DNA of 64,000 nt. Origin: Phyllobacterium lublinensis. Lineage in GTDB: Bacteria; Pseudomonadota; Alphaproteobacteria; Rhizobiales; Rhizobiaceae. Shown piece after piece: positions 1 to 64,000 of the stretch. The position numbers and the translations under genes are program-made. The DNA lies in the NCBI RefSeq assembly GCF_020164435.1, contig NZ_JAIUDQ010000014.1, positions 62,001 to 126,000 on the forward strand, read 5' to 3'. The notes below the pieces were generated by a model. That model worked only from the letters and a program-made list of their open reading frames with translations. It was not told where the DNA came from and searched no databases. Every line of letters begins with the position of its first letter. Position 1 is the stretch's first letter.

Positions 1-1
1 T

Positions 2-1528
2 CTTGCCAGCATCGAACCGGCCATACCGTCAGCCGACAAGGGCGCCAGGCCGCTCTATACAGCCCCGGATCTTCCCCTCGCCCTGCCGAGACGCGGCGAT
101 CAGCCCAAGGAAATGAAGACCACCAAGGATCTGACCGAACATCCTTGGGCTGGCTCGGAAATCCGCATGACGCTGGTCGCAACGGATGACGCCAAGCAGG
201 AAGCACGAAGTGAAACCAAGACGCTGGTGATGCCCGAACGGCCGTTCGCCAACCCGCTGGCCCGCGCCGTCATCGAACAGCGGCGTATTCTGGCGCTCAA
301 TGGCAATGCCAAGCCGGATGTGCTGAACACGCTTGACGGCCTGACGATCTGGCCGGAGGAAACGATCAAGAACGCATCGCATTACCTTGCCTTGCGCAGC
401 ATCCGCTCGCGCCTCAATCTGGCCCGCAACGACGACCAGCTGCGCGACGTCGTATCCTACATGTGGCAGGTTGCTCGCGGGATCGAAGACGGTGCGTTGT
501 CCGACGCAGAACGCCGGCTGCGTCAGGCGCAGGAAGCCCTCAAGCAGGCGCTTGAGCGCGGTGCCAGCCAGGAAGAAATCGAAAAACTCATGGCCGAGTT
601 GCGCAAGGCGATGAACGAGTATTTGCGTGAGTTTGCCGAAAGGGCGCAGAAGAACCCGAATATGGCCCAGGCGCCGGATCCCAACGCGCAGGAGCTGCGC
701 CAGGAGGACATTGACCGCATGCTCGACCAGATCGAGGATCTGGCCAAGCAGGGCGCGCGCGATCAGGCCCAGCAACTGCTGTCCGAACTCGAAAACATGA
801 TGAACAATCTTCAGATGGGCCAGCAGCAAGGACAGAACCAGCAAGGCCGCCAGATGCGGCAGCAAATGGACAAGCTGGGAGAACTGATGCGGCGCCAGCA
901 GGACATGATGAACCAGACCCATCGGCTGGAACAGCAGCGCCAGAACGGCATGCAGCAGGATTACGGCCAGCAAGGTCAACAGGGTCAGCAGGGTCAGCAG
1001 GGGCAGCAAGGTCAACAGGGACAGATGTCCGAAGAGGATATCGCCAATGCGTTGCGCGGCCTGCAGGAAGGCCAGAACAAGCTTCAGTCAGACCTGGAGC
1101 AGATGATGAAGGACCTGAAAGGGCTTGGCATCAACCCCGGCAAGGATTTCGGTGAAGCCGGCAAGTCCATGGGCGAGGCTGGCAAATCGCTCGGTGAAGC
1201 CGATGGCGGTCAGGCTGTCGATCAGCAGAGCAACGCGCTTGATGCCCTGCGTCGTGGTGGACAGGACATGATGAAGCAGATGCAGCAGGCGATGGGCCAG
1301 GAAGGCCAGGCCGGGCGGCGCAACGGCCAGCAGAACAGCCGTCAGGACCCGCTTGGCCGACCGCAGCGAAGTGGTGAACAGGAGTTTTTCAGCAAGGACA
1401 TGCTGCCCGGCGAGATTGATATCCAGCGGGCACGCCAGATCCTCGAGGAAATCCGGCGCCGTCTTGGAAATGCACTCAGCCCGCAGATGGAGAAAGACTA
1501 TCTGGAACGGTTGCTGAAGTTTGATTGA
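2..1528 (+). CDS. DUF4175 / TIGR02302 family protein, C-terminal part
   Basis: The reading frame is open from base 2, so the gene starts outside the window; about 508 residues are visible, the C-terminal part of a family usually over 800 residues long. The visible part is soluble: a helical region, then a long Gln/Met-rich low-complexity segment with a GQQ-type tandem repeat, ending in a conserved block around DMLPGEIDIQRARQILEEIR. The family is found next to hpt and ftsE in many Rhizobiales and has N-terminal membrane segments, not visible here. Its molecular function is unknown. It is convergent with hpt, 45 bp away. Family assignment rests on the C-terminal block and on synteny. Confidence 0.85.
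   Translation, partial: LASIEPAIPSADKGARPLYTAPDLPLALPRRGDQPKEMKTTKDLTEHPWAGSEIRMTLVATDDAKQEARSETKTLVMPERPFANPLARAVIEQRRILALNGNAKPDVLNTLDGLTIWPEETIKNASHYLALRSIRSRLNLARNDDQLRDVVSYMWQVARGIEDGALSDAERRLRQAQEALKQALERGASQEEIEKLMAELRKAMNEYLREFAERAQKNPNMAQAPDPNAQELRQEDIDRMLDQIEDLAKQGARDQAQQLLSELENMMNNLQMGQQQGQNQQGRQMRQQMDKLGELMRRQQDMMNQTHRLEQQRQNGMQQDYGQQGQQGQQGQQGQQGQQGQMSEEDIANALRGLQEGQNKLQSDLEQMMKDLKGLGINPGKDFGEAGKSMGEAGKSLGEADGGQAVDQQSNALDALRRGGQDMMKQMQQAMGQEGQAGRRNGQQNSRQDPLGRPQRSGEQEFFSKDMLPGEIDIQRARQILEEIRRRLGNALSPQMEKDYLERLLKFD
965..1026 (+). repeat. 9-bp tandem repeat coding for a GQQ tract
   Basis: About six copies of a degenerate 9-mer of the form GGNCARCAR lie in frame inside the DUF4175 gene and encode repeated Gly-Gln-Gln units. 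Copies differ at synonymous positions (CAA/CAG, GGT/GGG). Such repeats can vary in copy number between strains without shifting the frame. Confidence 0.7.
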
Positions 1529-1573
1529 TAGCTTGGGCGCGCGTCGCGTTCACCCGGCCTCGGTCGAGGGCGC

Positions 1574-2110
1574 CTATTCCTTCACCACGCCGACATAGGG
1601 CAACTGCCGGAACGAGTGCCCGACATCCATGCCGTAGCCGACGACAAAATAATCCGGGCACTCAAAGCCCTTGAAATCCGCTTCTATGTCCGTCTTGCGC
1701 TTGACGCTCTTGTCGAGGAGAACCGCAATAGTAACGCTGCGGGCGCCACGCTGCAACATCAGTTCGCGGGTGAATTTCAGCGTCCTTCCCGATTCCAGGA
1801 TATCGTCGATCAGGAGGACATCGCGGCCATGGACATCGCTGTCTATGTCACGCAGCAGACGCACTTCACCGCTCTCCGTCCCCTTGCCATAGCTTGAAAC
1901 GGTGATGAACTCGACATCGGGCTCCGCTCCCGCGTCGTGCATGGCGCGGATGAGATCGGCAGCGAAAATGAAGGAGCCCTTCAGAATCGAGATCACGAGC
2001 AGATTCTCGAAATTGCGCGCGACTACCGCCTTGGCAAGTTCGAGGTTGCGATCGGCAATCGTCTGCGCGCTGAAGAGAACCTCGATATTTTTTCCGCCGA
2101 CCTTGGGCAT
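1574..2110 (-). CDS. hpt: hypoxanthine phosphoribosyltransferase
   Basis: Purine salvage enzyme that transfers ribose-5-phosphate from PRPP to hypoxanthine or guanine in the cytosol. The 178-residue product has the usual family length. The PRPP-binding loop is clear (VLLIDDILESGRTL, two acidic residues followed by SGRT), and the C-terminal part has the YFVVGYGMDV segment of this family. The open frame extends upstream to 2287, but ATG at 2110 is chosen because AGGAAGA lies just before it and the family N-terminus (GKNIEVLFSAQTI) begins there. It is convergent with the DUF4175 gene. Confidence 0.95.
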   Translation of the reverse strand: MPKVGGKNIEVLFSAQTIADRNLELAKAVVARNFENLLVISILKGSFIFAADLIRAMHDAGAEPDVEFITVSSYGKGTESGEVRLLRDIDSDVHGRDVLLIDDILESGRTLKFTRELMLQRGARSVTIAVLLDKSVKRKTDIEADFKGFECPDYFVVGYGMDVGHSFRQLPYVGVVKE

Positions 2111-2204
2111 GCTGTCTTCCTGACTGAACGGTATGGATAGGCAAATCTGTTTGACGAGCCTGCCATAGCCCAATCTGCTTGGCAAAAGCAAAAGTTGGTC
2201 GGGA

Positions 2205-2519
2205 TCAGCGCGAAAACAACACGTGACCGCCGCTGATCCAGAATGCCGATGCGGCTGCCATCGCGACCAGAAACCAGTATCCTGCACCGGGAAGCTTGCC
2301 TTGAGCTCGGCCCGGCTGCTGGAGGAATGCGATCCCTTCTTCCACCAACGAGTCCGCCGACAATCGAATTGGGCCGCGATCGGTCATCCCGCCCGCAACC
2401 GATTCTCCTGAAATCGTGACGGTTTCATAATAGACTTCCTCGGCAACGCCCCTTTTGAAGGTCGTCGCGCCAAGAAAATCCGCCTCGTTTTCGCCAATCA
2501 CTGGCCTGAATTGCGTCAT
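2205..2519 (-). CDS. hypothetical protein with C-terminal membrane anchor
   Basis: A 104-residue protein of unknown function. The N-terminal 75 residues look soluble, with an acidic GENEADFLGATTF stretch. A hydrophobic segment (about residues 80-100, WFLVAMAAASAFWISGGHV) could anchor it as a C-tail membrane protein. It lies upstream of hpt on the same strand, 94 bp before the hpt start, and is divergent from ftsE. No recognisable catalytic motif. It could be a remnant of the larger zinc-ribbon protein often encoded opposite ftsE in this order, but no zinc ribbon is seen. Confidence 0.6.
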   Translation of the reverse strand: MTQFRPVIGENEADFLGATTFKRGVAEEVYYETVTISGESVAGGMTDRGPIRLSADSLVEEGIAFLQQPGRAQGKLPGAGYWFLVAMAAASAFWISGGHVLFSR

Positions 2520-2596
2520 TGCATGGTTTTCCGGTCATCCCGCCATGTTGCAGTCATGTTCCTCCGAATCATGGAGCAAGGTTACTGCACAAAAAT

Positions 2597-2624
2597 TAAC
2601 GGTTCGGCGGACATCCAACCGTTA
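2597..2624. promoter_or_regulatory. inverted repeat upstream of ftsE
   Basis: TAACGGTT at 2597-2604 and AACCGTTA at 2617-2624 form a perfect 8-bp inverted repeat with a 12-nt spacer. It sits in the divergent region between the small membrane protein gene and ftsE, and a TTGACG that could be a -35 element begins at 2625. It may be a regulator binding site or a leader hairpin; no regulator is known. Confidence 0.3.
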
Positions 2625-2689
2625 TTGACGGTGGCCAAACCCGTCTGCGGTGAATAGAACACGCGTAGACAAAAATCTGGAAGTTACGC

Positions 2690-3349
2690 TTGATTCGTTT
2701 TGAGAATGTCGGTTTGCGCTATGGGATGGGCCCGGAGGTTCTGCGTGATGTCAGCCTCCACATTTCACCGCGATCATTCCAGTTCCTGACCGGCCCATCG
2801 GGCGCCGGCAAGACCTCCTTGCTGCGTCTGCTGTTCATGACGCTGAAGCCGACGCGTGGGCTGATTACCGTCTTCGGCAAGGACATTGCGACGATCTCGT
2901 CCAGGGAAATGCCACTGCTGCGCCGCCGTATCGGCGTCGTGTTCCAGGACTTCCGTCTGCTTGATCACATGACGACCTATCAGAATGTGGCGCTGCCGCT
3001 GCGCGTGCGCGGCAAGGAAGAGGCAACCTATCGCGCCGAGGTCGAGGAGCTCTTGCACTGGGTCGGGCTCGGCGAGCGCATGCATGTCCTGCCACCGGTC
3101 CTGTCCGGCGGGGAGAAGCAGCGCGCTGCCATCGCCCGCGCGCTGATCGATCAGCCGGAAATCCTTCTGGCGGACGAGCCGACCGGCAATGTCGATCCGC
3201 CGCTGGCAAGGCGTCTGTTGCGGCTTTTCGGCGAACTCAACCGCTCCGGAACGGCCGTGGTCATTGCAACGCACGACCTGACCCTCATGGATCAGATCAA
3301 TGCGCGGCGCATGATCCTCGATCAGGGGAGGCTCGACATTTATGATTGA
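2690..3349 (+). CDS. ftsE: cell division ATP-binding protein FtsE
   Basis: ABC-type ATPase that works with FtsX at the division site to control peptidoglycan hydrolases. The 219-residue product has Walker A (GPSGAGKTS, residues 35-43), the ABC signature LSGGEKQR, Walker B (ILLADEPTG) and the H-loop (IATHD). Translation begins with TTG at 2690: GGAAG lies a few bases upstream and the family N-terminus (MIRFENVGLRYG) starts exactly here. The stop overlaps the start of ftsX by 8 bp, which implies translational coupling. Confidence 0.97.
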   Translation: MIRFENVGLRYGMGPEVLRDVSLHISPRSFQFLTGPSGAGKTSLLRLLFMTLKPTRGLITVFGKDIATISSREMPLLRRRIGVVFQDFRLLDHMTTYQNVALPLRVRGKEEATYRAEVEELLHWVGLGERMHVLPPVLSGGEKQRAAIARALIDQPEILLADEPTGNVDPPLARRLLRLFGELNRSGTAVVIATHDLTLMDQINARRMILDQGRLDIYD

Positions 3350-4340
3350 TGCCGCCCGCCTCAGGGAACAGGCACTGGTCCTGCTCGGCAAGGCCACCGG
3401 GCTGGTGCGCCGCAATAGCGGCCAGGCGCCGATCGTTCCGGCGGGAAACGTCGTCGGTCATGCGCTCATGATCGTCATCGCCATCATGACATTTCTCGCC
3501 TGCCTTACCATCGGTGCAGTCAGCCTGGTCCAATCGACGGCTGCCACCTGGCAGAGCCAGATTTCGACCGAGGCAACCATCCAGATCAGGCCGGTCGAAG
3601 GCCAGGAGATGGAGGCATTGCTCAACCAGGCGAGTAGCATCGCGCAGGGCTTTTCCGGCGTCAAATCCACGCGGATCGTCGACCGCGAAGCCACGGCGCG
3701 GCTCCTCGAGCCATGGCTTGGCACCGGCCTCGACATTGATGAGCTGCCGGTCCCGCGGCTTGTGATCGTGACGCTGGATGAGGCCACGCCGCCGGACTTC
3801 GCCGCCATTCGCAGCGCCCTCGTCAAGGATGTGCCCGGCGCAAGCTTCGACGATCACCGCACCTGGGTCGACCGTCTGGTCTCGATGGCGCGATCGACCG
3901 TCCTTATCGGCATGGCCGTGCTCGGTCTCGTCATTGCCGCAACGGTCCTTACCGTGATCTTCGCCACGCGCGGCGCAATGGCTGGCAATGAGCACATCAT
4001 TGAAGTGCTGCATTTCATCGGCGCCGAGCAGAAATTCGTCGCGCGTCAGTTCGAGAGGCATTTTTTCTGGACTGCGTTGAAGGGCGCGCTTTGCGGCGGT
4101 GCACTGGCGATGATCATATTCCTCGGTTTCGCCTGGTGGTCCTCGCGCAACCTCGCAACACCGGAGGCGGACCAGGCAACGGCGCTGTTCGGCAACTTTT
4201 CCATCGGATCCGGCGGCTATTCCGGCGTGGTCCTGATCATATTGGCGGTCAGTGTACTGACCATGATTACAACACGAATGACGGTCATAGCGCATCTCAG
4301 GCAGGTGGACGGGCGCGCGGGCGACAGTCACGAAAATTAA
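3342..4340 (+). CDS. ftsX: cell division protein FtsX
   Basis: Membrane subunit of the FtsEX complex, 332 residues. The topology fits FtsX: a cytoplasmic N-terminus, a first membrane helix near residues 40-62, a periplasmic domain of about 110 residues, then three helices in the last 160 residues (IGMAVLGLVIAATVLTVIF, a middle helix around LCGGALAMIIFLGFAWW, and VVLIILAVSVLTMI). The start lies inside the end of ftsE. The YdcF-like gene follows after 24 bp, so the three may share a transcript. Confidence 0.95.
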   Translation: MIDAARLREQALVLLGKATGLVRRNSGQAPIVPAGNVVGHALMIVIAIMTFLACLTIGAVSLVQSTAATWQSQISTEATIQIRPVEGQEMEALLNQASSIAQGFSGVKSTRIVDREATARLLEPWLGTGLDIDELPVPRLVIVTLDEATPPDFAAIRSALVKDVPGASFDDHRTWVDRLVSMARSTVLIGMAVLGLVIAATVLTVIFATRGAMAGNEHIIEVLHFIGAEQKFVARQFERHFFWTALKGALCGGALAMIIFLGFAWWSSRNLATPEADQATALFGNFSIGSGGYSGVVLIILAVSVLTMITTRMTVIAHLRQVDGRAGDSHEN

Positions 4341-4364
4341 ACTGGTCCTATCTATTTTGAATAC

Positions 4365-5150
4365 ATGGATTTTACCAAGCTCCGGCTGTTTGACCCCCTC
4401 AGGATCCACGAGCTACAAGCAAGGCGATTGCGACGCGGAATGAACGGGTTGAACGACAGCAACGGCAAGACAGGCACCGGTGGGCAAGGCCGGGCCGGAC
4501 GGATGATGACGTTCATCCGCAAGCGGATCGTACTTCCCCTCTTCATTCTCAGTGTGATTTCGCTCGGTCTGTTTATCGGCGGCTTCATTGTTTTCAGTGA
4601 CCACGTCAGTACCCTGCCGGTGCCGGACCTCACGGAACCAGCCGATGGCATCGTTGTCCTGACCGGCGGCTTCTCGCGCATTGAAGGGGCGCTTGAACTC
4701 CTCAAGAACAAGCGCGGCGAGCGGCTGTTCATCAGCGGGGTTCATTCCTCCACCAACCGCAGTGAATTGCAGCGCGTCACCGGCGGCGACGCCACGCTGT
4801 TCGAATGCTGTGTCGACATCGACCGGTCAGCGCTGGATACGATCGGCAATGCGGCCGAGAGCGTCAAATGGGCCAATGCGAACCAGTACAAGCGGGTTAT
4901 CGTCGTCACCAACAATTACCATATCCCGAGGACGATGTTCGAACTCCAGCGCGCCTCGCGCGACATCGAGTTTATTCCCTACCCCATCACCAACACCAAT
5001 CTTCGCGATGGCAACTGGATCACCCGTGGCCTGGTGGTGCGGGTCCTTCTCGTTGAATATGTCAAATATGTCGGTGCCATCATCCGGTGCCAGTTGCCAG
5101 CCCGCCTGTCGGAGGTCACCACCTCGCTGCTGCATGGGATCAAGGGCTAG
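4365..5150 (+). CDS. YdcF family (DUF218) membrane-anchored protein
   Basis: A protein of up to 261 residues with one N-terminal membrane helix (LPLFILSVISLGLFIGGFIVF) and a DUF218 domain: DGIVVLTGG, RLFISGVH, and TNNYHIPRTMFEL. DUF218 proteins such as ElyC and SanA act in envelope biogenesis; the reaction is not settled. The start is uncertain: ATG at 4365 and ATG at 4440 (MNGLND) are both possible and neither has a strong ribosome site. The TAG stop at 5148-5150 lies inside the left arm of the palindromic repeat 5147-5311, so insertion of that element may have set the present C-terminus. Confidence 0.85.
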   Translation: MDFTKLRLFDPLRIHELQARRLRRGMNGLNDSNGKTGTGGQGRAGRMMTFIRKRIVLPLFILSVISLGLFIGGFIVFSDHVSTLPVPDLTEPADGIVVLTGGFSRIEGALELLKNKRGERLFISGVHSSTNRSELQRVTGGDATLFECCVDIDRSALDTIGNAAESVKWANANQYKRVIVVTNNYHIPRTMFELQRASRDIEFIPYPITNTNLRDGNWITRGLVVRVLLVEYVKYVGAIIRCQLPARLSEVTTSLLHGIKG

Positions 5151-5311
5151 GTCCAATCGACATTCAGGTTTCGGGCGTGGCGCGCGCGAATTTTGTGCCT
5201 GAACAGGAGAAGGGGCTCGGTGGAGTTGACCCTCCACGAGGGCTTTCGACGCATCCAGGGGCAAAATCCGCGCGCGCCACGCTCCAAACCCTGAATGTCG
5301 ATTGGACCTAG
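5147..5311. repeat. 165-bp palindromic intergenic element
   Basis: The ends are perfect 20-bp inverted copies: CTAGGTCCAATCGACATTCA at 5147-5166 and its reverse complement at 5292-5311. Homology continues inward through a GC-rich stretch (GTGGCGCGCGCG against CGCGCGCGCCAC, then ATTTTG against CAAAAT). The centre holds a further hairpin (GTGGAG, TTGACC, CTCCAC). The whole element can therefore fold into one long hairpin. Structurally it resembles the palindromic intergenic repeats of Rhizobiales (Bru-RS, RIME). It encodes no protein and was not seen elsewhere in the window. Confidence 0.8.
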
Positions 5312-5394
5312 GCGATGCTCTTAATCTGGTTCACGCCACGTCCCATTTAGTATAACCAAGGCCGCAAGCCATTCGAAGTCATTCCGGGACCCTC

Positions 5395-6180
5395 ATGACG
5401 ATCATCCGATCACTTGCTTTCAATACGGCATTCTACCTCAACCTGATCATCCAGATGATCATCTTCACGCCCTATTATTTCCTGAGCCCGCGCAAGCAGG
5501 CGTGGAGCGTCCCGAAGAACTGGGCCAAATCCAATCTCTGGTTGCAGAAGGTGATCGCCGGCACCGACCATCACATAGACGGTCTCGAGAATATTCCGGA
5601 AGGGCCCTATATCTGCGCGGCCAAGCACCAGTCGTTCTGGGATACCTATGCGTTTCTTCCCCACATCGCCGACCCCGTCTACATTCTCAAGCGCGAACTG
5701 ACCTGGATCCCGCTGTTCGGCTGGTACATCCAGAAAATGAAAATGGTGCCGATCGATCGCGGCAAACGGTCTGCCGCCATGAAGACCGCCGTGAACGGTG
5801 CACGGCAGGCTGTCGCCGGGAACAGGCAATTGATGATCTATCCCGAAGGCACCCGCACCGCACCAGGTGCGCCGCCCCATTACAAATATGGAGTCGCCCA
5901 TATCTACGGGGAACTCGGCATCCCCGTGGTTCCCATCGCGCATAATGCGGGGCTCTACTGGCCGCGGCGCAAGTTCATGCGCTATCCGGGAACGATCCGC
6001 TGTCGCATCCTGCCGCCGATCCAGCCGGGCCTGGACAATGATACATTCCTGAAGGAACTCGAAAGAGTGACCGAGGCCGCCTGCGACGAACTTCTGATTG
6101 AAGCGGCAAAATCGGACAATCCACCACCCATGCCACCAACGGCCGTCAACCGGCTGCGCGAGCTCGGAGTCAACGTTTAG
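5395..6180 (+). CDS. plsC: 1-acyl-sn-glycerol-3-phosphate acyltransferase
   Basis: Transfers an acyl chain to lysophosphatidic acid to make phosphatidic acid at the inner membrane. The 261-residue protein has the acyltransferase motif HX4D (AKHQSFWDT, about residues 77-85), the glycerol-phosphate binding block around PIDRGKRSAAMK, and YPEGTRT near residue 149. A hydrophobic N-terminus (FYLNLIIQMIIFTPYYFL) anchors it. The gene follows the palindromic repeat and is convergent with the ChaC-like gene, with only 11 bp between the stops. Confidence 0.93.
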   Translation: MTIIRSLAFNTAFYLNLIIQMIIFTPYYFLSPRKQAWSVPKNWAKSNLWLQKVIAGTDHHIDGLENIPEGPYICAAKHQSFWDTYAFLPHIADPVYILKRELTWIPLFGWYIQKMKMVPIDRGKRSAAMKTAVNGARQAVAGNRQLMIYPEGTRTAPGAPPHYKYGVAHIYGELGIPVVPIAHNAGLYWPRRKFMRYPGTIRCRILPPIQPGLDNDTFLKELERVTEAACDELLIEAAKSDNPPPMPPTAVNRLRELGVNV

Positions 6181-6191
6181 AAAAACCCCCG

Positions 6192-6722
6192 CTAACCCTG
6201 AGCGCCCCCATCAACCGCTGCAACCACCGCTTCCATCCAATGGTCGCGGATGTTCATCTTGCGCATGTGTTCGAGCGTATTGTGGACGTAGTCTTCATTG
6301 CGGCCGGACTGGCCGACGGAGCCGCGGACGGCGGCGGCCGCGTCATGGACAGACAGCACGCCGGCATATTGGACATGGTTGCGGTCGACGATATAGGTCA
6401 ATGCCTCGACCTTGCGACCATCCTCCAGCCGAATGCCGAGCCGCCGCTCCAGATATACATTCGTAACCAGTTCCCTTTCACGCAGATAGGCAATCACCTC
6501 GTCCTCAAGATCGCCGGGCACGCGAAATGCCATGCCAAGGCACGACCCTCCCCGGTCGAGCCCGAGGACCAGGCCGGGCTGTTCAGGCGTTCCGCGGTGC
6601 ACATAGGAGCGCACGCAGAGTGCCCGCCGATAGCCGTGCAGGCGGGCGTGCAGGGTCTCCACATGCGCAAAGCCCGGCTTCCACATCAAAGAACCATAGC
6701 CAAAGACCCAAAAATCGCCCAT
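6192..6722 (-). CDS. gamma-glutamylcyclotransferase, ChaC-like
   Basis: A 176-residue protein with the cyclotransferase fold. The N-terminal WVFGYGSLMWKPGF is the substrate-binding loop of the ChaC branch. A YLRERELV segment carries the Glu expected to be catalytic. ChaC proteins release 5-oxoproline from glutathione or gamma-glutamyl peptides in the cytosol. The open frame runs to 6797, but ATG at 6722 is preferred: the conserved fold begins at MGDFWVFGYG and AGGA lies six bases before it. ATG at 6728 is the alternative. It is divergent from the DUF2125 gene. Confidence 0.88.
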   Translation of the reverse strand: MGDFWVFGYGSLMWKPGFAHVETLHARLHGYRRALCVRSYVHRGTPEQPGLVLGLDRGGSCLGMAFRVPGDLEDEVIAYLRERELVTNVYLERRLGIRLEDGRKVEALTYIVDRNHVQYAGVLSVHDAAAAVRGSVGQSGRNEDYVHNTLEHMRKMNIRDHWMEAVVAAVDGGAQG

Positions 6723-6787
6723 ATCCATCCTGATAGCTTTGCTGCACCACGAAGCGTCTTCCCCTGATCGATAGCGAGAGCCGGACC

Positions 6788-7807
6788 ATGCCGTCAAGCA
6801 CCACCGAGAGCAGCAAAAAGCGCGGACGACTCCTGAAATATCTTGTCGGGGGCGTTGTACTGCTCGGCGCGGTCTACACCACCGGCTGGTATTATCTGGC
6901 CAATGAACTCCAGGGCCGCGTGACGACCAATATCGAAGCCTTCAAGGCAAGGGGCATCGATGCCACCTGCGAGAACGTCCGTGCCAGCGGCTTTCCGTTG
7001 CGGGTAGGCGTCGACTGCAGCCGGGTTGGCTGGGCCGATCCTGCAAAAAACCTGTCCGTTACGGCGGGCACTTTCCGTTCGGCGGCGCAGATCTATAATC
7101 CCATGCAGATCGTCAGCAGCATCGCGGGCCCGGCCGCGATCGATGTGCCCGGTCTGATGCCTCTCGACGCAAAGTGGGAGAAACTTACCTCCAGCATCCA
7201 GTTGGACAAGCCGCTGCCAAGGCAAATATCGGTGCAAGGCAGCAACATCATCGTCAACCAGCGTGGCACGGCTGCCGATGCCGCACCCCTTGCATCCGTA
7301 AAGGACGGCGAACTGCACTTCAGCACAAGCGAACCGCAGATGGATGTCGCCCTTGCGTTCAACCAGCTCAAGATCGCTGACAACCTCATCGACAACCGGT
7401 CGCTACCTGAACTGACCGGCGCGGCGGATGTCCAGCTTGCCAATGGCTTTGCACTGCTTGGTAAGCCGGAACGGGACCTGACGGTCCTGCGCGGCCAATC
7501 CGGAACCTTGCGCAAGGTGGATCTTGCATTTGCCGATGGCAGCGGCATCGCCGTTTCAGGCCCATTCGCCATTGCCGATGATGGCCGCATCAGCGGCGAC
7601 TTCACCGTGACGATGCGCAATCCGGAAGGCGTTGCACAGGCGCTTCAGGGCATCTTTCCGGAGGCCGGCAACACGATCTCTTCGGTACTTCAGGCAATGG
7701 CCTTTGTGCCAAGGGACGAAACCGGTGCGCCGACGCTGCCGATCACTGTAAAGAAGGGCAAAATGTCGGTGGGCTTTATCAGCCTGGGACGCTTGCCCTC
7801 CCTGTAA
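6788..7807 (+). CDS. DUF2125 domain-containing protein
   Basis: A 339-residue protein with one N-terminal membrane helix (YLVGGVVLLGAVYTTGWYYLA, about residues 19-39) and a large outside domain. The TCENVRASGFPLRVGVDC block, with two Cys residues that may pair, is typical of DUF2125 proteins from alphaproteobacteria. The function is unknown; a cell-envelope role is likely from the topology. In this order it is commonly found beside tyrC, as here. Confidence 0.88.
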   Translation: MPSSTTESSKKRGRLLKYLVGGVVLLGAVYTTGWYYLANELQGRVTTNIEAFKARGIDATCENVRASGFPLRVGVDCSRVGWADPAKNLSVTAGTFRSAAQIYNPMQIVSSIAGPAAIDVPGLMPLDAKWEKLTSSIQLDKPLPRQISVQGSNIIVNQRGTAADAAPLASVKDGELHFSTSEPQMDVALAFNQLKIADNLIDNRSLPELTGAADVQLANGFALLGKPERDLTVLRGQSGTLRKVDLAFADGSGIAVSGPFAIADDGRISGDFTVTMRNPEGVAQALQGIFPEAGNTISSVLQAMAFVPRDETGAPTLPITVKKGKMSVGFISLGRLPSL

Positions 7808-7849
7808 GCTTGCACCGAGCCATTGACGGGGTGCCGGTAAAGTCGCTGT

Positions 7850-7970
7850 GCGTGGTTCGACAAGCTCACCATGAGGGGATTTGTGAGGCTGCACAATAAC
7901 AACCAACCCCGCAGACTTTAGCGCGTTGCGATCAATCCACCTCCCTCATGGTGAGCTCGTCGAACCACGC
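7850..7970. repeat. REP-like inverted repeat (GTTCGACAAGCTCACCATGAGG family)
   Basis: The left arm at 7850-7878 (starting GCGTGGTTCGACAAGCTCAC) and the right arm at 7943-7970 are inverted copies with one mismatch over about 28 bp, separated by about 64 bp of AT-richer sequence. The arms are a widely dispersed intergenic repeat of alphaproteobacteria; when translated they give the spurious peptides MVSLSNH and PHGELVEP seen in many databases. The element fills most of the 300 bp between DUF2125 and tyrC. The rest of that gap shows nothing recognisable. Confidence 0.82.
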
Positions 7971-8107
7971 ATCACGGCATTGCCCGCAAGTCCTCATTGT
8001 CGCTAAGCCGCGGCAAATATCGATGAATTCAGCATCCAGATATTGCACATCTGAACGCCCTTCAGGACTATGAAGCTACACTGTTTCCAGAAACACCAGC
8101 CTGAAAA

Positions 8108-9040
8108 TCACGTTGGACTTTGACTGGCCTTCTGACGACCGAAATCCGGCGCATCGACTTCCTGGCCGGCATCGATGATGCCGCGACGGACCGCGCGTGT
8201 TCGCGTGAACAGATCGAACAGCGCATCGCCGTCGCCCCATCGAACCGAACGCTGCAGGGACGCGAGGTCTTCCGAAAAGCGCGCCAGCATTTCAAGAATG
8301 GCTTCCTTGTTGTGCAGACAGACGTCCCGCCACATGGTGGGGTCGGAAGCGGCCAGTCGGGTGAAGTCGCGGAAGCCCGACGCCGAGTATTTGATCACTT
8401 CGGAATTGGTCACTTCCTCAAGATCACTGGCCGTGCCAACGATGTTATAGGCAATAAGATGCGGCAGGTGCGAGACAATGGCGAGCACGCGGTCGTGATG
8501 GACCGGATCCATCGTGTCGAGCCGCGAACCGCATGCCTGCCAGAACTTCGTCAGCCGGTCCACTGCTGCAGGGTCGGTACCTTCAAGCGGCGTCAGAATG
8601 CACCAGCGATTGGCGAACAGATCCGCAAAACCGGCATCCGGGCCGGAATATTCGGTACCGGCCAACGGGTGGCCCGGGATGAAATGGACATTGGCGGGAA
8701 GTTCGGGCTGCATCTGCGCGATGACCGAACCCTTGGTCGAGCCCACATCGGTCACTATGGCGCCGGGTTTCAACGAGCCGGCAATCTGCCGGGCAACGGC
8801 GCCTGACGAACCCACGGGCACCGAGACGATGACGAGATCGGCGCCCTTTACTGCCTCGGCGCTGTCGAGTGAGTAGCTGTCGCCGAGCCCAAGTTCTTTC
8901 GCGCGCGCCAGCGTGGTCTCGCTGCGGGTGGAAATGACGATCTGACCGGCGAGGCCCTCGCGCTTGATGACGCGGGCAAGCGACGAGCCGATAAGGCCGA
9001 TGCCGATCAGGGCGATTTTATCAAAATGAACGTTGGACAT
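8108..9040 (-). CDS. tyrC: prephenate/arogenate dehydrogenase
   Basis: NAD(P)-dependent oxidative decarboxylation of prephenate or arogenate in tyrosine synthesis. The 310-residue protein begins with a Rossmann nucleotide-binding motif (IGIGLIGSSLARVIKREG, residues 11-28). It has the family blocks TDVGSTKG and HFIPGHPLAGTEYSG (the catalytic His-Pro region) and HDRVLAIVSHLPHLIAY. No C-terminal ACT domain is present, as in the short alphaproteobacterial form. It begins 3 bp after the hisC stop on the same strand, so the two form an operon. Whether arogenate or prephenate is the substrate cannot be read from the sequence. Confidence 0.95.
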   Translation of the reverse strand: MSNVHFDKIALIGIGLIGSSLARVIKREGLAGQIVISTRSETTLARAKELGLGDSYSLDSAEAVKGADLVIVSVPVGSSGAVARQIAGSLKPGAIVTDVGSTKGSVIAQMQPELPANVHFIPGHPLAGTEYSGPDAGFADLFANRWCILTPLEGTDPAAVDRLTKFWQACGSRLDTMDPVHHDRVLAIVSHLPHLIAYNIVGTASDLEEVTNSEVIKYSASGFRDFTRLAASDPTMWRDVCLHNKEAILEMLARFSEDLASLQRSVRWGDGDALFDLFTRTRAVRRGIIDAGQEVDAPDFGRQKASQSPT

Positions 9041-9043
9041 AGT

Positions 9044-10150
9044 TTATTTCATGAATTCGGAGAGTGCAGCGACTACGCCGCGATTGGCTTCTTCGGATCC
9101 GATGGTAAGGCGCAACGCGTTGGGAAATCCGTATCCCGCAACGCGGCGCAAAATATACCCTCTGCTCGTGAGATACATGTCTGCCTTTTCAGCCGACTTC
9201 GCACTATCGTCCGGAAAGTGGATAAGCAGGAAGTTGCCGACCGACGGTGTCACGCGCAGGCCAAGGGCGGTAATCTCTTCAGTCAACCACGGCAACCATT
9301 TCTCATTGAACGCGATTGCCTGGTCGACATGCGCCCGGTCGCGGATCGCAGCGGCACCGGCAGCGATTGCCGCGGAATTCATATTGAACGGTCCACGAAT
9401 GCGGTTGACGGCATCGATGACATGATGAGGCGCGAACATCCAGCCGATACGGAGTGCCGCAAGCCCGTGAATCTTGGAAAAGGTCCGGGTCATGACGACA
9501 TTCTCAAAGGATGACACGAGTTCGACACCGGCTTCGTAGTCGTTGCGGCGCACATATTCCGCATAGGCGGCATCGAGCACCAGCAACACGTTCTTCGGCA
9601 GTCCGGCATGCAGGCGGCGAACTTCCTCGAAGGGAAGATAGGTACCCGTTGGATTGTTCGGATTGGCAAGGAAAACGATCTTCGTGCGCGGCGTCACCGC
9701 GCTCAAGATGGAATCGACCTCGGCGCGATGGTTCTTCTCATCGGCGACGACCGGCGTTGCACCCGCAGCCATGATGTAGATCTTGTACACCATGAAGCCA
9801 TGTTCCGTGTAGATCGCCTCATCGCCGGGCGACAGATAGGTCTGGCAGAGCAGACCAAGCAATTCATCGGAGCCATTGCCGCAGAGGATATTGCCCGCAT
9901 TCAGTCCGTGCACGTCGGCGATGGCCTTCTTCAAGGCAGTCGCCTGACCATCCGGATATATTTCCAGCTTCAGCGCGGCCTCGCGATAAGCTTCTACAGC
10001 GTGCTTGCTGGCGCCGAGCGGCGTTTCGTTGGACGACAGCTTATGGACCTTCGCGACACCCGGAGCATGTTCCTTGCCGGGAACATAGGCTGCTATGTCG
10101 AGTATGCCGGCTTTGGGTGTTGGTCGCGTGTCTTTAACTGTCGTGGTCAT
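9044..10150 (-). CDS. hisC: histidinol-phosphate aminotransferase
   Basis: Class I/II PLP-dependent aminotransferase, 368 residues, acting on histidinol phosphate and, given the adjacent tyrC, probably also on aromatic keto acids such as prephenate or phenylpyruvate (inference). Seen motifs: [11 protein letters not shown] near the N-terminus, [12 protein letters not shown] (about 160-171), LDAAYAEYV (Asp and Tyr for PLP) and [17 protein letters not shown] with the Schiff-base Lys near residue 226. It is the first gene of the hisC-tyrC pair. The upstream region carries an inverted repeat. Confidence 0.95.
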
Positions 10151-10216
10151 GATTGATCCGTGGCATCGTTCGATCGATGGTCAGATGCTGGCAAACAAGC
10201 CAAAAGGTTTTCACCC

Positions 10217-10362
10217 CCCGCTGTCCTGCCGGACATCTGCCCCACAAGGGGAGATCAGCTTGTATGAGCGTTTCCGCCAATTTTCAACGTTGTAAATTGA
10301 CTAAACCGTTGGTGTCGGTCGATCTCCCCCTTATTGGGGCGGGGTCCGGCAGGACGGAGCGC
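10217..10362. repeat. palindromic intergenic repeat (TCCTGCCGGAC family)
   Basis: The left arm (about 10217-10256, containing GTCCTGCCGGAC, GCCCCACAAGGGGAGATC) and the right arm (10321-10362, GATCTCCCCCTTATTGGGGC, GTCCGGCAGGAC) are imperfect 40-bp inverted copies around a 64-bp centre. Each arm also has its own short hairpin (CCCC, ACAA, GGGG). Repeats with these arms are common between genes in Rhizobiales and resemble RIME-type mosaic elements; the exact family is not established here. It occupies most of the 329-bp gap between hisC and metX. Confidence 0.78.
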
Positions 10363-10425
10363 GTGAGAAAAGCATATGATTTTCTTTTCCGCGAACCGTA
10401 AAACCTTTGAAATGCAAAGAAACCA

Positions 10426-10454
10426 TTGACTTTGCCATGGCTGCAACCATACCT
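10426..10454 (+). promoter_or_regulatory. candidate sigma-70 promoter of metX
   Basis: TTGACT at 10426-10431 is followed after 17 bp by ATACCT at 10449-10454. That would place the transcript start about 18 bases before the metX ATG at 10480. A SAM-II riboswitch, common before metX in this order, was looked for between 10365 and 10480 and not seen; a leader this short would leave no room for one. Confidence 0.4.
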
Positions 10455-10479
10455 AGCCCGCACTCTAGATTGCATAGCC

Positions 10480-11667
10480 ATGACCAAAGCCAGCCAATCA
10501 ACGCCACAAATCGATCAGAAGAGCCAGGAAGCGACAAATCCCCACAGCCCTGTGGTGGATTTTGGTGCCGACAGGCCGCTGCATCTCGATAGCGGTGTTT
10601 CCCTGTCTCCATTTCGCATTGCCTATCAGTCCTATGGCGAGCTCAACGCCGACAAATCCAATGCAATCCTCATCTGCCATGCGCTGACCGGCGACCAGCA
10701 TGTCGCGAATGTGCATCCGGTGACCGGCAAGTCCGGGTGGTGGGAAACACTCGTAGGCCCCGGCAAGCCGATCGATACGGACCGGTATTTCGTCCTCTGC
10801 TCCAACGTGCTTGGCGGCTGCCTCGGCTCGACCGGGCCGGCCTCGATCAATCCCGAGACCGGCATGGCCTATGCACTTGACCTGCCCGTCATCACCATTG
10901 CCGACATGGTGCGAGCCCAGGCTATGCTTGTCGACCATTTCGGCATCGAACAGCTATTCGCAGTCATAGGCGGCTCCATGGGCGGCATGCAGGTGCTGGA
11001 ATGGGCGTCGAGCCATTCGGACAAGGTCTTTGCGGCTGTTGCCATCGCCACCGGGGCGCGCCACTCCTCACAGAATATTGCTTTCCACGAAGTGGGCCGC
11101 CAAGCAGTCATGGCTGACCCGGAGTGGAAGGAAGGCCGCTACCTTGAGGCTGGCACCGTGCCGCGAAAGGGGCTGTCCGTCGCGCGCATGGCCGCGCATA
11201 TCACCTATCTGTCCGAGACCGCGTTGCACCGCAAGTTCGGCCGCAATCTGCAGGACCGGCAGAATGTGACCTTCGGGTTTGACGCGGATTTCCAGATCGA
11301 AAGCTACTTGCGTTACCAGGGCATGAGCTTCGTCGAGCGCTTCGATCCCAACTCCTATCTCTACATGACCCGTGCCATGGATTATTTCGATCTGGCGGCC
11401 GAGCACGAAGGCAGGCTTGCCGATGCGTTCGCCGGATCCAAGACCCGCTTCTGCATCGTGTCCTTCACCAGCGACTGGCTCTTCCCTACCAGCGAAAGCC
11501 GCACTGTTGCCCATGCGCTCAATGCGGCAGGCGCTTCGGTCTCGTTCGTCGAGATCGAATCCGATCGTGGCCATGATGCGTTCTTGCTCGACGAACCGGA
11601 AATGTTCTCGGCCATCAACGGCTTCATCCGTTCGGCGGCGCGTGCCAGGGGCCTGCTGCCCACATGA
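10480..11667 (+). CDS. metX: homoserine O-acetyltransferase
   Basis: Acetylates (or succinylates) homoserine with the acyl-CoA, the committed step of methionine synthesis. The 395-residue protein has the alpha/beta hydrolase fold: [25 protein letters not shown], the nucleophile elbow GGSMGGMQ (Ser near residue 166), and the late Asp (FTSDWLFP) and His (DRGHDAFL) of the triad. ATG at 10480 is chosen over an upstream in-frame ATG at 10426, which lies inside the promoter-like sequence. metW overlaps its stop by 4 bp. Acyl-donor specificity cannot be read reliably here. Confidence 0.95.
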
Positions 11668-12278
11668 GCGTCAACACCCATCCCCGCGTCGACTTCGATG
11701 TCATAGCCTCGCTGGTGAGACCCGGCTCGAAGGTTCTCGACGTCGGTTGTGGTGATGGCGAACTCCTCGAACTGCTGCAGACCACCAAGGGTATCGATGG
11801 TCGTGGCGTCGAGCTTTCGCAAAAGGGTGTAAACGAATCGGTTGCGCGCGGTCTTTCGGTCATTCAGGGCGATGCCGACAGCGATCTCAAATATTACCCC
11901 GATGGCGGTTTTGATTACGTCATCCTGTCACAAACCCTGCAAGCCACCCGCAATCCGAAGAACGTCCTGACGGAGCTGCTGCGCATCGGCGAGAAGGCAA
12001 TCGTCTCGTTTCCCAATTTCGGACACTGGCGTGTCCGCGCGTCGCTCGCCATCAATGGCCGCATGCCCGTGACCAAGGACTTGCCCTACAGCTGGTACGA
12101 CACACCGAACATCCATTTCTGCACCATCAGCGACTTTGTCGACATGACGAAAGAAGTCGGTGCCCACGTCGAATCGGCCGTCGCACTCAACGCGCTTGGG
12201 GCGCGGCTCGGCTTCAACATGCCGTGGGGATTCTGGAACCTGTTCGGTCAACAGGCCGTATTCCTGCTCAAGCGTTAA
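11664..12278 (+). CDS. metW: methionine biosynthesis protein MetW
   Basis: A 204-residue class I SAM-dependent methyltransferase-fold protein. Motif I is [15 protein letters not shown] (about 26-40), followed by [11 protein letters not shown] and the MetW signature [13 protein letters not shown] and NFGHWRVR. MetW is needed with MetX for acylation of homoserine in proteobacteria that have the metXW pair. The ATGA overlap with metX shows translational coupling. A 14-bp perfect palindrome (GAATCTGCAGATTC) just after the gene has no loop or T tail and is not called a terminator. Confidence 0.95.
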
Positions 12279-12349
12279 TTCGGGAATCCTGACTCAGAAT
12301 CTGCAGATTCGGGGCAAAAATATCAACCAAAGATGGAAATTGTGCTGTG

Positions 12350-13090
12350 CTAACGCGAGCTCGCGCTTGCTGTTCCCTGCGGCGAGAGCACCGGTACGAA
12401 CACCCGCCGCGACGAGCGCTTGGCCACCGGCAGACCCTGGTAGATCCGTTTCTGCGCCTCAACGATCAGCACACCGGAGAACATCGGCCAGAAGCGGCGG
12501 CCCATACGCTCGAACAGACCCGAGGGCCGCATCATCCAGCGTCGCGATGACGGCGGGAAGAACAGCGCCTCGCCCCAGGGGCCTGGGGTGAAGTTGGCTT
12601 CCCGCAGCAGCCTGGTCAGCTGACCACGGCTATAGGGCCGGCCGCTGCCAAATGGCGTGTGTTCGAAGCGCGCCCAAAGTCCGCGCCGGTTGGGCACGAC
12701 GATGACCAGACGGCCATTCGGCGCCAGTACCCGCCACATTTCCTTCAGCGTTTCGCGCGGATCTTCAGCATGCTCCAATGCATGAACCATCAAGACGCGG
12801 TCCACCGCCGAATCTGGCAAGGGCAAATCTTCTTCGAAAATCAATGCTGTAGCTGATGGCTCTGCTGGCGGCCAGCTGACAGCTCCCTGTCCGGCGGGCA
12901 TGAATGCAAAGGTGCGTTCCGTATCGCCGCGAAACCGGTCGAGATAGGGAACGGCGTAGCCGAGCCCGACCAGACGCTCGCCCGGCAGCTTCGGCCAGAT
13001 TGGTGCCAGTGCCATGGTAATCGAGCGCTCGGTCAGGTGCCCAAGTGTTGAAGCGTAGAAAGTACGAAGATCGATGATGTCGAGATGCAT
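12350..13090 (-). CDS. class I SAM-dependent methyltransferase
   Basis: A 246-residue methyltransferase of unknown substrate. It lacks a classical glycine-rich motif I at the usual place (GERLVGLGYAVPYLDRF instead), but has the later blocks clearly: VDRVLMVHALEHAEDP and MWRVLAPNGRLVIVVPNRRGLWARFEHTPFG. Proteins of this type are found beside gloB throughout Rhizobiales. The frame extends to 13111, but ATG at 13090 starts the conserved MHLDIIDLRTFY. It is divergent from gloB with about 108 bp between starts, so the two may share a regulatory region. Confidence 0.85.
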   Translation of the reverse strand: MHLDIIDLRTFYASTLGHLTERSITMALAPIWPKLPGERLVGLGYAVPYLDRFRGDTERTFAFMPAGQGAVSWPPAEPSATALIFEEDLPLPDSAVDRVLMVHALEHAEDPRETLKEMWRVLAPNGRLVIVVPNRRGLWARFEHTPFGSGRPYSRGQLTRLLREANFTPGPWGEALFFPPSSRRWMMRPSGLFERMGRRFWPMFSGVLIVEAQKRIYQGLPVAKRSSRRVFVPVLSPQGTASASSR

Positions 13091-13198
13091 GGCCGCAACG
13101 TAACATGACAAGCAGGAACATCAAGAAATGGCTGATACCGGGTTGCACCTGCCACCGGTCGGACTATCCTGACACACGCAAGCATGAAGAGAATGACC

Positions 13199-13969
13199 AT
13201 GTCCAATCTGCAAATTGAACAGTTCACCGCCCGTACCGACAATTTCGGCGTACTGATCCACGATCCCGAGGCCAATCTGACTGCGTCCATCGATGCACCG
13301 GAAGAACAGCCGATTCTTGCCGCACTCAAACGGCGCGGCTGGAACCTGACGCATGTCTTCACGACCCATCACCACGGCGATCATGTCGAGGCGAATCTCG
13401 CGCTGAAGAAGCGTTTCGGCGTGCACATCACCGGTCCCCGGGACGAACAATCGCAGATACCGGGGATCGACCACCCGGTCAGCCACGGGGACCGGTTTCA
13501 ATTCGGCAATTTCAGCGTCGAGGTCATTTCAACGCCCGGCCATACGGCGGGTGAAATCTCGTACCATATCCCGGCTGCCAAAGTCGCCTTTACCGGCGAC
13601 ACCCTGTTTTCCCTCGGATGCGGCCGTCTTTTCGAGGGCACGCCGGTGACGATGTTCCGATCCCTGCAGCGGCTCGTCGCCTTGCCGGGGGACACTGAAA
13701 TTTACTGCGGCCACGAATACAGCGAGAGCAATGCCCGCTTTGCCCTGACCATCGATCCGGAAAATTCGGCGCTCAAGGAACGAGCACGCGAAATCTCGGC
13801 GCTCCGGGAGGCAGGGCTGCCGACCCTGCCGACAACCCTCCTTCGCGAAATGGCCACGAATCCGTTCCTGCGCTGGCACGATCCTTCCATCCGCAGGAAC
13901 CTGAACATGGAGAACGCCAGCGACGAGGCCGTGTTCGCAGAGATCCGGAAACGCAAGGATAATTTCTGA
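13199..13969 (+). CDS. gloB: hydroxyacylglutathione hydrolase (glyoxalase II)
   Basis: Hydrolyses S-D-lactoylglutathione to D-lactate and glutathione, the second step of methylglyoxal detoxification. The 256-residue protein has the metallo-beta-lactamase zinc motif THHHGDH (residues 56-62), further ligands in STPGHTAGE and FTGDTLF, and CGHEY near residue 170, plus the C-terminal substrate-binding domain. Start codons at 13184, 13193 and 13199 are in frame; 13199 is preferred because GAAGAGA lies at a good distance. Its stop overlaps the start of the cupin gene (TGATG). Confidence 0.94.
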   Translation: MSNLQIEQFTARTDNFGVLIHDPEANLTASIDAPEEQPILAALKRRGWNLTHVFTTHHHGDHVEANLALKKRFGVHITGPRDEQSQIPGIDHPVSHGDRFQFGNFSVEVISTPGHTAGEISYHIPAAKVAFTGDTLFSLGCGRLFEGTPVTMFRSLQRLVALPGDTEIYCGHEYSESNARFALTIDPENSALKERAREISALREAGLPTLPTTLLREMATNPFLRWHDPSIRRNLNMENASDEAVFAEIRKRKDNF

Positions 13970-14403
13970 TGACGCTGACAGCACATGAGATCCGCCAGCA
14001 CCTTGGGCTGGAGCCACATCCCGAAGGGGGTTCTTACGTTCAGACGTTCCGCGATAACCAAAGCGAATGGCCTGAAGGCGGTCGCGGTCATTCGACAGCC
14101 ATCTATTTCCTGCTCGAAAGAGGTGAAGTCTCGGCCTGGCATCGCGTCAAGGATGCGGCCGAGGTCTGGCACTGGTACGGCGGCGCGCCGCTGCGTCTGA
14201 TTATTGCTCCCGAAGGGTTGCCGCGCGAGACGCATCAGCTCGGTCTCGACCTGGCAGCGGGAGAGCGTCCGCAAGCTATTGTGCCAGCCGGGCAGTGGCA
14301 AACGGCTACAACGCTCGGCGACTGGACGCTGGTGGGTTGTACCGTCGCACCCGGCTTCGACTTCGCCCAGTTCGAACTGGCCGAGCCGGGGTGGGAACCT
14401 TAA
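13969..14403 (+). CDS. cupin domain protein (DUF985, Cupin_5)
   Basis: A 144-residue single-domain protein of the Cupin_5 family. HPEGGSYVQTFRD, STAIYFLLERGEVSAWHRV and WHWYGGAPLRL are the family blocks; His residues in SAWHRV and VWHW could bind a metal or sugar. The substrate is unknown. Translation is coupled to gloB by a one-base overlap. Its TAA stop shares the palindrome TTAA (14400-14403) with the stop of the converging transporter gene. Confidence 0.87.
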   Translation: MTLTAHEIRQHLGLEPHPEGGSYVQTFRDNQSEWPEGGRGHSTAIYFLLERGEVSAWHRVKDAAEVWHWYGGAPLRLIIAPEGLPRETHQLGLDLAAGERPQAIVPAGQWQTATTLGDWTLVGCTVAPGFDFAQFELAEPGWEP

Positions 14404-15260
14404 CGCTGCTTCAGCAGCATCTCCTTGGCCGCGAGAGCTGCTCCGAGCGTAATAAGCAGGCAGGCAAGCATGATGCGTGCCGTTGGTTCGGTAACGCCTG
14501 CGATGACCAGGACCAGCGTCGACAACAGCGGCGCAGCGTAGCTCGATGCACCGAGAACCTGTATGTTCCCGTGCTTGACCCCGTAATCCCAGACATAGAA
14601 CGCAGCGCCAACCGGAAAGAGCCCGAGGCCCAGCACTGCGAGCCACTGGATGATGCCTTCTGGCCAGATCGTCTGTTCCAGCAACATATGCGAAATCAGC
14701 GAAAGAATTGAAGTAGCGGCACAAAAGCCGGTCACCGCATCTGTCGGCACGCTGGCAAACCGCCGGGACAGGAGCGAATAGGCCGCCCAGGTTATGGCGC
14801 ACAGACCAGCCATCGCATAGCCGAAACTGTACTGCGCATCGAAGCCGACGCCGCCGCCCTTGGTGATAATCAGCACCGTTCCCGAAAGACCAAGCAACGT
14901 CCCCACAATATGAAACCAGCGAAGGCGCTCACCGGGCATCAATGTTGACCCAACGACAATGAACAGTGGCCACAGATAGGCTATCAGGCTTGCATCAACC
15001 GCCGGTGCGTTACGCAAAGCCGTGAAATAGAGAAAATGGTAGCCAAACAGCCCCACAACACCGAGCAACCAGACCTTTGCCGGCTGGCGCAGATGCCGCG
15101 CCGCACCCGGTCGCCACAACCAGGATACAAACCCGAGGCTCGCACCAATCGCAAAGGTCATGGCCGTCAGCTGAAATGGAGGAACCTTCCCTGAAACATC
15201 GGTAAACAGGGCGAGCATCGCCCACATGATGATCGCAAGAAATCCGACAAATGTTGCCAC
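14400..15260 (-). CDS. EamA/DMT family transporter
   Basis: A 286-residue inner-membrane protein with about ten hydrophobic helices arranged as two EamA repeats (residues roughly 3-135 and 150-280). The N-terminus (VGFLAIIMWAMLALF) resembles the YddG/aromatic amino acid exporter branch, but the substrate cannot be assigned. The start is GTG at 15260, preceded by GGGGG. It ends convergently on the cupin gene, with a 4-bp overlap at TTAA. Confidence 0.87.
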   Translation of the reverse strand: MATFVGFLAIIMWAMLALFTDVSGKVPPFQLTAMTFAIGASLGFVSWLWRPGAARHLRQPAKVWLLGVVGLFGYHFLYFTALRNAPAVDASLIAYLWPLFIVVGSTLMPGERLRWFHIVGTLLGLSGTVLIITKGGGVGFDAQYSFGYAMAGLCAITWAAYSLLSRRFASVPTDAVTGFCAATSILSLISHMLLEQTIWPEGIIQWLAVLGLGLFPVGAAFYVWDYGVKHGNIQVLGASSYAAPLLSTLVLVIAGVTEPTARIMLACLLITLGAALAAKEMLLKQR

Positions 15261-15298
15261 CCCACTGCCCCCAATGCGAAAGCAGCCGCCCCAGCCGC

Positions 15299-16111
15299 CT
15301 ATTGTACTTTTTCGAAACGGGTCGCGTGCACCGTCACCGTACCGATCTGTGTGCCGACCTTCGCCAGTACGGGCGAATAGATAGCGGAGTCGCCAAGCGA
15401 TGCAAAGGTGAGACTGATATTGCTGGAGTTTTTCAGATACTCGATGGCTTTTCGTCCCGACTGATATCCCGCGATCGGCACAAACTTTGCGGAACAGGTG
15501 ATCGCGTTACCCCTGAAGCCCTTGGTTACGAACGGCTCTGTCTTGCCGGCAGGTGACAGTTTCAGATCGACTCGGGTCTGGCCGTCATAAAGATGCAGCG
15601 TCTGGGTGCAGACCTGGCTGGGGCTGTCCGCCGATACCATCACGCCGGAAATTGGATCGGCGACTGACTGAAGATCGGCGGCCGAAAGTTCAACCCAGTT
15701 CTTTTTCTTCCTGATGGGAGGAACATTGATCGTATTGGTGACATTGCCGTTGGCAAACGAGATGGACGTGCTCTTGTCGCGATTGCCATGCCTGTATTTG
15801 ACGACATAGGAATTGGGTACCGGACCGTTCTTCGCAAACTGACCGCTGACATCAAGCTTACCATCGGTGTCGTCGAACAGGCTGGCCAATCCGGAGCTCG
15901 CAAGGGTCCCGGTTACCTGGTAGGTGCCATCGGTCACTTTCGTTGAAAAACTGGCCTTGGCGATAGACAGGCCATATAGCGAGATTCGATAGTCAGTCCG
16001 ATAGGATTGCGCCGCCGCGGCAGGCAAAGCGGCCGTCAGCAGGGATATTGCCAAGGACATTGCCACAAATGTTTGACCGCCAAGGCGTCGGCTAGTCTTC
16101 ATTTTTATCAT
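15299..16111 (-). CDS. DUF3108 domain-containing exported protein
   Basis: A 270-residue protein with a cleavable signal peptide (basic start, hydrophobic core FVAMSLAISLLTAALPA, AAA-Q cleavage region) followed by a beta-rich DUF3108 domain (TDYRISLYGLSIAKASFS). DUF3108 proteins are periplasmic or outer-envelope proteins of unknown function. Two starts are possible, ATG at 16111 and at 16102; both keep the signal peptide. The EamA transporter gene follows 38 bp downstream on the same strand, so co-transcription is possible. Confidence 0.87.
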   Translation of the reverse strand: MIKMKTSRRLGGQTFVAMSLAISLLTAALPAAAAQSYRTDYRISLYGLSIAKASFSTKVTDGTYQVTGTLASSGLASLFDDTDGKLDVSGQFAKNGPVPNSYVVKYRHGNRDKSTSISFANGNVTNTINVPPIRKKKNWVELSAADLQSVADPISGVMVSADSPSQVCTQTLHLYDGQTRVDLKLSPAGKTEPFVTKGFRGNAITCSAKFVPIAGYQSGRKAIEYLKNSSNISLTFASLGDSAIYSPVLAKVGTQIGTVTVHATRFEKVQ

Positions 16112-16231
16112 TCCAGTCCATTGCGGTCCCTGCTATCAATTTTCGACGGCACAAAGCAGGCAAAGTTGTGACTAACATAGGAAGGCTGGCGCGATTACGC
16201 AAAAGCCATGCCAAACTTCGCAGATGCACAC

Positions 16232-16260
16232 TTGACGCGCGCAGCTCATATCACTATAGA
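16232..16260 (+). promoter_or_regulatory. sigma-70 promoter of rpmB
   Basis: TTGACG at 16232-16237, a 17-bp spacer, and TATAGA at 16255-16260 match the housekeeping consensus well and point toward rpmB. The transcript would start near 16267 and have a leader of about 105 bases. A strong promoter fits a ribosomal protein gene. Confidence 0.65.
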
Positions 16261-16373
16261 AACGCGACTTCCCAATAGGCCGCCTGTCCGATAAGCGCGC
16301 CGCTGCACGGCGACGTGCGATGGTAACAAGAAACATTCGGGCTATAGGTAATGAAATTTGAAGGTGAGACCCA

Positions 16374-16673
16374 ATGTCCCGCACATGTGAATTGACCGCT
16401 AAATCGGTACAGTACGGTAACAATGTGAGCCACGCGAACAACAGAACGCGCCGCCGCTTTTTGCCGAACCTCTGCCACGTAACGCTGATCTCCGAAGCTC
16501 TCGGTCAGAGCTTCCGTCTGCGCGTTTCGGCTCATGCCCTGCGCAGTGTCGAGCATCGCGGTGGTCTGGATGCGTTCCTGGTGAAGGCTGACGAGAAGGA
16601 GCTGTCCCAGCGCGCTCGTCTTCTCAAGCGCCAGATTGCCAAGAAGTTGCTCGAAGCACCGGTTGCTGCGTAA
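16374..16673 (+). CDS. rpmB: 50S ribosomal protein L28
   Basis: A 99-residue ribosomal protein of the large subunit. It begins [23 protein letters not shown] and continues [11 protein letters not shown], the conserved L28 core, with the longer C-terminus usual in alphaproteobacteria. GGTGAG precedes the ATG. It stands alone, with its own promoter (16232) and its own intrinsic terminator (16702), so it is monocistronic. Confidence 0.97.
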
Positions 16674-16701
16674 GCAGCATACGTCTATCTGTGATCAATG
16701 G

Positions 16702-16727
16702 GGCCAGCTTCTGCTGGCCTTGTTTTT
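16702..16727 (+). terminator. intrinsic terminator of rpmB
   Basis: GGCCAGC (16702-16708), loop TTCT, GCTGGCC (16713-16719), then TTGTTTTT. This is a perfect 7-bp GC-rich stem with a T tail, 29 bp after the rpmB stop. Confidence 0.9.
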
Positions 16728-16768
16728 GATTCAAGCCGGTTGCTGGTTCCATTACCCAGGATAAAAAA

Positions 16769-17419
16769 ATGTCGCTCAGAAGCGCCTACTCTCCGTCCGA
16801 CTATATTCTGCCTGTCCTCGCCATGTGCGGGGTTGTTGCTGCATCCAATATCCTGGTCCAGTATCCTTTCGACCATTTCGGATTGGGCGAGATACTCACA
16901 TACGGCGCATTCACCTACCCGATCGCTTTTCTGGTCAATGATCTTGCCAACCGCACCTATGGCCCGGCGTTTGCCCGCAAGGTCGTCTATGTCGGGTTTA
17001 CGATCGCCGTGATCCTGTCAATCTGGCTCGCAACGCCGCGCATTGCCATTGCATCGGGCACAGCCTTTCTGACCGCACAGCTTCTCGACATAACGGTATT
17101 CAACAAGCTGCGACAACTAACATGGTGGAAAGCGCCATTTGCCTCCGCAATTTTCGGTTCGCTTCTTGATACGTTGCTGTTCTTCTCTATCGCCTTTGCC
17201 GCCCAATTCGCGTGGATCGACGCCCTTACTGGCCAGGCCGACTCATCACTTTCCATGCTCGTACCGTTCTTCGGCAACGAAATCCCCTTATGGGTTTCGC
17301 TTGGCTTCGGCGATCTGATGGTCAAGATGGTCATGGCGGTCGTGATGCTTGTGCCCTACGGCGCGATCCTCGCCGTTTTTGCTCCAGCCATCTATTCGGC
17401 CAACCGGAACTCGAGATAG
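16769..17419 (+). CDS. YhhQ/VUT family transporter (queuosine precursor transporter)
   Basis: A 216-residue membrane protein with about six helices, of the VUT_1/YhhQ family, whose studied members import queuosine precursors (preQ0/preQ1). The family blocks GEILTYGAFTYPIAFLVNDLANRTYG and FGSLLDTLLFFSIAF are clear. No preQ1 riboswitch is apparent between the rpmB terminator and the start. The last 28 bp overlap the end of the convergent esterase-like gene. Confidence 0.9.
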   Translation: MSLRSAYSPSDYILPVLAMCGVVAASNILVQYPFDHFGLGEILTYGAFTYPIAFLVNDLANRTYGPAFARKVVYVGFTIAVILSIWLATPRIAIASGTAFLTAQLLDITVFNKLRQLTWWKAPFASAIFGSLLDTLLFFSIAFAAQFAWIDALTGQADSSLSMLVPFFGNEIPLWVSLGFGDLMVKMVMAVVMLVPYGAILAVFAPAIYSANRNSR

Positions 17420-18408
17420 AGATTTCTCTGGACGATCGAATGATTGTCGTCCGATACCATTGAGACGCGAGTGCTTCCGTCGTCAGCCTGCCAGACGTCC
17501 AGCCCTTCCATATTGTCGATCTGATCGCGCATATCTGCGTCAAGGATGATCGGACCATCAACGGTTGCACCGGGCTTGATGGCTTGAGCCTCAATGCGTC
17601 GAATGCGCAAGGTCACGCCGCTGGCGATGCTGAATTTGCGCTCCAGCAGCAGGAGATCCCCGTAGGGAAGAAAATCACCGTCGCTGATATCGAAGTCGTC
17701 GCGGCGTTTAACGTAGAAAATGCCTTTCCGGGGCCCCTCAAGCACCGCCGCGAATGCATCCCCCACCTCGTTGATACTTTTCTCAGTGACCGCTACGCGC
17801 GCCCCCTGCAACGGGCCGGACGCTGGAGCATAGGCAATTGTTTCAATGCCGCGATTGTTGCGCAGTTCATTCCGAGGGAACGGCAAAGGCAGATAATTTG
17901 GCTTTGACGCAAACCCGTCGAGGTCCAGCGCGAATTCGGCAATGCGATGGACGCGTTCAAACGACATGGTCACGGTCTGGCCCGATATGCTCATGCCCTC
18001 CGCATCGGAGTTCCATTTGCCCTCCACCGGCATCCCCTCTTCGCTCTGTATTGGCGCAATCCTGAAATTACTGATCGAAGCTGGCCTGCCCCCCGCATCG
18101 CGTTGCATTTGGCCCGCATACCAGAAACCCGTATCGGTGACGCCGACAAAAGCTTGTCCTTGATCCAGATAATGAAACGCGGAAAGACCGCCGAATTCGC
18201 GATCGGTGGATGTCATTTCAAGACCGCCAACAAACTCCAGCGCGCCGAAGCGCGTTTGCGATGACCCGATGCGGAAGCTCGATATCATCCGCGAGGTAAT
18301 GGTTATAGCAGAAACGCCCCCCTCTTCGGCAAAGGCAGGTGCAACGAGGAGACAGGGAAAGGTCAGGAATGGCAGAGCGCGCCGAAGGAGCAGCGCGATC
18401 CAACCCAT
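17392..18408 (-). CDS. esterase-like activity of phytase family protein
   Basis: A 338-residue exported protein. The N-terminus is a signal peptide (LLRRALPFLTFPCLLVAPAFAEE). The mature part belongs to the phytase-esterase-like family: FGGLSAFHYLDQGQAFVGVTDTG, KWNSDAEGMSI, NRGIETIAYAP, and NMEGLDVW near the end, which together form a beta-propeller. The substrate is unknown; phosphate ester hydrolysis is only suggested by the family name. It begins 1 bp after the cobT stop on the same strand, so the two are probably co-transcribed. Confidence 0.86.
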   Translation of the reverse strand: MGWIALLLRRALPFLTFPCLLVAPAFAEEGGVSAITITSRMISSFRIGSSQTRFGALEFVGGLEMTSTDREFGGLSAFHYLDQGQAFVGVTDTGFWYAGQMQRDAGGRPASISNFRIAPIQSEEGMPVEGKWNSDAEGMSISGQTVTMSFERVHRIAEFALDLDGFASKPNYLPLPFPRNELRNNRGIETIAYAPASGPLQGARVAVTEKSINEVGDAFAAVLEGPRKGIFYVKRRDDFDISDGDFLPYGDLLLLERKFSIASGVTLRIRRIEAQAIKPGATVDGPIILDADMRDQIDNMEGLDVWQADDGSTRVSMVSDDNHSIVQRNLYLEFRLAE

Positions 18409-18409
18409 G

Positions 18410-20299
18410 CTATCGCATCCGCGCAGTTTTGGCGGGAGAGCTGCGCTCCTGCTCTTCGAAGAGCGAGGCGAGCTGCTCGGTCATCGCACCTGCAAGCTCC
18501 TCGGCATCGACGATGGTAACAGCCCGCCGGTAATAGCGAGTCACGTCATGGCCGATTCCGATAGCGATGAGCTCGACCGGCGAGCGGGTTTCGATCTCTT
18601 CGATCACTGCGCGCAGATGTCTTTCGAGGTAATTGCCCGGATTGACCGACAGGGTTGAGTCGTCGACGGGCGCGCCATCGGATATCATCATCAGGATTCG
18701 ACGCTGCTCGGGTCGGCCGAGCAGGCGCTGATGCGCCCAGATCAGGGCCTCGCCGTCGATATTCTCCTTGAGGAGGCCTTCGCGCATCATCAGGCCGAGA
18801 TTGCGCCGCGAACGGCGCCACGGAGCGTCAGCGCGCTTGTAGACGATATGGCGCAGGTCGTTCAGGCGACCCGGATTGGCCGGCTTTCCGCGCTCCAGCC
18901 ACGCTTCGCGCGCTTGACCGCCTTTCCACGCCTTCGTCGTGAAGCCCAGAATTTCAACTTTCACGCCGCAGCGTTCGAGCGTCCGGGCCAGAATGTCGGC
19001 GCAGGTGGCGGCAACGGTAATGGGACGCCCGCGCATCGAACCGGAATTATCGATGAGGAGCGTCACCACCGTATCGCGGAAATCCGTATCGCGTTCCTGC
19101 TTGTAGGAAAGCGGCTGCGTTGGGTCGATAACGATACGCACGAGCCGCGCGGAATCGAGGTAGCCCTCCTCCAGATCGAAATCCCAGGAGCGGTTCTGCT
19201 GCGCCATCAGCCGGCGCTGCAGCCTGTTCGCCAGGCGGCCGACCACACCGGAAAGATTTGCAAGCTGCTTGTCGAGGAAGGCGCGCAAACGTTCGAGCTC
19301 GGCTTCGTCGCAAAGCTCCTCCGCGTCGGTCGTTTCATCGAACTCCTGCGTGAAGACCTTGTATCCGCTCTCGCTGCCAAGATTGGAAAAAGGCGGATTG
19401 GGGCGGCGTGCCTCGCCCGGGATTTCGGCATCGGCGTCCGAATCATCGTCCATATCATCAGATGATGCGTCGGTAGCTTCCGTTTCACCGGCCTCGCTTT
19501 CATCACTTGATGCGTCGGATTCGTCGCTCTCCGACGAATCACTGCCCTGGTCTTCCTCCGAGCCGCCTTCATTGTTTTCTTCGGGTTCCGGCGCGTCCTC
19601 GTTATCCTGGCTGTCGTCCTGTTCGCTCTCCTGGGAGAGCTCTTCGGCCATCTCCATCGAGGCCAGCATTTCGCGCACAACGCGGGCGAACGCGTTCTGA
19701 TCATTGATTTTGGCAGCGAGGTGGTCGAGATCGGCCGCCGCCTTTTCCTCGATCCAGTCGCGCCAGAGATCGACCACATTGCCAGCGGATTCCGGGGCCT
19801 TGCGCCCCGTCAACTTTTCGCGAACCAATAGTGCCACCGCCTCTTCCAGCGGGGCTTCGGCCTTGTCGGTGATTGCCGGAAAATTCGCGCGTGCATATTT
19901 GTCTGCCAGCATCGACGTCAAATTCTGCGCCACACCATCCATACGCAGCGCGCCTATGGCTTCCACGCGCGCCTGCTCGACAGCGTCGAATATCGCCCGT
20001 GCCTGCTTGCCGTCCGGTGCAAGAGTGGCGTGGATGCGGTCATTGTGACAGGCTTTGCGCAGCGCCATTGAATCGCCAAGGCCGCGGGTAATCGCGATAT
20101 CGCTGGCGGATGGACGCTTGGGCAAATCGGGGAGACGGGCGCGATGACCAGTCAACGCCGGCTTGTCATTGCCAAAGCCGACTTCCATCTCATGGTCGCC
20201 AGCGATCGCACGCATACACGCCGTGACGGCGCGCTTGAAGGGCTCGGAATCAACCGGGCCTTTCGGGTTTGCACGTGAATTGTCTCCCGGACCTGCCAT
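18410..20299 (-). CDS. cobT: cobaltochelatase subunit CobT
   Basis: With CobS it forms the AAA+ chaperone complex that drives CobN to insert cobalt into hydrogenobyrinic acid diamide in aerobic B12 synthesis. The 629-residue protein has an N-terminal CobT domain, a very acidic Asp/Glu/Ser-rich linker (about residues 215-300), and a C-terminal von Willebrand A domain whose MIDAS motif is [11 protein letters not shown]. Length and layout match the family. It lies 13 bp after cobS on the same strand. No cobN is in the window. Confidence 0.96.
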
Positions 20300-20312
20300 T
20301 TTTGGATGATGC

Positions 20313-21299
20313 TCAGCTTATGACGACATTGGCCGTTGATTCTGGCAGTTCCTTGCCAAATGCACGCTGGTAGAACTCCGCAACGATCGGTCGCTCCAGC
20401 TCATCGCATTTGTTCAGGAAGGTCAGGCGGAATGCAAAACCGACATCCTTGAAGATATCAGCATTTTCGGCCCAGGTGATAACGGTACGCGGGCTCATGA
20501 CCGTCGACAGATCGCCATTGATGAATGCAGAACGGGTCATGTCGGCAACGCGGACCATCTTGGAGACGATCTCCTTGCCTTCCTTGTTCTGGTAGTGCTT
20601 GGCTTTCGCAGCAACGATGGCTGCCTCATTGTCATGCGGCAGATAATTGAGCGTCGTCACGATGGACCAACGGTCCATCTGCGCCTGATTGATCTGCTGC
20701 GTGCCGTGATAAAGCCCGGTCGTATCGCCGAGACCAACCGTGTTGGCTGTTGCGAACAGGCGGAATGCAGGATGTGGACGAATGACACGGCTCTGGTCGA
20801 GAAGTGTCAACCGGCCAGATGATTCGAGCACGCGCTGGATGACGAACATCACGTCCGGGCGGCCGGCGTCGTACTCGTCGAACACCAATGCGACATTGTG
20901 CTGGTAAGCCCATGGCAGAATGCCATCACGGAATTCCGTGATCTGCATGCCTTCCTTGACGACGATGGCATCCTTGCCGACGAGATCGATACGGCTGACA
21001 TGGCTGTCCAGATTGACGCGCACGCATGGCCAGTTGAGGCGGGCCGCAACCTGTTCGATATGGGTTGATTTGCCTGTGCCGTGATAACCGGACACCATGA
21101 CGCGGCGGTTGTAGGCAAAGCCGGCAAGAATGGCGAGTGTCGTCTGCTTGTCGAACAGGTAGTCGTTGTCGATTTCCGGAACGTAAGCATCACCTGCCTT
21201 GTAGGCAGGTACCATCATATCGGATTCAAATCCAAAGAGCTTTGCGACAGAAACCGTTGTATCGGGCAAATTCGCAATCTCGCGATCAACCTTATTCAT
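20313..21299 (-). CDS. cobS: cobaltochelatase subunit CobS
   Basis: AAA+ ATPase partner of CobT. The 328-residue protein has Walker A (GYHGTGKST), Walker B ([10 protein letters not shown]), sensor 1 (FRLFATANT) and the arginine-rich C-terminal region. Two ATGs are adjacent (21302 and 21299); the second is chosen because GGAGG lies four bases before it, too close to the first. The order J-domain gene, cobS, cobT on one strand is common in Rhizobiales. Confidence 0.95.
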
Positions 21300-21386
21300 C
21301 ATGCCTCCAGCGCGACTGCACGCGCAGACGCATAAAGATAGTCACAGTCTTGAAACCCGATGGGTCCCGAACTCGGCTCAAAGTGG

Positions 21387-22034
21387 TTAGCAGAAACCTG
21401 CCTGTTTGAGCAATTGATAGGCCTGGATAACGTCACGGAAACGATCCTCGGAAGCCCGGTCACCGCCGTTTGCATCGGGATGGTGGCGCTTCACCAGCTC
21501 TTTATAGCGTGACTTGATATCTTCGCCACTGGCTTTTGCACCAAGTCCAAGCGTATCCAGCGCTTTCGCTTCCAAAGGCTTCGGTTTGCGAACATGCACC
21601 CTTGCCTCGTTGAACACGCTGTTGGGATCGCGAAATCTGTTTTGATAGGCCGCACGACCAGAGCGCAACTTCGAGAAATCGGGAGACGTCTTGGCTCCGC
21701 CGGCCGCGGCGGCCTGCGCGCTCGCACCCGCGCCGCTTCCTGGCAGACCGGCAATGGTCCAGGTCGGGCGGTCCCCTGTGAGCGCCTCCTTCTGATAGCG
21801 CGCCACTTCGGCGTCAGACAGGCCCGAGAAATAATTGTAGCCCTTGTTGTATTCACGCACATGGTCGATGCAGAAGTGGAAAAACTCGCCTTCCTTCATG
21901 CGGCCCACGGGCGCGCGGTGCGGGCCAGGCTTGTCACAGCCGTCCCATTGGCACACTGGAGTACGCGATTTCTCCTCTTCGGCCTTTTTTGGCCGGATGC
22001 GGATACTGTCAAAATATTTCGAGTTTGAGGTCAT
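21387..22034 (-). CDS. J domain-containing molecular chaperone
   Basis: A 215-residue protein with a C-terminal J domain (about residues 155-212): ALDTLGLG, KSRYKELVKRHHPDANGGD with the HPD motif, and FRDVIQAYQLL. The N-terminus has a Cys-containing segment (VCQWDGCDKPGPHRAP) and FHFCIDHVREYN that may bind zinc. J domains stimulate Hsp70 ATPase. Its steady position before cobS in this order suggests a role in cobaltochelatase assembly, but that is inference. Confidence 0.9.
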   Translation of the reverse strand: MTSNSKYFDSIRIRPKKAEEEKSRTPVCQWDGCDKPGPHRAPVGRMKEGEFFHFCIDHVREYNKGYNYFSGLSDAEVARYQKEALTGDRPTWTIAGLPGSGAGASAQAAAAGGAKTSPDFSKLRSGRAAYQNRFRDPNSVFNEARVHVRKPKPLEAKALDTLGLGAKASGEDIKSRYKELVKRHHPDANGGDRASEDRFRDVIQAYQLLKQAGFC

Positions 22035-22167
22035 CGAGTCAAATTATCTTAGCTTAGCTTGAATTGACATTTACCCATGGATCGACCTAACGCCTGCAAT
22101 GGCGGTAAATTTGTGATCATGTACGGATTTGCCAAGTGAAACTACCATATGGGCTCAGGAGAACGAA

Positions 22168-22470
22168 ATGTCCACTCAGTCAGCGATCGAAAACAAACTG
22201 ACGCAGGCTTTTCATCCGGTTTCTTTGGCAGTCATCAATGAAAGCCACCTCCACGCTGGTCACCATCATTCAGACGGTGGACATCATGGCACATTTGATG
22301 GGTCAGGCGAAACGCATTTTCGCGTGCGTATTGTCGCGGAAGCTTTTGCCGGCATGTCGCGTGTCGCCCGGCATCGCGCCATCAACGAAGTCCTGGAGGA
22401 AGAATTGAAGGGAACCGTTCACGCCCTGGCGCTGGAACCGGCTGCTCCCGGCGAGGCAACTCGGGGCTAG
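22168..22470 (+). CDS. bolA: BolA family protein
   Basis: A 100-residue BolA-fold protein. BolA proteins work with monothiol glutaredoxins in Fe-S and iron regulation and affect envelope and stress genes. The HESHLHAGH-type block is present as NESHLHAGHHHSDGGHHG, followed by GETHFRVRIVAEAFAGMSRVARHRAIN, the conserved core. The insert is unusually His-rich. The frame opens at 22129, but ATG at 22168 has AGGAGA before it and starts the conserved domain. It is divergent from the J-domain gene and convergent with the CNNM gene. Confidence 0.93.
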   Translation: MSTQSAIENKLTQAFHPVSLAVINESHLHAGHHHSDGGHHGTFDGSGETHFRVRIVAEAFAGMSRVARHRAINEVLEEELKGTVHALALEPAAPGEATRG

Positions 22471-22483
22471 GCTACAGACACAA

Positions 22484-23773
22484 TCAGGCCGGCCTTGCCT
22501 TGTCGTCATCCTCAAGGGGGCGGATTCGAAGGCGCGTGATGCGGTTCTTCTCACGCCTTAGGATCGTGAAGCGCTTGCCGTGAAAGGTGAAGGCCTGCTT
22601 CTCTTTCGGGATGCTTTGCGTTTCGTGGATGACCAGGCCGGCAATTGTCGTTGCTTCGGCGTCTGGCAGATGCCAGTCAAGGGCACGATTGAGGTCCCTT
22701 ATCGGCACCGATCCATCGACCAGGACCGAGCCATCCGGCTGCGGGCGACAGCCCTGAACATCGATATCGTGCTCATCGGCGATCTCACCGACGATCTCTT
22801 CCAAAATGTCTTCCAGCGTGATCAGACCTTGCACATCACCATATTCGTCGACGACGATTGCAATATGCGCCTTGCGCCGCAGGAACGCATTCAGCTGGTC
22901 CTGAAGCGTTGTGGTATCCGGCACAAACCAAGGCTTGGTTGCCACCTTCATGATGTTGATCTTGGATATGTCCCGATCTGCATCGCGTATTGCCCGGACC
23001 AGATCCTTTGCGTGAACCACGCCAACAATATTATCGTTTGCGCCTCGCCATACCGGGATGCGGGTGTGATGGCTGGCCAATATTTCGCTGATGACAGTTT
23101 CAATAGGGTCATCTGCATTGACAGAATCCATGTCGGTCCGATGGATCATGACATCGTAGACCTCGAGCTCGCGCAGATCGAGCAGACCCCCGATCTGATC
23201 CCGGTCTCGCTTGATGACGGACCCCTCCTTGTGAAGAAGATCAACGGCTCCGCGCAACTCTTCCTGGGCCGACAACATCGATGCTCCGGCAGCCAGGTTG
23301 ATGCCAAATATTCCCAGTATCTTTCGCACAATCCAGTTAACCAGATCGGACAGGCTTCCGAACATGAAAACGGCAATCTGCGCAAACCTGACAAGAGCGA
23401 GGGCATTGCGATCAGGACTGGAAATGGCCCACGATTTGGGCAGCACTTCTGCAAAAATGACGAGCAGCACCGTCATGATAGCCGTCGCGTAAGCAACACC
23501 TGCCTGACCGAAGAGCGCAAGCAGCATGCTCGTTGTCAATGAAGATGCCAGAATGTTGATAAGATTGTTGCCTATCAACATGACGCTGATGAGTCGGTCA
23601 CGCTTTTCGATGAGGGTTTCCACCACAGCTGCGCGGGCGTCACCGCGTTTGGACAGGCGATGCATCCGGGCACGGGATACGGCGGTCAATGCAGTTTCGG
23701 ACCCCGAAAAAAGCGCAGACATCAGGATCAGAACGAATATGATTCCGCAAAAGATCCAGATTTCAGCGCTCAT
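22484..23773 (-). CDS. CNNM/CorC-type transporter (HlyC/CorC family)
   Basis: A 429-residue membrane protein: DUF21/CNNM transmembrane domain (about residues 1-180, with [12 protein letters not shown]), two CBS domains (about 200-330, with HTRIPVW and [16 protein letters not shown]) and a C-terminal CorC_HlyC domain (350-425). Members are linked to Mg2+/Co2+ transport; the older hemolysin name is misleading. Its start overlaps the aroB stop by 4 bp (ATGA), so it is the last gene of the aroK-aroB-CNNM operon. Confidence 0.93.
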
Positions 23774-24903
23774 TGTCGATGTTTCTCCTGCAGGAAGCTC
23801 AGTACTGCGGATGGCGGCACGTCCTTGGCGATGAAGGATTGGCCAATACCGCGTGTCAGGATAAAGGTCAGCGCTCCGCGCGCGACCTTCTTGTCCTGTG
23901 CAATATAATCCATGAGGGTGGAGGCTGGTGGCAAATCGCCCGGAATATCCGCGATGGAAACAGGAAGCCCAACGTTGCGCAGATGGGCTTCAACGCGCTT
24001 TGCATCGTCCGGGCTGGCCAGATTCATCTGTGCGGAAAACTGGTGTGCCAGGACCATGCCAATGGCAACACCCTCGCCATGGACAAGCCGTGCAGAATCG
24101 TAATTGGTGGCGGTCTCCAGGGCATGGCCAAACGTATGGCCGAGATTGAGGAGCGCGCGATCTCCCGTCTCACGTTCATCTCTGGCAACGACGTCCGCCT
24201 TGGCCTGGCACGATATCGCGATAGCTTCGGTGCGCTCGGGACCGCCATTGAAGATGCCCTGCCAGTTCTTCTCCAGCCAGGAGAAGAAATCGGGCCGGTC
24301 AATCAGACCGTACTTTGCGACCTCAGCATAGCCGGCTCGAAATTCGCGCCGCGAAAGCGTGTCCAGTACCTGCGTATCGGCAAGAACCAGCTGCGGTTGA
24401 TAGAACACGCCGACAAGATTCTTGCCGTGCGATGTATTTATTCCCGTCTTGCCGCCAACAGATGAATCGACCTGCGCCAGCAACGATGTCGGCATCTGGA
24501 TGAAACCCATGCCACGGCGCGCTATGCCCGCAGCAAAGCCAGCGAGATCTCCGATGACCCCGCCACCCAATGCGACGACGACGTCGCCACGCTCGAGACG
24601 GGCCGCCAGAATCGCATTGGTGACTGTTTCCAGGGTCGCGAACCCCTTGGACCTTTCGCCAGGCGGCACAATGATTGGCGTGGCGTCGATTCCGGCATCG
24701 CGCAGGCTTTCATTGAGCCGGTCGAGATGCAAGCGAGCGACCGTCTCGTCTGTGACGATTGCGACCCGGACGGACTTGCCGCGGCTGGCAATCTCGCGCC
24801 CGGCGCTGTCAATCAAACCTGCTCCAATTAGGATATCGTAGGAACGGTCTCCTAGTCTGACGGGAACGGTCGTTATCCCGTTCGAGATCGCTGTTTCCCT
24901 CAT
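23770..24903 (-). CDS. aroB: 3-dehydroquinate synthase
   Basis: Second step of the shikimate pathway: DAHP to 3-dehydroquinate, using NAD and a divalent metal. The 377-residue protein has the NAD-binding glycine motif [16 protein letters not shown], the [21 protein letters not shown] block, and metal ligands in AEVAKYGLI and [12 protein letters not shown]. It overlaps aroK by 4 bp upstream and the CNNM gene by 4 bp downstream, which implies translational coupling along the operon. Confidence 0.97.
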
Positions 24904-25520
24904 GAACCGGTTTCCTCATTGGTCATGGTAATTCCACCCAGGTGATGTGCAATCGCCTGCATTGCTTCAATGGCAATGACTTCTTTCTTCTCTTCGCGGG
25001 AATTGATCGTTAGATCGGCAAGTGCATAGACTGGATAGCGCTCCGTCATCAGCCGCTCCATTACCCCCCGGGGATTATCGTTCTTCAGAAGGGGCCGGTT
25101 CTGCTTTCGCACGACGCGTCCCATCAGAACATCGAGCTCTGCTTTCAGCCAAAGTGAGACACCTTCCGAAGAAATCGTCCGGCGGGTCTGGTCGTTCATG
25201 TACGCGCCGCCACCGGTCGCCAGCACGATGGGCCCGTCTTCCAGCATCCGTGCAATGACACGACGCTCGAGATCACGAAACTCGGCTTCGCCATAGGCTT
25301 CAAAAAGTTCCGGAATTGTCATTGTCGAGACCTTTTCGATCTCGTGATCCGCATCGAAGAAGGGCAATTCGACCAGTGTGGCCAGCTTTTTGCCGACCGT
25401 GGACTTGCCCGCACCCATCAGTCCAACGAGCACGATAGACTTATGTCCAAGGCGCTCACGAATGGACCTTGCCATGTCTGGTAGCTGGGATGACCCAGGA
25501 ATGTCTTCAGCAGTGTTCAT
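24900..25520 (-). CDS. aroK: shikimate kinase
   Basis: Phosphorylates shikimate at the 3-hydroxyl. The 206-residue protein has Walker A (GLMGAGKST), the shikimate-binding Asp (FFDADHEIE), the FRDLERRVI Arg block, and ATGGGAY. It carries an N-terminal extension of about 25 residues before the kinase core. The open frame extends to a TTG at 25556, but ATG at 25520 is preferred; that TTGACG may be a promoter -35. First gene of aroK-aroB-CNNM. Confidence 0.95.
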
Positions 25521-25623
25521 AATTGCGTTTCGACAGGAAAACCGTGCAGTCGTCAAGCAAACTATAGCTTTAGACGGTCTCGTGCCAGTTTCATCAAATC
25601 ATAAGGGTTTTGGTTGCAGGATT

Positions 25624-25824
25624 ATGGAACCACTAGAAGCCGACAAAGACGATTCAAACGAAATGCCGACGCTTACGCGATTGATCTTCATTCTCGCAGT
25701 CCTCGCAGGGCTTGTATACGCCGGCATGATTGCTCTGGTGACATTCGTGCATCCCACGCAGACGGAAATGACCATTCGTATACCCGCAGAGAAACTTAAC
25801 CCCAAGCCCGGAACACCGAACTGA
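25624..25824 (+). CDS. small single-span membrane protein
   Basis: A 66-residue hypothetical protein. After a short acidic start it has one membrane helix (LIFILAVLAGLVYAGMIALVTFV) and a C-terminal tail (TEMTIRIPAEKLNPKPG). GCAGGA precedes ATG 25624. It is divergent from aroK and ends 3 bp before the xerD start, so it probably shares the xerD transcript. Proteins like this are common before xerD in Rhizobiales; no function is known. Confidence 0.75.
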   Translation: MEPLEADKDDSNEMPTLTRLIFILAVLAGLVYAGMIALVTFVHPTQTEMTIRIPAEKLNPKPGTPN

Positions 25825-25827
25825 ACG

Positions 25828-26754
25828 ATGCGAACCGCAGCAGCAATTGAAACGTTTCTCGAAATGATGAGCGCCGAGCGCGGCGCAGCGCATAATACGC
25901 TGGAATCCTATCGTCGTGATCTTGAAGATGCCGCTGCCTTCAGCGCCGCAGCGGGGCTGCAGCTAACGATTGCCGAACCGGCAACGATCCGCGCCTATCT
26001 GGATGACATCGCCGGACGCGGTTTTGCGGCAACGTCGCAAGCACGGCGCCTGTCGGCATTGCGTCAGTTCTTTCGTTTTCTCTATACGGAGAATATCCGC
26101 GCGGACGATCCAACCAGTACACTCGACACGCCAAGGAAAGACCGTTCGCTGCCAAAGATCCTGAGCGAGGCGAACGTGGAAAAGCTGCTCGCCCGTACCG
26201 AGATTGAGGCTGGCGATCCGAAAGCGACCACAATGGCCCATTTCAACGCCGTGCGGCTGCATGCACTTCTTGAAATCCTATATGCCACCGGCTTGCGTGT
26301 CTCGGAACTCGTCAGCCTCCCTGTAACAGTTGCACGGTCAGACAGCCGGTTCCTGATGGTTCGCGGCAAAGGCTCCAAAGACCGCATGGTTCCGCTCTCA
26401 GGAAAAGCCCGCGAGGCGATGGCAAAGTATCTTGGTATCCGTGACGCCCTGCCACAGCTCATGGAAAGCCCCTGGCTGTTTCCCGCCATATCCGAAAGCG
26501 GATTTCTGGCACGGCAAGTGTTTGCCCGGGAGCTGAAGGGGATTGCCGCACGGGCCGGACTCAGGACGACGACAATTTCGCCTCATGTGCTGCGCCACGC
26601 CTTCGCCAGCCATCTGTTGCAGAACGGCGCCGACCTGCGCGCCGTACAACAACTGCTCGGGCACTCCGACATCTCGACGACCCAGATATACACTCATGTG
26701 ATGGAGGAACGCCTGCATCGGCTTGTCACGGAGCATCATCCTCTGGCAGACTAG
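25828..26754 (+). CDS. xerD: site-specific tyrosine recombinase XerD
   Basis: Chromosome dimer resolution at dif, together with XerC and FtsK. The 308-residue protein has an N-terminal SAM-like core-binding domain (1-100) and a C-terminal catalytic domain with Arg157 (ATGLRVSEL), Lys182 (RGKGSKDR), His253 and Arg256 (HVLRH), His279 ([15 protein letters not shown]) and the nucleophile Tyr288. It is a housekeeping Xer protein, not a phage integrase, from its length and context. Confidence 0.94.
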
Positions 26755-26801
26755 GCTCTCCTATTCACCAATGGTGCAAACCTTTGACTGGTGGAACGTC
26801 C

Positions 26802-27311
26802 ATGTGGCAGCTGTTGAGAAAAATGTTTGCCGGACCTGAACCGCCGCCCGTCGAGCCTGACGGCGAGGCAATCCACTTCGACAGTGATGGTTTCACACGC
26901 TCCAGTCATCTGATACGGACGATGGGCTGGCGTCAAAGCTGGCACTGGGACGAAATCACCGCATTCGGGTTTACCTATTCGCCAGCCATGTTCCCGGATC
27001 CATGGTTCGGCGATTACATGGAGAGCCAATGGTTTCTGACGGTGAATGGAGAGACCGGACCGGAGAATATCTATTTTGACGTCGAGTGGTTGGACATCAA
27101 TTTTCTGCCGCCTGATCTGATCCAGCATATGCCAGGGCTGGACGTCGCAGAACTACAGCGAGGACTTGCCGCTGCCGCGGTCGGATTTCATAACTATGAG
27201 GGTGCGGGCCGTTGGATTGGCTGGCAGCGTGCCAAGCCACGAAGGCGAACTAGAACAACAAAGGTCGCCAAGCGCCCGAAGGCCGCCAGACGAGAGAGCA
27301 CTGCCAAGTAG
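26802..27311 (+). CDS. hypothetical protein
   Basis: A 169-residue soluble protein with no motif I recognise. It is rich in Trp (for example [12 protein letters not shown] and [12 protein letters not shown]) and ends in a basic tail ([18 protein letters not shown]) that could bind nucleic acid. ATG 26802 follows GGTGGA; the longer frame starts with TTG at 26784. It lies between xerD and accA on the same strand. Confidence 0.7.
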
Positions 27312-27448
27312 CACCATACCTTTGCCGGAATTCCACCTATAACTGTCGTCGCCAAACACCATCCAAAGCTTGCTTCCTTGACATGCGCGCCGGCAACAGC
27401 CAGTTAGACCATGAAAAATCCACCGTTTTGCAGGCAGACACGTCGCCC

Positions 27449-28402
27449 ATGTACAACTACCTTGATTTTGAAAAGCCAGTTGCCGACCTTGATGGCAAGA
27501 TCCTCGAGCTGAAGAAACTCGCGGAAGAGGGCGACGCTCTCGATACCAATGACGAGATCGTCCGACTGGAGAAGCGGTCTGCCGAAGCATTGCGTGACCT
27601 TTATCGCAAGCTCACTCCCTGGCAGAAGGCCCAGATAGCCCGCCATCCGGATCGCCCGCATTGCGTGGATTATATCTCCAAGCTCTTCACGGATTTCACT
27701 CCGCTTGCCGGTGATCGCAACTATGCCGACGACGATGCAGTCCAGGCGGGCCTTGCCCGGTTCAACGGCCAGGCCGTTGCCGTTATCGGACAGGAGAAGG
27801 GCAGCGACACGAAAACACGTCTCAAGCACAATTTCGGCATGGCCATGCCCGAAGGGTACCGCAAGGCCGTGCGCATCATGGAGCTCGCCGACCGCTTCAA
27901 ACTTCCGGTTCTGACGCTTGTTGATACGGCTGGTGCATTTCCGGGGATCGCAGCCGAGGAACGTGGCCAGGCCGAAGCCATTGCCCGCTCGACGGCCGCG
28001 TGCCTCAACCTGAAGGTTCCTGTCGTCTCGGTCATCATCGGCGAAGGCGGGTCCGGCGGGGCCATAGCCATTGCCACGGCCAATCGCGTCTACATGCTCG
28101 AGCACTCGATCTATTCAGTCATCTCTCCCGAAGGTGCTGCCTCCATTCTCTGGCATGATTCAACCCGCGCCAAGGATGCGGCGACATCGATGCGCATCAC
28201 AGCGCAGGATCTTTACGAATTGAAGATCATCGATGGCATCATCCCCGAGCCCGTGGGCGGCGCGCATCGTGGCAAGGACGCTGCGATCGAAGCGACAGGC
28301 AACATCATCAATGTCGCGCTCAAATCCATGGGCAACATGGATGGCGACACCTTGCGGCAGGACCGGCGCGAGAAATATCTCGCGATAGGACGCAATCTGT
28401 AG
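27449..28402 (+). CDS. accA: acetyl-CoA carboxylase carboxyltransferase subunit alpha
   Basis: Carboxyltransferase subunit that, with AccD, transfers CO2 from carboxybiotin to acetyl-CoA, the first step of fatty acid synthesis. The 317-residue product matches the family length. Seen: [14 protein letters not shown] at the start, [40 protein letters not shown], and [13 protein letters not shown], the oxyanion glycine loop. The frame opens at 27383; ATG 27449 starts the conserved N-terminus. A strong hairpin follows the gene. Confidence 0.96.
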
Positions 28403-28413
28403 CATTGGATACA

Positions 28414-28441
28414 GTACGGCCCGGCTCAGTCCGGGCCGTAC
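28414..28441 (+). terminator. hairpin after accA
   Basis: GTACGGCCCGG (28414-28424), loop CTCAGT, CCGGGCCGTAC (28431-28441): a perfect 11-bp stem, 11 bp after the accA stop. The following sequence (CATTTG) has only a weak T run, so it may stabilise the 3' end rather than terminate alone. Confidence 0.6.
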
Positions 28442-28620
28442 CATTTGAAAGGCCATATCTCCGGCTCGGGATGTCGAATGCCATCCGCTAAGCCGCCGAA
28501 TAATTTGCTGAACAGTGAACCCGAAGAAAATAGTTGCGGTTTTTTTGCCCAAGCAGCTTGCAATTCAGTTCCCAACCCATTACGAACCGCGCTGCGCCAA
28601 ACAACGCGCAACCGTGGCAC

Positions 28621-28697
28621 GCGCCCGTAGCTCAGCTGGATAGAGCACCAGACTACGAATCTGGGGGTCAGAGGTTCGAATCCTTTCGGGCGCGCCA
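28621..28697 (+). tRNA. tRNA-Arg(ACG)
   Basis: A 77-nt cloverleaf. Acceptor stem GCGCCCG pairs with CGGGCGC, followed by G and an encoded CCA. The anticodon stem CCAGA/TCTGG encloses loop CTACGAA with anticodon ACG at 28655-28657. The T-arm contains GGTTCGAATCC. The anticodon is expected to be modified to ICG and read CGU, CGC and CGA. Confidence 0.97.
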
Positions 28698-28771
28698 TTC
28701 ACACTGCAAGCCTTCCGCAAATGTGGACAACGTTGAAGCGCCGACGCACCTTGTGCGCGCGGCGTCAGCCG

Positions 28772-30802
28772 TCATTGCGCAGCGTTCGTCGCAACAGGCA
28801 AAGTGCAGATGAAGGTCGCCCCAACCGGTTCATTGTTCTGCGCCCATAGCCGCCCGCCATGGGATTCGATGATCGAGCGGCAGATGGCGAGCCCCATGCC
28901 CATCCCATGCTCTTTCGTCGTAAAGAACGGTTCGAATATTCGGTCCGGAAACTCAACGCCACGGCCGCGATCGCTAATTTCGGTCTGGACCTGATCGCCC
29001 ACGCGAAAAACGCGTACTCTCAATACGCCGTCGTGACCTGTCACCGAATCCATAGCCTCCATTCCATTACGGATGAGATTGACAAGAACCTGCTGGATTT
29101 GGACCCGGTCGACTGAAACGGCAGGCAGGTTGCTTTCCACATTGATATCGATTCGGATCCGCCGTCGTGCCGCCTCGTCCGCCAGAAGGTTGTGGGCCTC
29201 CGCTATGGCACTGGACAGGACGATGCTGTTCCTCTGCTCGACGGATTGCCGGAATAAAGCGCGGATGCGGCTGACGACATCCGCGGCTGAATTGGCATCC
29301 CGGACGATGCGCTCCGTCGTCATCTTTGCGCGCCCGACATTGACGGGGTCCGCTGACAGCCAGCGATAGCATGCGCTTGAATTGGCCACGATCGCCGCCA
29401 GCGGCTGATTCACCTCATGTGCGATGGACGCGGAAAGCTCGGCAAGGCTGGCTGCCTGGCTGGCACGCGCAAGACTCTCGTGCGCGAGCCTCAGCTTTTC
29501 CTGGGACCGCACCTCGTCATCAATATCCACGCAGATGATGTTCCACTGTACGATCGTGCCTTGGGCATTGCGCATGGGCTCAGCGCGGCTCGACATCCAG
29601 CGGTAATCCCCGTTGGCGCTACGCAGGCGATATCGCATCGCAAAGCTTTCGCCGGTCGCAAGACAGCCACGTAGCGCCGCGCCAAAGCCTGCAGCGTCGT
29701 CAGGATGAATGGTCTGCAAGACGGCCTCCAGCCGTCCCATACCCGGTCGTTCCGTATCCGCTACGTCCAGGCCAAGGAAATCGACCATGCGCTTGTTGAA
29801 GAAAGTGGGCACGCCCTCGGGCGTAAGCCTCCAGACGTGGCTGGGAACCATATTCACCAACTGCGAGAGTTCCAGTTCCCGGTCGCGCAGTGCCTCCACG
29901 CTTTGCCGCAGCGTAAGGACCGCAAGCTGGTGTTGCCGGGAAATGGCGGCCACAATGAGCGCCGAAAATGCCGAGATAACCAGAAAAAGCTGCAGCATGA
30001 CCTGCTGTTGCCTCTGCGATTCGGGATCGCCGACAAACTGGCTGTCACCGGACATAGTAAGTGCCATCGCTATCAGAGCGAGGAGTGTCAAGGCGACCGC
30101 GGCGCCTTTGAACTCGAAGCGCACCGCGACCCAAAGAAGCGGCGGCATGATAATGTAGGGGGAGGAGAGATAACCGCCCAACGCAAGCGCCGCGACTCCC
30201 AGAAAGATCAACCCCAGGACGCTGGCTTCAAACCACTGCGGCGCAAAGAGGGGGGCTCTGCTGCGGATCACAACGAGTGCCAGCGGCGCCACGAGCAGGA
30301 TTCCGGTAGCGTCGCCAATCCAGAATAGCGGCCATACCGCTGCGAAGGTTTGTGATTTTACGCCAAACCACGCAAGCGTCGCGCTTCCCACAGTCGCACT
30401 CACGAGGGGCGCAACGCCGGCGCCCAACACCACGAATGCGAGAACCTCCTGCAACGTTTCCAGCCGCACGGCGCGTCCACACGCACGTCTAACCAGCATG
30501 GCGCCGACAATTGCGCAAAGGGCGTTGCCGACATAGATCAGAAATCCGGCAACCGGTGGACTATGGAACCACACATACTGGGCGAACATCTCGGCCATGC
30601 AGCCGACCAGTATCCACCATGGCCAACTGTAAGGAGAGGTGAGAATGAGCGTTGCCATGAAGACGCCGCCGGGCGGCCAGATCGAAACAGTGATTCCGGG
30701 AACGATCGCAAGCGCCTGAGCGAACCCGCAACCCAGGACATAGGCCATAAAGAAAAGAGCCATGTGCAGGTATCGGGGACGGGACGACCAGATGGACAAC
30801 AT
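28772..30802 (-). CDS. MASE1-PAS sensor histidine kinase
   Basis: A 676-residue membrane sensor kinase. An N-terminal MASE1 domain spans about residues 10-290 with eight or more helices. A PAS/PAC domain follows (about 305-430, YRLRSANGDYRWMSSRAEPM), then a HisKA domain with H-box SIAHEVNQPLAAI (phospho-His near 462) and an HATPase domain (NLIRNGMEAMDS, ISDRGRGVE, GMGMGLAICRSIIESHGG). The signal is unknown. No response regulator is adjacent, so it is an orphan. ATG 30802 has GGAG upstream; a longer frame starts with TTG 30814. Confidence 0.9.
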   Translation of the reverse strand: MLSIWSSRPRYLHMALFFMAYVLGCGFAQALAIVPGITVSIWPPGGVFMATLILTSPYSWPWWILVGCMAEMFAQYVWFHSPPVAGFLIYVGNALCAIVGAMLVRRACGRAVRLETLQEVLAFVVLGAGVAPLVSATVGSATLAWFGVKSQTFAAVWPLFWIGDATGILLVAPLALVVIRSRAPLFAPQWFEASVLGLIFLGVAALALGGYLSSPYIIMPPLLWVAVRFEFKGAAVALTLLALIAMALTMSGDSQFVGDPESQRQQQVMLQLFLVISAFSALIVAAISRQHQLAVLTLRQSVEALRDRELELSQLVNMVPSHVWRLTPEGVPTFFNKRMVDFLGLDVADTERPGMGRLEAVLQTIHPDDAAGFGAALRGCLATGESFAMRYRLRSANGDYRWMSSRAEPMRNAQGTIVQWNIICVDIDDEVRSQEKLRLAHESLARASQAASLAELSASIAHEVNQPLAAIVANSSACYRWLSADPVNVGRAKMTTERIVRDANSAADVVSRIRALFRQSVEQRNSIVLSSAIAEAHNLLADEAARRRIRIDINVESNLPAVSVDRVQIQQVLVNLIRNGMEAMDSVTGHDGVLRVRVFRVGDQVQTEISDRGRGVEFPDRIFEPFFTTKEHGMGMGLAICRSIIESHGGRLWAQNNEPVGATFICTLPVATNAAQ

Positions 30803-31032
30803 CCGCTGCTCCAACAGAACAAGAAAAGCCTTGAGCCGTCAGTGTATCGTATAGGAATCGTTGTTGGTATCGGAGCTGGCGAACTTAATTGCGCGCTCAA
30901 ATCTCGTCACCGCACCGCCGCAAACGTCCGTGCCGAATCCTGAACAATTACAGGCGCGGCGAAAGAAGAGACACCGGCTGCAGGAGATCTTGCACTTCCC
31001 CGTCGCTACCCCGGCGAAGCTGCCAGACCGCA

Positions 31033-31341
31033 TCACCTGGACCGTTCGAATCCCAATGGGCGTTCCGTACCGGTTACTTTATAGAGGCCGTTCCCTTCCT
31101 GATCACTGCTTATCTGGACTCGAAGGGATTTTCCGTCGTCAATACTGTCAATCACGTCATCAATCGCCATTTTTACGGCTCGAAGCGTCTTCTTGACGTT
31201 GCGCCGAAAGTCAGCCTGGTTCCTGTCGCGTGCGTAGAGATCGATGATGACGTGCTGGTCCGCCACGCCAATATCACGGATAAGTATGACCGTTTCCAAT
31301 GACGTGTCGTTTGCGAAAGCCGCCCAGGGATTGTTTTCCAT
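31033..31341 (-). CDS. hypothetical protein
   Basis: A 102-residue soluble protein that I do not recognise. It starts MENNPWAAFANDTSLETVILIRD and continues with a charged, mostly helical region (ADFRRNVKKTLRAVKMAIDDVIDSIDDG). The evidence that it is a gene is the strong ribosome site TAGGAGGA nine bases before ATG 31341 and the protein-like composition. It lies downstream of the tetR gene on the same strand, 67 bp after it, and upstream of the MASE1 kinase. Confidence 0.62.
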   Translation of the reverse strand: MENNPWAAFANDTSLETVILIRDIGVADQHVIIDLYARDRNQADFRRNVKKTLRAVKMAIDDVIDSIDDGKSLRVQISSDQEGNGLYKVTGTERPLGFERSR

Positions 31342-31408
31342 CGCTGTTCCTCCTACCGGAAAGCTACTCCGCGAAAAGAGCCGCTGCAACTGGTGCCGTG
31401 CCGCCTTT

Positions 31409-31984
31409 TCAGTCAGATTTGGGACCGGACTTACCGATGGCGGCAACGAATCGATTGAGGTCTTCCTCGACGAAACATTCCACCTTGCCCTTTGGATCGA
31501 AACTCCACCACAGAAGCGAGCCCTGCCATTGCGACGCCATGAGCAAACCGATGCCCGTTGGCACCGACGCACTCGCAAAACAAGCCTCAAGTACGGCGCA
31601 CAATTTGTCTTTCCAGAGCAAGCCGCGCGCCCGAAGTGTGGGGTCCCTTAGGTCTTCCCGCAGAACCAGTAAGCCGTCCGCATAGGATTCGATGCCGCCA
31701 TAATCGCGCGAAAGCGCCACAAGCAGTTCGATCGCGCCTTCGACGGATTTGGGAATGGTGTTTGCGAGTTGCGCTGTCTTGGCGTCCAACCGGTCCCAAG
31801 CATAGAGCAGGGTGCTCTGCTTTAATCTGGTCTTGCTCTCGAAGCGCTGCACCAGTGTAGCGGGGGAGAGGCCACAGGCCTTGGCTAGCAGCGCAAAGGT
31901 AAGGGCTTCCGGACCATGCTCGTGGATCAGTTGGTTTGCAATGTTGAGGACATGTTGGTCAGACAGCGTCTTGGGCCGGGTCAT
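31409..31984 (-). CDS. TetR/AcrR family transcriptional regulator
   Basis: A 191-residue regulator with an N-terminal helix-turn-helix (about residues 8-55): NIANQLIHEHGPEALTFALLAKACGLSPATLVQRFESK. The C-terminal ligand domain is not assignable. It is divergent from the SDR gene, with a palindromic operator-like sequence in the shared promoter region, so it very likely represses that SDR and itself. Starts at 31996 and 31984 are both possible; 31984 is preferred because GGATG lies upstream. Confidence 0.88.
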   Translation of the reverse strand: MTRPKTLSDQHVLNIANQLIHEHGPEALTFALLAKACGLSPATLVQRFESKTRLKQSTLLYAWDRLDAKTAQLANTIPKSVEGAIELLVALSRDYGGIESYADGLLVLREDLRDPTLRARGLLWKDKLCAVLEACFASASVPTGIGLLMASQWQGSLLWWSFDPKGKVECFVEEDLNRFVAAIGKSGPKSD

Positions 31985-31985
31985 C

Positions 31986-32014
31986 TTGACATCCATTTAT
32001 AACCGAACGATTAT
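31986..32014 (+). promoter_or_regulatory. SDR promoter with embedded TetR operator
   Basis: TTGACA at 31986-31991 and GATTAT at 32009-32014 with a 17-bp spacer form a promoter toward the SDR gene. TAACCGAACGATTA (32000-32013), a palindrome with one mismatch pair, lies in the spacer and -10 region. A repressor bound there would block RNA polymerase. The promoter overlaps the start of the tetR gene, which fits repression of both. Confidence 0.5.
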
Positions 32015-32079
32015 TTATATATCACCGCATCACTGATGTCAGTCTGTTTAAGGCAAGATTCCAGTTTTGGAGGCTCCCC

Positions 32080-32988
32080 ATGACGCTACAAGGAAAAGTT
32101 GCTTTGGTCGCCGGTGGAACGCGAGGCGCTGGTCGTGGCATTGCCGTTGAACTTGGCGCCGCTGGAGCGACGGTCTATGTGACCGGACGCACGACGCGCA
32201 GGCATCAATCCGAATATGCGCGCCCTGAAACCATAGAAGAAACTGCAGAACTGGTCACGGCATCGGGCGGCAAGGGTATCGCCATGCAGGTTGACCATCT
32301 TGTTGCCGAGGATGTCAGGGAATTGGTTGAGCATATCCGTCGGGATCAAGGGCGTCTGGATATCCTTGTCAATGATATTTGGGGTGGTGAGAAGCTCTTC
32401 GAATGGAACAAACCCGTCTGGGAGCACAATCTGGAGAATGGCTTACGTATGTTGAGCCTTGGCATCAACACCCATTTGATCACGGCGCACCATGCACTCC
32501 CGTTGCTGATCGAGTCCCCGGGTGGCCTCCATGTCGAAGTTACCGATGGCACTGCCGCGTACAATGACGATCACTACCGCCTCTCCCCCTTCTATGATCT
32601 CGTAAAGGTGGCGGCGACGCGCATGGCCTGGGCCCATGCCAAAGACCTTGCACCCTATGGCGCGACCTCGATTTCGCTTACACCCGGATGGCTACGCTCG
32701 GAAATGATGCTGGAAGCTTTCGGCGTGACGGAGGAGAATTGGCATGATGCAACGAAACGTATCCCGCATTTCGTGATCTCCGAGACCCCACGTTTCATCG
32801 GACGCGCCGTCGTCGCATTGGCATCTGATCCCGATCGCTCGCGATGGAACGGCCAATCGATTTCCAGCGGTGGACTGGCCCAGATCTACGGCTTCACTGA
32901 TCTGGATGGCTCCCGTCCCGATGCCTGGCGCTACGTGCCAGAAGTACAGGACGCTGGGAAACCAGCCGACGCCACCGGCTATCGATAG
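32080..32988 (+). CDS. SDR family oxidoreductase
   Basis: A 302-residue short-chain dehydrogenase. The nucleotide-binding motif is VAGGTRGAGRGIA (TGxxxGxG type, residues 11-22) and TGRTT suggests NADP preference. The active-site YxxxK is YDLVK, near residue 172, with the preceding Thr/Ser region VTDGT. The substrate is unknown. GGAGG lies upstream of ATG 32080. It is divergent from and probably repressed by the TetR regulator. Confidence 0.9.
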   Translation: MTLQGKVALVAGGTRGAGRGIAVELGAAGATVYVTGRTTRRHQSEYARPETIEETAELVTASGGKGIAMQVDHLVAEDVRELVEHIRRDQGRLDILVNDIWGGEKLFEWNKPVWEHNLENGLRMLSLGINTHLITAHHALPLLIESPGGLHVEVTDGTAAYNDDHYRLSPFYDLVKVAATRMAWAHAKDLAPYGATSISLTPGWLRSEMMLEAFGVTEENWHDATKRIPHFVISETPRFIGRAVVALASDPDRSRWNGQSISSGGLAQIYGFTDLDGSRPDAWRYVPEVQDAGKPADATGYR

Positions 32989-33085
32989 GCGAAACAGCCA
33001 ATGCCTTGACTGCTTATGGAACTATTCGATCCATCGCACTGTTATCGATAGCCAGCGTTCAACGCCGGTACACGATCGGAGCCAG

Positions 33086-33526
33086 ATGATGTTCGGTAAA
33101 TTGTTCACACGCATCGCCAATACGGTCGCGCTGGCTGCCGGCAAACCCCTTACCTTCGTTCTGTGCTGTTTGGTTGTAGTTGTATGGGGCATCAGTGGAC
33201 CAATCTTCGGCTTCTCCGATACCTGGCAGCTCATCATCAACACCGGTACAACCATCGTCACCTTTCTGATGGTGTTCCTGATACAGAACACGCAGAATCG
33301 TGACGGGGTTGCGATACAGGCCAAACTCGATGAATTGATCCGTGTTACCGAAGCCAAGAATGCGTTCATCGGGATCGAACACCTCACCGAGGAAGAAGTC
33401 GAAAAATTCCGCACCCAATGTGAGGCCGCCGCCAAGAAAGCCGACAAGGAACTGGCCGAACGAGCCGCAGAAAAGGCGCAGCGGCGCGCTCCTTCCAGAG
33501 CATCGCGGCAAAAAGCCCGGGCTTAA
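33086..33526 (+). CDS. low affinity iron permease family protein
   Basis: A 146-residue membrane protein. Two hydrophobic segments (PLTFVLCCLVVVVWGISGPIF and IINTGTTIVTFLMVFLIQNTQNRD) with the NTGTTIVTFLMVFLIQ block identify the Fet4-like family. The C-terminus is a charged coiled region ending in a basic tail. Real iron transport is not shown for bacterial members. ATG 33086 follows CGGAGC; a second ATG is at 33089. Confidence 0.88.
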   Translation: MMFGKLFTRIANTVALAAGKPLTFVLCCLVVVVWGISGPIFGFSDTWQLIINTGTTIVTFLMVFLIQNTQNRDGVAIQAKLDELIRVTEAKNAFIGIEHLTEEEVEKFRTQCEAAAKKADKELAERAAEKAQRRAPSRASRQKARA

Positions 33527-33688
33527 TTATGGCTTAAGTTAGAAAGCCCGGATTTCGCCCGATTGACCTCTCATGTCGTTGCAATGCAGCTATGCAAAAG
33601 TGTCACTGCAAGTTTCGCAAGCCGTTCACTATATCCAGCTCACCGATCGAAAAAGATCCAACAAACAAGAAGTTACAAGGTGAGTGAA

Positions 33689-33838
33689 ATGAACTTGATC
33701 CGCTCTTACAATAACTGGCGCCGCTACCGTGACACCGTCACGGAATTGAGCCGCCTGTCTGCTCGTGAACTGAACGACCTCGGCATCTCGCGCGGCGATA
33801 TCTCCTTCGTTGCCAAGAAAGCAGCTTCGGCTCAGTAA
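33689..33838 (+). CDS. DUF1127 small protein
   Basis: A 49-residue basic protein: MNLIRSYNNWRRYRDTV, then ELSRLSARELNDLGISRGDI, the DUF1127 core. The Rhodobacter sphaeroides DUF1127 protein CcaF1 binds RNA and is cotranscribed with CcsR sRNAs; this gene is likewise followed at once by hairpins with CCTCCTCCC loops. AAGGTGAG precedes ATG 33689. A longer in-frame extension to 33563 is not supported. A possible -10 CTATAT lies near 33630. Confidence 0.9.
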   Translation: MNLIRSYNNWRRYRDTVTELSRLSARELNDLGISRGDISFVAKKAASAQ

Positions 33839-33844
33839 TACGAA

Positions 33845-33971
33845 TAAAGTTTCCGTCCGGGGCACTCCTCCTCCCAAGCCGCGGGCGTTTAAAGACTGGC
33901 ACTCCTCCTCCCAGCCAGTCTTTACAAATAGCACCCACCGCACCTCCTCCCGCGGTGGGTGTTGTTTTTTG
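33845..33971 (+). ncRNA. cuckoo/CcsR-like sRNA with three CCTCCTCCC-loop hairpins
   Basis: Three consecutive hairpins follow the DUF1127 stop. Hairpin 1: 33854-33887, 10-bp stem with one mismatch and one wobble, loop ACTCCTCCTCCCAA. Hairpin 2: 33891-33923, perfect AAAGACTGGC stem, loop ACTCCTCCTCCCA. Hairpin 3: 33932-33961, perfect CACCCACCGC stem, loop ACCTCCTCCC, then a T run. The loops are anti-Shine-Dalgarno sequences. This layout matches the cuckoo RNA family of alphaproteobacteria and the CcsR RNAs of Rhodobacter. The three RNAs may be processed from the DUF1127 mRNA. The 5' end is not known. Confidence 0.82.
33932..33970 (+). terminator. intrinsic terminator of the DUF1127/sRNA transcript
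   Basis: The third hairpin (perfect 10-bp stem CACCCACCGC/GCGGTGGGTG) is followed by TTGTTTTTT at 33962-33970, a strong Rho-independent terminator. Confidence 0.88.
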
Positions 33972-34071
33972 TGCGTGATATTCTTGCTCGCTCCTTGGGC
34001 TCTCTTTGGCAGACCGTTGCGCCCTGGCGCCTTTCACCATAACAGTCGAGCATCGGCACTGGAGGATATCT

Positions 34072-35619
34072 ATGACGAACGGCATCCATCATATCACCCT
34101 GATCACGCGTAAGGTGCAGGCCAACGTCGACTTTTATGTCGGCTTTCTTGGCATGCGCCTCATCAAGCGAACTGGTGGCTATGAGGACGCAACGCAGTTG
34201 CACCTTCTCTACGGCGATGCAACGGGTACGCCAGGGTCGCTGATCACCTTCTTGGTATGGGAGGATGGGTCTCCAGGTCGCGTAGGCTACGGGCAGCCGA
34301 GCGAGATATCGCTGGCCGTTGCCCCGGAAAGTATCGGCTTCTGGTTGACGCGCGCCCTGCAATACAACATTTCCGCCTCGGGACCATCTCAGGAATTTGG
34401 CGAGCCCGTGCTACGCCTCTTCGACCCTGATGGTGTCATCGTGAAGCTAGTAGGTTCTGAACGCGTAACGGCCGAAGCGCTCTGGACTGCCGAAGGTATC
34501 CCAGAATCCGATGCGATAAGACGCATCCGTGGCGCAACCATACTGACTGAAAAGCCCCTCGAAACCCAGGCTTTCCTCCAGGATCATTTTTCGTATACCC
34601 CAGGCGATACGACCGAGACAATTACAAGGATGTTTTCGGCATCAGGCGACTGTATCGACGTCCGTGATGCAACGGGCTTTTGGAGTTCGGCTCCCGGCAC
34701 GGGTACGGTCGACCATATTGCCTTCCGAACCCCTGGCCTCCCCGACCTAAGTGCAACCTACGACCGCTTGATTACGCATGGCATGGACGCAACCGCTGTG
34801 CACGACCGCAAATATTTCCATTCGATCTATGTCCGGGAGCCGGGCGGCACTCTAATCGAAATGGCTACCGATGGTCCAGGCATGCTAGTTGACGAGACAC
34901 CGGGTACACTGGGCACGACGTTGTTCATCCCACCGCACTTTGCCGCGGAAGCGGAAAATCTGAAAGTCATGCTGCCGCAATTCGGTCTGCCGAAAGCAGA
35001 GCGTTTCATCTACCGCGAGCTTCCTTTCGTTCATCGTGTCTACACCCCCGAAAATCCAGATGGTCAAACCTTGGTATTGCTACACGGTACCGAGGGAAAT
35101 GAGGCCAGCCTCATGCCCCTCGCCGCAAAGGCAGCGCCCAATGCGACGTTGATGGGACTACGCGGTCGCAGCAATGAGGAAGGATCCTCGCGCTGGTTCC
35201 GGCGTTTTGGCCCACTGAGCTTCGACCAGAAGGATATTCGAGGCGAGGCTGAAGCGCTGGCTGGACTCATCGAAGGTGCGATTGAAAACTATGGCCTCGA
35301 TCTGAGGAAAACTACCTTCCTCGGCTACTCCAATGGTGCGAACCTGCTTGCAGCCATGATGCAGCTGCATCCGGGTCTTGTCCGCAATGCGATTTTGTTG
35401 CGCGCAACAAAGGTTCTCGAGGAGGCACCCGAAACGGACCTCTCCGGCACGAAAATTCTTGCAGTTAAGGGTGACCACGACCTGTTCGGTGCGCACTCCC
35501 CAGCCCTTCAGGAAGAATTGCGCCTCGCGGGTGCTGAACTCACTGTCGTCAGCGTAGTCGCCGGCCATGAAACCGGAGATCATGACATCGACGCCATCCG
35601 GGAATGGCTTCATCCGTAA
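34072..35619 (+). CDS. fusion of ring-cleaving dioxygenase and alpha/beta hydrolase (MhqO-MhqD type)
   Basis: A 515-residue two-part protein. Residues 1 to about 285 are two VOC modules like MhqO/PcpA hydroquinone dioxygenases, with metal ligands expected at His7, His215 (VDHIAF) and Glu263 (LIEMATDGPG). Residues about 315-515 are a carboxylesterase-type alpha/beta hydrolase like MhqD: LVLLHGTEGNEAS, nucleophile elbow GYSNGAN (Ser near 420), Asp in KGDHDLF and a His near the end. The two activities are separate genes in Bacillus. GGAGG precedes ATG 34072. It is convergent with a second dioxygenase gene and likely serves quinone or aromatic detoxification. Confidence 0.87.
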   Translation: MTNGIHHITLITRKVQANVDFYVGFLGMRLIKRTGGYEDATQLHLLYGDATGTPGSLITFLVWEDGSPGRVGYGQPSEISLAVAPESIGFWLTRALQYNISASGPSQEFGEPVLRLFDPDGVIVKLVGSERVTAEALWTAEGIPESDAIRRIRGATILTEKPLETQAFLQDHFSYTPGDTTETITRMFSASGDCIDVRDATGFWSSAPGTGTVDHIAFRTPGLPDLSATYDRLITHGMDATAVHDRKYFHSIYVREPGGTLIEMATDGPGMLVDETPGTLGTTLFIPPHFAAEAENLKVMLPQFGLPKAERFIYRELPFVHRVYTPENPDGQTLVLLHGTEGNEASLMPLAAKAAPNATLMGLRGRSNEEGSSRWFRRFGPLSFDQKDIRGEAEALAGLIEGAIENYGLDLRKTTFLGYSNGANLLAAMMQLHPGLVRNAILLRATKVLEEAPETDLSGTKILAVKGDHDLFGAHSPALQEELRLAGAELTVVSVVAGHETGDHDIDAIREWLHP

Positions 35620-35620
35620 A

Positions 35621-35649
35621 AATCAGGCCGGAATTGTTCCGGCCTGATT
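35621..35649. terminator. bidirectional terminator between the two dioxygenase genes
   Basis: AATCAGGCCGGAA (35621-35633), loop TTG, TTCCGGCCTGATT (35637-35649): a perfect 13-bp stem between convergent genes. On the minus strand it is followed by TTTT; on the plus strand the tail is weaker. Confidence 0.85.
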
Positions 35650-35659
35650 CACTCGGCGA

Positions 35660-36613
35660 CTACACCAACGGCTTGAGCCCCGCCTCTATCGAGGCCCGCT
35701 TGGGTTCGAGGAACGGCGGCAACGACAAACCCTCGCCCAGCGTTTCCAGCGGCTCATCAACTGTAAAACCCGGACCATCGGTGGCAATTTCGAACAGAAT
35801 ACCGTTTGGCTCGCGGAAATAAAGCGAGCGGAAGTAATAGCGTTCCACTTCGCCGCTCGATGGCATCCGGAAGCCTTTCAAACGTTCAGTCCATTCATGC
35901 AGTTGCTGAACATCCGGTGCGCGAAACGCCACGTGATGGACTGCACCTGCACCCTGTCTGGCGACGGGCAGGTCGGGCTGAACCGCAACGTGCAGTTCCG
36001 CGGCTGGGCCGCCATCGCCCATGGCGAAAACATGCACATGACCAATGCCGTCGGGCGATGGATAGGTGTTGACCTGACGCATGTTCATCACATGCAGGAG
36101 GATGGCCTCGGTATTGGTAATGTCAGGCACGCTCATCGTGATCGGCCCAAGACCCCGAATCTGATGTTCGGCAGGCACCGGGCTTTTGTCCCACGGATGG
36201 GAAGGCCCTGCCCCGCCATCATTGATGAGACGAAAGCGTTGCCCTTCGCCGTCCTCAAAATCAAGTGACTCGTATCCGCCGACGTCCATTACCTCGCCGG
36301 ACTTGACGCCAAGCTCGCCAAAGCGCGCCTTCCACCAATCCAAGCTGGCCTTGCTGCCGACACGCAGTCCGGTTCGCGAGACACTATGGGTACCGCGCCG
36401 TTCCGGACCAACGGGCCAATCAAAAAATGTCAGATCGGTGCCCGGCGTTGCTTTGCCATCGGCATAGAACAGGTGGTAGGCACTCGTATCATCCTGGTTG
36501 ACGGTTTTCTTGACAAGTCGCAATCCCAACGTCTGAGTGTAGAAACGCAAATTTTCCGGCGCATTGGCCGTGATGGCAGTCAGGTGGTGAATGCCAGTCA
36601 ATTGTAAGGTCAT
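35660..36613 (-). CDS. ring-cleaving dioxygenase (VOC family, MhqO/MhqA-like)
   Basis: A 317-residue protein of two VOC repeats. The start is [20 protein letters not shown], with the first metal His at residue 9 or 10. A second set of ligands lies in VHHVAFRAP and [11 protein letters not shown]. The closest described relatives are hydroquinone-specific extradiol dioxygenases that remove quinone-derived compounds. AGGAGG lies just before ATG 36613; the longer frame to 36829 runs into the LysR gene and is rejected. It is divergent from that LysR gene. Confidence 0.9.
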
Positions 36614-36705
36614 TGAAGCCTCCTTGTTTATCGCGGCACATTCGCCGTTGGGCTCAATATCGATTCTGTGGCGCGGCCAATAAAGAGTGTTTAACTGAAA
36701 CTCAT

Positions 36706-36722
36706 GTTCGTTCAGAACGAAC
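36706..36722. promoter_or_regulatory. palindromic operator between dioxygenase and LysR genes
   Basis: GTTCGTTCAGAACGAAC is a perfect 8-bp inverted repeat around one central base. It contains a T-N11-A LysR-type core and sits midway in the 162-bp divergent region, where the LysR regulator would bind to control the dioxygenase and itself. Confidence 0.6.
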
Positions 36723-36775
36723 GAAGTGTTACCCCAGGCCTTCCATCCCGCCTTGATGTTCACTAGAGTAAAACC

Positions 36776-37717
36776 ATGAAATGGCGATTTGACGATCTTC
36801 TCACGTTTATCGATGTGATGGAAACCCACAGCATCACGGCTACGGCGGCCCGCTTGAATCTGTCGAAATCCGTAGTGAGCAAACGGATAACGGATCTGGA
36901 AGGAGCGCTTGGCATAGAATTATTTCAACGGTCACCGCGAAAATTGCTTGCCACCGAGAACGCCCTCGACTTTGTGGAACGCGTCAGACCACTTGTTCGC
37001 GAGATGTTGGAGGTCGCCGATACGGTTGGGCAGCGCAACCGGGCCATTCGAGGCAGCTTGCGCATAGCCGCTCCCATGACATTTGGAACACTCTATCTGG
37101 GCCGGATGATTGCCGACTTCGCCCGGCAGTATCCTGACCTTGAGGTGGCCGTCGAATTTGAGGACCGCATGGTCGACCTGGTGCGCGGCGGGTACGATGT
37201 CGGTATTCGCATCGGTATCCTCAAGGATTCAAGTTTGATTGCGCGGAAACTCTGCACGGACGCTCGCGTCATTTGCTGCAGTCCAGATTTTGCCTCCGCC
37301 AACGGCCTGCCGGGGACCGTGGAGGAGTTGAGTTCCTTTGCCTGCATAGACTATTCAAACGTCAACACCAGTCAGTTATGGCAGTTTGAGAACCCGGCTT
37401 CGCCATCAGAGCCCATTTCGGTCGCGATGCATGGGCGTATCGTTGCCAACAATGGCGAGGCAATGCGAGACATGGCAATTGCGGGATTGGGGCTGGTGCT
37501 GCTTCCGATGTTTATTGCGGCCGACGCATTGCGCGCAGGCACCCTCGTTCCAGTGCTTCCCGACGCCAAGCCCCTGCCCTACAGGATTTACGCGGTCTAC
37601 CCGCCGACGCGGCACGTTTCGGCGAAAGTGCGTGCCTTTGTGGACCATCTCACACGCCACATCGGCGACCCGCCAATCTGGCAGTTACCGGATACGCTTC
37701 GCCTCAAAAGCGTTTGA
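36776..37717 (+). CDS. LysR family transcriptional regulator
   Basis: A 313-residue regulator. The N-terminal winged helix (about residues 5-62) reads [39 protein letters not shown]. The C-terminal domain is a periplasmic-binding-like effector domain (90-300). By position it controls the divergent ring-cleaving dioxygenase through the palindrome at 36706; the inducer may be a quinone or aromatic compound (inference). Confidence 0.93.
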
Positions 37718-37922
37718 TTGCCATTCATGCTCGGCCGAATCACCATCCTGCGTTTCCCTGCCACACCCGAAGATATTGCCCTCTTTCATAGCCGGTTTCG
37801 CAAAAAACCCTGTAAACACTGGGTATAAACCAGCATTTTGGCCGCCAACCCTGATGACAGCGCGGGAATCGCATGCCATACAGACGCCTCCGATCAACGA
37901 AAATACTGAGGAAACCGCCAAC

Positions 37923-38198
37923 ATGAATACGTCCGATCTTATCGAGAAGCTCGTTGCTGATCAGGGTCTTACAAAAGTTCAGTCAAAGGCGATTGTTGAC
38001 AGCGTTCTTAAAGGTATCACCGATTCCGTCGTAGCTGGCGATGAAGTATCGCTGCCAGGTTTCGGCAAGTTCAAGGTCCAGTCGCGCGCCGCTCGCGAAG
38101 GCCGTAACCCTGCAACCGGAGCAACGATCAAAATCGCAGCTTCGAAGAAGGTTGCCTTCCAGCCTGCGAAGGCACTGAAGGACGCTCTGAACGGTTGA
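37923..38198 (+). CDS. HU family DNA-binding protein
   Basis: A 91-residue nucleoid protein. It begins MNTSDLIEKLVADQGLTKVQSKAIVDSV and has the HU DNA-binding arm with RNPATGATIKI. GAGGAAA precedes ATG 37923. The sequence is more divergent at the N-terminus than the main HU of Rhizobiales, so it may be a second HU paralogue. It stands alone and ends in a strong terminator. Confidence 0.93.
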   Translation: MNTSDLIEKLVADQGLTKVQSKAIVDSVLKGITDSVVAGDEVSLPGFGKFKVQSRAAREGRNPATGATIKIAASKKVAFQPAKALKDALNG

Positions 38199-38548
38199 TC
38201 TCCGTTCTTTGTCCAATTCAAAAAGGCGGTGCAGTGCGCCGCCTTTTTAATTGGGTCACAACACATGCCGGCAGCCGGATCTTAGTTCGCGCAAGTGGCA
38301 ACGTTTCCCGATGGAGAACGGCCCGCGCCACAGCGGCGAATACAGCTCATGTATTCCTTTCGCAAACCACAAGGCTTTGCCATAAATCCGCCGTCTCTTC
38401 GTTGCAGGAGACTAATGTGCAATTGAGCAATTTGCGCATGTGGGGTAAGGGTTTATCAACTATAACGGATGCATTTATGATCTAGCGGGTACCAAATCCG
38501 CGCGATTTGGATCTTGGCGAATGAGACTGGCAAACCGGTAGTAGCTGC
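38199..38548. other. 350-bp intergenic region
   Basis: Apart from the HU terminator it holds a palindrome, CCAAATC at 38492-38498 and GATTTGG at 38504-38510 with a CGCGC centre, 38 bp before the L,D-transpeptidase ATG. It may be an operator or a leader hairpin. No gene or RNA is recognised in the rest. Confidence 0.4.
38213..38254. terminator. terminator after the HU gene
   Basis: AAAAAGGCGG (38220-38229), loop of 9, CCGCCTTTTT (38239-38248); the stem extends through CCAATT/AATTGG with one bulge. T runs lie on both strands, so it can act in both directions. Confidence 0.88.
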
Positions 38549-39805
38549 ATGAAAATACCAACACACATTCTTGCACCGTTGATGCTCACCCTGTTTCTGG
38601 CAGGATGCCAGGGCTCGTCGATTGATGACCTTTCCCCGAACGGGGCCTCGACCCAGCTGCCGGAGAAGCTCGTCAGGAGCATGAAGTCCAAGGGCATCAG
38701 CACCACTTCGCCAGTCATGTTCCGTATTTTCAAGGAAGAGAACGTCCTAGAAGTATGGAAGCGCAAGGACAATGGCCGCTACGACATGGTCACCAGCTAC
38801 CAGATTTGCAAATGGTCGGGCAAGCTGGGGCCCAAGTACATTGAGGGTGACCGCCAGGCCCCTGAGGGCTTTTACGCGGTACGCCCCGCACAGATGAATC
38901 CCAAGTCGAGCTACTATCTGTCGTTCAATACCGGTTTCCCCAATGGCCTCGATCGTGCACTTGGCCGCACGGGGGCAAACCTGATGGTACACGGTGCATG
39001 CTCGTCTTCCGGCTGCTATTCAATGACCGATGCACAGGTGGCGCAAATCTACGCCTTTGCGCGCGACGCCTTCAAGGGCGGCCAGGAATCCATTCAGCTT
39101 GAGGCTTTCCCCTTCCGCATGACGGCTGCCAACATGGCACGCTACCGCGACGATCCCAATTACGCCTTCTGGAAGAACCTCAAGGAAGGCTATGATCATT
39201 TCGAGATCACCAAGGTGCCTCCCAAAGTCGATGTGTGCGAGAAGAAATATGTCTTCAACCATACCTCCGATCCCAATGCGCCGATTGCCGCAACGAGCGC
39301 CTGCCCACCGGCCAATCAGCCTGAGTCGCTGAAGATGGCCTACCAATCCTATCAGTCCAGCTACGAAACGGCATTTTCGTCGATGGTCGGCAAGGGCAGG
39401 ATCCAGCCGCCGAGCCGCTCAATCCAGGGCATTGCCGAAGCCAAAATCATTGCGGACTGGAGCGCACGCAGAGCTCGCGGTGAACGCGTCACGCAGGAGC
39501 CACCCTCCATGTCGCCGCAGGACAAGGATGCGGCGTCAAAGCCCCAGGTCATGGTTCGACTTGCATCGGCGGTTGCCGCAGACAAGGCGAGAGAGGAACG
39601 CGAAGCCTCCAAGCGGACGCGCATGAGCAGAGCGGCGTCCGTACCGATGACAACCAACCCCGCGACACAGGTTCCGGCCGCTTCAGCTGCCGCTCAGCCA
39701 ACCGCAGCGGCGCCTCAGACCACCGCTGCTCTGACACCGGTCGCTCCTGCAGCCGCACAGCCGGCGCCAGCGAAAAAGGCCTGGTGGAAGATAATCGGCA
39801 ATTGA
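38549..39805 (+). CDS. murein L,D-transpeptidase family lipoprotein (YafK-like)
   Basis: A 418-residue lipoprotein. The signal peptide ends in the lipobox LFLAGC with Cys20. The catalytic YkuD-type domain carries HGACSSSGCYSM (His148, Cys156), the HxnSxGC motif of L,D-transpeptidases. Members form or cut 3-3 cross-links or release lipoprotein from peptidoglycan; which of these applies is not clear. The last 90 residues are Ala/Pro/Gln/Thr-rich and may span the periplasm. The TusA-like gene follows after 17 bp. Confidence 0.9.
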   Translation: MKIPTHILAPLMLTLFLAGCQGSSIDDLSPNGASTQLPEKLVRSMKSKGISTTSPVMFRIFKEENVLEVWKRKDNGRYDMVTSYQICKWSGKLGPKYIEGDRQAPEGFYAVRPAQMNPKSSYYLSFNTGFPNGLDRALGRTGANLMVHGACSSSGCYSMTDAQVAQIYAFARDAFKGGQESIQLEAFPFRMTAANMARYRDDPNYAFWKNLKEGYDHFEITKVPPKVDVCEKKYVFNHTSDPNAPIAATSACPPANQPESLKMAYQSYQSSYETAFSSMVGKGRIQPPSRSIQGIAEAKIIADWSARRARGERVTQEPPSMSPQDKDAASKPQVMVRLASAVAADKAREEREASKRTRMSRAASVPMTTNPATQVPAASAAAQPTAAAPQTTAALTPVAPAAAQPAPAKKAWWKIIGN

Positions 39806-39822
39806 CAGGCGACGGGGCGATC

Positions 39823-40047
39823 ATGGCCGACGAGGTGTACGACCTTCGCGGGTTGAATTGTCCATTGCCGGTTCTCAAGACGCGCAAAAAATTGCAGGCC
39901 GTGGCCGCAGGGAGCCGCATATGGGTCGAAACAAGCGATCCACTCGCCGTAATCGACATGCCAAACTTCTGCCTGACCGACGGACACCGGCTGATTGAAA
40001 CAATCAGCATCGCCGGCGGCCACCGCTTTCACATCGAGCGCGGGTGA
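39823..40047 (+). CDS. TusA-like sulfurtransferase
   Basis: A 74-residue protein of the TusA/SirA family. The start of the domain has DLRGLNCPLPVLKTRKKL, with the catalytic Cys in the CPxP motif near residue 11. TusA carries persulfide sulfur for tRNA thiolation or cofactor synthesis. ATG 39823 follows GGGGCG. It is convergent with the CobW-family gene, with stops 1 bp apart. Confidence 0.9.
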   Translation: MADEVYDLRGLNCPLPVLKTRKKLQAVAAGSRIWVETSDPLAVIDMPNFCLTDGHRLIETISIAGGHRFHIERG

Positions 40048-40048
40048 A

Positions 40049-41206
40049 TCAACCCAGTTTCACCCCAGAGATCGCCAATGGATTTTCGACGAGCGCCATA
40101 CGATCCGGCGTGTCGATTTGCGGCTGACCCAGGAAAGCATCGAAAAGCCGCTGGACGTAACTTTCTGGCAAGTCCTTCACGATCATGACCAGGCGCGTTT
40201 CGCGAACGCCCTCCGGCCAACGGGCAAGCCGTGTCGGTGGATGGAATATCTGCTGGACGCCATGGATGACCAACGGGCGTTCGGGATCGTCCGACAGCAG
40301 GACCACGCCTTTGACGCGCAACAATTTCTCGCCATGTGCCGAGCGTAGCAGATCGATGAACATGTCGAATGTGGAGAACGGTATGGGCAAAGGGTGTTTC
40401 AGTGAGAACGAACGTATGGACGTATCGTGCCGGTTGACGTCGTGGTGGTGGTGATCATGATCGTGGTGGCCGTGATCGTGATCATGGTCATGATGCCCCT
40501 CCAGCACACTCCGTTCTCCTTCGCGGTCGCGATAGGCTTCCGCATTCAGCCACCGCTGCACGTCGGTTGTTTTTGTCTGCGGATTATAAACGCCGCATTC
40601 GAACAGGGCAGCATAACCAGTGCGCGGATCGCTTACATCGATGAGGTCGGCACCGGGATTGAGTGCTGCAAGACGGGCCTTGAGTGACTGAATATTAGTC
40701 GCTGCATCGGCAAGGTCCGTCTTGGTAATGACGATTCGATCAGCGACAGCGGCCTGTTTCACCGCCTCTTCATGGGCGTCCAGCGTGGCCATGCCGTTGA
40801 TGGCGTCAACGGTTGTGATCACACCATCAACCCGAAATGCCTGTAGCAACACTGGATGGCCCATAACCGCATGGAGGACCGGCGCGGGATCAGCGAGTCC
40901 GGTCGTCTCTATGATCACGCGTTTGAGTCGCGGTATTTTGCCTGTCTGCAACCGATCGATCAAATCGGCCAGCGTATCGACCAGTTCGCCACGAACAGTA
41001 CAGCAGAGACAGCCGTCGGCAAGCTCGATGATGCCCTCGCTGGCCTTCTCAACGAGCAGATGATCAATACCGACATCACCGAACTCGTTGATGATGACAG
41101 CCGTGTCGGCGAGCGCGGGATCTTTCAACAGGCGATTGAGCAGCGTCGTCTTTCCCGAACCGAGGAAACCCGTAAGGACAGAAACGGGAATGGGATCACC
41201 GACCAT
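40049..41206 (-). CDS. CobW-family (COG0523) GTPase, likely metallochaperone
   Basis: A 385-residue G3E GTPase. Walker A is GFLGSGKTT (residues 13-21), the metal motif GCLCC has Cys66, 68 and 69, Walker B is VIIETTGLADP, and TKTD gives guanine specificity. A His/Asp-rich metal-binding stretch covers about residues 238-260 (HHDHDHDHGHHDHDHHHH). The CobW C-terminal domain follows. His-rich members deliver zinc to proteins under zinc limitation; a cobalt role is possible. The start overlaps the stop of the D,D-carboxypeptidase gene (TGATG), so the two are coupled. Confidence 0.92.
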   Translation of the reverse strand: MVGDPIPVSVLTGFLGSGKTTLLNRLLKDPALADTAVIINEFGDVGIDHLLVEKASEGIIELADGCLCCTVRGELVDTLADLIDRLQTGKIPRLKRVIIETTGLADPAPVLHAVMGHPVLLQAFRVDGVITTVDAINGMATLDAHEEAVKQAAVADRIVITKTDLADAATNIQSLKARLAALNPGADLIDVSDPRTGYAALFECGVYNPQTKTTDVQRWLNAEAYRDREGERSVLEGHHDHDHDHGHHDHDHHHHDVNRHDTSIRSFSLKHPLPIPFSTFDMFIDLLRSAHGEKLLRVKGVVLLSDDPERPLVIHGVQQIFHPPTRLARWPEGVRETRLVMIVKDLPESYVQRLFDAFLGQPQIDTPDRMALVENPLAISGVKLG

Positions 41207-42318
41207 CAGTTCACAGCCTTCAAGGCATTGCTGGCGTCGGTCAGGGATGCACGATCAGGCCGAGGCTTCGGAACAGGAATGCGGCTCATTTCGATGCCGA
41301 CCGAATTCAGCTTGGCGGGCAGCAGCGCAATATCTTCGGCCTTGGGCGGATGGTTCATGCGCGTCAGATAGGCCGAGCCCTGGACAAGGTGTCCCTCGGC
41401 ATCTTTTCCATCCCAGTTATCGGATCCAGCCGCCTGTTTCGAACAGACCTCGGAGCGCATGTTAACCGCCACGTCGCGAGACGCGGGGCCGTACGGCTCA
41501 AGCGCATCGAGCGTTTGGCCTGTGCCTTTCTGCTCGAATGCTTTCCCCAGGAGATCCGCTGCTTTTGTCACGCGCGAATTGATGGTCCGCTCACCGAGTA
41601 CCACGGCGATGACCGTGCGACCGTTGCGAGTTGCAGAACCGATGAGATTATAACCCGAGGGACAGACGAACCCAGTCTTCATCCCGTCGGCTCCCTGGAA
41701 CCTTCCGATGAGAGCATTGTAGTTGGTTTGCGATTTTTTGGTACCGTAGTTGATGGCCTCAATATCGAAGTAGCTTGCATATTGCGGAAACTCGCGCCGC
41801 AGGTGCAACGTCAGCACTGCGAGGTCCCGGGCCGTCGTATAATGATCATCGGCATGAAGCCCGTTGGGGTTGACGAAATGAGTACCTGTCATCCCGATCC
41901 GGCGCGCTTCCGCATTCATCAATCCGGCAAACTTGTCCTCGGAACCGCCAAGGGTCTCGCCAATGGCCATCGCAACGTCATTTGCCGAGCGCACCAGCAT
42001 GATCTTGAGCGCATTATCGAGAGTAAGCTCTGACCCGGCCTTGTAGCCAGACCTGCTCGGCGGTTCTTTGACCGAGTTTGCCGTCATTGTGATTGGCGTG
42101 TCGAGCGTGACCTGTCCCGATTGGATCATCCGGAAAGCGACGTATGTCGTCATCAGTTTGGTCAGCGATGCCGGATACCAACGCTGGAATGCGTCCTGTT
42201 GCGATACGATTTCGCCGGTACCTGCGTCGACCGTGATGTTCGCGCCGGCGAGCGCCGATGTACCCGCGATCGCCGATACGACGCAACTCGAAAGGAAGAG
42301 TGCTAGAGTTTTCTGCAT
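41206..42318 (-). CDS. D-alanyl-D-alanine carboxypeptidase (PBP5/6 type)
   Basis: A 370-residue serine peptidase S11 that trims the terminal D-Ala of peptidoglycan pentapeptides. It has a signal peptide (LALFLSSCVVSAIAGTSALA), the SxxK motif SLTK (Ser51, Lys54), the SxN motif RSAND and KTG in GMKTGFV. The C-terminal part is Pro/Lys-rich. ATG 42318 is used; an upstream in-frame TTG at 42342 is the alternative because CAGGA is very close to the ATG. It leads the two-gene operon with the CobW-family gene. Confidence 0.92.
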   Translation of the reverse strand: MQKTLALFLSSCVVSAIAGTSALAGANITVDAGTGEIVSQQDAFQRWYPASLTKLMTTYVAFRMIQSGQVTLDTPITMTANSVKEPPSRSGYKAGSELTLDNALKIMLVRSANDVAMAIGETLGGSEDKFAGLMNAEARRIGMTGTHFVNPNGLHADDHYTTARDLAVLTLHLRREFPQYASYFDIEAINYGTKKSQTNYNALIGRFQGADGMKTGFVCPSGYNLIGSATRNGRTVIAVVLGERTINSRVTKAADLLGKAFEQKGTGQTLDALEPYGPASRDVAVNMRSEVCSKQAAGSDNWDGKDAEGHLVQGSAYLTRMNHPPKAEDIALLPAKLNSVGIEMSRIPVPKPRPDRASLTDASNALKAVN

Positions 42319-42466
42319 TCCTGAAATCTGACCTGTTTGCAAAAAGGCATTAAGCCGCGCTTCACGCCGGGCGGCAATGGCCTTATCTATCTTATGTGGC
42401 AGTCAAAAGGCAAAACTCCTTTATTCTGTTCACTGAAATGTCAGAGTTGAATTGGAGTCGTTCTGA

Positions 42467-43633
42467 ATGCCCTTGCTCAATCGCGCCGTCGAAATGCAGG
42501 TCGAGGTTTCCCAATGGCGGCGTCATCTGCATGCGAATCCCGAGCTGATGTTCGATGTTCACGAGACGGCGCGGTTCGTCACTGACAAACTGCAGCAGTT
42601 TGGTTGCGACGTCGTGGAGACGGGTATCGGCCGTACAGGGGTCGTCGGCATCATACGAGGACGCCGGGGCGAAGGCCCGACGATCGGCCTGCGCTCTGAT
42701 ATGGATGCGCTGCCACTGACGGAGATCACGGGCCAGCCCTGGGCATCGCAAACCGCAGGCAAAATGCATGCTTGCGGTCATGACGGGCACACCGCAATGC
42801 TTCTCGGTGCGGCACAATACCTGGCAGAGACGCGAAATTTCATGGGCTCCATAGCCGTCATCTTTCAGCCTGCAGAAGAAGGTGGCGGGGGCGGCCGCGA
42901 AATGGTCAAGGACGGCATGATGGAGCGGTTTTCCATCTCCGAAGTCTATGGCATGCACAATGTCCCAGGCCTCCCTATCGGCGAATTCGCCATCCGAAAG
43001 GGCCCGATCATGGCGGCAACCGATGAATTCACGATTACAGTCAAGGGTCGTGGCGGCCACGCGGCACAGCCGCACCGTACCATCGATCCCGTCGTCGTCG
43101 GCGCACAATTGATCAATGCCCTGCAAACCATTGTCTCGCGCGGTACTGATCCATTGGACTCCGTCGTCCTGTCTGTAACCCAGTTTCACGCGGGTGATGC
43201 CCACAACATCATTCCCCAGAGCGCGGAACTGGCGGGGACAGTGCGCACGCTACGTCCTGAGATGCGGGATTTTGCAGAAAGACGGCTGACGGAAGTATGC
43301 GAGGGACTTGCAGGTGCGCTGGGCGCCAGCGCGAGCGTGCATTACGCGCGAAATTATCCGGTTACGTTCAATCACGATCGCGAAACCGAATTTGCCGCGC
43401 AGACAGCCCGCAGCGTCGCCGGTGAGGGTGCGATCAACACGGATGTAGCTCCAATGATGGCCGGCGAGGATTTTTCCTACATGCTCGAAGCTCGGCCCGG
43501 CGCGTTCATCTTTATCGGTAATGGCAACAGTGCATCGCTGCACAACCCTGCCTATGACTTCAATGACGACGCGATCGCCTATGGCATCAGTTATTGGGTT
43601 CAACTCGCCGAGACCGCCCTGCGACCGCGATGA
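42467..43633 (+). CDS. M20 family metallopeptidase/amidohydrolase (hippurate hydrolase-like)
   Basis: A 388-residue zinc amidohydrolase of the M20D subfamily. Metal-site blocks: RSDMDALPL, MHACGHDGHTAMLLGAA (Cys and His ligands) and QPAEEGGGGG, with the dimerisation domain between (GRGGHAAQPH) and GEDFSYML near the end. Relatives cleave N-acyl amino acids, hippurate or auxin conjugates; the substrate is not assignable. It stands alone between the carboxypeptidase gene (divergent) and tRNA-Arg(CCT). Confidence 0.92.
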   Translation: MPLLNRAVEMQVEVSQWRRHLHANPELMFDVHETARFVTDKLQQFGCDVVETGIGRTGVVGIIRGRRGEGPTIGLRSDMDALPLTEITGQPWASQTAGKMHACGHDGHTAMLLGAAQYLAETRNFMGSIAVIFQPAEEGGGGGREMVKDGMMERFSISEVYGMHNVPGLPIGEFAIRKGPIMAATDEFTITVKGRGGHAAQPHRTIDPVVVGAQLINALQTIVSRGTDPLDSVVLSVTQFHAGDAHNIIPQSAELAGTVRTLRPEMRDFAERRLTEVCEGLAGALGASASVHYARNYPVTFNHDRETEFAAQTARSVAGEGAINTDVAPMMAGEDFSYMLEARPGAFIFIGNGNSASLHNPAYDFNDDAIAYGISYWVQLAETALRPR

Positions 43634-43712
43634 TGATTATGATGACAATCTCGGATTCGCATGCATCTTCTGACTTGGCGTGCGCATAGAAAACCAGTAT
43701 GTCAAAACCCAT

Positions 43713-43789
43713 GGTCCCGTAGCTCAGTAGGATAGAGCGACAGATTCCTAATCTGTAGGCCACTGGTTCGAATCCAGTCGGGATCACCA
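43713..43789 (+). tRNA. tRNA-Arg(CCT)
   Basis: A 77-nt cloverleaf. Acceptor GGTCCCG pairs with CGGGATC (one G-T pair), followed by A and an encoded CCA. The anticodon stem ACAGA/TCTGT encloses TTCCTAA with anticodon CCT at 43747-43749. The T-arm is CTGGTTCGAATCCAG. It reads AGG. The content of the window changes to accessory genes just downstream, and tRNA 3' ends are common integration sites, but no duplicated 3' end was found here. Confidence 0.97.
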
Positions 43790-44151
43790 ACATTTTCAAT
43801 AGCTAACGAGTGCCTTTCTTCAATCAACATGTCGCATCATGTTGCACCTGCCTACCATTGATTTCCAACGATTTTCTTTGAGGCACGGCGAATCCATGCG
43901 ACATGGATGCAACATGCATTGACGTAATAAGCCAAGCTCTTCATGCGAAGCGCAGATGGAAAATACGTTACGGTAAATATCGGCGTGTATTTGCAGTACA
44001 GACGGGCCGCGTTGGGGCCGATGACCGACTGTCCGCTGTTAGGACACACAACACGAGAAGCGGACATCAGAGTTCGTGCCGCCAAGCTCTGGAATTGGCC
44101 CAAAGCGGACTTCTTCCAATTCTATATGGTAAAAGCCGAGTGCCGTATCGC
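43790..44151. other. 362-bp intergenic region after tRNA-Arg(CCT)
   Basis: No convincing gene. Short open frames on both strands show no family resemblance. Related short words recur in it (ATGTCGCAT, ATGTTGCA near 43830 and ATGCGACAT, ATGCAACAT near 43900, inverted). It could be a decayed remnant at a former integration site, but no integrase motif was seen. Confidence 0.35.
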
Positions 44152-45051
44152 TCAAGCCCCTGAGGTCATCCATACGCCAATCAACGTCACCGCCAGCCCA
44201 GCAAACATCGCGACCGTCAGAGGCTCTGAAAACAGCATCCATGCCCAAAGCATCGTTACGGGCGGGCTGAGGTAGATCGCTGCGCCCACCTTGGCAACCG
44301 GGAACAGCCGCAGACTGGTATAGTAGACAGCGTAGGCCAGGAACGTCGCGATCAGGACCAACCAGATCATCCCGACCGCGAAATTGCGGGTCATTGGTGG
44401 AGCAAGGCTGCCCTGCGTCAACGCGCACAGACCGAACAGAACCGCACCCGTCAGTGTATGGATGCAAAGACTTTGATGTACAGGCATAAGCTGCGTCTTG
44501 CGTTTCCGGTGCAAGACTGAAGCGACAGCGAATATCAGCATCGAACCCACCGTCAATCCGTATGCCCAGACCGGAGCCGTACCGAAACTGAGGCTATCGA
44601 AGGACACGATCAAAACACCGGTGACGGCAATCATAGTGCCCAGCCACTGCCGTGCGGTCAGCCGCTCACCGAGGACGGGTTGTGAAAGGGCGACGATCGC
44701 CAGCGGAAGAAGGTCGGCGATGAGCGCGACCAACCCCGTGGGCACTTTTTGCTGGATAGCAAGCGCGAAGCCTCCCAGATACAGGAACACGGCCATGATG
44801 CCGAACACGGCCTGATCTCTGAGCGCACGCATGGATATTTTTGGCCCGATCGCTAACGCGAAGGGCAAAAGAATCAATCCTGAAAGCAATGTCCGCCAGA
44901 AGAGCAGAAGCATAACGCTTGCCTCCTGGTTGGCATAGCGGATGCCGACGAATCCTGAACTCCATCCGATGATGAGGAGAGTGGCGAGTAAAGGCCACAG
45001 CAGAGGGTGGTGGCGGCTTGCGATGGTGGAAGTAAGAGAGGCATCGGTCAT
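44152..45051 (-). CDS. EamA/DMT family transporter
   Basis: A 299-residue inner-membrane protein with ten predicted helices in two EamA repeats: the first from LLATLLIIGWSSGFVGIRYA, the second from VWAYGLTVGSMLIFAVASVL. Likely an exporter of small metabolites or amino acids; the substrate is unknown. It is divergent from a LysR gene and probably controlled by it. The frame reaches 45111; ATG 45051 (MTDASLTS) is preferred, with an ATG at 45087 as alternative. Confidence 0.87.
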   Translation of the reverse strand: MTDASLTSTIASRHHPLLWPLLATLLIIGWSSGFVGIRYANQEASVMLLLFWRTLLSGLILLPFALAIGPKISMRALRDQAVFGIMAVFLYLGGFALAIQQKVPTGLVALIADLLPLAIVALSQPVLGERLTARQWLGTMIAVTGVLIVSFDSLSFGTAPVWAYGLTVGSMLIFAVASVLHRKRKTQLMPVHQSLCIHTLTGAVLFGLCALTQGSLAPPMTRNFAVGMIWLVLIATFLAYAVYYTSLRLFPVAKVGAAIYLSPPVTMLWAWMLFSEPLTVAMFAGLAVTLIGVWMTSGA

Positions 45052-45131
45052 TGAGGGCTCTGTCACGAGGAAATGCGATCTACACATAGGCGGATCGCAC
45101 CATGGAAGCACATGACAAATTTTAATGACTG

Positions 45132-45158
45132 CATGACATTATACAAACAAGTGTCATG
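45132..45158. promoter_or_regulatory. LysR-type inverted repeat
   Basis: CATGACA (45132-45138) and TGTCATG (45152-45158) form an inverted repeat; a further CATGACA copy lies at 45111-45117. The site is in the divergent region between the EamA transporter and LysR genes and overlaps an upstream ATG at 45156, which favours the later LysR start. Confidence 0.45.
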
Positions 45159-45206
45159 GCAGGTGCAGTTCGTGATAGGTTTCTCGCCGCAGAGAAGGAA
45201 ATGACC

Positions 45207-46100
45207 ATGGCCATGAATGACCTGAACAGTCGCCGCCTCGAGATCGACGCTTTGAAAGCGCTTTCCGCAATCCGCCAACATGGCGGCATTACCAGAGCAG
45301 CGGGCGCTCTGGGGCTCTCACAGTCCGCCGTCAGCCATAAGATCAAGAGACTGGAAGTCGGCCTTGACTGCGAGCTGCTCGGACGAAAATCCGGCGGACC
45401 AATGTTCACGGCTGCGGGTGAAGACTTGTTGCACTACGCTGGACGCATTCTCGCGCTGCACGACGAGGCGCTGCTGAGTCTTTCCAAGTCACCACTCTCT
45501 GGAAGACTTGCACTCGGGCTCACCGAAGACACTGCATGCACCGATCTCGCTCGGATCTTGGGTCGCTTTAGGAGGCTTCATCCGAACGTCACGGTTCGAA
45601 CAAAGGTGCGCATGAGCTTGGTCCTGCGGGCCATGCTGGAGCGCGGCGAACTTGATGCTGCAATCGTTCAGCTCTTCAGCCACGACGTACGGTCGAATGA
45701 CGTGGTCCTATACAGGGAAAACCTTCACTGGGTGAAGCATCCTGAACTGATGATCCGACAGGAGGGCCCGGTCCCGTTCTTGTCGTTCGATGACGAATGT
45801 TTCTATCGACAATGGGCGCTCGACATCGGCCAGGACGATGCAGTTTTCGAAACCGTTTTTGAGTGTTCGAGCGCCGCTGGGATTGTGTCCGCGGTCAATG
45901 CGGCAATGGGTGTAGCGTTGCTGAGTGACCGCCATATCCGAGGTGATATGCATATAATAACCGACCGTCTGCCTCGGCCTCCATCCTTGGCCTATGTCGT
46001 CAGACGTGCGCGCAAGTCGAGAAATACGGCTCTCGACAGCTTGGTTCGAGAAATCGAGAGGGACATCGGTCGACATGGCGGATTGGTCCTCGCTGGCTGA
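45207..46100 (+). CDS. LysR family transcriptional regulator
   Basis: A 297-residue regulator. The winged helix reads LKALSAIRQHGGITRAAGALGLSQSAVSHKIKRLEV (about residues 13-48), followed by a substrate-binding-like domain (about 80-290). In-frame ATGs occur at 45156, 45201 and 45207; 45207 has AAGGA at a good distance. It probably controls the divergent EamA transporter. Confidence 0.9.
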   Translation: MAMNDLNSRRLEIDALKALSAIRQHGGITRAAGALGLSQSAVSHKIKRLEVGLDCELLGRKSGGPMFTAAGEDLLHYAGRILALHDEALLSLSKSPLSGRLALGLTEDTACTDLARILGRFRRLHPNVTVRTKVRMSLVLRAMLERGELDAAIVQLFSHDVRSNDVVLYRENLHWVKHPELMIRQEGPVPFLSFDDECFYRQWALDIGQDDAVFETVFECSSAAGIVSAVNAAMGVALLSDRHIRGDMHIITDRLPRPPSLAYVVRRARKSRNTALDSLVREIERDIGRHGGLVLAG

Positions 46101-46227
46101 TAATGACTGTGTCCGCTAATGGCGCGATCACGAAGGCTGCGAGGGACTATCTGGCGCTCCTAAGATCGAATGGCTTTCATTAGTTCTAGCTCGATCCGAT
46201 GACCGCGCATCGAAATCGTTGCGATTA

Positions 46228-48573
46228 CTAATTCCCAAACCGCCGGCTGCCGTTCGCGTTCTTTCCGACGACTTCGCGGATAATCGTCAGGGTTTCCCTG
46301 GCCGCATCTTTTGGCGGCAAAGCCGTATCAGCGACGTTGCTCACAAGCTTCGTAATGTCATGATCTATGTTTTTCTCGGACCAGCGCTTGCCGCTGGCAA
46401 CGGTTATGTAAACCGAATAAGCGTGGTGCATAGTTCCAGGTCGCTCACCTATGATGTGGAGAATTCCTCTCAAGGTATTGGGGTCTGCATTTTCGAAGAG
46501 CAGCTCGCCGATCCGGTATCCCGCCCGCACCCGTCCGCCGGTAACAAGAATGTTCGTGTCGCTCATCGGAATGTCGGCGTCGGCAAGCAGTCTGCGCATT
46601 TCCGCCAAATAGGGTGCGAGATGTCCATCGTCCATAACGGCCTTGGCATTCAGGCCATCGGAAATGACTATTTGGCCCTTCGGTAAGTTCTCCCCCCAGG
46701 ACTCCCTCAACCTTTGAATTTCAATGATCCCTTCCGGGCTCAGCATTTCACCCGACGTCGGATGGGCGATATAGTCGTCGCGGTCCCTGGACAGGCTACG
46801 AACCGGTATGACATTGGGTACGGCGGCGATGAAGTCGGATGTCAGCTCGGCCCAAAGAGACTTTTTGGCATCGTCGTAGAGCCCCTTGACCTTGACCGCG
46901 AGGTCGGGATTGAGGTCCCAGATATTTTCACCGTGCCCGGTCGCCAGATCGACGCCCCTGCCCTCCACCTCACTCATCTTTACCCGGCCCTCCGCATACA
47001 CGGCGTCCTTGGGTCGTTTGTCACCTTTGGCGAGCCGATACTGGTAGTAAACCCAGAGAGGATCCCCGTAGTTCACCGTGTATTTGTCATTCTCATCGAC
47101 GATTCCGATGCGTTTGTAGAATTGCCACATCGCATCATCGACCTTGAAGCCGAATTTGTCCCTTAACCGAACGTGATCTTGGAAAGACGTCGTCAGATAG
47201 CTCAGCATCGGATCATTCTTCGTAGGCAGTGCTATCAGATAGACTGGGTTGGCGGGCATGATCTGGTCCTGGCACCAATCCAAATCGTCCAGGCTGACCG
47301 TCATGTGCAGCGTCGTGCAAATATCAAGGCCAATGGTCAGCCCATGTAATTTACCCATGGCGATATCCTCGAGACAGCACCTTACCAGTTGTTCTCGACT
47401 CTTGAAGACCTCGGGCCCGATGAAGCCGGCCACATCGTTGACGTGAAGCCACGCTCCTCTCGGCTGCACCTTAGCGAGCTCCAGCCCCACCGCTCGGCTA
47501 AATCCATACTTTCGCGATTCAAGCACCATCATGTCGACGCCATTCGCCACGCCGTTCGTGAATTCCGAACCCTGGCCGGTTTCGAAGTAGAGGCCATATC
47601 TTTGGCCCTTTTTCGCGCTCGCATATTTCAAGATCTTGTCGTTGGTGATGTCGAAGATTTTATTGCAAGCATCCGTCCCCGCAAGACTCTGGAACATCGT
47701 CGCAACGGTTCCCGGGTAACCTTCATTCACCTCCGCCTGAACATCGATGTGCGCAAGCACGCACCAGGGAATAACGTCGCCCAGCTTGAACGTATCGACG
47801 ACATCTTTCAGCGCCCGCTCGACCTCGACGACGCTCGCGACCGTGCTGTCCACCGGATTGGTACCTATGACGATGTCACCCGTTGCGTAGGAGAAGGCAT
47901 CAAATACCTGCCAGATGACGTCATCGGGATGATCCGTGGGAGAATTGGGCTGGATGCGAGCCCCCATATATCCCTTTGATCCGATCCTCGTGCCTGGCAG
48001 TACATTGAAGATTTTCTGACCCAGGGTAATGAGTTCCTCATTGCTCATCAGTTTTGGCACGCAGCCGATTGTATCGCTGGTCAGCCCGTTCATGACGCCC
48101 TTGATGTCGTCCTCCGACCGCGACAAGAGAAATTCCTTCAGCTGGCCCATGGTCCAGTCCTTGACCCTCGCATACTGGACCTGGTCGGTGGTCTGCCAGA
48201 TCAGCCGCTGCAGATCGTCCTCGAAGAGCGGGTGCTGGTAGAGATCCGCGATTTTCGTGTTTGCTAACAGGGCGCGGGCGTGTTTCCGCGTCGTCTCGTC
48301 GGGGGCGGCTGCGCCTATGGCCCGATCACCCTCCTTGAAGTCGTTGGCGGCGCCAATCACCTGCTGGTAGATGCCCTGATCAAAGCCCCCTTTCACCCTG
48401 GCTATATAGGCGAAGACATCCTCGCCTGGCGCGACCTCCGCAATCGCGATGTCTTCCCGATTGGCAGCCCTTGCGGCACCGGCATAGCTCGCAAGGGCGG
48501 TCGCGGCCCCCACCATGACGAGCAGCTCTCTTCTGGAAAGCCCTTCATGTCCCTGCGGCAAGCCCTTTTGCAT
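46228..48573 (-). CDS. eutBC: ethanolamine ammonia-lyase, EutB-EutC fusion with Tat signal
   Basis: Adenosylcobalamin enzyme that splits ethanolamine into acetaldehyde and ammonia. The 781-residue chain holds both subunits. Residues 1-36 are a twin-arginine-type signal (LSRRELLVMVGAATALA, then AARA). Residues about 40-495 match EutB: ARIQPN (Arg206, Gln208), VIGTNP (Asn239), YFETGQGS (Glu331) and GLD (Asp417) correspond to the known active-site residues. Residues about 570-770 match EutC (VISDGLNAKAV, IGERPG). Normal EutB and EutC are separate, cytosolic and unprocessed, so fusion plus export signal is odd. GGGGAG precedes ATG 48573. It follows the adh gene by 86 bp. No eutA reactivase is nearby. 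Confidence 0.87.
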   Translation of the reverse strand: MQKGLPQGHEGLSRRELLVMVGAATALASYAGAARAANREDIAIAEVAPGEDVFAYIARVKGGFDQGIYQQVIGAANDFKEGDRAIGAAAPDETTRKHARALLANTKIADLYQHPLFEDDLQRLIWQTTDQVQYARVKDWTMGQLKEFLLSRSEDDIKGVMNGLTSDTIGCVPKLMSNEELITLGQKIFNVLPGTRIGSKGYMGARIQPNSPTDHPDDVIWQVFDAFSYATGDIVIGTNPVDSTVASVVEVERALKDVVDTFKLGDVIPWCVLAHIDVQAEVNEGYPGTVATMFQSLAGTDACNKIFDITNDKILKYASAKKGQRYGLYFETGQGSEFTNGVANGVDMMVLESRKYGFSRAVGLELAKVQPRGAWLHVNDVAGFIGPEVFKSREQLVRCCLEDIAMGKLHGLTIGLDICTTLHMTVSLDDLDWCQDQIMPANPVYLIALPTKNDPMLSYLTTSFQDHVRLRDKFGFKVDDAMWQFYKRIGIVDENDKYTVNYGDPLWVYYQYRLAKGDKRPKDAVYAEGRVKMSEVEGRGVDLATGHGENIWDLNPDLAVKVKGLYDDAKKSLWAELTSDFIAAVPNVIPVRSLSRDRDDYIAHPTSGEMLSPEGIIEIQRLRESWGENLPKGQIVISDGLNAKAVMDDGHLAPYLAEMRRLLADADIPMSDTNILVTGGRVRAGYRIGELLFENADPNTLRGILHIIGERPGTMHHAYSVYITVASGKRWSEKNIDHDITKLVSNVADTALPPKDAARETLTIIREVVGKNANGSRRFGN

Positions 48574-48659
48574 GGCGATCTCCCCGTTGTCGAAGACCTA
48601 TGTTGCGATCAGGCCAGCCGCCCCCGTGCCGGTCTGTTTCAGGATAGGCTACGTCGCGA

Positions 48660-49682
48660 TCAGATTGTCATCACGACCCGGCCGTCGATTTTGTTGTGCC
48701 GCATCCGGTCGAATATGCTGTTGATATCGTCAAGACGCTCTGTCGAGTAGTGAACCTTCACCTTTCCATCGCCGGCGAACTGGAGGCATTCGGCGAGGTC
48801 CAAGCGGGTGCCGACGATCGACCCCCTGATGGTCTTGCGGGTGAGGACCGTGTCAAAGATGTCGAGTTCGAACGAGCCTGGTGGCAATCCAACTAGAGAC
48901 ATCGTGCCGCGTTTGGCGAGCATACCGAGGCCCTGCCGGAAAGCAACCGGCGAGACCGCCGTTACGAGCACCCCCTGAACTCCGCCGCAAAGCTTGCGGA
49001 CCTCCGCCACCGGGTCAGTCGTCTTGGCATTGATAACAGCGTTTGCGCCCATGTTTCGGGCGAGTTCCAGTTTCTCGTCGGCTATGTCGACTGCGATGAC
49101 GTCGAGGCCCATTGCCTTCGCATATTGTACCGCGACATGTCCGAGCCCTCCGATGCCGGAAATCACGACCGTATCGCCGGGCTTCGTGTCGGTCTCCTTC
49201 AACCCCTTATACACTGTGACGCCGGCGCACAGGATCGGAGCGGCGGCTTCAAAGCCAAGGCCGGCCGGTAGATGCCCGACATAGTCGGGATCCGCAATCA
49301 CATATTCCGCGAAACCGCCATTGACAGAATAGCCGGTGTTCTGCTGGAGATCGCACAGAGTTTCCCAGCCGGCGAGACAGTGCCGACAATGTCCGCAGGC
49401 CGTGTGGAGCCATGGCACGCCGACACGGTCGCCCTCCTTGACCGCCGTGACGCCGGCGCCGACCGCGACGACCGACCCAACGCCCTCATGCCCCGGAATG
49501 AAGGGGGGACTGGGCTTCACCGGCCAATCGCCATCGGCCGCATGCAAGTCGGTGTGGCAGACGCCACAGGCTTCAATCTTCACGAGGATCTGGCCCTGAC
49601 CGACCTCGGGGATCGGCACCTCCTCGATGGACAGCGGTTTCTTGAACTCTCGCACGACGGCGGCTTTCATCGTCTTCGACAT
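48660..49682 (-). CDS. zinc-dependent alcohol dehydrogenase
   Basis: A 340-residue medium-chain dehydrogenase of the AdhP/AdhA type. Catalytic zinc ligands lie in CGVCHTDLHAADGDW and PGHEGVG; the structural zinc site is CGHCRHCLAGWETLC; the NAD-binding motif is GIGGLGHVAVQYAKAMG. It interconverts acetaldehyde and ethanol. AAGGAGGG precedes ATG 49682. Being directly upstream of eutBC on the same strand, it can consume the acetaldehyde made by that enzyme, although the two products may be in different compartments. Confidence 0.92.
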   Translation of the reverse strand: MSKTMKAAVVREFKKPLSIEEVPIPEVGQGQILVKIEACGVCHTDLHAADGDWPVKPSPPFIPGHEGVGSVVAVGAGVTAVKEGDRVGVPWLHTACGHCRHCLAGWETLCDLQQNTGYSVNGGFAEYVIADPDYVGHLPAGLGFEAAAPILCAGVTVYKGLKETDTKPGDTVVISGIGGLGHVAVQYAKAMGLDVIAVDIADEKLELARNMGANAVINAKTTDPVAEVRKLCGGVQGVLVTAVSPVAFRQGLGMLAKRGTMSLVGLPPGSFELDIFDTVLTRKTIRGSIVGTRLDLAECLQFAGDGKVKVHYSTERLDDINSIFDRMRHNKIDGRVVMTI

Positions 49683-50283
49683 TGAGCCCTCCTTTAACTG
49701 ATGCGGGCGGAACGTTACCGGTCCGCTCGTTTATCCAATCTCACGGCACGGTCTTGAACGGCGGAGGCAAAGCTGCGGCGTGGGCCCGCAGGTATGTTTT
49801 TCAGATGGACCTCGATAAGGCGACCACACTCCTTGAGGTCACGAATGACTGGGATTTTGAGCCGGCACATTGGTTGCATTTCCGGCAACCATTCACTTCC
49901 GAAATGGATTGTGCTCCTCGCACGATGTTGCGTCAATTGGGGACCGCTTCTAGTCAGCCAGGCGAACTTATAAAGTCCTTCATCGGCAGTGTGGATTCGG
50001 ACTTCACCAGCGGATATCGTCTGACTTGATTGGGTGAGTTTTGCAGCTACGCAAGGCTCTGGGCCCGATGCGCAATGCCTGCAACATACATTGGGCAACA
50101 TCACCATATTCTTACTGAAAATAACGTTCTTGCTGCAACTCGCGCAGCTATGCTGCATATGCTAATATCTTATTGTGGTTGGCCATCGAGCCTCGCAGAG
50201 GGATTTTATCCCCCCGCACCGGTACCTTTTTTATTGTTCGCCTACGCCTTTTATCTTTCTCCCGATAAATTAGGAGAGCTGGC
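49683..50283. other. 601-bp divergent region between adh and DUF3141
   Basis: No convincing gene; open frames on both strands lack family resemblance and a ribosome site. It holds the perfect palindrome TGGTTGC/GCAACCA (49871-49891) described separately. The last 20 bp are the DUF3141 ribosome site. No clear FNR/FixK box or sigma-54 promoter was found. The length suggests two complex promoters or a decayed gene. Confidence 0.45.
49871..49891. promoter_or_regulatory. perfect palindrome in the adh/DUF3141 divergent region
   Basis: TGGTTGC at 49871-49877 and GCAACCA at 49885-49891, separated by seven bases, are exact inverted copies. It lies 189 bp upstream of adh and about 390 bp upstream of DUF3141, a possible site for a dimeric regulator. 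Confidence 0.4.
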
Positions 50284-52533
50284 ATGCAATATACTTCATA
50301 CGTTCCGACAACTGATTTCGTCGCTCAATTCGGTCCAACCGGTCTCGCTTTCGATTACGCGTTGGATGCCTTTCAGCGCCGCGTACTGTTTTGGGACGTA
50401 ATGCGTAAGCGAGGCAACCAGTACAGGACCCATGCCGAAGCCACTGCTCCACATGTGTTGAGCTTCACGCCGGAGGTCTTGCTCGATGGCCGCGAGCTTG
50501 ACAAACCGGTCAACTACGCACTGGCTCGGATCATCCCGCCCAAGGGGATTGAGGTCGATGATTTGCGCCGGCCATTCGTAGTCGTAGACCCGAGAGCTGG
50601 ACACGGGCCGGGTATCGGTGGGTTCAAGGCGGATAGTGAAATCGGCGTCGCTCTGCGAGCCGGGCACCCATGCTACTTCATAGGGTTTCTGCCCCAACCG
50701 GTCCCGGGACAGACGATTGAAGACATTGTGCGGGCAGAAGCGATCTTTCTGGAAAAGGTCATCTCGCTTCATCCCCAGGCGGACGCCAAGCCCTGCGTGA
50801 TCGGAAACTGCCAAGCCGGCTGGGCGGTCATGATGCTGGCGGCCATGCGTCCCGAACTTTTCGGCTCGCTCATCATTGCGGGCGCGCCACTTTCATACTG
50901 GGCGGGCGAACGCGGGAAATACCCGATGCGTTACACCGGCGGATTGTTGGGCGGGAGTTGGCTCACAGCGCTTACAAGCGACCTCGGGCATGGAAAGTTC
51001 GACGGCGCCTGGCTGGTGCAGAATTTCGAGAACCAGAACCCGGCAAACACGCTCTGGACGAAGCAATATAATCTATACTCGAAGATCGATACTGAGGCGA
51101 CGCGCTACCTTGGTTTCGAGGAATGGTGGGGTGGTCACGTCAGCCTCAATGCGGCAGAAATCCAGTTCATCGTTGACGAACTCTTCATCGGCAACAATCT
51201 TGCCTCCGGGCACATCAACACTTCGACGGGAGAGGCGATCGACCTTCGTAACATCCGTGCGCCGATTGTTGTCTTCTGTTCCAAGGGAGACAACATCACG
51301 CCACCCGCACAGGCGCTCGGATGGATTCTAGACCTTTATGACGACGTGAACGAGATCCGCTCGCATGGGCAGACGATTGTCTACACCGTGCACGAGACAA
51401 TCGGTCATCTCGGAATCTTCGTGTCGGCAAGTGTCGCCCGCAAGGAGCATGGCGAATTCTCCAGCAACATCGATCTGATCGACGCACTGCCGCCGGGACT
51501 CTACGAAGCGACTTTTGAAGCAAAGACCGCTGAGACCGTTGGCGGAGACCTGGTCGAGGGTGACTGGATCATGCGATGCGAGGCAAGAATGCTCGACGAC
51601 ATCAGGGCGCTTGGTTGCAATGATCCCGAAGATGATCGCCGCTTCGCGACCGTGGCAAAGGTCTCTGATATCAATCTGTCACTCTACAAGACGTTCCTTC
51701 AGCCATTCATCCGTACAATGGTGCCCGAATCTGCGGCCGAGCAATTGCGCGCGATCCACCCGCTCAGGTTGCAGTATGAGCTGTTCTCCGACTTCAATCC
51801 GTGGATGGCACCCATAGCTGACCTTGCTGCCAAAGCAGCGGACGAGCGCCGTCCAGTCTCGGCGGACAATCCCTTCCTGGCCCTGGAGCAGGCGTTTTCG
51901 CGCCAAATTGTTGCAGGACTGGACGCATGGCGTGAGGGAGTGGAGGCACTGAGTGAAGCAACCTTTGTTTCCGTCTATGGCTCCCCTCTCCTGCAGGCGG
52001 CTGTCGGCATCGATCCGTCGGACACAGGGCCGCAGCGGCGTGCAAGCAAGACCGGGCCGCACGCACAAGCCTTGAAGGCAAGGATCGTGGAACTCAAGGC
52101 GCAGACAGGCAACGGCGGCTTGCGCGAGGCCATGGCGCGTAGCTTGCTTTATGTCGCCATCGCGAGCGGCGCAGCCGACGAACGTGGGTTTGCTGCAATC
52201 CGACGCATGCGGCGTTCCGAAAACGGAATGCCGGCAATGACATTGGCAGAATTCAAGGCGTTGATCCGCGACCAGTTCCTCATGCTGATGATCGATGAAG
52301 AGGCTGCCGTCAATGCGATTCCAGGGCTCCTGCCAGCCGAGGATGAGGTTAGACGCGACGCCTTAGCCTCCCTTCGGGAGGTCTTGAACGCACGAGGCGC
52401 ACTTTCCGGCGCAGCCGAGCTACGCTGGCAGCGGATTGTTGGACTCTTCGGCCTTGGCGAAGAGCCGGTGCCGGAGCCTGTATCGCCGTCGGCGAAGTCC
52501 TTGCTGGTGAAGGTTGTCCGCCAAGCAAGCTAG
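50284..52533 (+). CDS. DUF3141 domain protein (PhaC-like alpha/beta hydrolase)
   Basis: A 749-residue protein related to poly(3-hydroxyalkanoate) synthases. The fold core has VVVDPRAGHGPGIGG and a nucleophile elbow IGNCQAGWA with Cys near residue 176, as in the PhaC lipase box. IVVFCSKGDNITPP (Asp) and HETIGHLGIF (His) complete a plausible triad. About 350 C-terminal residues are helical and of unknown role. TAGGAGAG precedes ATG 50284. In Rhizobiales this family is typically found with pta, ackA and fabI, as here; polymer synthesis has not been shown. Confidence 0.9.
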   Translation: MQYTSYVPTTDFVAQFGPTGLAFDYALDAFQRRVLFWDVMRKRGNQYRTHAEATAPHVLSFTPEVLLDGRELDKPVNYALARIIPPKGIEVDDLRRPFVVVDPRAGHGPGIGGFKADSEIGVALRAGHPCYFIGFLPQPVPGQTIEDIVRAEAIFLEKVISLHPQADAKPCVIGNCQAGWAVMMLAAMRPELFGSLIIAGAPLSYWAGERGKYPMRYTGGLLGGSWLTALTSDLGHGKFDGAWLVQNFENQNPANTLWTKQYNLYSKIDTEATRYLGFEEWWGGHVSLNAAEIQFIVDELFIGNNLASGHINTSTGEAIDLRNIRAPIVVFCSKGDNITPPAQALGWILDLYDDVNEIRSHGQTIVYTVHETIGHLGIFVSASVARKEHGEFSSNIDLIDALPPGLYEATFEAKTAETVGGDLVEGDWIMRCEARMLDDIRALGCNDPEDDRRFATVAKVSDINLSLYKTFLQPFIRTMVPESAAEQLRAIHPLRLQYELFSDFNPWMAPIADLAAKAADERRPVSADNPFLALEQAFSRQIVAGLDAWREGVEALSEATFVSVYGSPLLQAAVGIDPSDTGPQRRASKTGPHAQALKARIVELKAQTGNGGLREAMARSLLYVAIASGAADERGFAAIRRMRRSENGMPAMTLAEFKALIRDQFLMLMIDEEAAVNAIPGLLPAEDEVRRDALASLREVLNARGALSGAAELRWQRIVGLFGLGEEPVPEPVSPSAKSLLVKVVRQAS

Positions 52534-52577
52534 CGACAGCGACATGAAAGCCAAGGGCTCAGGTCTGCCCTTAAAAA

Positions 52578-53561
52578 ATGGAGCATGTAGAGATGCCGGA
52601 TCTGGAGCATATTGGGGAAGAATCTGAGCTTCACCAGAAGTACGAACGATTAATCGCCAAGGCCAAGCTGACGCCGGTGATGAGGACTGTTGTTGCCCAC
52701 CCTTGCGACGAGACATCGTTGCGCGGGGCAGTCGAGGCGGCGGAAGTAGGGCTGATGCGACCGATCCTGGTCGGGCCGGCAGCAAAGATACATGCCGTCG
52801 CGAAACTACACGACATCGATGTCTCGCCGTTCGAACTGATCGACACGCCTCACAGCGACGCGGCCGCGGCAAAAGCGGTAGAGATTATCCGCGAAGGCGG
52901 CGCCGAGTTGCTTATGAAGGGAAGCCTGCATACGGATGAGCTCATGCGCGCCGTGACCTCTTCCGCCACGGGCCTGAGGACGGCGCGCCGGATAAGCCAT
53001 GTCTTCGTGATGGATGTCCCGCACCATGCGGAAACGCTCTTTATCACGGACGCCGCTATCAACATTGCGCCCGATCTCGATGTCAAGCGCGATATCATTC
53101 AGAACGCCATCGATCTTTTCACGCAGATCGGTCTTGGGACGCCACGCGTTGCGATCCTTTCGGCCGTCGAGACCGTCACATCGAAGATCCCCTCGACGAT
53201 CGAGGCGGCCGCCCTTTGCAAGATGGCCGAGCGTGGACAGATAACAGGCGGTATCCTCGACGGACCGCTTGCCTTCGACAATGCGATCGATCCGGAAGCA
53301 GCGCGAATAAAGGGGATTCAGTCGCCGGTCGCGGGCCAGGCTCAGATCCTCATCGTTCCTAATCTGGAGGCCGGCAATATGCTGGCGAAGAATCTCACAT
53401 TTCTGGCCAGGGCAGACGCCGCAGGCATCGTCCTCGGCGCGCGCGTGCCGATCATCCTGACATCGCGTGCGGATTCGGTGCGGGCGCGTCTGGCCTCCTG
53501 TGCCGTGGGGGCTTTGCTTGCCGATGCGCGCCGCCGCACGGAACCGATAAAGGGCGTCTGA
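52578..53561 (+). CDS. pta: phosphate acetyltransferase (Pta-like)
   Basis: A 327-residue phosphate acetyl/butyryl-transferase family protein that interconverts acetyl-CoA and acetyl phosphate. Seen: RGAVEAAEVGLMRPILVGP, GGAELLMKGSLHTDELMRAV, ILSAVETVTSKIPSTIEAA, GILDGPLAFDNAI and VPNLEAGNMLAKNL. Many Rhizobiales relatives carry an N-terminal MaoC-like hydratase domain; this one does not. ATG 52578 lacks a ribosome site; ATG 52593 is an alternative. It lies 44 bp after DUF3141 and 3 bp before ackA. Confidence 0.9.
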   Translation: MEHVEMPDLEHIGEESELHQKYERLIAKAKLTPVMRTVVAHPCDETSLRGAVEAAEVGLMRPILVGPAAKIHAVAKLHDIDVSPFELIDTPHSDAAAAKAVEIIREGGAELLMKGSLHTDELMRAVTSSATGLRTARRISHVFVMDVPHHAETLFITDAAINIAPDLDVKRDIIQNAIDLFTQIGLGTPRVAILSAVETVTSKIPSTIEAAALCKMAERGQITGGILDGPLAFDNAIDPEAARIKGIQSPVAGQAQILIVPNLEAGNMLAKNLTFLARADAAGIVLGARVPIILTSRADSVRARLASCAVGALLADARRRTEPIKGV

Positions 53562-53564
53562 TCC

Positions 53565-54737
53565 ATGGATACCATTCTCGTCGTGAATGCCGGATCGTCC
53601 AGCTTGAAGTTCGAGGTGTTTTCAGTTGGGGACTCGCTGGCGCGCCTGGTCAAAGGCCAGATGGGAGGGATCGGCACTGCGCCGCACCTGACCATCCGGA
53701 GCCCCAGCGGTGAGCGACTTGCAAACGGAGACTATCCGCCCGAAGCCGTTCCCGACTTGCCCTCGGCAATGCACGTGGTCGGAGAATGGCTTCGGCAGCG
53801 GCAGCAGGGCAGACTGATTGCCGTTGGGCATCGCGTCGTTCATGGGGGACCGAAACATTCCCGTCCGGCCCGCATCGATGACGATTTGCTGCGTGACCTT
53901 GAACGCTACACGCCGCTGGCGCCCTTGCACCAACCCAACAACCTCGCGCCAATCCGCGTGCTGCAGGAACGCCAGCCAGAGCTCGCGCAGGTTGCATGCT
54001 TCGACACAAGCTTTCATCGCGGCCATGACCCCATGACGGACCACTATGCCATCCCGGCGCATTATTTCGACGAGGGCGTTCGGCGTTACGGCTTTCATGG
54101 GCTGTCCTACGAATATGTGGCCGCAAGACTCGCAGAGATCGCGCCGGGCATTGGCAGCGGACGCGTCATCATTGCGCATCTCGGAAGCGGCGCTTCCATG
54201 TGTGCCCTCTACGGGGGGCGGAGCGTTGAGAGCACATTAGGGTTCACCGCTCTCGACGGGCTGCCAATGGGCACTCGATGCGGACAGATCGACCCCGGCG
54301 TGCTTCTCTACCTGCTGCAACAGCACGGCATGACGGCAGCGCAACTGCAGGACCTTCTCTACAAGGAATCGGGGCTCAAGGGGCTTTCAGGCGTCAGCAA
54401 TGACGTGCGTGACCTGCTTGCCAGCGACAGTCTCGGTGCGACGCTCGCGCTCGACCATTTCGTCCATCGCATCGGCCTCAACGCAGGAGCGCTTGCGGCC
54501 GCAGTCGGCGGGCTCGACGCCTTTGTTTTCACCGCGGGCGTCGGGGAAAATTCCCCGGTGATGCGTGCGCGAATTTCCAGCAAGCTCGCCTGGCTCGGCG
54601 CGTCGCTCGACGCCGGACGAAACGACGCCGGGGACCTGCTCATCTCAAGCGACGACAGCAAGGTTGCGATCTATGTCGTGCCGACTGATGAGGAACTGAT
54701 GATCGCACGCCATACGGTCGCGCTCATCAGTTCGTAG
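53565..54737 (+). CDS. ackA: acetate kinase
   Basis: Makes ATP and acetate from acetyl phosphate. The 390-residue protein starts with the phosphate-binding [12 protein letters not shown] and has [35 protein letters not shown] and [10 protein letters not shown], all typical. It begins 3 bp after the pta stop. With pta it supports acetate formation and substrate-level phosphorylation when respiration is limited. Confidence 0.96.
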
Positions 54738-54783
54738 CGAGATGTCCGTAATACGATGAATTCCGGCGCCAAAGAGGGCTGAT

Positions 54784-55566
54784 ATGATCCCAGAGGTAAA
54801 GGCAAAGCTTCTTGAAGGAAAACGAGGACTGGTAGTTGGCATAGCCAATGATCAGTCGATCGCCTGGGGGTGTGCCAGGGCGTTTCGCGCCTTGGGTGCA
54901 GAACTTGCAGTGACGTATCTCAACGACAAGGCAAGGCCGTATGTCGAGCCACTGGCCGAGGCGCTGGAAGCGCCCATCTTTATGCCGCTGGATGTTGCGA
55001 TACAGGGACAGATGGAGGAGGTGTTCGACTGTATCGCGGAGCAATGGGGCGAGCTCGATTTCGTCGTGCATTCGATCGCCTTTTCGCCCAAGGATACACT
55101 GCAGGGACGCGTCACAGATGTTCCGCGTGACGGGTTTCTCAAAACGATGGACATTTCCTGCTGGTCGTTCATTCGAATGGCGCACCTTGCCGAACCACTT
55201 ATGAAGCGCGGCGGCTCGCTGTTCACCATGACCTATTATGGCAGCCAGATGGTGGTAAAGAACTACAATATCATGGGGGTCGCCAAGGCGGCTCTCGAAA
55301 GCGCTGTTCGCTACATTGCCGCGGAACTTGGACCAAAAGGTATCCGCGTACATGCCATCTCTCCCGGCCCGTTGGCGACACGGGCAGCTTCAGGCATTCC
55401 CGAATTCGATGAGCTTCTCAACAAGGCGCAGGAAACGGCTCCGACACGCAGTCTCGTGTCGATCGACGACGTTGGCATGGCAACTGCCTTCCTCGCGCAT
55501 GACGCCGCGCGACTGATGACCCGGGACACGATCTATATCGATGGCGGCTATCACATTATAGATTGA
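54784..55566 (+). CDS. fabI: enoyl-ACP reductase FabI (probable paralogue)
   Basis: NADH-dependent enoyl-ACP reductase fold, 260 residues. It has the family start LLEGKRGLVVGIANDQSIAWG, HSIAFSPKD, and the catalytic YNIMGVAK (Tyr161, Lys168), with SPGPLATRAASGI near the end. Because it sits in an acetate/PhaC-like cluster and not with other fatty-acid genes, it is probably a second copy with a specialised role, as in related genomes. It lies 46 bp after ackA on the same strand. Confidence 0.93.
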   Translation: MIPEVKAKLLEGKRGLVVGIANDQSIAWGCARAFRALGAELAVTYLNDKARPYVEPLAEALEAPIFMPLDVAIQGQMEEVFDCIAEQWGELDFVVHSIAFSPKDTLQGRVTDVPRDGFLKTMDISCWSFIRMAHLAEPLMKRGGSLFTMTYYGSQMVVKNYNIMGVAKAALESAVRYIAAELGPKGIRVHAISPGPLATRAASGIPEFDELLNKAQETAPTRSLVSIDDVGMATAFLAHDAARLMTRDTIYIDGGYHIID

Positions 55567-55622
55567 GGTGATGGCATCTCGGCGGACAACGAGAAAGCTG
55601 CGGTGAAGGGCGCGCGCAAGTC

Positions 55623-56282
55623 TCAAGCGTTAAAGTGCTCAATTACCCCCTTGATGCCGCGAACGCTTTCTGCAACGACCCGCGCTGCTCTCCGACACTC
55701 TGCCGTCCCGACGTTACCCCACAGATGCACGATTCCGTCGGCGACAGTCACTTTGATATCGAGCCCTTCCAGACCGGTGTTTTCTCCAAGGCGGATCGTG
55801 ACGCTGCGCTGAATGGCTTCATCGCCTGTCGCCGTAGCATCCGGCTTCGCCGATAGAACCGCCTGGAGCAGGTCGGCCCGGCTCACGATGCCGACCAATT
55901 CACCAGTTCTCGTAACGGGAATGCGCTTTATGGAATGCTCCTGCATGAGCTGTGCGACGCGCTTGAGTGAGGTATCTTCATCGATCGTGACCGGATCTTG
56001 TGTCATAACGTCGCCGACCCGCCATGAGCTGCGCTTCACATAAGAATCAGCTCGCTTTTCGGCAGGCATATCCATTTCCGCGAGGGAGGCAACACCTCTG
56101 CTTCCCAATTCCGTTCGGCGGATCAGGTCCCCTTCGCTGATGATGCCCACCAGATGGCCCTCATCGTCAACTACAGGAATCCCGCTGACCGAATTGTCGA
56201 TCATTACTTCAGCGGCATGCCTGACGCTGTTGTCGGGCGATATTGTGATTATCCTCGTTGTCATTACATCTTTAGCACGCAT
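55623..56282 (-). CDS. CBS-BON domain protein
   Basis: A 219-residue protein with two CBS domains (about residues 1-60 and 90-145; MRAKDVMTTRIITISP, VGIISEGDLIRR, VGDVMTQDPVTI, VGIVSRADLLQA) and a C-terminal BON domain (150-218; VTVADGIVHLWGNVG). CBS pairs bind adenine nucleotides and BON domains bind membranes or macromolecules, so an energy-sensing role is plausible. The frame extends to 56495, but the CBS domain begins at ATG 56282. It is convergent with fabI and divergent from the cco operon. Confidence 0.9.
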   Translation of the reverse strand: MRAKDVMTTRIITISPDNSVRHAAEVMIDNSVSGIPVVDDEGHLVGIISEGDLIRRTELGSRGVASLAEMDMPAEKRADSYVKRSSWRVGDVMTQDPVTIDEDTSLKRVAQLMQEHSIKRIPVTRTGELVGIVSRADLLQAVLSAKPDATATGDEAIQRSVTIRLGENTGLEGLDIKVTVADGIVHLWGNVGTAECRRAARVVAESVRGIKGVIEHFNA

Positions 56283-56751
56283 CTCAGTTGCGACTCCAAT
56301 GAGATTAAGTACTGAATTCCGCTTAAAGAGATTATTCCTGTTGCAACAATTCGACAACAAGCTCATGCGCAGTTTGCGCTTGTCTCCCGTTGCAGCAATA
56401 GGCCACGCAGTTTCAGACTGGCAATTGGCGCAAACCGGAAACAATACGTGAACCCATTCGCCTTCCGGCAGCAAATAGCTACGAGGAGCAACCAACCGAC
56501 ATTGTCCGCTTCGTGAAGACCCTCACTGGGTGAAGCGAAGTTGCTGGGAAGTGGCCGTAACGAAAACAGCCCTTCGCTTGTCGTTGTCTTTTGCAATCGC
56601 ACTCAATCGGATGGGCCTTTTACAGCGTTCGAGCGCGATGACGGCCATGGGCTTTCCGGTCGCAATTGCGGCTGTGCTTTTTTCAATCAAAGAGTAAAAT
56701 GATCGTGGTCAAACGAACTTGCAGTTCAGGCATGACGCGGGGGCAATCAGA
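56283..56751. other. 469-bp region between the CBS-BON gene and ccoN
   Basis: No convincing gene. It should hold promoters for both flanking genes. A candidate FNR/FixK box lies at 56699-56712, described separately. A GGGGGC ribosome site for ccoN lies near 56740. Nothing else is recognised. Confidence 0.45.
56699..56712 (+). promoter_or_regulatory. candidate FNR/FixK box upstream of ccoN
   Basis: ATGATCGTGGTCAA matches the TTGAT-N4-ATCAA consensus with one mismatch in each half (GTCAA is a tolerated FixK half). Such boxes control cco/fix operons in Rhizobiales. A class II position would place the transcript start only about 5 bases before ATG 56752, which is tight, so the call is tentative. 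Confidence 0.38.
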
Positions 56752-58410
56752 ATGATTTCACAATTGACCGGTATCGAGAGAATCGTTGCCGCTTTCACCT
56801 TCCTCATCTTGATCTGTTTCGGAGTGGCCATGGCCGCCGGCGGTCGTGATGACCTAATCGGCACCCATGGCTGGGTCATTTCGCTTGCCGGCATTGCGGG
56901 GGCAATCGCTCTCTTGCGCGGCTACGATGCCCCAGACCCGTCACCCGACAGGCTCTCCGAATATTACGACGATCCGAGCAAGGCGGGCATCATCCTGACC
57001 CTGATCTGGGGCGTGATCGGGATGCTCGTAGGCGTGTGGGTCGCCGCGCTGCTCGCCTGGCCTGAACTCACCTTCGACGCCGCATGGGCAGGCTTCGGCC
57101 GACTGCGACCGGTCCACACCAGCGGCGTTATCTTCGGCTTCGGCGGCAACGCCTTGATCGCCACCTCGTTGCATGTCCTGCAGCGGACGACACGTGCACG
57201 ACTGCCTGATCAATTCAGCCCCTGGTTTGTCCTGTTCGGCTACAACCTCTTTTGCGTTCTTGCCGCGAGTGGCTATCTTATGGGGATCACCCAATCCAAG
57301 GAATATGCCGAGCCGGAATGGTATGCCGACATCTGGCTGGTCGTCGTCTGGGTCGTCTATTTCTCGATCTATATCCGAACGCTCATGCGCCGCAAGGAAC
57401 CGCATATCTACGTCGCCAACTGGTACTACATGGCCTTCATCCTCGTCGTCGCCCTTTTGCACATCATCAACAATCTTGCCGTTCCAGTATCGTTGGGACA
57501 TGTAAAGAGCTATTCCGCATTTTCCGGGGTTCAGGATGCGATGACGCAATGGTGGTACGGCCACAACGCGGTCGCATTTTTCCTTACCGCCGGTTTCCTT
57601 GGAATGATGTACTACTACCTCCCGAAGCGGGCCGGACGCCCGATTTATTCCTACAGGATGTCGATCATCAGCTTCTGGGGTATCACCTTCATGTATATGT
57701 GGGCGGGCTCGCACCACCTCCATTACACTGCCCTCCCGCACTGGGTTCAGAGCCTTGGCATGGCTTTTTCGGTGGTCCTGCTTGTTCCCTCCTGGGCCTC
57801 AGCCGGAAACGCGCTTCTCACGCTGAACGGAGCTTGGCACAAGGTCAGGGACGACGCTGTCCTTCGCTTCATGATGCTCGCTGCGATCTTTTATGGGCTT
57901 GCGACATTCGAAGGCTCGTTCATGGCCATCCGCGCCGTCAACTCGTTGTCACATTATACCGACTGGACGATCGGTCACGTTCATGCCGGAGCGCTCGGCT
58001 GGGTGGCTATGATCACTTACGGCTCGCTCTATGCATTGACACCATGGCTCTGGAAGCGACCCGCACTCTATTCTGCGAAGCTGGTCGAATGGCATTTCTG
58101 GCTCGCCCTGTCTGGAACCGTAATCTACGTTTTTGCAATGTGGAATTCCGGAGTGATCCAGGGCCTCATGTGGCGGACCTACAACGATAGCGGAACGTTG
58201 AACTACACCTTCGTCGACTCGCTCGTCGCGATGCACCCCTACTACATTGCGCGCACGATCGGCGGCTTGCTCTTCCTGAGCGGCGCGGTAATCGCCCTCT
58301 ACAACATCGTGATGACGATCCGCACGCCCGTGCCTGCTGCCTCGGAATCTGCCTCAGACATTCCCTTCGTGTTTGAGCCTGCAGCACCGACCGCCCCTGC
58401 TGGAGAGTAA
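56752..58410 (+). CDS. ccoN: cytochrome-c oxidase cbb3-type subunit I
   Basis: Catalytic heme-copper subunit of the high-affinity cbb3 oxidase, 552 residues, about 12 to 14 membrane helices. His-rich helix segments expected for heme b, heme b3 and CuB are present: FGRLRPVHTSGVIFGFGGNA, QWWYGHNAVAFFLTAGFLG, WAGSHHLHYTALPHW and DWTIGHVHAGALGWVAM. ATG 56752 (MISQLTGIERIV) has GGGGGC upstream; a TTG at 56719 extends the frame but is not needed. First gene of the cco operon; ccoO follows after 2 bp. Confidence 0.96.
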   Translation: MISQLTGIERIVAAFTFLILICFGVAMAAGGRDDLIGTHGWVISLAGIAGAIALLRGYDAPDPSPDRLSEYYDDPSKAGIILTLIWGVIGMLVGVWVAALLAWPELTFDAAWAGFGRLRPVHTSGVIFGFGGNALIATSLHVLQRTTRARLPDQFSPWFVLFGYNLFCVLAASGYLMGITQSKEYAEPEWYADIWLVVVWVVYFSIYIRTLMRRKEPHIYVANWYYMAFILVVALLHIINNLAVPVSLGHVKSYSAFSGVQDAMTQWWYGHNAVAFFLTAGFLGMMYYYLPKRAGRPIYSYRMSIISFWGITFMYMWAGSHHLHYTALPHWVQSLGMAFSVVLLVPSWASAGNALLTLNGAWHKVRDDAVLRFMMLAAIFYGLATFEGSFMAIRAVNSLSHYTDWTIGHVHAGALGWVAMITYGSLYALTPWLWKRPALYSAKLVEWHFWLALSGTVIYVFAMWNSGVIQGLMWRTYNDSGTLNYTFVDSLVAMHPYYIARTIGGLLFLSGAVIALYNIVMTIRTPVPAASESASDIPFVFEPAAPTAPAGE

Positions 58411-58412
58411 AC

Positions 58413-59144
58413 ATGTTCAATTTTCATTATCGGCTTGAGCGCAACGCTATCGGCTTCGTCATCGCCATCATTGTCGTCGCGAGCATCGGCGGCTTCATCG
58501 AAATCGCTCCGCTATTCACCATCGACGAAACCGTGGAAAAAGCACCGGACATGCGGGTTTACACGCCGCTTGAGGTTGCCGGCCGCAACATCTACATCCG
58601 GGAGGGCTGCTATGCCTGCCACTCCCAGATGATCCGCACGTTGCGCGACGAGGTGGAGCGCTACGGCCCCTATTCGCTTGCGGTGGAGTCGAAATACGAT
58701 CATCCGATGCTGTGGGGCTCGAAGCGGACCGGACCGGACCTTGCCCGCGTGGGCGGCAAATACTCGAACGACTGGATGACCGCGCACCTCAACAACCCGC
58801 GTGACGTCGTTCCCGAGTCGAACATGCCCGCCTATCGTTGGCTGTTGCGCAACCAGTTGAAGACAGATGATCTGGGCGAACACCTGGCCGCGTTGCGGGC
58901 GGTGGGCGTGCCCTACACTGACGAGATGATCGCAAACGCGCCGAAGGACGCCATTGGCCAGGCCAATCCGGACACCGACCTGGCAGCTGGAGTGACTGAG
59001 CGGTACGGCGACAAGACCGACGTGAGCCTATTTGACGGAAACCAAGGCGCGGTCACCGAGATGGATGCAGTGGTGGCCTACCTCCAGGTCCTCGGACATT
59101 TGACGGACGCCGCCCATACCACGCCGCAGAACGAGGTGGAATGA
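58413..59144 (+). CDS. ccoO: cytochrome-c oxidase cbb3-type subunit II
   Basis: Membrane-anchored monoheme cytochrome c, 243 residues. One N-terminal helix (NAIGFVIAIIVVASIGGFIE) is followed by the heme motif CYACH (Cys66, Cys69, His70) in REGCYACHSQMIRTLRDE. A distal Met ligand is likely in VPESNMPAYRW. It passes electrons from CcoP to CcoN. It lies between ccoN and ccoQ with gaps of one or two bases. Confidence 0.96.
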   Translation: MFNFHYRLERNAIGFVIAIIVVASIGGFIEIAPLFTIDETVEKAPDMRVYTPLEVAGRNIYIREGCYACHSQMIRTLRDEVERYGPYSLAVESKYDHPMLWGSKRTGPDLARVGGKYSNDWMTAHLNNPRDVVPESNMPAYRWLLRNQLKTDDLGEHLAALRAVGVPYTDEMIANAPKDAIGQANPDTDLAAGVTERYGDKTDVSLFDGNQGAVTEMDAVVAYLQVLGHLTDAAHTTPQNEVE

Positions 59145-59145
59145 C

Positions 59146-59319
59146 ATGACGATCGATCATGAAATGTTGACGGGCTTTTCGAAAACATTCGGGTTGTTCT
59201 ACCTGATTGCAATGTCGATCGGCGTGTTGATCTATGCTTACTGGCCCTCGAATAAGAAGCCGTTTGATCGTGCTGCCAAGGCTGTGGTCTCCGACGAAGA
59301 GGACAAGCCATGTTTGTAG
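59146..59319 (+). CDS. ccoQ: cbb3-type oxidase subunit IV (CcoQ)
   Basis: A 57-residue single-span protein: MTIDHEMLTGFSKTFGLFYL at the start, helix about residues 14-33, then YWPSNKKPFDRAAK, typical of CcoQ. It stabilises the cbb3 complex. ATG 59146 is 1 bp after the ccoO stop, and its last 10 bp overlap ccoP, so all are translationally coupled. Confidence 0.92.
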   Translation: MTIDHEMLTGFSKTFGLFYLIAMSIGVLIYAYWPSNKKPFDRAAKAVVSDEEDKPCL

Positions 59320-60215
59320 GCGAACGCGACCCCTTCACCGGGCATCAAACAACCGGGCATGAATGGAATGGCATCAAGGAACTGAACACGCCCGTTCCGA
59401 GACCAGTGTACTTTTTTCTCATCACCATGGGGGTGTTCGCGCTGGCCTGGACTCTGCTCATGCCGAGTTGGCCGTATGGATCGGGATACTTCAAAGGACT
59501 GCTCGGCGTTGACCAGAAGCAGGCGGTCGCCAAGTCGATTGAGGAAGCCACAACGGGGCGCGCGCATTGGATGACCCGAATCGAAGAGGAAGACCTCTTG
59601 CAAATCCAGTCCGACACCGACCTGATGCACATCGTGCGCGAGGACGGCCGCACGCTTTTTGGCGACAACTGCGCGGCGTGCCATGGGGCGAACGCCAAGG
59701 GCAATAAGGGTTACCCAAACATCGCGCAGGCTCCGATGCTGTGGGGCGACGATCCGCAAACCGTGTTGCAGACCGTAACGGTTGGCATCAATGGCACGGA
59801 TCCCAATACCCGTGTCTCGCAGATGCTCGCCTTTGGCCGCGATGGGATGTTGACAAAGGACCAGGTCTCGCAATTGGCAGGTTTCGTAGTATCGCTGTCT
59901 GACCCGACGACGGTCACTGACAACAACAAGGAAGACATGGCCAAGGGAAAAGACCTCTTTGCCACGAATTGTGTCGCCTGCCACGGTAATGATGCCAAAG
60001 GCATCGTCGAAAGCGGTGCTCCGAACCTCACGGACAACCATTGGACCTATGGAGGTGGCCGAGGCGACATCTACCAGACCATCTATTCGGGCCGCCAGGG
60101 CCATATGCCGAGTTGGGGCAAACGCCTTACCCCTGCGCAGATCAAGATCATCACGCTTTATCTTCTGGATCTGAGGAAGCAGGCGGTTGGGCCGGTGACG
60201 GGCGGTGCATCATGA
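59310..60215 (+). CDS. ccoP: cytochrome-c oxidase cbb3-type subunit III
   Basis: Diheme cytochrome c, 301 residues. An N-terminal helix (VYFFLITMGVFALAWTLLM, about 33-51) anchors it. The two heme motifs are CAACH (121-125) and CVACH (221-225), each followed by a short G-x-x-A-K-G segment. It accepts electrons from soluble cytochrome c. The stop overlaps the start of the next small gene by 4 bp (ATGA). Confidence 0.96.
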   Translation: MFVGERDPFTGHQTTGHEWNGIKELNTPVPRPVYFFLITMGVFALAWTLLMPSWPYGSGYFKGLLGVDQKQAVAKSIEEATTGRAHWMTRIEEEDLLQIQSDTDLMHIVREDGRTLFGDNCAACHGANAKGNKGYPNIAQAPMLWGDDPQTVLQTVTVGINGTDPNTRVSQMLAFGRDGMLTKDQVSQLAGFVVSLSDPTTVTDNNKEDMAKGKDLFATNCVACHGNDAKGIVESGAPNLTDNHWTYGGGRGDIYQTIYSGRQGHMPSWGKRLTPAQIKIITLYLLDLRKQAVGPVTGGAS

Positions 60216-60400
60216 ACTTGAACATTGCCCGACCGAAACTGTTAATCTCGCTTGTCGTCGCCACTGGTCTCAGCCTGGTGATATTGGCGAACATTCATCT
60301 GGTTTACGTTGCAATCCAATCGCGGCCCGATTGCGTCGACCATTTGAAAGTCAAGGGTCAGCAGTCGGGAACTTACCGCGCAGCTGATTCAGCATGTTGA
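60212..60400 (+). CDS. small membrane protein in the cco operon
   Basis: A 62-residue protein with one helix (LLISLVVATGLSLVILANIHLVYVA) and a short tail with two Cys (RPDCVDHLKVKG, ADSAC). It overlaps the ccoP stop by 4 bp, so it is translated with the operon. It occupies the place of fixG/ccoG but is far too short and has no ferredoxin motif. I know no assigned function; the two Cys could bind a metal or form a disulfide. Confidence 0.8.
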   Translation: MNLNIARPKLLISLVVATGLSLVILANIHLVYVAIQSRPDCVDHLKVKGQQSGTYRAADSAC

Positions 60401-60446
60401 CTCACGCTCATTTAGGCAAGGCAAGCGGCATAGGGAGAGGCTTCCG

Positions 60447-61235
60447 ATGAGAATTCCAGAAACGGTTCCGCCACTTCCAAAGGCAGTCGACCGCAAAAGA
60501 CACATTTCGCCGGACGAGGCATTCGCCTGGTTTGCGCAGGGCTGGCACGATCTATGGACCGTGCCCTTTCCTAGTCTTCTCTATGGCGCTGGGGTGGCGG
60601 CAATCTCGCTCGCAATCGCTGCGGGAATTCTCTTGTACCAACTGGATTTCGCATTCTTTCCAGCGCTTGCAGGCTTCCTAGTCGTCGGGCCGGCGCTCGC
60701 GACAGGCCTCTACGTCAAGAGCCGCCGCCTGTCCAAGGGGTTGCCGGTTACACTGGCGTCCATGGTGATCCCAGAGCGCGGCACGAGCCAGCACGTACTG
60801 TTCGTCGGAGCCGTCCTGTTGGGATTAATGCTGCTGTGGATGCGCGCTGCAGTGCTCCTTTACGCGCTTTTCTTCGGCTGGCGACCATTCCCAGGCATGG
60901 ACCATATCATCCCCATGCTGTTCGGCACTCCGACCGGCATTGCGATGCTGGTGATCGGGGTTGCCATCGGCGGGATTTTTGCAGCCTTTGCCTTTGCCAT
61001 CAGCGTTTTTTCCATTCCCATGGTTTTGGACAAAAGGTTTGATGCGTTCACCGCCATGGGAACAAGCATATCCATCGTCTGGAACAATCTGCCCGTGATG
61101 TTGCTGTGGGGCGCAATCGTGCTGAGTCTGACGCTCATCGCGTTGCTTTCTGGGATGATTGGATTCATCGTCATTTTCCCACTGCTGGGTCATGCGACCT
61201 GGCATGCGTACGTGACAATGCGCGACCCGGATTGA
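60447..61235 (+). CDS. DUF2189 family integral membrane protein
   Basis: A 262-residue protein with about six helices (for example LLYGAGVAAISLAIAAGILLY, FVGAVLLGLMLLWMRAAVLL, LLWGAIVLSLTLIALLSGMI). The RHISPDEAFAWFAQGWHDLW start and the SRRLSKG loop fit DUF2189 (COG5473). Members occur in cco operons of alphaproteobacteria, but their role in oxidase assembly is untested. It lies 46 bp after the 62-aa gene and 5 bp before ccoI, where fixGH would normally be. Confidence 0.88.
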   Translation: MRIPETVPPLPKAVDRKRHISPDEAFAWFAQGWHDLWTVPFPSLLYGAGVAAISLAIAAGILLYQLDFAFFPALAGFLVVGPALATGLYVKSRRLSKGLPVTLASMVIPERGTSQHVLFVGAVLLGLMLLWMRAAVLLYALFFGWRPFPGMDHIIPMLFGTPTGIAMLVIGVAIGGIFAAFAFAISVFSIPMVLDKRFDAFTAMGTSISIVWNNLPVMLLWGAIVLSLTLIALLSGMIGFIVIFPLLGHATWHAYVTMRDPD

Positions 61236-61240
61236 CGGTC

Positions 61241-63505
61241 ATGACCTGCTGCACTCCTGCAACCCCTCTGGTCACTGCCGATGCCTTTCGTCCGTCGGCC
61301 CCGTGGGCCGAGGAACTCAGGCTGGCCAGCCGACGCGTTGGCGACGGCATACTTCAGACCGAAATCTCGGTGCCCTCGATCCACTGCGGCGGCTGCATCA
61401 ACAAGATCGAGCGCGGGCTGACCAAGCTGGACGGCGTGCAATACGTGCGGGTCAATCTGTCAAGCAAGAGATTGGTACTGCGCTGGTCGGAACTTGGGCC
61501 CCCTCCCGACGCAATTGGCGCGCTCAAGCAACTCGGCTTTAATGGGCACCTCTTCGATCCCACCGAGGCCGCAAAGCCGAGGGGCGATCTTCCAAGGCTG
61601 ATCCGGGCGCTCGCTGTTGCCGCGTTTGCGTCGATGAACATCATGTCGCTGTCGGTTTCCGTTTGGGCGGGTGCGGAAGGTTCAACCCGGGACATTCTTC
61701 ATTGGATATGTGCTGCCATCGCTCTGCCCGCGCTCCTCTACTCCGGGCGCGTCTTTTATGAGTCTGCCTGGCGCTCACTCTGGCACGGCCAAACCAACAT
61801 GGACGTGCCGATTTCAATCGGTATTGCCGCGGCATTCTCCCTCAGCGTCTACGACAGCTACCACGGTTATGATCATGCCTATTTTGATGCGGCCACGTCG
61901 CTGGTGTTTTTTCTGCTAATAGGACGAACGCTGGACTACGTTATGCGGGAACGCGCGCGCACGGCGGTTAAGGGCCTTGCGCAACTTTCGCCACGAGGTG
62001 CAATGACGATCAAGGCCGACGGCGAATTCGAATATCTGCCGTTGAAAGAGATCAGGCCAGGGACGCGTTTGTTGATCACAGCCGGCGAGCGGGTTCCGGT
62101 CGACTGCGCGGTCGACATCGGAATTTCCGATGTCGATTTCTCCCTCGTGACTGGGGAAAGCGCACCGCGCAAAGTTGAATCGGGCGCTGTCCTGCAAGCA
62201 GGGACACTCAATATCACTGGATCGTTGACGGTCGTCGCCGCTGCAACTGCCGAAGAGTCGTTTCTCGCTGAAATGATCCGGCTGATGGAAGCAGCCGAAT
62301 CCGGTAAGTCTGTCTATCGACGCATCGCCGATCGTGCGTCCGTACTATACGCGCCAGCGGTGCACATGACATCGCTCTTGAGCTTCCTCGGCTGGATGGT
62401 GATTCAAGGCGACGTTCACCAGGCAGCAACGATCGCTATTGCGGTTTTGATTATCACATGTCCCTGCGCTCTCGGGCTCGCCGTACCAATGGTGCAGGTC
62501 GTTGCGGCGTGCCGTCTCTTCGAAAACCGGATCATGGTCAGGGATGGATCGGCCATGGAGCGCCTCAACGAGATCAACACCGTTATTTTCGACAAGACCG
62601 GCACGCTCACATTGGGAGAGTTGCAGGTCGCCAACATTGATTTCATCGACCCGGATGCGCTTTCGGTGGCCGCCGGACTCGCGTCGCACTCGCGACATCC
62701 GAATGCCCGGGCTATATGCGCAGCCGCAAGCGTGCATGGCGCGACTTTTCACCGTTTCGACGAGGTAAAAGAATATCCGGGCCTGGGCTTGGAGGGCATT
62801 TATCAAGGGAAAAAGTATCGAATGGGGCGCTCGCTGTTTGCCTGCGGGACCGAAAGCAATTCCTCGGACACCGTTCTTACATGCGAGGGACGCCAGGTTG
62901 CCGCCATCTCATTTTCTGACAAGGTGCGTCCAGGGGCAAAGGCACTCGTCGACAAATTGCGAAGCGCGGGGATTTCTATGGAGATCGTTTCTGGGGACGG
63001 CATATCTGCCGTGAGGAAAGTCGCCGATGAGCTGGGCATTACCTACTACACTGCCGGCGTTTTGCCCGGGGGCAAACTTGACCGTGTCAAACAGCTGTGT
63101 AACCAAGGCCGGAAGGTCCTGATGGTCGGTGACGGACTAAACGACGCTCCCGCCCTCATGGCAGCGCACGTCTCGATGGCCCCGGCCAACGCTGCTGACG
63201 TTGGCCGCAACAACGCGGATTTCGTCTTTCTGCAAGACAGCCTTGATGCTGTGTTTCTTGCCTACAGGATTTCCCGCGATTCGGGCAAGTTGATCCGGCA
63301 AAACTTTGTCATTGCGATTGGTTACAATGTCTTGGCGCTGCCGGTTGCAATCCTTGGCTACGCGACACCTTTCGTCGCTGCATTGGCAATGTCACTGTCA
63401 TCCATAGTCGTTGTGGCCAATGCAATGAGGCTCAAGGGTGCGGCGGGGAAGGGTGAGACAAAGCCTTTTGGCCGAAAGTTGCAGTTGGGGAGAATGGCAG
63501 GATGA
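61241..63505 (+). CDS. ccoI: copper-translocating P-type ATPase CcoI
   Basis: P1B-type ATPase (FixI) that supplies copper for the CuB site of cbb3 oxidase. The 754-residue protein has an N-terminal HMA domain with HCGGC (Cys49, Cys52), the TGES actuator motif (LVTGESAPR), the membrane CPC motif (TCPCALG, 407-409), the phosphorylated Asp451 in DKTGTLT, HP in SRHPNA and GDGLNDAPAL. An extra CC pair sits at residues 3-4. ATG 61241 is taken because upstream sequence belongs to the DUF2189 gene. It overlaps ccoS by 4 bp. Confidence 0.95.
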   Translation: MTCCTPATPLVTADAFRPSAPWAEELRLASRRVGDGILQTEISVPSIHCGGCINKIERGLTKLDGVQYVRVNLSSKRLVLRWSELGPPPDAIGALKQLGFNGHLFDPTEAAKPRGDLPRLIRALAVAAFASMNIMSLSVSVWAGAEGSTRDILHWICAAIALPALLYSGRVFYESAWRSLWHGQTNMDVPISIGIAAAFSLSVYDSYHGYDHAYFDAATSLVFFLLIGRTLDYVMRERARTAVKGLAQLSPRGAMTIKADGEFEYLPLKEIRPGTRLLITAGERVPVDCAVDIGISDVDFSLVTGESAPRKVESGAVLQAGTLNITGSLTVVAAATAEESFLAEMIRLMEAAESGKSVYRRIADRASVLYAPAVHMTSLLSFLGWMVIQGDVHQAATIAIAVLIITCPCALGLAVPMVQVVAACRLFENRIMVRDGSAMERLNEINTVIFDKTGTLTLGELQVANIDFIDPDALSVAAGLASHSRHPNARAICAAASVHGATFHRFDEVKEYPGLGLEGIYQGKKYRMGRSLFACGTESNSSDTVLTCEGRQVAAISFSDKVRPGAKALVDKLRSAGISMEIVSGDGISAVRKVADELGITYYTAGVLPGGKLDRVKQLCNQGRKVLMVGDGLNDAPALMAAHVSMAPANAADVGRNNADFVFLQDSLDAVFLAYRISRDSGKLIRQNFVIAIGYNVLALPVAILGYATPFVAALAMSLSSIVVVANAMRLKGAAGKGETKPFGRKLQLGRMAG

Positions 63506-63666
63506 AAGACTTCTTCTACCTGATCCCAATTTCATTGGCGCTCGGTCTCGTAGGCTTGGTGCTGTTCCTCTGGTCTCTCAAGAACGGACAGTACGAGGAT
63601 CTGGACGGCGCGTCCGAACGGATTCTCTATGATGACGACAGACCTTCCGAGTCTTGCCTCGATTGA
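63502..63666 (+). CDS. ccoS: cbb3-type oxidase assembly protein CcoS
   Basis: A 54-residue protein with one helix (YLIPISLALGLVGLVLFLWSL) and the family tail NGQYEDLDGASERILYDDD. CcoS is needed to insert the heme and copper cofactors into CcoN. ATG 63502 overlaps the ccoI stop (ATGA) and follows GGCAGG. Last gene of the operon visible here. Confidence 0.94.
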   Translation: MKDFFYLIPISLALGLVGLVLFLWSLKNGQYEDLDGASERILYDDDRPSESCLD

Positions 63667-64000
63667 AGCATCCAAGAATGCCCGCAGAGCCTAAAGCAAG
63701 GCAACTCCCCTTGCCGCCTCACTCCTGCAGAAATCTTCATTATTGATCTGCCACAAGGAACAGACCGAAAACTCGGGAAAGCGACGATTAACTCACCGCC
63801 ACCCATACCCAGTCACATACCTCGTTCCACTATGATCATTTACGATCTTTCCAGCACAGACCCGAAACAATTTGGGAACGCTCTTCGGAGCCTGCCCAGT
63901 GCAAAAGTCTGCGTTGTCAGTGGAGACGTGAACTCGGTGTGATCGCCCCATCGATGGTTCGCTAAATGGTCCTGACAGATCGGCACGACAAGGAAGTGCC
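63667..64000. other. 334-bp region after ccoS, to the window end
   Basis: No convincing gene. A 36-codon frame at 63832-63942 begins ATG ATC ATT TAC but has no ribosome site and no family resemblance; it may be a remnant. A poor FNR-like match (TTGATCTGCCACAA, 63743-63756) is noted. No clear terminator for the cco operon was found. Confidence 0.35.

Follow-up and report, generated by a model that had tools for sequence, protein, structure and literature searches.

The window, a 64,000-nucleotide stretch of the Phyllobacterium lublinensis genome, encodes a protein that is probably an exported, single-chain, active ethanolamine ammonia-lyase (EAL) dependent on adenosylcobalamin (AdoCbl), which in this organism would be carried to the periplasm by the Tat system. 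The translated reading frame runs unbroken for 781 residues from an ATG at 48573 to a stop codon that ends at 46228, and the gene carries the following features.

46228..48573, minus strand: fused EutB-EutC protein of 781 aa, export leader included (ORF, Pfam and NCBIfam)
48580..48585, minus strand: Shine-Dalgarno-like GGGGAG, 6 nt 5' of the ATG (sequence)
48466..48573, minus strand: Tat-type leader, residues 1-36, with SRRELL, hydrophobic core and ARA (motif and alignment)
48529..48534, minus strand: twin arginine R14-R15 (22/22 Rhizobiales sequences in alignment)
47077..48366, minus strand: EutB domain, residues 70-499 (PF06751; fold match to 2qez and 3abo_A)
46918..47076, minus strand: EutB-EutC linker, residues 500-552, mostly helical in the model (domain limits and model)
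46249..46917, minus strand: EutC domain, residues 553-775 (PF05985; fold match to 3abo_B and 3abo_D)

Pfam recognized both halves of the protein and returned EutB and EutC only, PF06751 matching with E=7e-142 (473.6 bits, cut-off 25) and PF05985 with E=6e-29 (101.5 bits, cut-off 25.8). The protein also passed the NCBIfam EutB model NF011649 (630.4 bits, cut-off 554), and its 75 bits against the NCBIfam EutC equivalog lay under the cut-off of 230. The preliminary description of this DNA had proposed one unbroken 781-residue frame with EutB-like and then EutC-like sequence, and the profile search that it suggested bore this out, with both Pfam domains found at 70-499 and 553-775. Canonical EAL is defined by separate EutB and EutC chains, and the window protein, encoded in one frame, falls outside that definition.

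We examined the active site in a 101-sequence alignment referenced to E. coli EutB-EutC. Counts were taken from its 77 class A rows, which de-duplication later reduced to 74. Class A was assigned with the leader left out, from domain sequence at 48% or greater identity to the window protein, and its members are at least 51% identical to that protein. The substrate and cobalamin positions of E. coli EutB and EutC, and their roles, are taken from annotation, with Gln162, Asn193 and Asp362 of EutB presumably holding the primary amine; on inspection, the letters of the E. coli sequence agreed with these positions. EutB residues R160, Q162, N193, P194, Q246, E287, F329, D362 and M401 were identical in 77/77 class A rows and S295 was replaced by Thr in all of them, while in EutC V207 was kept in 77/77, E228 in 76/77 (a gap in one) and C258 was lost, with V or L in 75 rows and a gap in 2. 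Arg206, Gln208, Asn239, Glu331 and Asp417 of the window protein, previously named as retained active-site residues, indeed align with Arg160, Gln162, Asn193, Glu287 and Asp362 of E. coli EutB. Judged from these residues, the substrate chemistry of class A looks intact.

For the AlphaFold2 model, 29 class A sequences were aligned out of the 40 then known (the window protein and 39 loci). The model had a mean pLDDT of 71 and a pTM of 0.64, with low confidence at the leader and at several barrel loops bearing active-site residues. Foldseek matched the EutB half to 2qez and 3abo_A (best E 2e-23, TM by target 0.78-0.80) and the EutC half to 3abo_B, 3abo_D and 7xrm_B (E ~1e-9, TM by target 0.65-0.68), the next-best matches after the solved EALs being diol and glycerol dehydratases. 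AdoCbl dependence is predicted from the residues together with this fold comparison. The canonical EutB and EutC of the E. coli and Salmonella eut systems thus share their folds and active-site residues with the window protein, but in the E. coli system they are two chains instead of one, encoded next to EutA and microcompartment genes.

Canonical EutB and EutC are not known to carry an export leader, and the canonical EutB start coincides in sequence with the start of the EutB domain. The window protein, as the preliminary description had stated, shows SRRELL followed by a hydrophobic core and then A34-R35-A36, and the A-X-A rule would put the cleavage site after A36. All the elements sought in a Tat substrate were found, namely the twin arginine, the hydrophobic core, the A-X-A site and a TatC encoded in the same genome, and Tat-dependent translocation of the window protein is predicted from them.

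Leaders across the family were scored independently of start codons, as a 12-residue stretch with a mean Kyte-Doolittle value of at least 1.4 that lies in the open frame 25-68 residues ahead of the EutB domain. These limits were chosen after the first leaders had been inspected, and the leader calls come from this hydrophobicity rule plus a Tat motif rather than from a trained predictor. The test read both strands with a EutB profile from the 101-sequence alignment, in which control rows L004, L006, L008, L011 and L012 (5 of the 14 Rhizobiales controls) were on the wrong strand; control counts from that alignment are not used. Setting aside L048, which is cut by its contig, left 90 of 91 distinct class A sequences judged 5'-complete, among them L105, which passed the rule and runs off its contig with its true start out of sight. 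A signal-like hydrophobic segment lay 5' of the EutB domain in 90/90 class A sequences, compared with 4/63 other EutB frames under the same rule, and by eye the four positive stretches in the latter precede a likelier start Met. Chance does not explain a leader at this position and, in answer to a check proposed at the outset, the signal accompanies the fusion across the family. An earlier automatic choice of starts, run with a higher threshold, had missed the leader in 9/77 rows (7 scored as 'none' and 2 as 'short').

A Tat motif was present in 45/90 class A leaders, and the 45/90 without one are called Sec-like, a term that denotes absence of the Tat motif and nothing more. Two Tat calls, L100 and L103, are doubtful (MRR at the extreme N terminus), leaving 43 Tat-type leaders; in L045 and L059 SRRDLL is present besides the other RR motif caught by the Tat expression. 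Parsimony places four changes of leader class on the tree, two of them at the doubtful rows. Since leader class varies and the segment is constant, export, and not one motif, is what is conserved, and the occurrence of both leader classes on one tree argues for selection on export. Sec moves unfolded chains. Should the leaders classed as Sec-like, roughly one in two, truly be so, export of a folded, cofactor-loaded enzyme, as envisaged in the preliminary description, fails as a general rule.

Among the 22 Rhizobiales sequences the twin arginine is invariant, and pN/pS was 0.59 for residues 2-12, 0.33 for residues 13-37 (RR to ARA), 0.40 for residues 38-70 and 0.15 for residues 71-781. Cysteines number 4-12 in the domain part of 74 class A sequences, 13-17 in six leaderless fusions (class B), 8-12 in three further leaderless fusions (class C) and 17 in the E. 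coli EutB and EutC chains combined. The small number in class A is as expected for an oxidising compartment, yet leaderless class C is also low. We weighed these results against the reading that the leader is vestigial or miscalled and the enzyme cytoplasmic, as would accord with canonical EAL, which is cytosolic or in a microcompartment. Of the 37 loci scored (from 39), 33 have an in-frame ATG, GTG or TTG a short way ahead of the domain or just within it, and 9 have an ATG there, so that by codons alone a shorter form is possible; however, such an ATG occurs in just 2 of the 20 scored Rhizobiales sequences of the selection test (L030 and L032), and the annotated ATG of the window gene is served by the Shine-Dalgarno-like site. 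The invariant twin arginine, the constraint from RR to ARA, the few cysteines and a segment present in 90/90 through changes of leader class further reduce this reading to a very small probability. A leader that is simply vestigial, an option of the preliminary description, is not supported in view of its conservation and of the change of leader class, Sec-like leaders occupying the same place in other lineages.

A cleaved leader and a soluble enzyme are not the only outcome compatible with export, and the segment might instead serve as an uncleaved anchor that tethers a periplasm-facing enzyme to the inner membrane. L104 and L106 have a very hydrophobic segment after a long tail, and L044 is without a clear A-X-A. 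The excerpts of PMC9426561 used here describe a two-subunit EutBC of Acinetobacter baumannii that, like the window system, works without a metabolosome or EutA; they report this EAL at the cell membrane, leave the periplasm unmentioned and assign it to two genes, with an EutC that has no predicted N-terminal signal sequence, whereas the window protein is fused and bears a leader. The window leader, however, has a good A-R-A site and a short core, and we consider tethering improbable in comparison with a soluble exported lyase.

A genome scan retrieved 39 related loci with best-segment identities of 53-84%, which by their titles belong to Rhizobiales (Sinorhizobium/Ensifer, Rhizobium, Mesorhizobium, Bradyrhizobium and Microvirga), delta-type MAGs and one Verrucomicrobia MAG. 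Class A occurred in 2/99 relatives, own genome included, and the gene is patchy within the genus (1/19 other genomes). An order-level search of 397 genomes found class A in the own genome only, with weaker EutB matches in 116 other genomes of the order, the best ones listed at 30-38% identity. Class A-level matches were found in 32/277 genomes of the class of G105 (at least 49% identity, some of them fragments), in 18/395 genomes of the phylum of G101 (counting G101 and G108 but not a short fragment of 45% identity) and in 1/387 genomes of the phylum of G109, the seed itself. Among plasmid records, 25 carry a copy with at least 77.9% identity, 23 of them from Sinorhizobium. On the tree, for which the node supports here are not given, the Rhizobiales proteins are nested within delta-type Tat-leader sequences, which suggests transfer into Rhizobiales. 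In 14/14 class A genomes tested there was one EutB match per genome, the fusion itself.

That the fusion departs from known EutB and EutC, as first claimed, does not stand. Pelobacter carbinolicus eutBC1 and eutBC2 (EutBC1, Pcar_0491; EutBC2, Pcar_0467) were published in 2012 as 'an unusual fusion' in a genome without eutA, according to the excerpts of PMC3543383 used here. The same excerpts report growth of P. carbinolicus strains on ethanolamine, suggest that the eutBC duplication may mean distinct ethanolamine and choline lyases, place a paralogue of a eutBC neighbour (Gcw_chp type) beside an ammonium transporter, and name no signal peptide for EutBC1 or EutBC2 (PMC3543383). From its eutBC arrangement we infer that G226 in our set is P. 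carbinolicus. Its two class A genes lie ~28 kb apart on the same strand, with no other match to the window protein and no BMC match in the genome, and both encode Sec-like leaders. Their neighbours, identified by clustering and by Pfam searches of homologues, most of them from G231, include a solute-binding protein, a Gcw_chp protein, a multi-span protein without a Pfam match and a Fec/Btu-type (BtuFCD-like) transporter, and between the copies are cobalamin synthesis-like genes (named by eye) and a cobalamin riboswitch. A Gcw_chp-family protein was also observed near the lyase in Pelobacter-like genomes (L117:11401-12273, with a homologue at L113:10065-10967; Pfam on the L117 copy). The G226 proteins resemble the window protein in being one-chain EutBC of class A without eutA, at ~59% identity, and the tree groups them with it inside class A, whose deepest node has a support of 0.331; they differ in their Sec-like leaders and cobalamin-gene setting, where the window protein has a Tat leader.

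Such duplication bears on whether the exported lyase acts chiefly on another amino alcohol, for example choline, rather than on ethanolamine. Eight genomes (G225, G226, G228-G231, G233 and G234) each carry a pair of class A paralogues as their sole EutB matches, in line with the ethanolamine/choline suggestion in the excerpted part of the P. carbinolicus paper (PMC3543383). On the other hand, Gln162, Asn193 and Asp362 are identical in 77/77 class A rows, both G226 copies included, and a single copy is present in 14 other genomes as well as in the own genome. We regard a different principal substrate as unlikely and retain ethanolamine.

Leaderless EutBC fusions, starting at or near the EutB domain, also exist. 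Class B comprises L119-L124 (genomes G357, G326, G314, G311, G342 and G351) and adjoins class A on trees; given the low support of the deepest class A node, it might lie inside class A. Class C, comprising L125-L127 (G140, G144 and G171), is a second leaderless fusion, in which Ala or Ser takes the position of Asp362 in 3/3 members in a single alignment; its neighbour is EutA in G140 and G144, and in G171 it lies next to a partial EutA match. Both classes are like the window protein in the one-chain fusion, at 36-38% (B) and 31-34% (C) identity, and unlike it in having no leader, class B being also richer in cysteines.

We surveyed microcompartment (BMC) and EutA genes in 40 of the 45 class A genomes then known. 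BMC shell genes were found neither in the own genome, which is 88% complete, nor in the others apart from G140 (1/40), a count that covers class A genomes. True EutA (>200 bits) was present in 2/40, G140 and G144, each time beside the genome's own leaderless class C fusion, and the other 38 gave weak EutA matches (20-32 bits) in 35 and none in 3. The own-genome match (29.8 bits) was rejected, as it falls in an FtsA-like frame flanked by FtsQ- and FtsZ-like frames (named by eye). Control genomes with other EutB types had true EutA in 9/38, all from the Desulfuromonadia-type set, and it was found in 0/13 Rhizobiales genomes with other EutB (13 of the 14 such genomes among the relatives, G088 being left out) and in none of the six class B genomes. 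Absence of EutA is thus ordinary in this order, and these controls rule it out as a marker for class A. The preliminary description had taken the lack of eutA and of microcompartment genes to support an unusual arrangement; the lack itself was confirmed in the own genome, but the absence of eutA does not single the arrangement out.

The following genes lie upstream of the lyase gene.

48660..49682, minus strand: AdhP-like zinc alcohol dehydrogenase, 86 bp upstream of the lyase (Pfam, NCBIfam)
50284..54737, plus strand: divergent genes for a DUF3141 protein, a phosphate acetyltransferase-like protein and acetate kinase (Pfam, NCBIfam)

The AdhP-like gene is possibly co-transcribed with the lyase gene, and the pta-like and ackA neighbours are a possible outlet for C2 units. 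An enoyl-reductase-like gene is also divergent. Beyond these genes come a CBS-domain gene, on the minus strand, and genes for a cbb3 oxidase. In 28 Rhizobiales loci, which include two of one species and two of one strain, an alcohol dehydrogenase of the same cluster occurred in 14 and a phosphoketolase cluster in 8. The ORF picker called the EutBC frame in 24 of the 28 (it chose a longer antisense frame in 4), and in 6/24 the same-cluster dehydrogenase lay immediately upstream in the same orientation. The DUF3141 protein (50284-52533) has weak PhaC similarity and precedes the pta-like and ackA genes, an order that we take to resemble the orfA-pta-ackA operon of S. meliloti. At 56719-63505 are COX1-type, FixO and FixP cbb3-type oxidase genes and then a heavy-metal P-type ATPase, a fixNOP/fixI-like set. 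Matches to an FNR/FixK box with at most one mismatch numbered 7 in the window against 7.0 expected, with none between the dehydrogenase and DUF3141 genes. No riboswitch was found in the window at the gathering score; a cobalamin riboswitch was found in 2/8 other loci searched (L109 and L113), downstream of the lyase and preceding genes that by eye resemble cobalamin synthesis. The window also holds an alphaproteobacterial ar14 sRNA at 33848-33967 and tRNAs at 43713-43786 and 28621-28694.

In the proposed mechanism, Tat would move the fused lyase to the periplasm, where ethanolamine would be split to acetaldehyde and ammonia outside the cytoplasm; owing to the fusion, a single leader suffices to export both domains. 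AdoCbl would be bound before Tat export here and acquired in the periplasm by Sec-type members. Acetaldehyde could then diffuse inward and be reduced or oxidised via the AdhP-like dehydrogenase and the pta-like and ackA products, and ammonium would be taken up by the cell. Export would spare the cell an ethanolamine importer and keep the toxic aldehyde from the cytoplasm without a microcompartment. The periplasm, however, is without ATP. EAL inactivates its own cofactor and its reactivation by EutA requires ATP, as stated in the excerpts of PMC5821096 used here, and this combination counts against an exported active enzyme.

Among the titles and abstract openings listed from the open-access literature searched, which leaves subscription papers mostly outside, there was no report of an exported EAL. 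The EutBC fusion and the missing eutA are already known, and the conserved export signal appears to be unreported in that literature. The reductive dehalogenase PceA is likewise a corrinoid enzyme with a Tat leader, but dehalogenases are a distinct cobamide enzyme subfamily that makes no use of the adenosyl radical (PMC5500849, in the excerpts used here), whereas the window protein matches only EutB and EutC in Pfam. For a more far-reaching proposal we see the chances as evenly divided: class A would be the first AdoCbl radical enzyme family outside the cytoplasm, export would replace the microcompartment, and the Sec-type apoenzyme would load periplasmic AdoCbl beside a corrinoid-type transporter.

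If the enzyme is periplasmic, the question is raised of how an AdoCbl enzyme would be loaded and maintained where neither ATP nor EutA is present, and AdoCbl radical chemistry would not be confined to the cytoplasm. Export would then be a third way of dealing with a toxic aldehyde, besides microcompartments and plain cytosolic catabolism. The sequences suggest that some soil and sediment bacteria may run ethanolamine breakdown outside the cytoplasm and, more speculatively, legume symbionts may in this manner use membrane ethanolamine as a nitrogen source.
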